DNA of 35,652 nt from Melioribacteraceae bacterium (lineage in GTDB: Bacteria; Bacteroidota; Ignavibacteria; Ignavibacteriales; Melioribacteraceae): assembly GCA_021740785.1 (NCBI GenBank), contig JAIOZI010000052.1, positions 1-35,652 on the forward strand, given 5' to 3'. The notes under the pieces are model-generated. The model made no database searches, had not been told where the DNA came from, and was given only the letters and a program-made list of their open reading frames with translations. Of this stretch, positions 1 through 35,652 are shown in pieces. Every line of letters starts with the position of its first letter. Position 1 is the stretch's first letter. The position numbers and the translations under genes were made by a program.

Positions 1-387
1 GAGGAGGTCGCAGGTTCTGCCACAGGCATCCTTGTAGGAGAATCCTGCCGCCCCGACGAAAGAAGAATTGAAATTATGGAGATGGACGGTATCGCGTCCC
101 GACTTGGTTGAGAAGGTCGCAGGTTCTGCCACAGGCATCCTTGTAGGAGAATCCTGCCGCCCCGACAAAAGAAGAATTGAAATTATGAAGATGGACGGTT
201 ATCGCGTCCCGACTTGGTTGAGGAGGTCGCAGGTTCTGCCACAGGCATCCTTGTAGGAGAATCCTGCCGCCCCGACAGAAGAAGAATTGAAATTATGAAG
301 ATGGACGGTTATCGCGTCCCGACTTGGTTGAGGAGGTCGCAGGTTCTGCCACAGGCATCCTTGTAGGAGAATCCTGCCGCCCCGACG
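1..387. repeat. Tandem array, 109-110 bp period, about 3.5 copies
   Basis: The block GGTCGCAGGTTCTGCC recurs at positions 6, 115, 225 and 335, giving periods of 109, 110 and 110 bp. Copies are nearly identical. Differences include a one-base deletion in the first full unit (GACGGTATCG versus GACGGTTATCG) and changes just after the CCCCGAC block (GAAA, AAAA, AGAA). The last copy stops after CCGCCCCGACGAAA. The left edge is cut by the window. Within each unit the segment from CAGGTTCTGCC to GGAGAATCCTG forms an imperfect hairpin. The period is not a multiple of three, so the array is unlikely to be coding; the short open frame across it (68-256) is treated as chance. It is more GC-rich than its surroundings. 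Function unknown. Confidence 0.93.
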
Positions 388-603
388 AAATCAAATAGAT
401 AATGTTATTATTGTTCTTCGAAATCATGATGATCGCAGTTTCTTTCATTAATTTATCATAAAAGAAAATTACGATGGTTAAAGAAATAAGTCAGAAAAAA
501 TATTGAACTACTTCTATCGGAAATTGAATGCAATTCTTAATTTTTATAAAAGTAGTAATAGTTCATACATAATTTGATTGCAGCTTATTTCTTAAGTTTA
601 TTT

Positions 604-677
<74 letters not shown>

Positions 678-733
678 CAAAAAATAAATTTTGAAGATTA
701 GTAATAATAAACTTATCTTCAATGTGATTAAAT

Positions 734-808
734 GGTGGGCGTAGCTCAGTTGGTTAGAGCGTCTGGTTGTGGCCCAGAAGGCCGTGGGTTCAAGTCCCAT
801 CGCTCACC
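734..808 (+). tRNA. tRNA-His (anticodon GTG)
   Basis: The acceptor GTGGGCG (735-741) pairs with CGCTCAC (801-807). The extra G at 734 faces C808, the G-1:C73 pair diagnostic of tRNA-His. The anticodon loop TTGTGGC gives GTG, and the T arm is GTGGGTTCAAGTCCCAT. CCA is not encoded. Confidence 0.95.
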
Positions 809-828
809 CACAAAGAATAGAAAATTTT

Positions 829-902
829 GGCCCCATGGTGTAATTGGTTAACACATCACCCTTTCAAGGTGGAGAGTACGGGTTCGATCCCCGTTGGGGT
901 CA
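829..902 (+). tRNA. tRNA-Glu (anticodon TTC), copy 1
   Basis: 74 nt. The acceptor GGCCCCA pairs with TGGGGTC, the anticodon loop CTTTCAA carries TTC, and the T loop is GGTTCGATCCC. CCA is not encoded. Identical over its full length to the copy at 950-1023. Confidence 0.95.
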
Positions 903-914
903 CACAAGTTGGTT

Positions 915-949
915 ACCTTAGATATTTCGTCTAAGGTTTTTTGTTTTTT
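915..949 (+). terminator. Rho-independent terminator between the two tRNA-Glu genes
   Basis: An 8-bp perfect stem (ACCTTAGA at 915-922, TCTAAGGT at 930-937) with a 7-nt loop is followed by a T-rich run to 949. It abuts the second tRNA-Glu, so that gene depends on read-through, 3' processing of a longer transcript, or its own promoter. Confidence 0.7.
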
Positions 950-1023
950 GGCCCCATGGTGTAATTGGTTAACACATCACCCTTTCAAGGTGGAGAGTAC
1001 GGGTTCGATCCCCGTTGGGGTCA
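950..1023 (+). tRNA. tRNA-Glu (anticodon TTC), copy 2
   Basis: Base-for-base copy of the tRNA-Glu at 829-902, including the four T's before it and the C after it. It sits directly after the terminator-like hairpin and 52 bp before the acyltransferase gene. Confidence 0.95.
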
Positions 1024-1075
1024 CGCAAATTCTTCTATTTTATGAATAATTTTTTTAATACTTTTCGAGAAAAAG

Positions 1076-1891
1076 ATGTTTGGTCAAGATACATCTTATC
1101 ATAAAATACTTCCTAATAATGACGAATATATAACTTCAAACTCAGTTCCAAGAAGAAGCCCGCATATTGCTACATCTATTTTCTATCCGAATATGCTGCG
1201 TATTTTTATATATAGTAATATTAAAGCGCGCAGGGGAATTTACGATGATTATAACTGGGTTAATTCATCACTTGATGTAATTGGTTCCCTTGAAAAAGCG
1301 GGAGTTAAAATTCATGTAAAAGGAATGAAACAGTTGGAGAAATTTGACGGTCCGGCGGTTTTTATCGGCAATCATATGAGCACCCTAGAAACCTTCGCCC
1401 TCCCGAGTTTAATCAATCCCGTTAAAAGAGTGATTTTTGTTATAAAGAAAGAACTTGCTACTTATCCGTTGTTCGGGCGTGTTGCAACCGCACGCGATCC
1501 TATTGTGGTCGGAAGAAAAAATCCTCGTGAGGATTTACAGATTGTTTTCAATGAAGGCGCAGAGTATTTAAAAAAAGGCAGATCGATTATAATTTTTCCA
1601 TCGAGGACTAGATCAAGCAAATTTCAAAGCAGTACCTTTAATTCGCTCGGAATAAAATTAGCGCAGAAAAATAATGTTCATGTCGTTCCTATCGCATTGG
1701 TAACTGATGCATGGAGTAATGGAAAAAGAATAAAAGATTTCGGAAAAATTTATACTAAAAAAGATGTGCATTTCGAATTCGGTGAACCCATGCTGATTGA
1801 AGGAAATTCATCTGAGTATCATCTGAAAACAGTTGATTTTATTAAGCAAAAACTAATCTCTTGGGGCAGAGAAGATTTAATTATCGATTAG
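1076..1891 (+). CDS. PlsC-like 1-acyl-glycerol-phosphate acyltransferase
   Basis: 271 residues. It probably transfers an acyl chain to a lysophosphatidate-type acceptor at the inner membrane in phospholipid synthesis. Seen: block I NHMSTLE at residues 99-105 (family NHX4D, here ending in Glu), a block II-like region around 130-148 (PLFGRV...VVGRKN), block III FPSRTRS at 174-180, and block IV VPIAL at 204-208. Block III normally reads FPEGTRS; the Glu and Gly are replaced by Ser and Arg, although the following Thr and Arg remain. The length is normal for the family, with an N-terminal extension of about 70 residues before the fold. The ATG is the first one after the tRNA-Glu and has a purine-rich stretch upstream. 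It may be transcribed with the tRNAs. The acyl acceptor is not certain. Confidence 0.8.
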   Translation: MFGQDTSYHKILPNNDEYITSNSVPRRSPHIATSIFYPNMLRIFIYSNIKARRGIYDDYNWVNSSLDVIGSLEKAGVKIHVKGMKQLEKFDGPAVFIGNHMSTLETFALPSLINPVKRVIFVIKKELATYPLFGRVATARDPIVVGRKNPREDLQIVFNEGAEYLKKGRSIIIFPSRTRSSKFQSSTFNSLGIKLAQKNNVHVVPIALVTDAWSNGKRIKDFGKIYTKKDVHFEFGEPMLIEGNSSEYHLKTVDFIKQKLISWGREDLIID

Positions 1892-1943
1892 TAACCTACA
1901 CGACCCAAGTCACATAATTATATTATAGGTCAAAACAGCATTC

Positions 1944-2005
1944 CTTAACATTCCCTTAACACACACTTAACATTTCCTTAAAAACAGGGTAACACTCTGT
2001 TAATA
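1944..2005 (+). promoter_or_regulatory. Pho-box-like array of 11-bp phased CTTAACA repeats
   Basis: CTTAACA occurs at 1944, 1955 and 1966, then CTTAAAA at 1977, all exactly 11 bp apart. Weaker matches continue in the same phase: GGTAACA at 1988 and GTTAATA at 1999. An 11-bp period of about 7 conserved bases is the layout of PhoB/PhoP-type sites (E. coli PhoB box, Bacillus PhoP TTAACA repeats, cyanobacterial CTTAAC repeats). The last box merges with an AT-rich TTAATAT that could act as a -10 element. It lies about 55 bp before the TonB receptor start. The identity of the regulator is inferred. Confidence 0.6.
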
Positions 2006-2058
2006 TTCACTCCTTATGTTTGAGCATCAATTTAGTTCAAACAGATGGAGAGAGAGAA

Positions 2059-4965
2059 ATGAACAGTTGTAAAACAAATATGTGGAATTATACGGTGCGG
2101 TTTACGCAAAAGTTATTTTTACTAACAATTTTAGTATTGTTTTTTCAGTCCTCAGTCCACTCACAAGAGTACGGGAAAATTTCCGGTATTGTTGTTGACG
2201 GTGATTTAGGTGAGGCTTTAATCGGCACTAATATTATTGTTGAAGGAACATCAATTGGTGCCGCAACCGATTTGGACGGAAATTTTTTAATTGAAGCAGT
2301 ACCGCCGGGAACTTACAATGTTATTTTTTCAAGTATCGGTTTCGCCAAGAAAACTGTGACCGGGGTGAGTGTTGAACCCGGCAAAGTTGTAAAGCTTGAT
2401 ATCACAATGCTGCCCGAAACATTTGAAACTGATGAAGTAGTAATTACTGCAAAAGCAGTTGAAAATTCAGAAGCCGGTCTATTAATTAAAAGACAGAAGG
2501 CGACAGCAGTTGGCGATGCAGTAAGTTCAGAACAGTTTTCGAGAGCTGGCAGCAGTAACGCCGCAGATGCAGTTAAGCAGGTTGTAGGCGCATCGGTTGT
2601 TGACGGAAAATATGTGTTTGTAAGAGGTTTGGGAGATCGTTATACCAGTACTCAATTAAATGGTGCGGAAATTCCAAGCGTTGATCCTTACAGGAGATCA
2701 GGTTCAATCGACTTAATTCCTTCGAACCTTGTTGATAATATTCAAGCAGTTAAAAGTTTTACACCGGATAAACCCGGAAGTTTTTCCGGCGGAATGGTGG
2801 ATATTAAAACGAAAGATTTTCCGGAAAAATTAAACTTTTCATTTTCAACTTCTACTTCATATAACACGCAATCAACTTTTAAGGATAACTTCCTCGGGGT
2901 TTATTCGGGCGGAACCGATTGGCTGGGGTACGATAATGGGTATAGAAGTGTTCCCGGTGCAATCGGGGATCAATTGCTTGAATTTGATGCAGGAGCAGCA
3001 GTTACAAATGACTCGATGGCTAATTTCATTGATTCAAAAACTTCAGCATTTAATTCGGATATGAATGTTAATAGAGCAAAACCTCCGCTTAATCAATCCT
3101 ATTCTTTATCAGTCGGTAATCAAATTGATCTTTTTGGTAAACCGCTTGGTTTTTTAGCCAGTTTGACGTACAAAAGAAATTTTTCTGGCTATAATGATGG
3201 ACAGTTAAATCGCTGGGATAGAGGTACGATCGACCCAACTAAAACATCACTTGATACTGCTATGGCGATGTCTGATATGAGATCAACAGATGAAGTACTT
3301 TGGGGAAGTGTGGCTAAGTTATCTTATAAGTTCCATCCAAATCATATTATAAGTATCAACGGGTTAATAAATCAGAACGGAGAGAATACATCGAGATACA
3401 TTTTTGGCAGCTATCCGTATGATATGAGTCCTGATAACACATGGGAAGCCAAAATCAATCATTATAAAGAACGAAAACTCCAATCAATACAATTAAGCGG
3501 GGAGCATTTTTTCGGTGATTTTTTGGATTTAAGAATGGAATGGAAAGGTTCTATGATGGGCTCAATACAAAATGAACCTGATATTCGCTACATGTACAGT
3601 TTTGTGACTCCTGACACTCTCTACGGAATAAAATCGAATTTAACTCCGGAACGCTTCTTCAGAAATACGGATGAGGTACAAAAAGAAGCTCAATTAGATT
3701 TATCATTTCCATTCAAAATGTTCAATAGTAAGCAGTTGACATTCAAATTCGGAGGGTTCTACAGTAAAAAGGATCGGGAATTTAAGGAAAGAAGATTTTC
3801 TTATCAGCCAACTACGAAAATGACGAAATTTTACAATGAGGCAGAAGGGCAGGTTGATAAATTTTTTAGTGATGAGTTTATGGGTTTACTCGGTCAAGAT
3901 ACAATAATCTTTAGAGGTGATACAACAGTACGAAATTTACTCGGTCTCTATGTGGAAGAATCAAATCAAATTTCCAGTAACTATGATGCTGATCAAGAAA
4001 TATCGGCATTTTACGGAATGTTTGATGCTCCGGTTTTTGATTGGTTTAGATTGGTTTTCGGAGCTAGAATGGAAAACACCAATCTGTTTGTTAAAAATCA
4101 GACAGATTCTATTGGTACAATAAATACACACGACTTGCTTCCTTCAGTTAACATGATTTTTACACCTTTTAAGGATATGAATATAAGAGTCTCCTACGGT
4201 AGAACTTTAGCGAGACCTACTTTCAGAGAGATTTCACCATTTACGAATTATGATTTTAATGGCGGCGATCAATACAGGGGAAATACAAAACTAAAGAGGA
4301 CTTTAATTGATAATTATGACCTTAGATGGGAATGGTATTCGCGTCCAGGTGAAGTTTTTGCAGTCAGCGGATTTTATAAAAAGTTCTATGATCCGATAGA
4401 ACTGAAAATTGAAGATGCAGTTAATCAAGTACTAACCTGGACAAATGTTCCACAAGCGTATGTTATGGGTTTGGAGTTCGAAGCAAGAACCAGGTTAGAT
4501 TTTGTAACAGATGTTTTATCAAACTTTACAGTTGGCGGCAATTTATCATTAATAAAATCCGAAGTTGATATTGATGCGGATGAATTAGTTAGTATAAAAG
4601 CTTATGATTCAACTGCATCAAACACAAGACCGTTCCAAGGACAATCACCGTTCATTTTCAATGCATATATAAATTATGATAATTATGATGCCGGTTGGTC
4701 TGCCGGAATTTATTATAACGTATTTGGGAAAAGATTAGTCGCTACAGGTTCTGTCGGTGCCCCGGATATGTACGAAGAACCGTTTCACATGCTGAATCTT
4801 TCAGTTTCAAAATCACTATTTGAAGTGATAACGATGTCATTGTCAGTAACAAACTTATTGAATTATAAACAAGAGAGAACTCAAGAATTTAAGGGTACCA
4901 AGTATATATATACTGCTCATACAATGGGCACAAATATTTCGCTTGGTCTGAAATATCAAATTTAG
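2059..4965 (+). CDS. TonB-dependent outer-membrane receptor with carboxypeptidase-like N-terminal domain
   Basis: 968 residues. It imports an unidentified substrate across the outer membrane using TonB energy. Seen: a signal peptide with a hydrophobic core (LFLLTILVLFF) ending near residue 36; a carboxypeptidase-regulatory-like beta-sandwich at about 38-125 (ISGIVVDG, GTSIGAATDLDGNF, VPPGTYNV); a plug domain at about 130-260 (VFVRGLGDRYTSTQLNGAEIP); then a long beta-barrel to the C-terminus. The frame is open from a TTG at 2020, but ATG 2059 is preferred: GGAGAGAG lies just upstream and a clean signal peptide follows. It is 38 bp ahead of the repeat protein that follows and probably shares its mRNA. 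The phased repeats upstream suggest phosphate-starvation control. The ligand cannot be read from the sequence. Confidence 0.9.
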   Translation: MNSCKTNMWNYTVRFTQKLFLLTILVLFFQSSVHSQEYGKISGIVVDGDLGEALIGTNIIVEGTSIGAATDLDGNFLIEAVPPGTYNVIFSSIGFAKKTVTGVSVEPGKVVKLDITMLPETFETDEVVITAKAVENSEAGLLIKRQKATAVGDAVSSEQFSRAGSSNAADAVKQVVGASVVDGKYVFVRGLGDRYTSTQLNGAEIPSVDPYRRSGSIDLIPSNLVDNIQAVKSFTPDKPGSFSGGMVDIKTKDFPEKLNFSFSTSTSYNTQSTFKDNFLGVYSGGTDWLGYDNGYRSVPGAIGDQLLEFDAGAAVTNDSMANFIDSKTSAFNSDMNVNRAKPPLNQSYSLSVGNQIDLFGKPLGFLASLTYKRNFSGYNDGQLNRWDRGTIDPTKTSLDTAMAMSDMRSTDEVLWGSVAKLSYKFHPNHIISINGLINQNGENTSRYIFGSYPYDMSPDNTWEAKINHYKERKLQSIQLSGEHFFGDFLDLRMEWKGSMMGSIQNEPDIRYMYSFVTPDTLYGIKSNLTPERFFRNTDEVQKEAQLDLSFPFKMFNSKQLTFKFGGFYSKKDREFKERRFSYQPTTKMTKFYNEAEGQVDKFFSDEFMGLLGQDTIIFRGDTTVRNLLGLYVEESNQISSNYDADQEISAFYGMFDAPVFDWFRLVFGARMENTNLFVKNQTDSIGTINTHDLLPSVNMIFTPFKDMNIRVSYGRTLARPTFREISPFTNYDFNGGDQYRGNTKLKRTLIDNYDLRWEWYSRPGEVFAVSGFYKKFYDPIELKIEDAVNQVLTWTNVPQAYVMGLEFEARTRLDFVTDVLSNFTVGGNLSLIKSEVDIDADELVSIKAYDSTASNTRPFQGQSPFIFNAYINYDNYDAGWSAGIYYNVFGKRLVATGSVGAPDMYEEPFHMLNLSVSKSLFEVITMSLSVTNLLNYKQERTQEFKGTKYIYTAHTMGTNISLGLKYQI

Positions 4966-5003
4966 AAAATAAATCAATTTCAAATTATATATAGGAGTAG
5001 CTT

Positions 5004-7955
5004 ATGTCGAAGAAGTTCTTCAAGTTAACATTTTTATTCTTGCTTGTTTCTGCCCATGTTTTTGGTCAGGCAAATGAGTTCTACAACGACGTTAATTATA
5101 AAGGTGCATTTGGTATGACAAACTGGATGAAAGGTTGGACAGCCATGGATCATTATGGTTATTTGGCTCCAAATACTGAGCCTTCTACAGTTGTAAATGT
5201 ATCTGATGACGATATCGTTGCAGGTGATATGGTATATTGGACCGCCGACAATATTTATTTGTTGGATGGGTTTGTATTTGTCGAAGACGGTGCTGTACTA
5301 AATATTGAAGCAGGTACAGTAATTAAAGCAACCGCTGGTCAAGGTGAAGATGCTACTGCATTGATAATTTCACAAGGTGCAAAGATCTATGCAGAAGGTA
5401 CAGCTGAAAGACCAATTATATTTACTACTGAATCTGATGATGTAACCGATCCCACCGATTTGGTTTTACCGGCAAGTAATCTTTGGGGTGGATTAATAAT
5501 TTTAGGAAAAGCTCAAATAAACACAACAACAGGTGTTGGTAATATTGAAGGTATTCCTGCTGAAGCCAGAACGCAATATGGTGGGAATGATGATGACGAT
5601 AATTCCGGTGTTTTAAGGTATGTTTCAATACGTCATGGTGGAACAAACATAGGTTCCGGTGATGAAATAAACGGTTTAACACTTGGTGGTGTTGGACGTG
5701 GAACAACAATAGAATATGTAGAAGTTTTCAATAATAACGATGACGGTTTCGAATGGTTTGGTGGAACAGTCAATTCAAAATATTTAGTCTCAGCTTTTAA
5801 CGCTGATGATGCATTCGATCATGATGAAGGTATCAGAGGCAAGATGCAGTTTTTATTTGCAATTATGGATCCGGATTTCGGCAACCACGGCGGTGAACAT
5901 GATGGTGGTACCGATCCTGAAGATGGTGAACCGTATGCTTATCCTCAAGTTTACAATGCTACATATTTAGGTTCTGGAATGAATTCCACAAATGCCGATA
6001 ATGAGCAAATGTTTATTATGAGAGACTTCTGGGGCGGAGAATATAAGAACTCAATTTTTGGTGATTTTGCGGGTGCCGGATTGAACATTGAAGATTTGGC
6101 TTCAGGTAATGACAGCCGCTTAAGATTAGATAACGGACAGATTTTATTACATAATAATATTTGGTTTGATTTTGGTGCTGGCAGTTCATGGGATGCGATT
6201 GGTGTTCATGATTACGAATCTGATTATTTATCAAATGCTGCAAACGGAAATTCTCTTTCCAATCCTAATTTAGCGGCAATTTCCAGAGATGCATACACTG
6301 AAGGTTTAGATCCTCGACCAGAAGCAGATGGAGCTGCCTACGAAGATTTAGCCGAGATTCCAAACGATGATTTCTTTGATCATGTAAATTATAAAGGTGC
6401 GTTCGGTTCAACAAATTGGATGAAAGGCTGGACGGCTTTAGATCATTACGGGTATTTAGCGCCGGATAAAATACCCACCAATACGGTTAACGTAACTGAT
6501 GCAGATATTAATTCAGGCGAACAAATCTACTGGACTGCGGACAATACATATCTTATTGATGGTTTCGTTTATGTTGAAGATGGCGCAGTATTAAATATAG
6601 AGGCTGGTACAGTTATTAAAGCAGCAGCAGGGCAGGGTGAAGATGCTAGTGCATTGATAGTCTCACAAGGTGCAAAAATCTATGCTGAAGGTACCGGGGT
6701 AAATCCAATAATTTTCACTGCTGAGTCTGATGATGTGACCAATCCAACTGATCTAGTTTTACCCACAAGCAATCTTTGGGGTGGATTAATTTTATTGGGT
6801 AAAGCACAAATTAATACAACAGCGGGAGTTGGAAATATTGAAGGAATTCCTGCAGTAGCATCAACTCAATATGGCGGGAATGATGATTGGGATAACTCCG
6901 GTGTATTAAGATATGTATCGATTAGACATGGTGGTACCAACATCGGTTCCGGTGATGAAATTAATGGTTTAACACTCGGAGGAGTTGGTAACGGAACTAC
7001 TATAGAATATGTTGAAGTATTCAATAATAACGATGATGGTTTTGAATGGTTTGGTGGAATGGTTGATTGCAGATTTTTAGTTTCAGCTTTTAATGCTGAT
7101 GATGCATTTGATCATGACGAAGGTATCCGTGGTAAACAGCAGTTCCTATTTGCGATTATGGATCCCGATTTTGGAAATCATGGCGGTGAGCATGATGGCG
7201 GAACAGACCCTGAGGATGGAACTCCTTATGCATTCCCGCAAGTTTATAACGCGACATATTTAGGCTCAGGTATGACTTCTTCGAATGCGGATAACGAACA
7301 AATGTTTTTAATGAGAGATTTCTGGGGTGGTTCATATAAAAATTCAATTTTCGGTGATTTCGCCGGTGCCGGATTAAATATCGAAGATCTTGCTTCAGGA
7401 AATGATAGTAAATTGAGATTAGACGAAGGACAAATAATTCTTCACAATAATATTTGGTTTGATTTTGGTGCCGGTTCAACTTTTGATGCGCTAGGCGTTC
7501 ATGATTACGAATCTGCATATTTGGCAGATGGCGCTAATGGAAACGTTATTGAAAGTCCAGGACTATTAAGTATTTCACGCGAGGCCTATACAGAGGAATT
7601 AGATCCAAGGCCTGCACCGGAAGGCGCAGCATGGGAAAATTTGACTGAGGTAACCTCTATTAGAGAAACAAGAAATTCAGATGTAATCCCAACTGATTAT
7701 AAATTATCTCAGAACTATCCTAATCCTTTCAACCCATCAACGAAAATTAACTTTGCAATTCCTGCTGCCGGTCAAGTTTCACTTAAAATCTATAACATTC
7801 TCGGTCAAGAAATTGCAACATTGTTGAATGCGTTCAGAAATGCCGGAACTTACACAATCAACTGGGATGCATCTAATCTTTCCAGTGGTATTTATATTTA
7901 TAGGTTAGAATCAGGATCAAATGTAATTACGAAAAAGATGACATTATTAAAATAA
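5004..7955 (+). CDS. Secreted protein with two 431-residue repeats, probable beta-helix, type IX sorting domain
   Basis: 983 residues. Seen: a signal peptide (1-22, ending VFGQ), repeat 1 at about 25-450, and repeat 2 offset by exactly 431 residues at about 456-880. Both open with VNYKGAFG.TNWMKGWTA.DHYGYLAP. Each repeat contains LNIEAGTVIKA, LWGGLI.LGKAQINT, GVLRYVSIRHGG and NGLTLGGVG, a ladder of short strands typical of right-handed parallel beta-helices, and an Asp/His/Glu-rich stretch (GNHGGEHDGGTDPEDG). The last 85 residues form a type IX secretion sorting domain (YKLSQNYPNPFNPS... to KKMTLLK). The start has AGGAG 6 bases upstream. It follows the TonB receptor by 38 bp. It is likely a surface-attached or released partner of the receptor, for example in ligand capture; no enzymatic motif was recognised. 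Confidence 0.85.
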   Translation: MSKKFFKLTFLFLLVSAHVFGQANEFYNDVNYKGAFGMTNWMKGWTAMDHYGYLAPNTEPSTVVNVSDDDIVAGDMVYWTADNIYLLDGFVFVEDGAVLNIEAGTVIKATAGQGEDATALIISQGAKIYAEGTAERPIIFTTESDDVTDPTDLVLPASNLWGGLIILGKAQINTTTGVGNIEGIPAEARTQYGGNDDDDNSGVLRYVSIRHGGTNIGSGDEINGLTLGGVGRGTTIEYVEVFNNNDDGFEWFGGTVNSKYLVSAFNADDAFDHDEGIRGKMQFLFAIMDPDFGNHGGEHDGGTDPEDGEPYAYPQVYNATYLGSGMNSTNADNEQMFIMRDFWGGEYKNSIFGDFAGAGLNIEDLASGNDSRLRLDNGQILLHNNIWFDFGAGSSWDAIGVHDYESDYLSNAANGNSLSNPNLAAISRDAYTEGLDPRPEADGAAYEDLAEIPNDDFFDHVNYKGAFGSTNWMKGWTALDHYGYLAPDKIPTNTVNVTDADINSGEQIYWTADNTYLIDGFVYVEDGAVLNIEAGTVIKAAAGQGEDASALIVSQGAKIYAEGTGVNPIIFTAESDDVTNPTDLVLPTSNLWGGLILLGKAQINTTAGVGNIEGIPAVASTQYGGNDDWDNSGVLRYVSIRHGGTNIGSGDEINGLTLGGVGNGTTIEYVEVFNNNDDGFEWFGGMVDCRFLVSAFNADDAFDHDEGIRGKQQFLFAIMDPDFGNHGGEHDGGTDPEDGTPYAFPQVYNATYLGSGMTSSNADNEQMFLMRDFWGGSYKNSIFGDFAGAGLNIEDLASGNDSKLRLDEGQIILHNNIWFDFGAGSTFDALGVHDYESAYLADGANGNVIESPGLLSISREAYTEELDPRPAPEGAAWENLTEVTSIRETRNSDVIPTDYKLSQNYPNPFNPSTKINFAIPAAGQVSLKIYNILGQEIATLLNAFRNAGTYTINWDASNLSSGIYIYRLESGSNVITKKMTLLK

Positions 7956-7980
7956 TTTTCTCTCTCTACCTATCTCCATC

Positions 7981-8013
7981 AAAGGACGTTCATCTCTCGG
8001 GCGTCCTTTTTTT
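7981..8013 (+). terminator. Rho-independent terminator after the receptor operon
   Basis: AAAGGACG (7981-7988) pairs with CGTCCTTT (8002-8009), and the T-run continues to 8013. It closes the receptor/repeat-protein unit 25 bp after the stop codon. Confidence 0.85.
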
Positions 8014-8127
8014 ATTAAAAAAAGGACTTTTTATGGAGGTTTATTATGATTTGATAATCCAAATATTTTGCATACTTATAAAAGATTTATTATATTGAAA
8101 CCAATTTACTGACCAATACCAATATAG

Positions 8128-9069
8128 ATGAGAATAGTAAAACCTAAGAAACTCAAAAAAGGCGACGTAATAGGTGTTATTTCACCTGCATCCTCACCGG
8201 ATGACTTCTCAAAACTAAATAAAGGCGTAGATTATCTCGAGAAACTAGGTTATCGCGTTGAATTTGGAAAAAATGTAGGAAAAGAGAGAGGATTTTTAGC
8301 CGGTGAAGACGAACAGAGACTTGAAGATATTCATGACATGTTCAAAAACAAACAGGTAAAAGCCATTTTTACCATTAGAGGCGGCTACGGATCTCCCCGA
8401 TTGCTGGATAAAATCAACTACAATATCATTAAGAAAAATCCCAAAATTTTTGTCGGTTATTCCGATATTACTGCTCTTCAGCTCTCTTTTTATCACAAAG
8501 CCGGGCTGATTACTTTCGGCGGACCTATGATTGCCGTTGATTTTTGGGATGAAATAAGTGAGTATACGGAAGAAATTTTTTGGCGAACTATCACCTCTAC
8601 AAAAAAAATAGGGAAATTGCAAAATCCTAACGAAGAAAAATTTTATGTTTTAAATAAGGGAAGAGGAGAAGGTAGAATTCTTGGTGGAAATTTATCGATT
8701 ATGAGCGCAATGGTCGGAACGGATTATTTTCCTAATTTCAGAGATAAAATACTTTTACTAGAAGAAGTTAATGAACCACCTTATAAAATAGACAGAATGT
8801 TCAATCATTTGAAATTGGCAAAAGTCTTCAGAGATTCTAAGGGCATTATCCTGGGACGATTTGTTAATTGTTATGAGTCGGATAAAACTAAAAAGACTCT
8901 TAATTTGAACGAAGTCATTGTTGATTATTTTAATGATAATTCTTCACCTGTCATTTATAATGTAAAACACGGACATATAAAAGAGAATATTACAATTCCT
9001 TATGGAGCAAAATGTAAAGTAAATGCTTCTAGAGGATTCGTAGAAATCACCGAGTCGGCTGTTTCTTGA
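8128..9069 (+). CDS. LD-carboxypeptidase, peptidase family S66 (LdcA/MccF type)
   Basis: 313 residues, normal for the family. S66 enzymes cleave the L,D bond before the terminal D-Ala of the murein tetrapeptide during peptidoglycan recycling; the MccF branch cleaves microcin-type conjugates. Seen: the N-terminal KGDVIGVISPASS, the IRGGYG motif at 83-88, and the nucleophile Ser112 in GYSDITAL. The putative catalytic Glu212 lies in LLLEEVNEPPYKIDRM and His283 in HGHIKENITIP, completing the Ser-Glu-His triad. No signal peptide, so cytoplasmic. It stands alone between two terminated units; the start codon has no clear Shine-Dalgarno sequence. Which S66 branch it belongs to cannot be decided from motifs alone. 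Confidence 0.88.
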   Translation: MRIVKPKKLKKGDVIGVISPASSPDDFSKLNKGVDYLEKLGYRVEFGKNVGKERGFLAGEDEQRLEDIHDMFKNKQVKAIFTIRGGYGSPRLLDKINYNIIKKNPKIFVGYSDITALQLSFYHKAGLITFGGPMIAVDFWDEISEYTEEIFWRTITSTKKIGKLQNPNEEKFYVLNKGRGEGRILGGNLSIMSAMVGTDYFPNFRDKILLLEEVNEPPYKIDRMFNHLKLAKVFRDSKGIILGRFVNCYESDKTKKTLNLNEVIVDYFNDNSSPVIYNVKHGHIKENITIPYGAKCKVNASRGFVEITESAVS

Positions 9070-9137
9070 AATTGAAATAACATAATTAAATTAGTTATCT
9101 AAATCATTATTCATCAATTAATATATTGGGAGGTATA

Positions 9138-12100
9138 ATGAGAAATAAAACCTTTACTTTGAGTTCGATTTTATTGGTTTTTATTCTCTCTTTTTCTTGG
9201 ACTATTGCACAAAGCAAGAGTACCATCAAAGAATTAATTAAAAAGCATGAATCGGGTATTGAGCTGAAAGCTCATGAACTTGAACAAATAACACCGTACT
9301 TGGAGAATACAAGAGTAATTAAACAAAACAAGTTTATTCGTCCAAACGGAGTTTTAACAGATATCTTCACAGAAGATTTTTCTGGTGGTGCATTACCTGC
9401 AGGATGGCAGAATGTAGATAGCGCCGGGAATGGTTTGATCTGGACATTCGATAATCCAGGTAGTCGTACCATTAACACCTCAACTTCTGATAACGGGTTT
9501 GCTATTATTGATAGTGATAATAATGGGGGACCGGCTGAGGATACCTACTTAATCACTTCTGCAATAGATGCCTCGAGTTACTCAACCGTTTACCTTGAGT
9601 TCGAACATTATTTTAGATCCGGATACGGTGGAGAAGGCTATCTTTACGTTAGTGGCGATAATGGTGCAACCTGGGACAGCCTGGATCACTGGAGCCCAAC
9701 AAGTACGGCTAATGCTGAACTTGCTCAATATGATATTAGTACCATTGCAGGTAATAACTCTGAAGTGTTAGTTGCATGGCGATGGATTGGGGATTACAGC
9801 TGGTACTGGGCAGTTGATGATATTAGGGTTTATGAGCCCGCAGTAGATCCAATTTCAGAAGTAACTCCTGACTCATTATTTTTCAGCGATACTCAGGTTG
9901 GAGATTCCACAGGAGCAGAAACAATTACTATATCCAATACCGGCGGCGGTACATTAACAGTTAGTTCTGTTGCTCTAGGAACTGGGGATGCGGATCAGTT
10001 TTTTATTGATGATTCAAATTCTTACCCGGTAGACCTTGGATTCGGTGAGTCTATCATGGTGGATGTCTTTTTTGCGCCTACTTCGGTTGGTGATAAAGAA
10101 GTAAGTGTGGATGTGACAGACAACCTTGGTGCTACTTCGGTTGTCGCAATGGGTTCTGCATACGATCCGACTTTATATCCGCCATTCGTTGTAACATTTG
10201 ATACATATCCACCTCTCGGCTGGACGGAAGGAGAGGGAGCGTTAGCTTCACCTGTTGAATTAACTTCAACTTCCTCTGCATGGACAGGAGATCAATTTGC
10301 AAATACTGGTGATGATAATTCTGCAAAATTGAATATTTACGGATCCTCGAGAGATGAGTGGATGTTTTCTGCTCCAATAGATCTTGGAGATGGTACAACT
10401 ACTTACAACCTTTCTTTCGATTTGGCTTTAACAAATTGGAATGGTACAAATTCTACATCGCTTGGCGATGATGACCTTTTTGCCGTTGTGATTTCAACGG
10501 ATAATGGCGCTACATGGGATTCTTCAAACACACTACAAACCTGGGACAGTACAACACCAATTTCAAATACCGGTGAAACCGTAACTATTGATTTATCCGG
10601 TTATTCAGGTTTGGTGCAATTTGGATTCTATGGTGAATCAACTGCGTCCAATGAAGATAATGATTTGTTTGTGGATAATTTTGAATTGTTTGAACCTACC
10701 GAAGAAACCGTCGGATGGTGTAATTTGCAATGGCCTCCGGACGGAACAATTACCGAAGGTGGAAATTTTACGGTTTATACTCAAGCGTGGGCTGAAGGTG
10801 TAACCGATGTAGGCAGCCCCGGTGAAGGTCTTGATGCATGGATTGGAGTAAGTACAGAAGATACTGATCCATCAACATGGGATACTTGGATCACCGCAAC
10901 ATTTAATACTGATGTTGGAAATAATGACGAATTTATGGCTGATATTGCTGCCGGGTTAGCTCCTGGAACTTATTATTATGCTTCCCGCTGGCAGTTGAAT
11001 TCCGGTCCGTATTCATACGGCGGTTACAGCGGTGGATTCTGGGATGGAACAACCAACGTATCCGGTGTATTAACAGTTGAAGCACTCGTTGTTGACACGT
11101 TCCCCTATTTTGAAGGATTTGAAGACGATGCATTTCCTCCTGCCGGTTGGATGAATTTGGATGATATCTGGACTCATGGCAGCGAATCCTTTGAAGGCAA
11201 CTATTGTGCTAGGGTATCCTACAGCCATGACGGTGAAGCAATTTTAACAACCCCGGAGTTTATTCTTCCTGAAAACCAGCGCATTGTTTTTGCATGGAAA
11301 GATGATGATATAAGTACTTCAGGACCAACAGTTGAAGGTCATGATACTACTTTCTTTGAGATTTCAACGGATGGAACTGTTTGGGAAACATTGGATTTCT
11401 TATCTGCATCCTCAAGCATGTCGGATTATGAAGTTACTCAATATGACCTCAGTACTTATGGCGGTATGAGTGTTTGGTTCCGCTGGCGTGATGTAAATGA
11501 TGGAACATTTAGTGCCTATGGAACCGGAGTAGATTCTGTTGTTGTAGAAGATCTGCCGGAAGGTGCGCCTGTAGCAGCTGTAAATGTATACCCGGATACA
11601 AATGCTGTCGATGTTCCTCTTGAATTCGATTTTGAATGGATGATGGGTGACGGGCCGATTCCAACCGGTTATTATTTCTCATTAGGCACCGACAATCCGC
11701 CAACCAACCTTTATGATTCTGTTGATGTCGGCGATACAACAATGATGTTCAGCGGAACATTGGAATATAGTACTACATACTATTGGGAAGTAGTTCCTTA
11801 TAATGGAACTGGAATGTCGGACAGCAATGAAGTCTGGTCATTCACAACATTGGCTGATCCAACAGTTACTGAGTTCCCATACTTTATGGGATTTGAAGAC
11901 GGTTTAGTTCCCCCGGTCGGCTGGATGAACGAAGACGGATTATGGTCAGCCGGATCGGAGGCATATGAAGGTGACTATGCCGCACGAGTTAGTTATAGTC
12001 ACGCCGGTGAAGCGATTTTAGTTACACCGGAGTTCGTTTTACCTGAAAATTACAGAATTACGTTCGCATATAAAGACGATGATATTTCAACCTCCGGACC

Positions 12101-14267
12101 TACAGTCGAAGGACATGATACAACATTCTTTGAAATATCTACTGATGAAGGTGCAAGCTGGATGATGCTTGATTATTATTCCGCACCTGATAATATGGAT
12201 GCATACGAAATGGTTTCTTATGATCTCAGTGAATATGGCGGCGGAAGTGTTTGGTTCCGCTGGAGAGACGTAACCGATGCATCATTTAGTGCGTGGGGAT
12301 TCGGACTTGATAATATTACTGTTGAAGAAATACCTGTTGGTCCTCCATCTCCGGTAACACTTGTTTACCCTGACAGCGGTGCGGTAGATGTTCCTGTAGA
12401 TATCAATCTTGAATGGGCAAGCGGCGGCGGAGCTCCTGAAACAGGATATATTTTATATCTTGGAACAGATTATCCACCGACAGATGTAATTGACTCGATG
12501 GATGTTGGTGATACAAATATGTATGCTGTATCACTTGAGTTTAGCACTACTTACAACTGGATGGTTGTACCTTACAACGATTCCGGTATGCCAGACTCGA
12601 ATGATGTCGGAACATTTACAACACTGGATGATCCTACTATAAATACATTCCCGTACTTCCAGAGCTTTGAAGAAGGTACACCGCCACTCGGATGGTGGAC
12701 TGATCAGTGGTTCTCATCTAGCTCCTATTCATATGATGGGGATTACAGTGCAGTTAGCCCTTACACACCTGAAGGTGATTCATATTTAGAAATGCCACCG
12801 GTTGATCTTAGCGGATTGACAAGTGTCGTAATGACATTCTGGTGGAGAGAATATGCATACGACGGTTCAAGCGACAGTACAGATCTTCAGATATCACTTG
12901 ATGGTGAAGACTGGACAAACCTGCTTAAAATGAGAGCGAATACTGATAACGCTGATTTCCGTCAAGAAGTAGTTGATCTTACATCTTTTGTAGGAGAAGG
13001 CACGGTTTACCTGAGATGGAAGCATTGGACTGACGGAACTCTTAGCGCTTGGAACTATTACCTGGATGCTGTTACAATTTCAGAAGAAGTTGAAGTGCCT
13101 GCTCCATCAAATGTTGTAGCCTTAACATATGCCGGTGAAGAATTGGTAGACCTTAGATGGCAGTACAGTGCGAAGAAACTTCTTGAAAGTATTGATAAAA
13201 ATACACTAGAGGAATCGAGTTCAAAACGCTACATCAAAGAATTGAAGCAGCAATTTGAATTATATGGAACGACCGAAGGCGCATATTTCAACATTTACAA
13301 AGCCGGAACTGACATGGTATTTGCAATGTTGGACAGCACTTCGGAATTAACCATTATCGATACATCGGTTGATTTGGATATGGACTACTACTACTACGTA
13401 ACAGCGGTAACGGAATACGGAGAAAGCGCTCCTTCGGATACCGCACATGCCCGCACATTCGACTTTGTAGTGATGTCGGAATTCCCATACGAACAGGGAT
13501 TTGAGACTGAAGAAGGTTTAATGGGCTGGTGGACTGAAGTCTACAATCAGAATGGTGGAATATGGTGGTGGCATGTCTTGGATTCATTAGCCTCAGGTTC
13601 AGATTACGTACATTCGGGAAGATACTCTGCAGCCGTGATGTGGAACGGAACTGCGGCATCAGACGAATGGTTGATAAGTCCGGTTTATGACTTCAGTGTT
13701 TTAGCTGAAAATCAAGGCGCTGAATTAAGATTCTGGTTCGGTTACAACACTACCTGGCTCGGCGCCACGTTGGAAGTGATGTTATCAACCGATAGAGGTG
13801 AGACATGGACAAACATGTGGACGCTCGATTCTGAAAACGGAACATCTCCTTGGGGATGGACTGAAGCAAACATTGATCTCTCAGAATATAAAGGAGGAGA
13901 GGTTATGCTGGCATTCAGATATGTTGGATTGGATGGCGATCTCCTCACAATTGATGATATGATGATCGATGTTACAACCGGGGCGGAAGAAGATGCTCTT
14001 CCGAAGGTGTATAAGTTATCACAAAACTACCCGAACCCGTTTAATCCGACTACAGTGATTAATTATGACATGCCTAAAGAAGGGAATGTAAATCTTACGG
14101 TTTACAATATTCTCGGGCAGGAAGTTCTTACTCTTGTAAACGGATTTAGGGAAGCCGGTTATCATCATGCAACATTTGATGCGGCAAAACTTTCCAGCGG
14201 TGTTTACATCTATAGAATAGAAGCAGGAGATTTTATTGATACAAAGAAAATGATATTGATGAAATAA
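9138..14267 (+). CDS. Giant modular secreted protein: choice-of-anchor J/adhesin-like modules, Ig-like and Fn3 domains, type IX sorting domain
   Basis: 1709 residues. Seen: a signal peptide (1-25), then a MAM/cleaved-adhesin-like (choice-of-anchor J) module at about 75-230 (SGGALPAGW ... WYWAVDDIRVYEP). An Ig-like module follows at about 238-345 (PDSLFFSDTQVGDS, ISNTGGGTL), then a second anchor-J module at about 350-530 and a separate beta domain to 650. Two tandem 258-residue units begin FPYFEGFED at 655 and FPYFMGFED at 913, each pairing an anchor-J module with an Ig/Fn3-like module. A third, partial unit starts at 1171. An Fn3-like domain at about 1320-1440 carries a charged insert (KKLLESIDKNTLEESSSKR), followed by a last anchor-J module. 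The final 85 residues are the type IX sorting domain. ATG 9138 is chosen over the in-frame TTG at 9126 because GGGAGGT lies 4 bases before it. Likely cell-surface adhesion or carbohydrate binding; no catalytic domain recognised. Confidence 0.88.
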   Translation: MRNKTFTLSSILLVFILSFSWTIAQSKSTIKELIKKHESGIELKAHELEQITPYLENTRVIKQNKFIRPNGVLTDIFTEDFSGGALPAGWQNVDSAGNGLIWTFDNPGSRTINTSTSDNGFAIIDSDNNGGPAEDTYLITSAIDASSYSTVYLEFEHYFRSGYGGEGYLYVSGDNGATWDSLDHWSPTSTANAELAQYDISTIAGNNSEVLVAWRWIGDYSWYWAVDDIRVYEPAVDPISEVTPDSLFFSDTQVGDSTGAETITISNTGGGTLTVSSVALGTGDADQFFIDDSNSYPVDLGFGESIMVDVFFAPTSVGDKEVSVDVTDNLGATSVVAMGSAYDPTLYPPFVVTFDTYPPLGWTEGEGALASPVELTSTSSAWTGDQFANTGDDNSAKLNIYGSSRDEWMFSAPIDLGDGTTTYNLSFDLALTNWNGTNSTSLGDDDLFAVVISTDNGATWDSSNTLQTWDSTTPISNTGETVTIDLSGYSGLVQFGFYGESTASNEDNDLFVDNFELFEPTEETVGWCNLQWPPDGTITEGGNFTVYTQAWAEGVTDVGSPGEGLDAWIGVSTEDTDPSTWDTWITATFNTDVGNNDEFMADIAAGLAPGTYYYASRWQLNSGPYSYGGYSGGFWDGTTNVSGVLTVEALVVDTFPYFEGFEDDAFPPAGWMNLDDIWTHGSESFEGNYCARVSYSHDGEAILTTPEFILPENQRIVFAWKDDDISTSGPTVEGHDTTFFEISTDGTVWETLDFLSASSSMSDYEVTQYDLSTYGGMSVWFRWRDVNDGTFSAYGTGVDSVVVEDLPEGAPVAAVNVYPDTNAVDVPLEFDFEWMMGDGPIPTGYYFSLGTDNPPTNLYDSVDVGDTTMMFSGTLEYSTTYYWEVVPYNGTGMSDSNEVWSFTTLADPTVTEFPYFMGFEDGLVPPVGWMNEDGLWSAGSEAYEGDYAARVSYSHAGEAILVTPEFVLPENYRITFAYKDDDISTSGPTVEGHDTTFFEISTDEGASWMMLDYYSAPDNMDAYEMVSYDLSEYGGGSVWFRWRDVTDASFSAWGFGLDNITVEEIPVGPPSPVTLVYPDSGAVDVPVDINLEWASGGGAPETGYILYLGTDYPPTDVIDSMDVGDTNMYAVSLEFSTTYNWMVVPYNDSGMPDSNDVGTFTTLDDPTINTFPYFQSFEEGTPPLGWWTDQWFSSSSYSYDGDYSAVSPYTPEGDSYLEMPPVDLSGLTSVVMTFWWREYAYDGSSDSTDLQISLDGEDWTNLLKMRANTDNADFRQEVVDLTSFVGEGTVYLRWKHWTDGTLSAWNYYLDAVTISEEVEVPAPSNVVALTYAGEELVDLRWQYSAKKLLESIDKNTLEESSSKRYIKELKQQFELYGTTEGAYFNIYKAGTDMVFAMLDSTSELTIIDTSVDLDMDYYYYVTAVTEYGESAPSDTAHARTFDFVVMSEFPYEQGFETEEGLMGWWTEVYNQNGGIWWWHVLDSLASGSDYVHSGRYSAAVMWNGTAASDEWLISPVYDFSVLAENQGAELRFWFGYNTTWLGATLEVMLSTDRGETWTNMWTLDSENGTSPWGWTEANIDLSEYKGGEVMLAFRYVGLDGDLLTIDDMMIDVTTGAEEDALPKVYKLSQNYPNPFNPTTVINYDMPKEGNVNLTVYNILGQEVLTLVNGFREAGYHHATFDAAKLSSGVYIYRIEAGDFIDTKKMILMK

Positions 14268-14290
14268 TCTCTGTTTCGAATATTTTTAAC

Positions 14291-14325
14291 AAAGAGCCGG
14301 TAATTTACTGCCGGCTCTTTTTTTT
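14291..14325 (+). terminator. Strong rho-independent terminator
   Basis: A 10-bp perfect stem (AAAGAGCCGG at 14291-14300, CCGGCTCTTT at 14311-14320) with a 10-nt loop, followed by T's to 14325. It ends the giant surface protein transcript. Confidence 0.92.
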
Positions 14326-14499
14326 AATCCGCACATTTTATCCTAATATGATTAAAAACTAGAATCCACACTCAAAAGCATTCTCTCTTTTAAGAAGAAC
14401 TCTGGTTGATTATTAAATTTCATGCGAAAATGCGCTTAATTTTAAATTGGTATAGTAATTGATAAAATTCTTTTGCTGAATTCACATTAATTTTGGGCG

Positions 14500-15525
14500 A
14501 TGACAAATAATTCCTTAAATATGCCGGGTGATCTCGATAAAAAAGATATTATTTCATTATTATCTCTTGATAATGATTCTGACATCGAGATGCTGCTAAA
14601 AACAGCTTCCAAATTAAAAATAGAAAATTTCGGTGAGAAATTTCTCAATTATGGGATTCTCACCTTTTCTAATTTTTGTGAAGAAAACTGTAACTTCTGT
14701 GGTTTACGAGAGGATAATTTTTCTATTGAGAGATACAGGTTAAATCCTGAAGAAATTTTACAGGGCGCCAAATCAATATCAAATTTGGGTATAAAGGAAA
14801 TTATACTTGAATCCGGGCTTGATACATTTTATGATACCGATGTAATATCATATTTAATTTACTCGCTGAAACAGAGTTTTGATTTTAAAATTACACTCAG
14901 CCTTGGTGAAAGAGGATTCGATGAATACCGTTCATGGAAATTTACCGGCGCTGATAATTACCTGCTTCGTCTCGTTACTTCGAATGAAAATTTATTTGCA
15001 AATTATCATACATCCGGTTCACTGGAAAAAAGAGTCCGGCACCTTGAATATCTCAAACGGCAAGGTTACAAATTAATAACCGGAACATTTATCGGAACAC
15101 CGGGTCAGTCGATCGAAGATATCGCAAATGATCTCCTGACACTTAAAACCCTTAAACCTGGTACCATAAATCTCATCCCGTTTATCCCCGCACCATTTAC
15201 TCCTTTTCAAAATAAAAAGGGAATTGATGTAAAATTATTGATTAAATCAATAGCTGCGGCAAGGTTGATTATGCCGGGGACTAATATCATCATCCCGCCC
15301 CAGTTCGATTTTCTTGGGACAGATGATATCAACTTAGGTGTAAATTCATGCGGAAATGTGATTACCACCAACTTTTCTATCAAATCATTCACTACGGAAA
15401 TTCCTTATCGCAGCATTAAATCAGAAAACGGATTGCTGAAGAACCGGACTAAGCTCATTTCGAAAATCAATCATGATGTTTTTTCATCTGCAATCTTAAA
15501 ATCAAATGAGAATAAATTTCAATAA
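14500..15525 (+). CDS. hydE: HydE-like radical SAM protein
   Basis: 341 residues. HydE is a radical SAM enzyme that helps build the [FeFe]-hydrogenase H-cluster; it is related to biotin synthase and PylB. Seen: the cluster motif C60-x3-C64-x2-C67 (CEENCNFC) preceded by ILTFSNF, then FSIERYRLNPEEI, IILESGLDTFY and ITLSLGERG. GADNYLLRLVTSNENLF, ITGTFIGTPGQSIEDIANDL and the LIPFIPAPFTPF segment also have close counterparts in HydE. No hydF, hydG or hydrogenase gene lies in the window, so the gene stands alone; 174 bp of non-coding sequence separates it from the terminator upstream. The ATG has only a weak upstream purine run. A different radical SAM member of the HydE/PylB group cannot be excluded. 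Confidence 0.72.
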   Translation: MTNNSLNMPGDLDKKDIISLLSLDNDSDIEMLLKTASKLKIENFGEKFLNYGILTFSNFCEENCNFCGLREDNFSIERYRLNPEEILQGAKSISNLGIKEIILESGLDTFYDTDVISYLIYSLKQSFDFKITLSLGERGFDEYRSWKFTGADNYLLRLVTSNENLFANYHTSGSLEKRVRHLEYLKRQGYKLITGTFIGTPGQSIEDIANDLLTLKTLKPGTINLIPFIPAPFTPFQNKKGIDVKLLIKSIAAARLIMPGTNIIIPPQFDFLGTDDINLGVNSCGNVITTNFSIKSFTTEIPYRSIKSENGLLKNRTKLISKINHDVFSSAILKSNENKFQ

Positions 15526-15628
15526 ATTCTTTGCTGATAGAAACAATTATACTATTTACTTGCTATAAGTATTATACTATATTAACATTTCTGAAAATGT
15601 GTTTTAATTACTAGAATACGGTGTTGAA

Positions 15629-16144
15629 ATGAAATTCTTTCACAAGCTTTTTTACTTTTTTTTAATGATTATATTTACTGTTGGATGCACAACAAAGACT
15701 GATAAAGAATTATTTGATGAAGCCAATAAATTACTTTCGGAAGAAAAATATTCCGAAGGTCTTAATGTTTATGAACAATTAATTGTTGAATTTCCCAATA
15801 GTGATTTTATGCCGAAGACACTTTTTGAAGTGGGCAAATTATACCACGGACAAGTGATAAATACCGTTTCACCCAAGGAATCTTTATTAAAAGCAGTCGA
15901 CTATTATAAACAAGTTTATGAATATGATGCAACCAAACCTGAGGCTCCGAGTGCGTTATTCATGGCGGCATTCCTCTATGCTAATGAATTGAATGATTTG
16001 GAATCGGCAAAAACAACTTATGAATTATTTCTAGAGAAATACCCCGAAAATGAATTAGCTGTTTCTGCGAAAGCGGAATTGGAAAATTTGGGAAAACCAC
16101 CGGAAATTATTCTTCATGATAAAATCCAAGATACAGAAGAGTGA
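15629..16144 (+). CDS. TPR-repeat lipoprotein
   Basis: 171 residues. The lipobox FTVGC puts the lipidated cysteine at residue 20, after a short charged start and a hydrophobic core, so the mature protein is membrane-anchored. The rest is helical TPR-like: ELFDEANKLLSEEKYSEGLNVYEQLIVEFPNS (split in the gene as two helices), then A-helix/B-helix pairs around 80-110 and 112-155, with the YPENELA turn typical of BamD/YbgF-type TPRs. Its stop overlaps the GTG start of the DUF58 gene by 4 bases, so the two are probably translationally coupled. TPR proteins accompany DUF58/VWA proteins in Bat-type clusters. The precise partner is unknown. Confidence 0.8.
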   Translation: MKFFHKLFYFFLMIIFTVGCTTKTDKELFDEANKLLSEEKYSEGLNVYEQLIVEFPNSDFMPKTLFEVGKLYHGQVINTVSPKESLLKAVDYYKQVYEYDATKPEAPSALFMAAFLYANELNDLESAKTTYELFLEKYPENELAVSAKAELENLGKPPEIILHDKIQDTEE

Positions 16145-17049
16145 TATCAGAAAAAACTGACTACAGAAAATATCTCGATCCTGCATTTGTATCCAAACTC
16201 AAATCTCTTGAACTGAAAGCCAAAATGGTTGTTGAAGGTTTTATGGTCGGGCTTCATAAAAGTCCGTACCATGGCTTCAGTGTTGAATTCAGTGAACACC
16301 GCTCGTATAATCAAGGCGACCCGATTAAAAATATCGACTGGAAAGTTTACGGTAAATCGGAGAGGTTTTACATTAAACAATATGAGGAGGAAACAAATTT
16401 AATCTGTTCTGTTCTTATCGATATCAGCAAATCGATGGATTTTAAAAATGAAGGGGCGATCACTAAACTAGAGTATGCAAACACATTGGCAGCTGGTTTG
16501 ATTTATTTGATGCAGCAGCAGCAAGATGCTACCGGTTTAACTCTCTATTCCGATAAAATTGAGAAACAGCTTCCGCCCAAATCGAACAGAGTTTATCTTA
16601 AAACATTATTGACTGCGATTGAAGCGGTAGAACCATCAAATCAAACAAACACGGCTGCATGTTTATTTGAAGTGGCTGAAAAAATTAAAAAAAGAGGATT
16701 GGTAATAGTTTTATCCGATCTCTTTGATGATCCGAAGAAAATCATCGACTCGTTGAAAAGACTCCACTTTAAGAAAAATGAAGTTATTGTTTTTCAAATT
16801 CTTGATCCTATTGAAAAAAGTTTTGCATTCGGTAAGGATGCGATTTTTGTTGATAAGGAGACGGATGAAGAGATGACGACTCAGCCGTATCAAATTCAAC
16901 GGGCGTATCAAGAATCACTTGCCGAATATATTGAACACATCAAAACAGAATGCTTGAATAACGGTATTGAATATAATTTAATTGATACTTCAACACCCTA
17001 CGATAAAGCGATATTCAGTTACTTCAAAAAGAGATCACGCCTGAATTAA
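16141..17049 (+). CDS. DUF58 protein with von Willebrand A-like domain
   Basis: 302 residues. Seen: the DUF58 core at 44-85 (HGFSVEFSEHRSYNQGDPI, then KNIDWKVYGKSERFYIKQYEEE), directly followed by a VWA-type fold with the metal-binding DxSxS motif DISKS at 94-98, and LVIVLSDLFDD near 190. Such proteins usually sit beside a MoxR AAA+ ATPase and BatA/BatB; none is present here, only the upstream lipoprotein. The start is GTG within the overlap GTGA; the conserved N-terminal region (YRKYLDPAFVSKL) would be lost from later ATGs, which supports this start. Cytoplasmic, no signal peptide. Its stop codon interlocks with that of the convergent mutase gene. Biological role unknown. Confidence 0.85.
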   Translation: MISEKTDYRKYLDPAFVSKLKSLELKAKMVVEGFMVGLHKSPYHGFSVEFSEHRSYNQGDPIKNIDWKVYGKSERFYIKQYEEETNLICSVLIDISKSMDFKNEGAITKLEYANTLAAGLIYLMQQQQDATGLTLYSDKIEKQLPPKSNRVYLKTLLTAIEAVEPSNQTNTAACLFEVAEKIKKRGLVIVLSDLFDDPKKIIDSLKRLHFKKNEVIVFQILDPIEKSFAFGKDAIFVDKETDEEMTTQPYQIQRAYQESLAEYIEHIKTECLNNGIEYNLIDTSTPYDKAIFSYFKKRSRLN

Positions 17050-18401
17050 TCCAATAATTCTTTAATCTGATCGAAATATTTTTTCGTATAATTTTCCGCA
17101 AGTTCTATTGTTTCAGCTTCAGCGATACAGCGTAAAATTGGTTCTGTATTTGATTTTCTCAAATGTACCCAGTGATCTTCAAAATCAATACGCAGTCCGT
17201 CATCTGTATTAATTTTTTGATCTGAATATTTTTCAACCAATTTTGAAATAAGTTCATCCGGGTTATTTTTCCCAATCCCAATTTTCTTTTTTACTATGGA
17301 GTATTGTGGTAGTGAGCTTTTGAGTTCGCTCATTTTTCCGCCGAACTCAAGTAAGTGTTGAAGTGTAATCGCAGTCCCGACTAAAGCATCTCTCCCATAA
17401 TGAACAGCCGGATAAATAACGCCGCCGCTGCCTTCTCCGCCAATCACCGCACCGGTTTTTTTCATCAGTTCAACAACATTTGCCTCACCAACCGGTGATC
17501 TGAACGTTTTACATCCGGCTTCACTTGCCACATCTTCAACGGCGCGGGTAGTAGATAAATTTACAACTACGTCACCATTTGTTTTTGATAACACAAATTT
17601 TACGGCTTGAGTAATTGTATTTTCTTCAATGAAAGGTTCGCCATCTTCAGTAAGCAAAACCAGGCGGTCAACATCGGGATCAACTACAATTCCCAAATCC
17701 ACATCATTTTCTTTTATCAATTTTATTGTTTCAGTTAAGTTTTCCGGTATCGGTTCAGGCAGCCGCGGGAATATTCCGTTTTTCTCACAGTTTAATTCAA
17801 TAACCTCACACCCGAATTGCGTTAATAATTCCGGCATAATATAAGAACCGGCTCCGTTAACGCAATCAAGTAGAACTCTGAATTTTCTTTTCTTAATCGC
17901 ATCGACATCAATGTACTGCATATTCAAAACATCATTCATATGATTCTGTAAACCTTCTTCGTATCTGGTTATTTTACCAAGCTCGTTCCACTTTTTATAT
18001 TCCGTCTGACTTACTTCCATCTTATCCAGCATCAATTTATTCTCAGCCGCAGTCATAAATTCGCCAAGATTATTCAACAGTTTCAGTGCATTCCATTCAT
18101 TTGGATTGTGGCTGGCTGAAATTGAAATTCCACCGACTGCTCCAAGTTTTCTTACATTATACAATACGGTTGGAGTCGGACAAATACCGATATCAATTAC
18201 ATCATTTCCTTTTGCCGCTAATGTTCCCGTTAGTATTTGTTTTACCATTTCCCCGGATATTCTTCCGTCGCTGCCTACAACTATTTTCCCGGCGCCGCAA
18301 AAATCAGCGTAAGCAGATGCATATTTTGCAATCGAATGCGGGTCTAATCCGTCGCCTACAATTCCTCTAATTCCAGAAACACTCACCATCAATGTTGGCA
18401 T
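17046..18401 (-). CDS. glmM: Phosphohexomutase, probable phosphoglucosamine mutase
   Basis: 451 residues, normal for the alpha-D-phosphohexomutase family. It would interconvert glucosamine-6-P and glucosamine-1-P for UDP-GlcNAc and cell-wall synthesis. Seen: the N-terminal SGIRGIVGDGL; the phosphoserine loop SASHNP with Ser97; the metal-binding loop VVDPDVDRLVLL near 250; the sugar-binding loop GGEGSGGV near 320; and the phosphate-binding RKSNTEP near 425. The SASHNPNEWNALKLLN context looks more like the archaeal-type GlmM branch than the E. coli one (NGIKFF), and a phosphomannomutase or phosphoglucomutase role is possible. Convergent with the DUF58 gene: the TTAA at 17046-17049 supplies both stop codons. 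Its promoter region faces the palindromic nest and the divergent nth gene. Confidence 0.85.
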   Translation of the reverse strand: MPTLMVSVSGIRGIVGDGLDPHSIAKYASAYADFCGAGKIVVGSDGRISGEMVKQILTGTLAAKGNDVIDIGICPTPTVLYNVRKLGAVGGISISASHNPNEWNALKLLNNLGEFMTAAENKLMLDKMEVSQTEYKKWNELGKITRYEEGLQNHMNDVLNMQYIDVDAIKKRKFRVLLDCVNGAGSYIMPELLTQFGCEVIELNCEKNGIFPRLPEPIPENLTETIKLIKENDVDLGIVVDPDVDRLVLLTEDGEPFIEENTITQAVKFVLSKTNGDVVVNLSTTRAVEDVASEAGCKTFRSPVGEANVVELMKKTGAVIGGEGSGGVIYPAVHYGRDALVGTAITLQHLLEFGGKMSELKSSLPQYSIVKKKIGIGKNNPDELISKLVEKYSDQKINTDDGLRIDFEDHWVHLRKSNTEPILRCIAEAETIELAENYTKKYFDQIKELLD

Positions 18402-18491
18402 TACTCCTCCGTATTATCATATTGAATTGTCAAAATTAACAAAAAGTGATTAACCGAAAGAATGATTTGAATAAAAAAATCATTATTTTTT

Positions 18492-18582
18492 AACCCAAAA
18501 AATTCATTGGAAATGAATTTTTTGCCGTTGGCCGCTCATAAAATGTTTTAATAAAACATTTTATGTTGCGGGGTTAACCCCG
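18492..18582. repeat. Cluster of strong palindromes, left half of a composite element
   Basis: Three adjacent palindromes lie in the phosphomutase/nth gap. The first has 12-bp perfect arms (18497-18508 and 18512-18523) with the 3-nt centre GGA. The second has 14-bp perfect arms (CATAAAATGTTTTA at 18537-18550, its complement at 18552-18565) around one base. The third is the 14-bp perfect palindrome CGGGGTTAACCCCG at 18569-18582. The linker GCCGTTGGCC separates the first two. The region begins AACCCA and, together with the next repeat, ends TGGGTT at 18711. Neither a start codon nor a plausible peptide is seen here. Confidence 0.9.
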
Positions 18583-18711
18583 ACAATTTGTAAGAAAAAT
18601 ATTTTACTCAAATAACGAATTCCAAAATTTCTATATGGTTAGGTATTTGATATTTCTCAACTTACAAATTGTCGGCCCGAAGGGCAGATTTTCCAATGGA
18701 AAATCTGGGTT
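18576..18711 (+). repeat. 136-bp dispersed repeat, copy A (MITE-like)
   Basis: Matches the reverse complement of 35517-35652 at 134 of 136 positions, without gaps. It holds a perfect 15-bp inverted repeat (CCGACAATTTGTAAG at 18580-18594, CTTACAAATTGTCGG at 18661-18675) around a 66-bp AT-rich core. A GCCCGAAGGGC hairpin follows, then an 11-bp-arm palindrome at 18685-18707. It ends 28 bp before the likely nth start codon, so the nth leader RNA would carry these hairpins. No transposase and no convincing target duplication are visible. Confidence 0.95.
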
Positions 18712-18739
18712 TAATTCTTTTAAAAAATCTAGAATTAGA

Positions 18740-19462
18740 ATGCGCGATAATAAATTTCATCAAATGATAAAAACCGTAAACAAACTATTGATCAATAAAT
18801 TCGGCATTCCGAAGAAGAATAAAAAAGATCCGGATCCGGTTGATATGATGATTGCAACAATTCTATCTCAGAATACGAATGATAACAATTCCTATAAAGC
18901 TTACAAAAATTTACGAAGTAGATACAAAACATGGGAAGAAATTCTCAAAGCCCGCGTTACATCAATTGAGAAAGAAATTAGAATTGCCGGGTTGGGCAAG
19001 CAAAAATCAAATGCAATTAAGAATTTTTTAGTTGATCTTAAAAAGAAAACCGGCTCCCTGAATCTCAATCACATCACAAAGATGGAAGAAAATGAAGCCA
19101 TAAGTGAGTTGATAAATTATAAGGGAGTGGGAGTTAAAACCGCAAGCTGCGTGTTACTATTTTCGATGGGCAGAAATGTTTGTCCTGTCGATACACACGT
19201 CCACCGAACCGTAAACCGTATTGGAATTGTAAATGAAAAATCACCGGATAAAACATTCTTTGCACTGAATAAAAACTTCCCGCAGATGATTGCACATTCT
19301 TTTCATACAAATTTGATAAGGCTGGGAAGAGAAATATGTAAACCGAAAAAGCCTTCCTGTGGAATCTGTCCACTCGAAAAACTCTGCCAATTCGACGGAA
19401 AAAACTTTGAAAATTCTGAGTTGAAGAAAGAAAACAGCTTCATGTTATTGGATAATGTTTAG
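18740..19462 (+). CDS. nth: Endonuclease III-family DNA glycosylase/AP lyase
   Basis: 240 residues from ATG 18740. It excises oxidised pyrimidines and nicks the abasic site in base excision repair. Seen: the helix-hairpin-helix INYKGVGVKTAS with catalytic Lys133, the catalytic Asp151 in CPVDTHVHR, and a C-terminal [4Fe-4S] motif C200-x6-C207-x2-C210-x5-C216. The frame stays open back to 18635, but those 35 extra residues are encoded by the dispersed repeat (18576-18711) and resemble nothing in the family. The start is therefore placed at 18740 (18764 is also possible). There is no obvious Shine-Dalgarno sequence. Divergent from the mutase gene. Confidence 0.88.
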   Translation: MRDNKFHQMIKTVNKLLINKFGIPKKNKKDPDPVDMMIATILSQNTNDNNSYKAYKNLRSRYKTWEEILKARVTSIEKEIRIAGLGKQKSNAIKNFLVDLKKKTGSLNLNHITKMEENEAISELINYKGVGVKTASCVLLFSMGRNVCPVDTHVHRTVNRIGIVNEKSPDKTFFALNKNFPQMIAHSFHTNLIRLGREICKPKKPSCGICPLEKLCQFDGKNFENSELKKENSFMLLDNV

Positions 19463-19465
19463 AAA

Positions 19466-19579
19466 TCATTTGGCTTTTATTTGCGCAAATAATTCCTTCC
19501 CTTTTACCTTGATTACTTCCAGTTTTTTTATATCCTGATAGAATTGAAATTCATCGTTAACATGGTTAGAAGACAAATA
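19466..19579 (-). pseudogene. Possible C-terminal fragment of a lost gene
   Basis: On the minus strand a 37-codon frame without a start codon runs from 19579 to a TGA at 19466. It ends FQFYQDIKKLEVIKVKGKEL and then FAQIKAK. The mixed hydrophobic/charged strand pattern looks more protein-like than most random AT-rich frames, and it lies 3 bases from the nth stop. No family was identified, and it may be chance. Confidence 0.2.
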
Positions 19580-19702
19580 TCAATTAGACTAGCTATCTGA
19601 GAATTAGTAAATAAATCAACTACCTTGGAAGTTTCTGATTTGGATATTAGTTGGAAGCAGGGTTATCAAACTAAAATTATTATGAACTAAAAACGCATAT
19701 TA

Positions 19703-21031
19703 ATGAAACCACATTTTTTAATTGCTTTGTTAAATACAAAAAAAACCTTACTAGTTACATCTTTTTGCGTTTTATTACTTATTTATCCCTCATCGTTATT
19801 TGCAAGCGGCTGGCAAGTGCAGGAAAGTAATACAAATGCAAATTTACGCGGAGTATGGTTTGCTGATTCACTTAACGGATGGGTTTGCGGAGAGGCTGGA
19901 ACAATTCTTCATACCTCAACCGGCGGCGAGGTATGGGAAACTCAAGAGAGCGGTGTCACTGTTGATCTTGAAGATGTGTTCTTTTGGGATATGTCTAATG
20001 GTTGGGTTGTTGGAGACAGCGGAACTATTCTTCACAGCTCTGATATGGGAGAAAATTGGACAATACAAAACGCTCCTGTTGATACTTATCTTCATACAGT
20101 GCAATTTATATCAGCAGAGAGGGGTTTCGTCCACGGTAATCAAGCAACTTATCTTAGTACAGTGGATGGAGGAAAAACCTGGGTAGGACAATCAGGGGAT
20201 ACTACTACTTCAAATTTTAATAGTTTCTTCTGGCTGGATGAATATCGAGGCGCTTCTTGTCATGATGAATATGAAGTAGCATATACTATTGACGGAGGTG
20301 CAATATGGGGAAATGCTGTAGTTTCTTTGGTACCATATGATATATGTGGCTACAGGGATACGATATCCGATCCGTATTGTCCGAAAGATCTTTACTGGGT
20401 TGTTGGAGAAAGAGGAATGACAACCGGGATTAAAATTTTCGAATGCAATATATTAATTTGGGGTTCATTTAGCGGTATTACTTCCGATACGCTGAACCTT
20501 AAGGCTATCACACTTGAGAATAAAGACGCTTTTAGGTTATGGTCGGTAGGAGAATTGGGTTGGATCATCTTTTCAGAAGATAGCGGCAAAACCTGGATGA
20601 CCTCTCAAAGCAGTACAAATAAGGATTTATATGAAATCTCATTTCCTGCTGAAGGTTACGGCTGGGCAGTCGGAGATTCCGGTATAATACTTTATTACCG
20701 GGATCCACCTGACGGCATAAAGGATGAGAAACAGCTTGTTAATTTCTCTCCTGCTATGTTTGAACTATTGTCTCCATATCCGAATCCATTTAATAATTCT
20801 ACGGTCATAGATTACAAATTATCTAAACCGGCAAAAGTTTTATTAAAACTATATGATGTTACAGGTCAGCCGGTTGTTACTTTGGTAGATACCTGGCAGA
20901 AAGGTGGAGAATACCGGACTCAATGGCAGGGGATGGATTTTAAGGGACTTGAAGTAACTTCGGGTATTTATATAATCCGACTGCAGGTCGATGGATTCCA
21001 GGAAATTAAAAAAGTTGCGTTCTTAAAGTAA
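19703..21031 (+). CDS. Secreted BNR/Ycf48-like beta-propeller with type IX sorting domain
   Basis: 442 residues. Seen: a signal peptide ending near residue 35 (LLLIYPSSLFA). A propeller follows at about 36-335, built of repeats such as LRGVWFADSLNGWVCGEAGT and GWVVGDSGTILHSS, with Asp-box-like turns (STVDGGKTW, SEDSGKTW, SSDMGENW). Such repeats are shared by the Ycf48-like and sialidase/BNR propellers. The last 90 residues are a type IX sorting domain (SPYPNPFNNSTVI ... KKVAFLK), so the protein is exported through the type IX system to the surface. Photosystem assembly, the role of true Ycf48, is not implied. No clear ribosome-binding site. It is followed after 36 bp by another secreted protein with its own Shine-Dalgarno sequence. 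Ligand unknown. Confidence 0.82.
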   Translation: MKPHFLIALLNTKKTLLVTSFCVLLLIYPSSLFASGWQVQESNTNANLRGVWFADSLNGWVCGEAGTILHTSTGGEVWETQESGVTVDLEDVFFWDMSNGWVVGDSGTILHSSDMGENWTIQNAPVDTYLHTVQFISAERGFVHGNQATYLSTVDGGKTWVGQSGDTTTSNFNSFFWLDEYRGASCHDEYEVAYTIDGGAIWGNAVVSLVPYDICGYRDTISDPYCPKDLYWVVGERGMTTGIKIFECNILIWGSFSGITSDTLNLKAITLENKDAFRLWSVGELGWIIFSEDSGKTWMTSQSSTNKDLYEISFPAEGYGWAVGDSGIILYYRDPPDGIKDEKQLVNFSPAMFELLSPYPNPFNNSTVIDYKLSKPAKVLLKLYDVTGQPVVTLVDTWQKGGEYRTQWQGMDFKGLEVTSGIYIIRLQVDGFQEIKKVAFLK

Positions 21032-21067
21032 TTTATAACATTTTAATTGTTTAGTGGAGGTAATATA

Positions 21068-22936
21068 ATGGAACGTAAAAAAATGATTTTCTTGATTCTG
21101 TTTTGGGGTTTATTAATTATCTTAAATAACTTAACTGCACAGGAAAATTATGCTACAAACGATGGAGGACGTACTTATTATCAGTCGTATGATATTGAAA
21201 TGGATACTATAGAATCTCAACCTTCTTCATCGGAATATCTTTTAGTAAAAGAGGTCCTTGGCTTACAAACACCGATGGCTTTTGGAGATGCGGACCATGA
21301 CGGTAATCTAGAGGTTTATTTTCCGTCTTCTGGGGCTAATCCTGTCTTAAGGGTATGGGAGTTTAATGATGACTTAAGTTATGCAGAGTTTGATTTACCA
21401 TATTATGGCTTTCCTTGGGATGTTGGAGATATAGACGATAATGGATTGATTGATCTTGTTGTCCAAGGTGGTGATCATGGTGGTATTTGTGAGGGTAATG
21501 GATACCTAAGAATTTATGAGTCTCCCAATGCTCATTCTTTTCCAACAGTACTTAAAGATGAAGTAGTGATGCCAGGTAGGAAGTTATCATATCATGCAAA
21601 AATTGTTGATACAGACAAAGATGGGAAAAAGGAAGTTTTACTTGGTGCTAATTTTGTCTCAACCGATTGTGGTGATAGTGAAATGCGTATTTATGAATGG
21701 GAAAAAATCGCTCTCGAGTTAAAATGGACTTCTCCTAATATTATCCGACCTACTTATACAAAAACTATAGCTGATTTTGATGGAGATGATAACATAGAAA
21801 TTGCAACTGTTGAAAGTTCAGGATATTCAGAAACCGTTTATGTATATGAGACTAACGGGGATAATCTTTATAACCTTGTACAGTCTTGGTCAATGTCTCC
21901 ATATAGAAGCGAAACTGTACCTTCAACTGATGTAGATGGGGGAAATCCTGAACTAGTTGTTGGTGGAAGCAGTATCCCTTATAATCATTATGTGTGGACA
22001 TTCTATAAAGAATCTCAGCATAATATCTTTTCCGAATGGTGGACAACTGATTTTGCATTAAGTAACTATAGGTTTAATCCAAGACATACTTCAGGAGATT
22101 ATGATGCTGATGATCTAGATGAAGTACTTGTACTGGATTATCCAACTTTCAAAATTCTGGAGTACGAAAATTCTCAAATGCAGGTAAACTGGACAACTGA
22201 TATGTATAAACCTTGGGCAGCTTACAGTGCTGATTTTCGTATGGATGGATATATGAATTTTGTCACAATAAATATCGCTAGTAATTATCAAAACGCCTTA
22301 AAGATTTGGGAAGCTGCTTTTGTAACTCTCCCACCTGAAACACCAGCAAACTTTACAGGCACAACATACGATAACCATCCCAAACTGAATTGGTCGCTGA
22401 ATAATGAACCGGACATAGCAGGTTATGAGATTTATAGCAAGTTGACTGGTGGTTCGGGTGTTTATGAATTGCTTACAACTGTTAGTGCAAGTAGTTCATA
22501 TTTCGTCGATTATGGTGTAACATTAGGGGGCCCATTCTCTGGGGTAGTATATTATAAGGTAAGGGCTAAAGATAATAATCCCTATTATTCAAATTACACT
22601 AATGAGGTGGGTTATCGTTATAGTTATTTGAGTAAAAAAACTTTGCTTGTTGGAGTGCTTGATTATCAATTGAATTCAAATTTTCCTAATCCCTTCAATC
22701 CTTCAACACAGATCAGCTATTCACTTGCAGATGATGCAGACGTTACATTAAGAGTTTATGATGTTCTTGGCACCCAAGTAGCAGAATTAGTGAATGAACT
22801 ACAAGCTGTCGGAAATCATATTATTAATTTTAATGCGGATAATTTATCCAGTGGGGTTTACATCTACCGTATAATTGCAAGTAAAAACGAAAGACTGCTT
22901 TTTACGGATACTAAGCAGATGATAATTTTAAAATAA
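21068..22936 (+). CDS. Secreted FG-GAP/VCBS-type protein with Fn3-like and type IX sorting domains
   Basis: 622 residues. Seen: a signal peptide (1-25, ending NNLTAQ), then at about 75-420 a series of FG-GAP-like repeats with calcium-binding-type loops (DADHDGNLEV, DIDDNGLIDL, DTDKDGKKEV, DFDGDDNIEI, DYDADDLDEV), predicting an integrin-like beta-propeller. An Fn3-like domain at about 425-520 (PPETPANFTGTTYDNHPKLN) and a C-terminal type IX sorting domain (NSNFPNPFNPSTQI ... KQMIILK) follow. The frame is open from TTG 21047, but ATG 21068 has GGAGG 7 bases before it and starts the signal peptide. Probably cotranscribed with the upstream propeller gene (36-bp gap). Surface binding is likely; substrate unknown. 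Confidence 0.85.
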   Translation: MERKKMIFLILFWGLLIILNNLTAQENYATNDGGRTYYQSYDIEMDTIESQPSSSEYLLVKEVLGLQTPMAFGDADHDGNLEVYFPSSGANPVLRVWEFNDDLSYAEFDLPYYGFPWDVGDIDDNGLIDLVVQGGDHGGICEGNGYLRIYESPNAHSFPTVLKDEVVMPGRKLSYHAKIVDTDKDGKKEVLLGANFVSTDCGDSEMRIYEWEKIALELKWTSPNIIRPTYTKTIADFDGDDNIEIATVESSGYSETVYVYETNGDNLYNLVQSWSMSPYRSETVPSTDVDGGNPELVVGGSSIPYNHYVWTFYKESQHNIFSEWWTTDFALSNYRFNPRHTSGDYDADDLDEVLVLDYPTFKILEYENSQMQVNWTTDMYKPWAAYSADFRMDGYMNFVTINIASNYQNALKIWEAAFVTLPPETPANFTGTTYDNHPKLNWSLNNEPDIAGYEIYSKLTGGSGVYELLTTVSASSSYFVDYGVTLGGPFSGVVYYKVRAKDNNPYYSNYTNEVGYRYSYLSKKTLLVGVLDYQLNSNFPNPFNPSTQISYSLADDADVTLRVYDVLGTQVAELVNELQAVGNHIINFNADNLSSGVYIYRIIASKNERLLFTDTKQMIILK

Positions 22937-22937
22937 G

Positions 22938-22987
22938 AGGTTTTCTTTAATTCTGATGTTGCCATATGAAAGAAAAACCTATTTTTA
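22938..22987 (+). terminator. Probable terminator after the FG-GAP gene
   Basis: AGGTTTTCTTT (22938-22948) pairs with AAAGAAAAACCT (22969-22980) with one bulged A and a 20-nt loop, followed by ATTTTTACTTT. It begins directly after the stop codon. Confidence 0.55.
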
Positions 22988-23463
22988 CTTTCCCCAGTGT
23001 ATTGAGGCTGTGTGAAAATTGTTGAGTGAAATTTATTTCGCCCAAAAATCCAGTTATAATACTCTAAATTCAATCTTAGCGAGATGAATCTCGCCTGCCT
23101 CGCCGGTCGACAGACTGCGTCGAACTCTGACGAGTAGGTGGGCTCTACAATTAGCCTTTTAACACTACATCTTTTATTACGGCACTATGCTGTTCCGGCA
23201 CATACAATTTACAAATGACTGCACTCTAATTGTCCCTAATTTCGTACTTAATATCAATTGAAATAAAGCCGGGCATAACATCCGTTTTGCTCGGTTATTT
23301 TGTATTAAATGAACCAAATTTAAGTGAAAGATTGTTAGGTAATATATGCTGTCTGCCTGAGTTGTTCTCATTGTACTTTCTTAAAACAAGAGCAGATGTT
23401 TCTTTTAACTTCGCAGTTAGTTATATTACTACGCTATTATAAAATTAGACAGGAATAAAAAAC
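22988..23463. other. Non-coding interval before lpdA
   Basis: No convincing gene. Two overlapping open frames on opposite strands (plus 23230-23442, minus 23177-23371) lack ribosome-binding sites and any recognisable sequence pattern. The interval contains the GC-rich palindromic patch described separately. The segment near 23004-23022 (TGAGGCTGTGTGAAAATTG) resembles the outer ends of some insertion sequences, but no partner end or transposase is present. The last 60 bp presumably hold the lpdA promoter. Confidence 0.5.
23079..23154. repeat. GC-rich palindromic patch, possible dispersed repeat
   Basis: In AT-rich surroundings this stretch is GC-rich. It begins with the palindrome GCGAGAT-GA-ATCTCGC (23079-23094) and contains a second short inverted pair TCGAC/GTCGA. 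Base composition and symmetry suggest an inserted repeat. No second copy lies in the window, so repeat status is inferred. Confidence 0.35.
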
Positions 23464-24867
23464 ATGGCTAAGTCTTTTGATATTGCTGTTTTAGGCGGCG
23501 GTCCCGGCGGATATGTTGCCGCAATTAGAGCCGCTCAACTTGGTTACAAAACTGCTGTAATTGATAAAGATAATCTTGGTGGAATTTGCTTAAACTGGGG
23601 CTGTATTCCTACCAAATCTTTACTTAAAAATGCAGAGCTTTACGATTCGATAAAAAATCACGGGGAAGAATTTGGAATTAAAGTCGAAGGACTTTCGTAT
23701 GATTTTTCAAAGATCATCCAAAGAAGCCGGGATGTTTCCGATAAAGTGACAAAAGGCGTTGAGTTCTTGATGAAGAAAAATAAAATTGAGAGATTCCGCG
23801 GATACGGAAAATTAAAATCGAAAAATGAAATTCAAATTTTAGATGAAAACGATAATGAAATAGAATTAGTAAAAGCGGATAAAATTATTATTGCAACAGG
23901 CGCGCGTCCGAAACAAGTTCCTGCAATCCCGGTTGATTATAAAAATATTATAACAAGCAAGGAGGCAATGAGTCTTGACAAAATGCCGGATGAATTAATA
24001 GTTATCGGCGCTGGTGCGATTGGAGTTGAGTTCGCATATTTTTACAGTGTTCTGGGTGCGAAGGTTACAATCATCGAAATGCTTGATAGAGTTGTACCGG
24101 TTGAGGATAAAGAAGTATCCGATACATTGGCTCGAAGTTTCAAGAAGCGGGGCATAAAAATTTATACAAATACAAAAGTTGAAAAAGCTGTTGTAAAAGG
24201 AAAGAGTGTTTTAGTAACAATTGAAAAGAATGGAAAAAAAGAAGAATTAAAAGCCGGTAAGGTCTTGAATGCAATCGGGGTTACGGGAAATGTTGAGGGA
24301 TTTGGTTTGGAAGAATTGAGAGTAGAGTTGTTTAAGAATCATATTAAAGTTGATAAAGCAACATACCGGACTAACATCGAAAATATTTATGCTATCGGGG
24401 ATGTAATCGGTCCGCCATGGTTAGCGCATGTAGCATCGGCTGAAGGTGTGCAGTGTATTGAAAAGATTCACGGAATGCATATTCCCGACATTGATTACAA
24501 TTCAATTCCGGGTTGTACTTATTGCCAGCCGCAGGTTGCAAGCATCGGGTTATCTGAAGAAAAAGCTAAAGCAGATGGATATGAAATAAAGATAGGGAAA
24601 TTTCCATTTTCAGCCAGCGGTAAATCAGCAGCTATCGGTGAGAGGGAAGGATTTGTAAAACTTATTTTTAATGCGAAATACGGTGAACTATTGGGTGCAC
24701 ATATAATCGGCGCTGAGGCAACTGAATTAATTGCTGAGCTTGGAATTGCAAAATCGCATGAAGCAACTTATGAATCGATAATTCAAACAGTTCACGCTCA
24801 TCCGACACTTTCCGAATCAATAATGGAAGCGGCAGCCAATGCATACGGCGAAGCAATCAACATATAG
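23464..24867 (+). CDS. lpdA: Dihydrolipoyl dehydrogenase (E3)
   Basis: 467 residues, the usual length. The FAD enzyme reoxidises dihydrolipoamide on E2 and passes electrons to NAD+. Seen: the FAD-binding VLGGGPGGYVAA at 9-20; the redox disulfide C42-x4-C47 in GGICLNWGCIPTKS; the NAD-binding IGAGAIGVEF near 180; IYAIGDV near 312; and the C-terminal HAHPTLSES supplying the catalytic His-Glu pair. First gene of a lipoate cassette. The lipB start lies inside its last 29 bases, so translation of the two is linked. AGGA lies upstream of the start. Confidence 0.96.
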   Translation: MAKSFDIAVLGGGPGGYVAAIRAAQLGYKTAVIDKDNLGGICLNWGCIPTKSLLKNAELYDSIKNHGEEFGIKVEGLSYDFSKIIQRSRDVSDKVTKGVEFLMKKNKIERFRGYGKLKSKNEIQILDENDNEIELVKADKIIIATGARPKQVPAIPVDYKNIITSKEAMSLDKMPDELIVIGAGAIGVEFAYFYSVLGAKVTIIEMLDRVVPVEDKEVSDTLARSFKKRGIKIYTNTKVEKAVVKGKSVLVTIEKNGKKEELKAGKVLNAIGVTGNVEGFGLEELRVELFKNHIKVDKATYRTNIENIYAIGDVIGPPWLAHVASAEGVQCIEKIHGMHIPDIDYNSIPGCTYCQPQVASIGLSEEKAKADGYEIKIGKFPFSASGKSAAIGEREGFVKLIFNAKYGELLGAHIIGAEATELIAELGIAKSHEATYESIIQTVHAHPTLSESIMEAAANAYGEAINI

Positions 24868-25543
24868 AATCTTTGAATACCAGGATCTCGGCTTGATCGA
24901 TTATAAAGAAGCTTGGGATCTTCAAAAATCGATTTTTGATCTCAGGGTAAAAAATGAGATAAAAGATAAATTGTTTTTATTAGAACATCCGCACACTTAT
25001 ACATTCGGAAAAACGGCGGATAAAAATAATCTAGTCGGAAATGAAGATTATTTGAGGCAGAATAAAATTTCCGTATATGATATAGACCGCGGAGGTGATA
25101 TTACTTATCATGGTCCGGGTCAGATTGTTGGTTACCCGATTATTGATTTGAAAGAGTGGAAACAGGATACGCATTTGTATCTCAGGAGTTTGGAAGAAGT
25201 GATCATCCGAACCTGTGCCGATTATGGTTTGGAATGCGGAAGGGTTCCCGAATTTACCGGTGTTTGGATTGAGAATAGAAAAATATGCGCAATCGGGATA
25301 AAGGTAAGCAGATGGGTTACAATGCATGGATTCGCATTTAATGTTAATACAAACTTGGATTTATTTAACGGCATTATTCCGTGTGGAATCAAAGATAAAG
25401 AAGTTACTTCATTATCAAAAGAATTGGGAAGTGATGTTCCGGTTGAGGAAGTTAAATCAAAAATAATTGAGCATTTTAAGCAAGTATTTAACTACACGGA
25501 TTATGTAATCAACAAAACGAAAAAGAAAATAGAAATAAATTAA
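24839..25543 (+). CDS. lipB: Octanoyl (lipoyl) transferase
   Basis: 234 residues. It transfers octanoate from acyl carrier protein to the lipoyl lysine of E2/H proteins, the first step of lipoate assembly in place. Seen: FLLEHPHTYTFGKTA at 46-60, the signature RGGDITYHGPGQ at 84-95, the catalytic Lys155 in AIGIKVSRW, HGFAFNVNT, and the catalytic Cys182 in IIPCGIKDKEVTSL. The start overlaps lpdA by 29 bases; no ATG between this one and the conserved N-terminus (IFEYQDLGLIDY) would keep the fold. Works with lipA downstream and acts on the E2 encoded next to it. Confidence 0.95.
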   Translation: MHTAKQSTYRIFEYQDLGLIDYKEAWDLQKSIFDLRVKNEIKDKLFLLEHPHTYTFGKTADKNNLVGNEDYLRQNKISVYDIDRGGDITYHGPGQIVGYPIIDLKEWKQDTHLYLRSLEEVIIRTCADYGLECGRVPEFTGVWIENRKICAIGIKVSRWVTMHGFAFNVNTNLDLFNGIIPCGIKDKEVTSLSKELGSDVPVEEVKSKIIEHFKQVFNYTDYVINKTKKKIEIN

Positions 25544-25554
25544 AAGGTAAATAA

Positions 25555-27648
25555 ATGGCGCGAAACAACACCGTTGAGGAAACAAAGGATATTGCAAAGA
25601 AAAACGGAAAGAAACCGACCGGCAAAGTCGGCTCATTCGGAGGTTTAACAAAAAATGAGTTGATGAATGCTTTACGAATAATGTCATTGTCCCGCCAAAT
25701 CGATAATAAAGTATTAAATCTGCTCAGACAGGGCAAATCATTTTTTCATATTCCGGGAAGCGGACACGAAGCAACTCAGGTTGCATTCGGATTAGCAATG
25801 AAACCCGGCGTTGACTGGGCATTCCCATATTACCGTGATCTGTCTTTCATGTTAGCGTTAGGTGTAAAACCCGATAATGTATTTTTACATATGTTAGCCA
25901 AAGCTGATGATCCAATGACAGGAGGGAGACAAATGCCCTGCCATTGGGGATCGAGAGAATTTAATGTTCCTACACAATCGAGTCCGACAGGCACTCAATT
26001 TTTGCAGGCGGTGGGAGCAGCGATGGCACAAAAGAAAACCGGAACAGGCGGTGTGGTTTATGTTTCTGCAGGTGAAGGAACTACGTCGCAGGGTGAATTT
26101 CATGAAGCGGTTAATTGGGCTTCGAGAGAGAAGCTGCCGGTTGTTTTTGTAATTCAAAATAATAAGTGGGCGATTTCAGTCCCGGTTGAACAACAGACAG
26201 CAGGTAAAAATGCATCCGTCGCAGAGATGATGAAGGGATATGAAAACTTATATCGTAATGTTGTTGACGGAACGGATTTTTTAGAAATGAATGCAGCGGC
26301 TCAATCTGCATTTAAGTATGCACGTCAAGGTAAAGGTCCGGCACTCATTGAAGCAAAAGTGGTGAGGTTGTTTTCACATTCATCTTCTGATGATCAGAAA
26401 AAGTATAGATCTCAAGAATCTTTGGAAGAAGATTTGAAGAAAGATCCGATTATTCTCTTTGCGAATAAGCTAATTGAAAAAGGCGTTTTAACAGACCTAG
26501 CATATGATGAATTCAAAAAAGAAATTAAGAATCATGTTGATGAAATTGCAGATTGGGCTCTGAAGCAGCCTGATCCCGAAGCATCAAATGCGCTTAAATA
26601 TGTTTTTGATGAAAGCGGTAAGAAAGATCGATTGGAATATGAAAAGAGCGAACCTAGCGGTAAACCAATTGTGTTGGTTGATGCGGTTAATCATGCTCTC
26701 CGGGAAGAAATGGAAAGAAATGAAAAAATTTATGTGTTTGGAGAAGATGTTGCAGATGGAAAAGGCGGAGTTTTTTCAGCTACAAAAGGACTCTCGACAC
26801 AATTCGGAAATGAGCGCGTTTTCAATTCACCGCTTGCTGAGGCAAGTATAGCCGGCGTAGCGGTTGGAATGTCGTTAACAGGATTGAAGCCTTGTGTAGA
26901 AATTCAGTTTGGTGATTACATTTGGCCTGCCTTTATGCAGCTTCGTGATGAATTGGTTATGTACCGGTACAGATCAAATAACTTATTTGAATCTCCCGTG
27001 GTAATACGAGTTGCAATCGGCGGTTTTATTCACGGTGGTTTGTATCACAGTCAGAACATTGAAGCATTTTTTGCTCACATGCCGGGACTGCTGATTGCGT
27101 ATCCATCCAATGCTGCTGATGCGAAGGGACTGCTTAAAACAGCACTAAGATTAAATGACCCGGTATTATTCCTGGAGCATAAGGGTCTGTACAGACAAAG
27201 TCATTCTACAGTACCTTCTCCGGATGCCGACTATCTTCTGCCGTTCGGTAAAGCGAAAATCATTCGTGAAGGTGAAGATGTGACTTTAGTAACATACGGA
27301 ACAATGGTACATCAAGCAAAATTTGCAGCTAAGCAATTGGAGAATGATGGCTATTCGGTTGAGATTATTGATTTACGAACGATTGCACCATGGGATGAAG
27401 AGGCTGTATTCAAATCTGTAAAAAAAACGAGTAAAGTTTTAGTGGTTCACGAAGATACTTTAACGGCAGGATTCGGAGCTGAAATTTCAGCCAAAATTTC
27501 CGATGCATGTTTCCAATATCTTGACGGACCTGTAAAGAGATTAGGGGCGAAAGATACGCCTATTCCGTATCATCCGAATCTAGAAAATGAAATATTACCG
27601 AACAAAGATAAAATCTATAATTCACTAAAAGAACTTTTAGAATATTAG
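25555..27648 (+). CDS. 2-oxoacid dehydrogenase E1, alpha and beta subunits fused
   Basis: 697 residues. It decarboxylates a 2-oxoacid on thiamine diphosphate and acylates the lipoyl group of E2. Seen: an alpha-type half at about 30-345 with the TPP motif GEGTTSQGE at 173-181 and NN at 202-203 (GEG where many E1 have GDG). A beta-type half follows at about 365-697 (YVFGEDVADGKGGVF, FNSPLAEASIAGVAVG, LFLEHKGLYR, VTYGTMVHQA). In most bacteria these halves are two genes. It starts 11 bp after lipB with AAGG before the ATG and is followed by E2 after 23 bp. Pyruvate versus branched-chain 2-oxoacid specificity cannot be read from the motifs; the IPGSGHEATQVA alpha-half style is shared by both branched-chain and acetoin/pyruvate forms. 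Confidence 0.9.
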   Translation: MARNNTVEETKDIAKKNGKKPTGKVGSFGGLTKNELMNALRIMSLSRQIDNKVLNLLRQGKSFFHIPGSGHEATQVAFGLAMKPGVDWAFPYYRDLSFMLALGVKPDNVFLHMLAKADDPMTGGRQMPCHWGSREFNVPTQSSPTGTQFLQAVGAAMAQKKTGTGGVVYVSAGEGTTSQGEFHEAVNWASREKLPVVFVIQNNKWAISVPVEQQTAGKNASVAEMMKGYENLYRNVVDGTDFLEMNAAAQSAFKYARQGKGPALIEAKVVRLFSHSSSDDQKKYRSQESLEEDLKKDPIILFANKLIEKGVLTDLAYDEFKKEIKNHVDEIADWALKQPDPEASNALKYVFDESGKKDRLEYEKSEPSGKPIVLVDAVNHALREEMERNEKIYVFGEDVADGKGGVFSATKGLSTQFGNERVFNSPLAEASIAGVAVGMSLTGLKPCVEIQFGDYIWPAFMQLRDELVMYRYRSNNLFESPVVIRVAIGGFIHGGLYHSQNIEAFFAHMPGLLIAYPSNAADAKGLLKTALRLNDPVLFLEHKGLYRQSHSTVPSPDADYLLPFGKAKIIREGEDVTLVTYGTMVHQAKFAAKQLENDGYSVEIIDLRTIAPWDEEAVFKSVKKTSKVLVVHEDTLTAGFGAEISAKISDACFQYLDGPVKRLGAKDTPIPYHPNLENEILPNKDKIYNSLKELLEY

Positions 27649-27671
27649 CATCGAAAAAGGGAGATCAATAA

Positions 27672-29306
27672 ATGAAAGTTGATGTTGTAATGCCAAAGAT
27701 GGGCGAAAGCGTTAATGAAGGAACCATTATTAAGTGGCATAAAAAAAAGGGTGATAAAGTAGAGAAAGATGAAATTATTTTTGAGATCAGCACCGATAAG
27801 GTAGATACGGAAATTCCAAGTCCGGAAGACGGCGTTCTGATTGACATCAAAGCTTACGAGCAGGAAACCGTGGATGTGGGAACGGTTGTAGCTGTCATTC
27901 AAACAAGCGGCGGCACAGATGATTCACAAGAAGAGACTGAAGAACAAACGGAAGAAAAAATTGAAGAAGAACCGGCTTCAACAACACAAGTTGGCGGTGA
28001 ATTAGTAGACATCATCATGCCGAAAATGGGCGAATCCGTAATGGAAGGTACGATCATTAAATGGCATAAAAAGGTTGGTGACAAAATTGAAAAGGATGAG
28101 ATAATTTTTGAGATCAGCACCGATAAAGTCGATACTGAAGTTCCTTCACCCGAAGCGGGAATACTAGCGGAAATTAACGTAGCTGAAAACGAAACCGTGG
28201 AAGTTGATACTGTTGTTGCTAGATTATCAACAAGCGGCGGAATTGTGAAGGAGAAAAAATCTGAACCTAAAAAAGAACAGCTTGCTGAATCCAAAACCGA
28301 GATAAAAAAGGAAGAACCGAAAGAGATAAAACAACAACCGGGAAAAGATTTGTCGGTAGGAAAATCCGATCGATTTTATTCACCGGTAGTGGTAAACATT
28401 GCGCGTTCAGAAAATATTTCGTTTGATGAACTTGAATCTCTTGACGGCTCCGGCGCTGACGGAAGGGTAACAAAAAAAGATGTTATGGATTATCTCGAAA
28501 CAAGAAAGGGAGGCGGTGCAGCTCAACCTTCACAAAGCAAACCCAAAGTTCAGCAAACCGCTGCAGAAAAATCCGAAGACGCAAAATTTTCGGCAGGTGA
28601 AGGTATCGAATTAATCCCGATGGATAATATTCGAAAGAGAATTATGTATCACATGGTTAACAGCCGGGATACATCCGTGCATGTTACTGCGGTACTAGAA
28701 GCGGATGTCTCGAAAATTCATACTTTTATTCAAGAAAATAGGGAACGCTTTCTACAAAATACTGGGGTTAAATTAACCTATATGCCTTTCATCGCATACG
28801 CTTGTATAAAAGCGCTTCAGAAATACCCATATGTAAATGCGTCGATAGATGAAAATAATATTGTATTAAAGAAATTTATCAATCTTGGAATTGCTGTTGC
28901 CGTTGAACCAAACGGATTGATAGTTCCCAATATTAAAAAAGCTGATGAAAAAAGTATTCTCGGATTGACTAAAGCAATTTTAGAGTTAAGCAATAAATCA
29001 CGCGGTAAAGGATTAACGCCAGATGATATAATGGACGGCACGTTTACAATCACAAATTACGGTGTATTCGGTTCGTTATTCGGCACACCTATTATAAACC
29101 AGCCTGAAGTGGGAATACTTGGAATAGGAGCCGTTCAGAAAAAGCCTGTGGTAGTTGAAGTTGACGGCACTGATTCAATTGCAATTAAGTCTATGATGTA
29201 TCTTTCATTGAGTCATGACCATCGTTTAGTAGATGGAATGCTCGGAGGTAAATTCTTGATAGAAATTAAAGACGCCTTAGAAAATTTCGATACAAATTTA
29301 GTTTAG
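27672..29306 (+). CDS. 2-oxoacid dehydrogenase E2 acyltransferase with two lipoyl domains
   Basis: 544 residues. It carries the acyl group on lipoyl-lysine arms and transfers it to CoA. Seen: lipoyl domain 1 at 1-77 with Lys43 (STDKVDTE) and lipoyl domain 2 at about 110-187 with Lys152, offset by exactly 109 residues and very similar in DNA, so a recent tandem duplication or one kept alike by recombination. A Glu-rich linker lies between them. A peripheral subunit-binding domain lies at about 234-275 (SPVVVNIARSENI, GADGRVTKKDV), and the catalytic domain at about 312-544 with His517 and Asp521 in HDHRLVDG. GGGAGA precedes the ATG. Substrate class (pyruvate, branched-chain or 2-oxoglutarate) is uncertain. 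Confidence 0.93.
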   Translation: MKVDVVMPKMGESVNEGTIIKWHKKKGDKVEKDEIIFEISTDKVDTEIPSPEDGVLIDIKAYEQETVDVGTVVAVIQTSGGTDDSQEETEEQTEEKIEEEPASTTQVGGELVDIIMPKMGESVMEGTIIKWHKKVGDKIEKDEIIFEISTDKVDTEVPSPEAGILAEINVAENETVEVDTVVARLSTSGGIVKEKKSEPKKEQLAESKTEIKKEEPKEIKQQPGKDLSVGKSDRFYSPVVVNIARSENISFDELESLDGSGADGRVTKKDVMDYLETRKGGGAAQPSQSKPKVQQTAAEKSEDAKFSAGEGIELIPMDNIRKRIMYHMVNSRDTSVHVTAVLEADVSKIHTFIQENRERFLQNTGVKLTYMPFIAYACIKALQKYPYVNASIDENNIVLKKFINLGIAVAVEPNGLIVPNIKKADEKSILGLTKAILELSNKSRGKGLTPDDIMDGTFTITNYGVFGSLFGTPIINQPEVGILGIGAVQKKPVVVEVDGTDSIAIKSMMYLSLSHDHRLVDGMLGGKFLIEIKDALENFDTNLV

Positions 29307-29401
29307 TCAAAAGAGAGTAATATATTTGTTGCATTGATTCCGAAATAATATTTGAGTTTTAGTTGATCGGTTCGGTGCCTGTAAATTATAAGGGTATAGA
29401 A

Positions 29402-30316
29402 ATGATAAAAATAAATGAGCATCAGAGAAAATTCAAACAGACGATTGAAAAGAGCAGGGAAGAATTAGGTAAACGTCCCGATTGGTTGAAAGTAAAATTG
29501 CCGACAGGTCAAAACTATAGAGATGTTCAGGCGTTGATGCGCAAATCTAAACTGAACACAGTATGCGAAGAAGCCAAATGCCCGAATATGGCAGAATGCT
29601 GGAATCATAGAACTGCCACATTCATGATATTGGGAGATACCTGCACACGAAGCTGCGGTTTCTGCAATGTGAAAGTTGGGCTGCCGAATGAACTCGATAT
29701 GGACGAACCGCGGCGTGTTGCTGAATCGGTGGAGCAGCTGCAGTTAAGACATGTTGTTATAACATCCGTTAATCGTGATGAATTGAATGACGGCGGCGCA
29801 GGAATTTTCGGTGAAACTATAAAAATGATAAGAGAGAAAACTCCTTCATGTACTATCGAAATTCTCATCCCCGACTTCAAGGGGGAGGAGCATTCATTCG
29901 AAATAATTATGAAAAATCCACCGGATATTTTAAATCATAATTTGGAAACAGTTGAAAGATTATACCACGCAGTTCGCCCGCAAGCAAAATACAGCAGAAG
30001 CTTAGAATTAATAAGCTGGTTTAAGAAAAAGGAACTTAGGACAAAGAGCGGTATTATGGTGGGCATTGGAGAGCGGACAGAAGAAGTGCTGGAATTAATG
30101 AGACATCTCAAAGAACACGGATGTGATATAATGACAATTGGTCAGTATCTTCAGCCGACTAAAAATCATCTCCCGGTTGATCGTTATGTTACACTCGATG
30201 AATTTAAAATGTATAAAGAAGAGGGGTTGAGAATGGGATTCAAAGCAGTTGAATCCGCTCCTTTAGTGCGTAGTTCTTACCATGCAGATAAACATGCCAG
30301 AGATATGTGGGATTGA
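29402..30316 (+). CDS. lipA: Lipoyl synthase
   Basis: 304 residues. A radical SAM enzyme that inserts two sulfurs into protein-bound octanoate, completing lipoate on E2. Seen: the auxiliary cluster motif C55-x4-C60-x5-C66 (CEEAKCPNMAEC), the radical SAM motif C81-x3-C85-x2-C88 (CTRSCGFC), VITSVNRDEL, HNLETVERLYHAVRPQA, IMVGIGERTEE, and the C-terminal RSSYHADK with the serine that ligates the auxiliary cluster. The frame opens at TTG 29363, but ATG 29402 with AAGGG upstream is preferred. Last gene of the lipoate cassette, 95 bp after E2. Confidence 0.95.
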   Translation: MIKINEHQRKFKQTIEKSREELGKRPDWLKVKLPTGQNYRDVQALMRKSKLNTVCEEAKCPNMAECWNHRTATFMILGDTCTRSCGFCNVKVGLPNELDMDEPRRVAESVEQLQLRHVVITSVNRDELNDGGAGIFGETIKMIREKTPSCTIEILIPDFKGEEHSFEIIMKNPPDILNHNLETVERLYHAVRPQAKYSRSLELISWFKKKELRTKSGIMVGIGERTEEVLELMRHLKEHGCDIMTIGQYLQPTKNHLPVDRYVTLDEFKMYKEEGLRMGFKAVESAPLVRSSYHADKHARDMWD

Positions 30317-30614
30317 TATAGTTCCGCATATCTTTTTCAATTAACTCCTGCTAATTCTCATCAGATTTGATTTGCTTGTGACATCCGAAAATGATTATTT
30401 TTGAAATAATAAGATGATTAGGTTCACTTTTATTTCTCAGTGATAAATTGTTTTTCTCATTTATGGAAAGTTCACCAAGAATAAAAGTCGTTTTATCTTA
30501 TTAAAAAGGATTAAAAAGTGTGATTAAAATCTATAGACGTATTTTTATTTAATATCATTTTTTCAATTTATTGGCATGGAAATTTCTTAATCCTTTTTTT
30601 TCTATGGAATTAAA

Positions 30615-30680
30615 ATGTTACTGAGAAAACTTAATATAAATATCGATGTGATTATTTCAGTGAATAACCGAAAAGTATAA
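30615..30680 (+). CDS. Possible leader peptide, Leu/Ile/Val-rich (21 aa)
   Basis: ATG at 30615 opens a 21-codon frame with 3 Leu, 4 Ile and 3 Val codons; its TAA overlaps the first two bases of the terminator stem. The next genes encode a 2-oxoacid:ferredoxin oxidoreductase of the branched-chain type, so an attenuation leader is conceivable. Against it: no Shine-Dalgarno sequence, and AT-rich random sequence naturally encodes many Ile, Leu, Lys and Asn residues. Confidence 0.18.
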   Translation: MLLRKLNINIDVIISVNNRKV

Positions 30681-30709
30681 GGTTACTAGATTATTAGTAA
30701 CCTTTTTAG
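30679..30709 (+). terminator. Terminator hairpin upstream of the ferredoxin oxidoreductase operon
   Basis: A 10-bp stem (AAGGTTACTA at 30679-30688, TAGTAACCTT at 30695-30704) with a 6-nt loop is followed by TTTAGTTTT. It is only 27 bp before the next start codon, so it either ends a small RNA/leader transcript or attenuates the operon. Confidence 0.75.
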
Positions 30710-30735
30710 TTTTAAATCTAAAATGAGGTGAAACA

Positions 30736-31023
30736 ATGGCAAAAGTAAAAGGCGATATTGTAATTGACATCGAAAAATGTAAAGGATGTGAATTATGTAT
30801 AGAAGCTTGTCCTCAAGAATCTTTGGAAACATCCCGGCAGGTAAATCAAAAGGGATATTTGTACATAGTTAAAATAGAGGATAATTGCACGGGCTGTGTT
30901 AATTGTGCATTGGTTTGTCCGGAAGGTGCAATTACTGTTTATCGAAAGGTGGACAAGAAGAAAGAACATGTAGCAAAAATAACTAATGTAACAAAAGACA
31001 TAAATATTACGGTGAACGAATGA
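30736..31023 (+). CDS. 2[4Fe-4S] ferredoxin subunit of 2-oxoacid:ferredoxin oxidoreductase
   Basis: 95 residues. Two cluster motifs: C15-x2-C18-x2-C21-x3-C25 followed by Pro, and C51-x2-C54-x2-C57-x3-C61 followed by Pro. It wires electrons from the TPP subunit to external ferredoxin. GAGGTG lies 5 bases before the ATG. The stop overlaps the alpha-subunit start in ATGA. It corresponds to the delta subunit (KorD/VorD) of four-subunit enzymes. Confidence 0.9.
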   Translation: MAKVKGDIVIDIEKCKGCELCIEACPQESLETSRQVNQKGYLYIVKIEDNCTGCVNCALVCPEGAITVYRKVDKKKEHVAKITNVTKDINITVNE

Positions 31024-32090
31024 AAGAACTAAGATTAATGAAAGGCAATGAAGCCTTAGCGGAAGCTGCTATCAGATCTGGCTGCGATGCTTATTTCGGT
31101 TATCCTATTACTCCTCAATCCGAAGTTCTTGAGTATTTGAGTAAAGAAGCCAACGTACGAACGGGCATGGTAATTTTGCAGGCGGAAAGCGAAGTTGCAT
31201 CGATTAACATGGTTTACGGTGCAGCCGGAACGGGTAAAAGAATCATGACTTCATCTTCGAGTCCCGGCATAAGTTTAATGCAGGAAGGTATATCTTACAT
31301 CGCATGTGCCGAACTTCCTTGTTTGCTGGTTAACGTAAATAGAGGCGGTCCCGGACTCGGTACAATTCAACCTTCACAGGGAGATTATTTCCAATCGGTT
31401 AAAGGCGGCGGTCATGGTGATTATAAGTTAATCGTTCTCGCTCCGTCAACAGTACAGGAAATGTCTGATTTCGTAAAGCTCTCATTTGAATTGGCTTTTA
31501 AGTATAATAACCCTGTTATGATTCTTACAGACGGCGCTCTCGGGCAGATGATGGAAAAAGTTGAACTTTTCGAACAGCAGGAAAGAAAGACTAATATTGA
31601 ACCATGGGCAACAGTAGGTAAGCCAAAAGACAGAGAGCGAAATATAATTACTTCACTGCATATTCAACCGGATAAGATGGAAGAAATCAATCTAAAGCTT
31701 CAAGCCAAATATCGAGAGATTGAGAAAAATGAAATACGATTCGAAGAAACAAATTGTGAAGATGCCGAATATTTGATAGTTGCCTACGGATTAGTAGCCA
31801 GAATATGTGTAAAGGCAGCTCAGCTTGCCGCCGATAAAGGACTGAAAGTTGGGGTATTGAGACCGATATCACTTTTCCCATTTCCGTATGAAAAAATTAA
31901 CGAATTAGCCGGGAAGGTGAATGGTATTCTTGACGTCGAAATGAATGCAGGTCAGATGGTTGAGGATGTAAGATTAGCTGTAAACGGAAAGGTTCCGGTT
32001 GAATTTTACGGCAGAATGGGCGGAGTTGTTCCGACACCGGAGGAAATACTTGAAAATCTGGAAAAGAAATTAGCCGGAGGTAAAGCATGA
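31020..32090 (+). CDS. 2-oxoacid:ferredoxin oxidoreductase alpha subunit (VorB/KorA-like)
   Basis: 356 residues. Together with the beta subunit it forms the active site for CoA-dependent oxidative decarboxylation of a 2-oxoacid. Seen: the N-terminal GNEALAEAAIRSGCDAYFGY, PITPQSEVLEYL, the E-rich ILQAESEVASINMVYGAAG at about 52-70, TSSSSPGISLMQEG, and a C-terminal domain with VAYGLVARICVKAA. The compact alpha without a fused gamma domain, plus separate ferredoxin, beta and gamma genes, matches VorB/KorA-type enzymes for branched-chain 2-oxoacids or 2-oxoglutarate. It overlaps both neighbours by 4 bases. Confidence 0.88.
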   Translation: MKELRLMKGNEALAEAAIRSGCDAYFGYPITPQSEVLEYLSKEANVRTGMVILQAESEVASINMVYGAAGTGKRIMTSSSSPGISLMQEGISYIACAELPCLLVNVNRGGPGLGTIQPSQGDYFQSVKGGGHGDYKLIVLAPSTVQEMSDFVKLSFELAFKYNNPVMILTDGALGQMMEKVELFEQQERKTNIEPWATVGKPKDRERNIITSLHIQPDKMEEINLKLQAKYREIEKNEIRFEETNCEDAEYLIVAYGLVARICVKAAQLAADKGLKVGVLRPISLFPFPYEKINELAGKVNGILDVEMNAGQMVEDVRLAVNGKVPVEFYGRMGGVVPTPEEILENLEKKLAGGKA

Positions 32091-32911
32091 ACGAAAAAAG
32101 AATGATAGAAGAAGATCAGCATTTTGAAGATGTTATTGCTGAAGAAAGTATCTGTATACAAGAAAATATAGTATATGAAAAACCCGATACTTTAACCGAC
32201 ACACCATTTCATTATTGTCCCGGCTGCGGTCATGGGGTTGCTCATAGATTGATTGCAGAAGTTATTTCCGAGCTCAATATTCAAGAAGAAACAATTGGTG
32301 TGGCGCCTGTCGGTTGTGCTGTATTCGCCTATAATTATTTGAATATTGATATGACTGAGGCAGCGCACGGCAGAGCTTCGGCTGTGGCTACCGGTATTAA
32401 ACGAGTCCTTCCCGAAAAATATGTTTTCACATATCAGGGTGATGGCGATCTAGCTGCGATTGGCACGGCTGAAACGCTTCATACATGTAATCGTGGTGAA
32501 AATGTTTTAATAATTTTCATCAACAATGCAACATATGGAATGACTGGCGGGCAGATGGCGCCGACTACATTACCAAACATGAAATCAACTACTTCACCAT
32601 TTGGTCGTGATATCGCAACAATGGGACACCCATTAAAAATGACGGATTTAGTTGCTCAACTGCCGGGTACTTATTATGTAACTCGTCAAGCAGTTCACAA
32701 GCCCGGGAATGTTCGGAAAGCCAAGAAAGCTATTATGAACGGGTTCAAATATCAAAAAGAGAATAAAGGGACCTGCTTTATTGAGATAGTTTCTAACTGC
32801 CCGTCAAACTGGAAAATGACACCGCGAGAATCAAATAAATGGCTGGAAGAAAACATGATACCCTATTACCCTTTGGGCGATCTTAAAATTCCAAATGTAA
32901 AGGAGAACTGA
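32087..32911 (+). CDS. 2-oxoacid:ferredoxin oxidoreductase beta subunit (TPP-binding)
   Basis: 274 residues. Seen: CPGCGHGVAHRL near 44-55 (cluster/TPP-proximal cysteines), APVGCAVFAYNYLN, GRASAVATGIKR, and the TPP motif GDGDLAAIG with the partner NN about 30 residues on (IIFINNATYGMTGGQ). A roughly 40-residue acidic extension precedes the conserved core. The ATG overlaps the alpha stop; a gap of only 1 base separates it from the gamma gene. Substrate is not decided by motifs. Confidence 0.9.
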   Translation: MNEKRMIEEDQHFEDVIAEESICIQENIVYEKPDTLTDTPFHYCPGCGHGVAHRLIAEVISELNIQEETIGVAPVGCAVFAYNYLNIDMTEAAHGRASAVATGIKRVLPEKYVFTYQGDGDLAAIGTAETLHTCNRGENVLIIFINNATYGMTGGQMAPTTLPNMKSTTSPFGRDIATMGHPLKMTDLVAQLPGTYYVTRQAVHKPGNVRKAKKAIMNGFKYQKENKGTCFIEIVSNCPSNWKMTPRESNKWLEENMIPYYPLGDLKIPNVKEN

Positions 32912-32912
32912 T

Positions 32913-33467
32913 ATGAATGAAGAAATAATAATTGCCGGATTTGGCGGTCAAGGTGTACTATCGATGGGAATGATTCTTTGCTACGCGGGAATGATTGAAA
33001 ATAAAGAAGTTAGCTGGATGCCTTCGTACGGACCTGAAATGCGCGGCGGTACTGCAAACTGTATTACAATTGTAAGTGATTCTAAAATCAGTTCCCCGAT
33101 TATTTCCAAATTCGATACCGTGATCGCTTTGAATCAACCTTCGGTAGATAAATTTGAAAAAGCTGTAAATCCCGGCGGCTTATTTATTTATGACAGCACT
33201 AATATTATAAATCCACCTACAAGAGAAGATATCGAGATTTTTGGAATTGATGCCAGCAATGAAGCTGCAAGAATGGATAACACTAAAGTTATGAACATGA
33301 TTATGTTAGGTGCATTTCTGAAGAAAAAACCGATAATCGAGACTCATAATATTATTGAAGGTCTTAAAAAAGTACTGCCTGAAAGATATCATCATTTACT
33401 ACCTTTGAATGAAAAGGCGCTGAACCGTGGTATGGAGATGATTGAAGAAATTACTGCAACAGTATAA
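32913..33467 (+). CDS. 2-oxoacid:ferredoxin oxidoreductase gamma subunit
   Basis: 184 residues, usual for a stand-alone gamma subunit, the domain that binds CoA in related pyruvate:ferredoxin oxidoreductases. Seen: the N-terminal IIIAGFGGQGVLSMGMIL, then SWMPSYGPEMRGGTANC and DTVIALNQPSVDKF, all family hallmarks. GGAG lies upstream within the end of the beta gene. Last gene of the four-gene operon. Confidence 0.92.
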   Translation: MNEEIIIAGFGGQGVLSMGMILCYAGMIENKEVSWMPSYGPEMRGGTANCITIVSDSKISSPIISKFDTVIALNQPSVDKFEKAVNPGGLFIYDSTNIINPPTREDIEIFGIDASNEAARMDNTKVMNMIMLGAFLKKKPIIETHNIIEGLKKVLPERYHHLLPLNEKALNRGMEMIEEITATV

Positions 33468-33485
33468 TTATATATCTAGAAATTA

Positions 33486-33512
33486 AACCCGCGGACTGCA
33501 AGTGCGCGGGTT
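33486..33512 (+). terminator. Hairpin after the ferredoxin oxidoreductase operon
   Basis: AACCCGCG (33486-33493) pairs with CGCGGGTT (33505-33512) around an 11-nt loop. It is GC-rich and well placed 18 bp after the stop, but followed by AATTATTA instead of a T-run, so it is a weak or non-canonical terminator. Confidence 0.5.
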
Positions 33513-33597
33513 AATTATTACTTCCCAAATCTCAATTCTGTTTTAAGTTTAGTTTGAAACTAATAATCATATTAACTAAATTAATGATTTCAATTAA

Positions 33598-35028
<1,431 letters not shown>

Positions 35029-35029
35029 A

Positions 35030-35446
35030 ATGAAAGAATTAACTCTTGAAATCGTAACGCCGTCAAAAGTTAGCTTTAGAGGTATGGTAAAATCAATTAC
35101 TGTCCCGGGAACAGAAGGCAGCTTTCAGGTACTTTTTAATCATGCGCCGATAATCAGTTCACTTGATATCGGGGTTGTTAAAATAGTTGATACAGAGGGC
35201 AATGAAAAGAAATACTCATGCAGCGGCGGTACAGTTGAGGTTCTTAAAAATCAAATTCTTCTCTTAGCTGAAAGTTTTGAAAGTAAAGATGAAATTGATG
35301 TAGATAGAGCCAAAGACGCACTCAATCGTGCGAAGAAAAGATTGTCCCGAAAAAATGAAGAAGAGGTTGATTTGACCAGAGCGGAAGCCTCTCTCCAGCG
35401 AGCAGTGAATAGATTAAAATTGACAGGTAATGCGAAATTTATGTAA
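35030..35446 (+). CDS. atpC: F-type ATP synthase epsilon subunit
   Basis: 138 residues. Seen: an N-terminal beta-sandwich (LEIVTPSKVSFRG, VPGTEGSFQVLFNHAPIIS, YSCSGGTVEVL) and a C-terminal helical hairpin rich in Ala, Arg and Lys (about 88-135) that can inhibit ATP hydrolysis. It starts one base after the atpD stop, so the two are cotranscribed. Confidence 0.95.
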   Translation: MKELTLEIVTPSKVSFRGMVKSITVPGTEGSFQVLFNHAPIISSLDIGVVKIVDTEGNEKKYSCSGGTVEVLKNQILLLAESFESKDEIDVDRAKDALNRAKKRLSRKNEEEVDLTRAEASLQRAVNRLKLTGNAKFM

Positions 35447-35478
35447 TACCGGGTAGATAAGAAATTTTATAAAAACTG

Positions 35479-35513
35479 AAAGGGCTTAATTTTTTATTAA
35501 GCCTTTTTTTTTG
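35479..35513 (+). terminator. Rho-independent terminator after atpDC
   Basis: AAAGGGCTTAAT (35479-35490) pairs with ATTAAGCCTTTT (35496-35507) with one G-T pair and a 5-nt T loop; the T-run continues to 35512. The dispersed repeat begins 4 bp later. Confidence 0.92.
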
Positions 35514-35516
35514 ATT

Positions 35517-35652
35517 AACCCAGATTTTCCATTGGAAAATCTGCCCTTCGGGCCGACAATTTGTAAGTTGAGAAATATCAAATACTTAGCCATATAGAAA
35601 TTTTGGAATTCGTTATTTGAGTAAAATATTTTTCTTACAAATTGTCGGGGTT
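35517..35652 (-). repeat. 136-bp dispersed repeat, copy B (inverted relative to copy A)
   Basis: The reverse complement matches 18576-18711 at 134 of 136 positions. It carries the same hairpins: the CAGATTTTCC palindrome, GCCCTTCGGGC, and the 15-bp inverted pair ending at CTTACAAATTGTCGG. The window ends inside or at the edge of the element, so it may continue. It sits right behind the atpC terminator, a non-disruptive location. Confidence 0.95.

Follow-up and report, generated by a model that had tools for sequence, protein, structure and literature searches.

The block of palindromes at 18492–18711 of the window (the whole stretch of DNA analysed, 35,652 nt, which is the entire contig C5 of a Melioribacteraceae genome of 4,854,194 bases in 115 contigs) is a copy of a type II MITE, 216 bp long, whose ends fit the IS1380 type and which was probably moved in trans by an IS1380-type transposase. 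The kind of element is already known; what is new is its conserved hairpin scaffold, a series of seven hairpins (H1 to H7, Table 1) whose order is shared across genera, with compensatory changes in the arms. Type II prokaryotic MITEs (PMC10969869) are short, gene-less, AT-rich, and intergenic, have terminal inverted repeats, target duplications, and a stable fold, and are moved in trans. The element has these features in common with them, movement in trans being the probable reading of its sequence, but differs from that description in having an ordered chain of seven hairpins rather than one long one, and in that the arms change between genera while the order stays. MITEs have usually been treated as whatever separates two transposase-binding ends; a gene-less element with a kept hairpin order makes the role of a MITE core fold in transposition testable.

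The block lies between a phosphoglucomutase/phosphomannomutase-like (PGM/PMM) gene and an HhH-GPD, nth-like gene, with strands and identities as given in the initial annotation; the latter gene scores 110 bits with the nth model, under that model's cut-off of 212. The six inverted repeats reported earlier are all in place, except that the arms of the first are 13 bp and not 12, and a mini-hairpin, GCC-GTT-GGC, can be added to the original list. The bordering AACCCA and TGGGTT are also present, but each includes 2 bp of a target duplication and so extends beyond the element proper. The palindromes are genuine and far exceed what chance would produce: folded as RNA, 18492–18711 reaches -73.7 kcal/mol where shuffles average -41.9 (z = -6.92), and folded as DNA the 216-bp element gives z = -9.67, with 0 of 200 shuffles as stable in either case. 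Like other prokaryotic MITEs, it is bounded by terminal inverted repeats, which are 17 bp long and imperfect (CCCAAAAAATTCATTGG and CCCAGATTTTCCATTGG).

Two features of the locus concern coding sequence. The nth-like frame is open upstream into the MITE (18635–18740), with an in-frame ATG at 18635, and the MITE could give the nth-like protein an N-terminal extension. Part of the H5 arm and loop (18590–18617) is similar to the terminal codons (VRKMILLK stop) of genes at L056 and L057 (genomes G010 and G032), which perhaps represents a captured gene tail, or else chance. These two loop matches were considered as possible elements and rejected, being read as C-terminal codons of genes.

Table 1. 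Features of the element, its surroundings in the window, and two IS1634-family elements found in or near other copies. Positions are those of the window unless a locus is named.
Feature	Position	Strand	Remarks
PGM/PMM gene	17046–18401	-	
Left target-site duplication	18489–18493		TTTAA
MITE	18494–18709	+	216 bp, CCC...GGG
Left terminal inverted repeat	18494–18510	+	CCCAAAAAATTCATTGG; 16.2 bits on IS1380-type end profile
Hairpin H1 (left end)	18497–18523	+	12–13 bp arms, loop 3
Mini-hairpin H2	18524–18532	+	GCC-GTT-GGC; GCC-GAA-GGC in many relatives
Hairpin H3	18537–18565	+	14-bp arms, loop 1; arm letters vary between genera with compensation
Hairpin H4	18570–18581	+	GGGG-TTAA-CCCC; centre of the sole above-shuffle local alignment to the G271 element
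Hairpin H5	18582–18673	+	13–15 bp arms; 66-nt loop, poorly alignable between genera
Mini-hairpin H6	18675–18685	+	GCCC-GAA-GGGC
Hairpin H7 (right end)	18686–18706	+	9–11 bp arms
Right terminal inverted repeat	18693–18709	-	CCCAGATTTTCCATTGG; 13.6 bits on IS1380-type end profile
Right target-site duplication	18710–18714		TTTAA
Inverted repeat 1	18496–18508/18512–18524		13-bp arms
Inverted repeat 2	18537–18550/18552–18565		14-bp arms
Inverted repeat 3			CGGGGTTAACCCCG; 7-bp arms
Inverted repeat 4	18580–18594/18661–18675		15-bp arms
Inverted repeat 5			GCCC-GAA-GGGC; 4-bp arms
Inverted repeat 6			CAGATTTTCCA-A-TGGAAAATCTG; 11-bp arms
HhH-GPD, nth-like gene	18740–19462	+	
Second MITE copy	35517–35652	-	Ended by contig end
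IS1634-family element in MITE copy	L140 (own genome C48) 1571–3579		499-codon frame; ends CCCGACTTGTGA/CCTGACTTGTGA
IS1634-family element	L220 (G153 C361) 1213–3090		58 bp from truncated MITE, inside another repeat (AGCGGAGCGACAAAGAATCTCC...)

The element is present in many copies. A similarity search of the window's own genome gave 201 candidates, the best 40 of which were scored, all with at least 93% identity. Scans with end patterns found 95 matches to the left end and 178 to the palindromic right end, many of the latter counted on both strands, and a profile search of the stretches fetched from these lists (E < 1e-6, duplicates removed) gave 72 end-to-end hits, two of which (L043 and L114) are without much of the core, and 40 partial ones, which include contig-end pieces and a few split copies, one of which (L101) is possibly counted twice. 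The copies are 85–99% identical to their consensus (median 95%). No transposase gene lies inside them, the longest hit being 220 bp, with the exception of L140, which has a nested IS1634 element. Many contigs terminate within a MITE copy, which accounts for the short second copy in the window: the earlier observation that only the right 136 bp of the block was shared is an artefact, since this copy is cut by the contig end, which is also the window end. At two loci (L038 301–327 and L044, on contigs C37 and C94) there are 27-bp remnants, and at a third (L118) a 50-bp one, all of which retain the two MITE ends and are flanked by perfect duplications (TTTAA, TTAAT); such short copies reflect either later deletion or a core that is dispensable for movement. 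No long element with MITE ends was found among the matches listed for this genome or in the named relatives.

In an alignment of 30 copies the left and right flanks covary. An exact 5-bp flank duplication is found at 55 of the 69 end-to-end copies with distinct flanks (after removal of the flank duplicates L020 and L023), a 4-bp one at two, and a 6-bp one at none; when right flanks were shuffled among copies, 5-bp identity averaged 10.7 and reached 20 at most. The commonest duplications are TTTAA, TTAAA, TTTAT, and TTAAT, with TTTAG, ATAAT, CTAAT, and TTGAT as rarer covarying variants. There is also an empty paralogous site, L087, in a somewhat diverged segment, with CTAAT once where L018 has it twice, around the MITE. 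A larger repeated segment with the MITE at one fixed site occurs at L018, L020, L023, L032, L037, L039, L047, L050, and L129, and L087 is a MITE-free copy of it. By a simple ORF rule (100 codons), 60 of 65 sites are outside ORFs and five inside, leaving out five of the 70 full copies with fewer than 300 bases on a side; at the 50 sites with both neighbors, these are tandem in 28 cases, convergent in 11, and divergent in 11. The multiple copies, 5-bp target duplications, empty site, and relatives in other genera bear out the suggestion of a mobile unit, one of several offered in the initial annotation, and the block is neither unique in its genome nor absent from relatives.

Within the order (Ignavibacteriales), the element was detected in 16 of 164 genomes, including the window's own, representing 12 of 68 genera and two families; four candidates were scored per genome, and some matches are short pieces. 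Full copies come from seven genera (own, G064, G124, G052/G048, G153/G152, G142, and G092), and the copy matched in G016 (L207) has decayed. Those of G064, in the other family of the order, are 89–90% identical to the window's copy, a likeness that suggests a fairly recent transfer. In a collection of 84,980 named genomes, which may leave out the window's own, the exact left-end pattern matched 37 stretches in five genomes: Ignavibacteriales CG_4_9_14_3_um_filter_30_11 (30), Bacteroidetes WY2.bin74 (three), Ignavibacteria X2_MaxBin.003 (two), and Bacteroidetes DBS2-4.bin16 and a Melioribacter roseus MAG (one each). There were no exact matches to this pattern in viral contigs. Across the phylum, a left-half model matched six of 395 genomes: the window's own, three of the same family, G271, and G429, the last of which (E = 9.6e-4) was rejected as it looks like an unrelated hairpin. 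The elements in G271, from another family of the phylum, have the same hairpin order with different arm sequences, and duplications of TTTAA (L211) and ATAAT (L214). Local alignments of a G271 element to the own and G124 elements score 37 and 34 (shuffle maxima 28 and 26), covering the H4 region plus a few adjacent bases; by eye, H2 and H6 are also similar (nine and 10 of 11 letters), and L206/L211 differ from L214 by paired changes in H6 and H7. No description of a repeat of this kind in Ignavibacteria was found in the literature searched, subscription journals being outside its scope. For the Ignavibacteriales, this adds a high-copy repeat that breaks short-read assemblies.

The order in full relatives is CCC, H1, H2, H3, H4, H5 with its variable loop, H6, H7, GGG, with decay in some. 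H2 is mostly GCC-GAA-GGC, H4 is GGGG-TTAA-CCCC, and H6 is mostly GCCC-GAA-GGGC. Nineteen elements were aligned, chosen by eye from relatives and own copies, with partial ones and most own copies omitted; one row (WPAE) probably comes from the genome that also supplied the two G153 rows (the L203 and L199 sequences agree in the compared stretch). Over 63 pairs, 92.8% of cells are paired. Two-sided change is seen in 22 of these pairs, and in 74 cells versus 5–22 when the partners were slid, with H3 (nine of 15 pairs) and H5 (eight of 13) the biggest contributors. Copies within the own genome have a different pattern. Changes private to one copy show no preference between stems (81 in 128 sites) and loops (47 in 88 sites), but those shared by several copies are depleted from stems (57, versus 81 in loops); for inner stems alone, there are 55 private and 39 shared changes versus 47 and 81 in loops (Fisher P = 0.0017). 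The reading given to this is that inserted copies drift, while still-jumping lineages have kept their stems. That stems resist shared but not private changes suggests that the structure serves the spread of the element and not each site.

Other explanations for the folded arms were considered. Template-switch repair could copy one arm to the other and produce covariation in hairpins that have no role; short-loop palindromes are homogenised by template switching, and the loops of H1, H3, H4, H6, and H7 are short. However, H5 covaries too, with a loop of 21–68 nt in the aligned elements, and two-sided changes within the own genome are rare (22 cells, of which 11 restore a pair). As the whole account this is unlikely, although it stays a partial alternative for the arm covariation. 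The strong fold and the covariation would also be expected of a dispersed structured RNA or a transcript-level regulator (terminator or riboregulator) with hairpins kept because they work as RNA, as proposed in the initial annotation, and one terminator-like match is found at 18685–18707, where 0.2 are expected. This is highly improbable given that no Rfam family matches over the element at gathering scores, that the neighbor counts above show no preferred orientation to genes, and that private changes strike stems and loops equally often, which means that the fold is not maintained in individual copies. If RNA were the target, G.U mismatches should be tolerated more than A.C, and they are not: as mismatch types the two number 27 and 32 in the own genome (P = 0.60) and 22 and 18 between genera (P = 0.64). 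Counted as cells, there are 66 G.U versus 153 A.C in the stems of 70 own copies, 52 of the latter in H4, the site of a common shared variant, and 33 versus 24 between genera. Dense hairpins, intergenic positions, and high copy number also recall REP or IS200-IS605-type elements, which a Y1 transposase moves in single-stranded form. Such elements are not known to make target duplications, and the exact 5-bp duplications described above refute this reading, whose probability is close to nil.

A relation to IS1380 or piggyBac was guessed from the CCC termini and TTAA-like target before any transposase had been found. The first IS1380 transposase was then met as a weak match when the 16 MITE-bearing genomes were scanned for IS1634. 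It belongs to the MITE-bearing genome G048 (locus L262), scores 262.9 bits with NF033539 (cut-off 180) and 173.3 with PF13701 (cut-off 34.7), and lies between ends CCCAGATATTTCAGTAG and CCCAGATTTTGCAGTAG, located by an inverted-repeat search independent of the MITE sequence. Another, at L265, has CCCAAAATTGTCAATAG and CCCAAAATTGTCATTAG as its ends and is flanked by ATAAT on either side. An apparently shortened IS1380 element at L267 begins with CCCAAAAAATTCATTAG, which is the MITE left end of many relatives, and L289 begins with CCCAAAAAAGTCATTAG. A search with the L262 transposase matched 26 of the 164 genomes, fragments included. CCC-type ends were seen at 10 of 22 IS1380-like loci inspected, amounting to nine places, as L290 repeats L266 (L263, which is the L262 element, L264, L265, L266, L267, L270, L272, L274, and L289), with both ends in hand for L262, L264, L265, L266, and L267. 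The other 12 loci, most of them distant (21–33% identity) or fragments, had no convincing CCC-type end. Target duplications of these copies vary, from a perfect 5 bp at L265 to TTAA only at L264, none exact at L262, and none at L266. At L289 (G083 C53; 1330–1430), L265 (1390–1440), and L267 (1339–1400), a palindrome (CTAATGAC..CATTAG) lies inward of the IS1380-type left end and recalls the hairpin beside the MITE left end.

The MITE ends match those of autonomous IS1380 elements, namely the L262 and L264 pairs, which were located without a MITE pattern, and the L265 and L266 pairs, located with one. In many relatives the MITE ends conform to a rough IS1380 end consensus, CCCAAANNNTNCANTAG. In a profile built from 11 IS ends, excluding the two from L267, the own MITE ends have the scores given in Table 1 and those of G124 and G153 reach 19.3–23.0 bits; the IS ends themselves score 10.0–22.9 bits when each genome is left out in turn. 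The profile is partly circular, as the L265, L266, L270, L272, and L274 ends were found via a MITE-derived pattern. The test set of 2,747 CCC-starting 17-mers itself contains MITE copies. The score of the own left end is equalled or exceeded by 40 of these 17-mers, including 37 MITE left ends, and that of the own right end by 63, including at least 53 MITE ends. When the profile is restricted to the four ends from L262 and L264, MITE ends still rank highest: 45 of the 17-mers then equal or exceed the own left end (37 being MITE left ends) and 63 the own right end (no fewer than 53 being from MITEs). Genomes with the MITE and with IS1380 matches, fragments counted, overlap in six cases versus 2.54 expected (P = 0.023), and G048 holds both the MITE and an IS1380 transposase; in 10 of the 16 genomes with the MITE, IS1380 gives no match at 1e-10. 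Nothing in the own genome matches PF13701 (IS1380) at E ≤ 0.001. The sole IS1380 trace found there is a 101-residue piece with two stops (C16:10011–10313), about 0.7 kb from a MITE copy; an intact copy could be missing from the assembly, as contigs break at repeats. The own genome also lacks a match to PF13546 (DDE_5), a family of IS701 type. Among the loci inspected, no element was seen to combine the MITE hairpins with an IS1380 gene.

Movement by an IS1634-family or some other transposase is quite improbable, though several observations point that way. IS1634 elements duplicate 5–6 bp AT-rich targets (PMC2266710). Both PF01609 genes of the own genome are of this family, one of them inside a MITE copy; a G153 element lies close to a truncated MITE (Table 1); and an IS1634 relative, L234, has a candidate end pair with TTTAA on both sides. 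However, the IS1634 ends near MITEs are CCTGACTTG-like and unlike the MITE ends, and genomes with the two overlap in three cases versus 1.95 expected (P = 0.31). The L140 element was dropped as a partner because its ends differ and its flanking repeat of about 150 bp is duplicated MITE sequence, which makes it a nested insertion. Long target duplications have been reported for IS1634/IS1549 (PMC2266710), and L140 is a natural case of them.

The favored explanation is that an IS1380-type transposase moved the MITE in trans, probably by cut and paste and into TTWAN-like AT-rich targets, since its 17-bp ends appear to be of the kind used by IS1380-family DDE transposases in the Ignavibacteriales. 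The seven-hairpin chain may well be part of a good transposition substrate, because stems are constrained among source lineages and drift freely in inserted copies. During transposition or replication it could act in single-stranded or cruciform form; alternatively, it could provide subterminal binding sites. The initial annotation's interpretation was thus right in part: a cruciform-forming element is only compatible with the structure kept between genera, and a protein-binding scaffold is apt only insofar as the ends fit those recognized by a transposase. Since a broken fragment is all that was found of an IS1380 transposase in the own genome, the MITE copies there have probably lost their mobility; this remnant and the degree of identity among copies fit a past burst, with the element now at rest in this genome. 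No host function at this locus is needed as an explanation.

A more tentative proposal, and a rather doubtful one, is that the element is a fused pair of palindromic modules, CCC[H1-H2-H3]GGGG-TTAA-CCCC[H5-H6-H7]GGG, joined at a shared TTAA, with a fixed hairpin order, outer ends that track different IS1380 transposases, and inner arms that are rewritten. The junction would explain why H4 is nearly always GGGG-TTAA-CCCC. Hints of this are copies of the left module only, flanked on either side by TTAAT (L124, plus L123 provided that it ends in GGGA), copies of the right module only (L115 with TTAA and L046 with ATAA), and a GGG-TTAAA-CCCC junction near the IS1380 remnant L272. Against it, lone modules could have arisen by subsequent deletion between TTAA repeats. 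In addition, the inner ends score from -20 to +9 bits, while the range is 6 to 23 for 39 of the 40 outer ends, the other one scoring -1.9. If the two-module origin were true, shape and not letters would be selected by the transposition or replication machinery, and this would be a MITE class held together by its fold.

The two IS1380 family examples in the table of PMC4133298 have 16–21 bp repeats and 4- and 5-bp duplications; the MITE is like them in its end repeats of about 17 bp and its 4- or 5-bp target duplication and, for the members in this order, also in the terminal CCC, but has no transposase and no sequence seen in common with the IS core. PiggyBac elements of eukaryotes have a TTAA target and, as compared in PMC10140906, usually CCC/GGG termini, and IS1380 transposases are called their distant relatives there. 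The MITE is similar in target and termini, while piggyBac elements are large and eukaryotic, with a 4-bp TTAA duplication. TIMEs, Tn3-derived MITEs of Pseudomonas, are likewise small, non-autonomous, and foldable with 5–6 bp duplications, but have 38-bp Tn3-type ends and depend on another transposase family (PMC4133298). REP and BIME sequences (PMC3733652, PMC2817692) are also high-copy palindromes, from which the MITE differs in its target duplications and DDE-type ends.

Elsewhere in the window, a unit of about 110 bp is repeated four times in tandem at the start of the contig (1–419), and 604–1023 contains four consecutive tRNA genes, the last two nearly identical.
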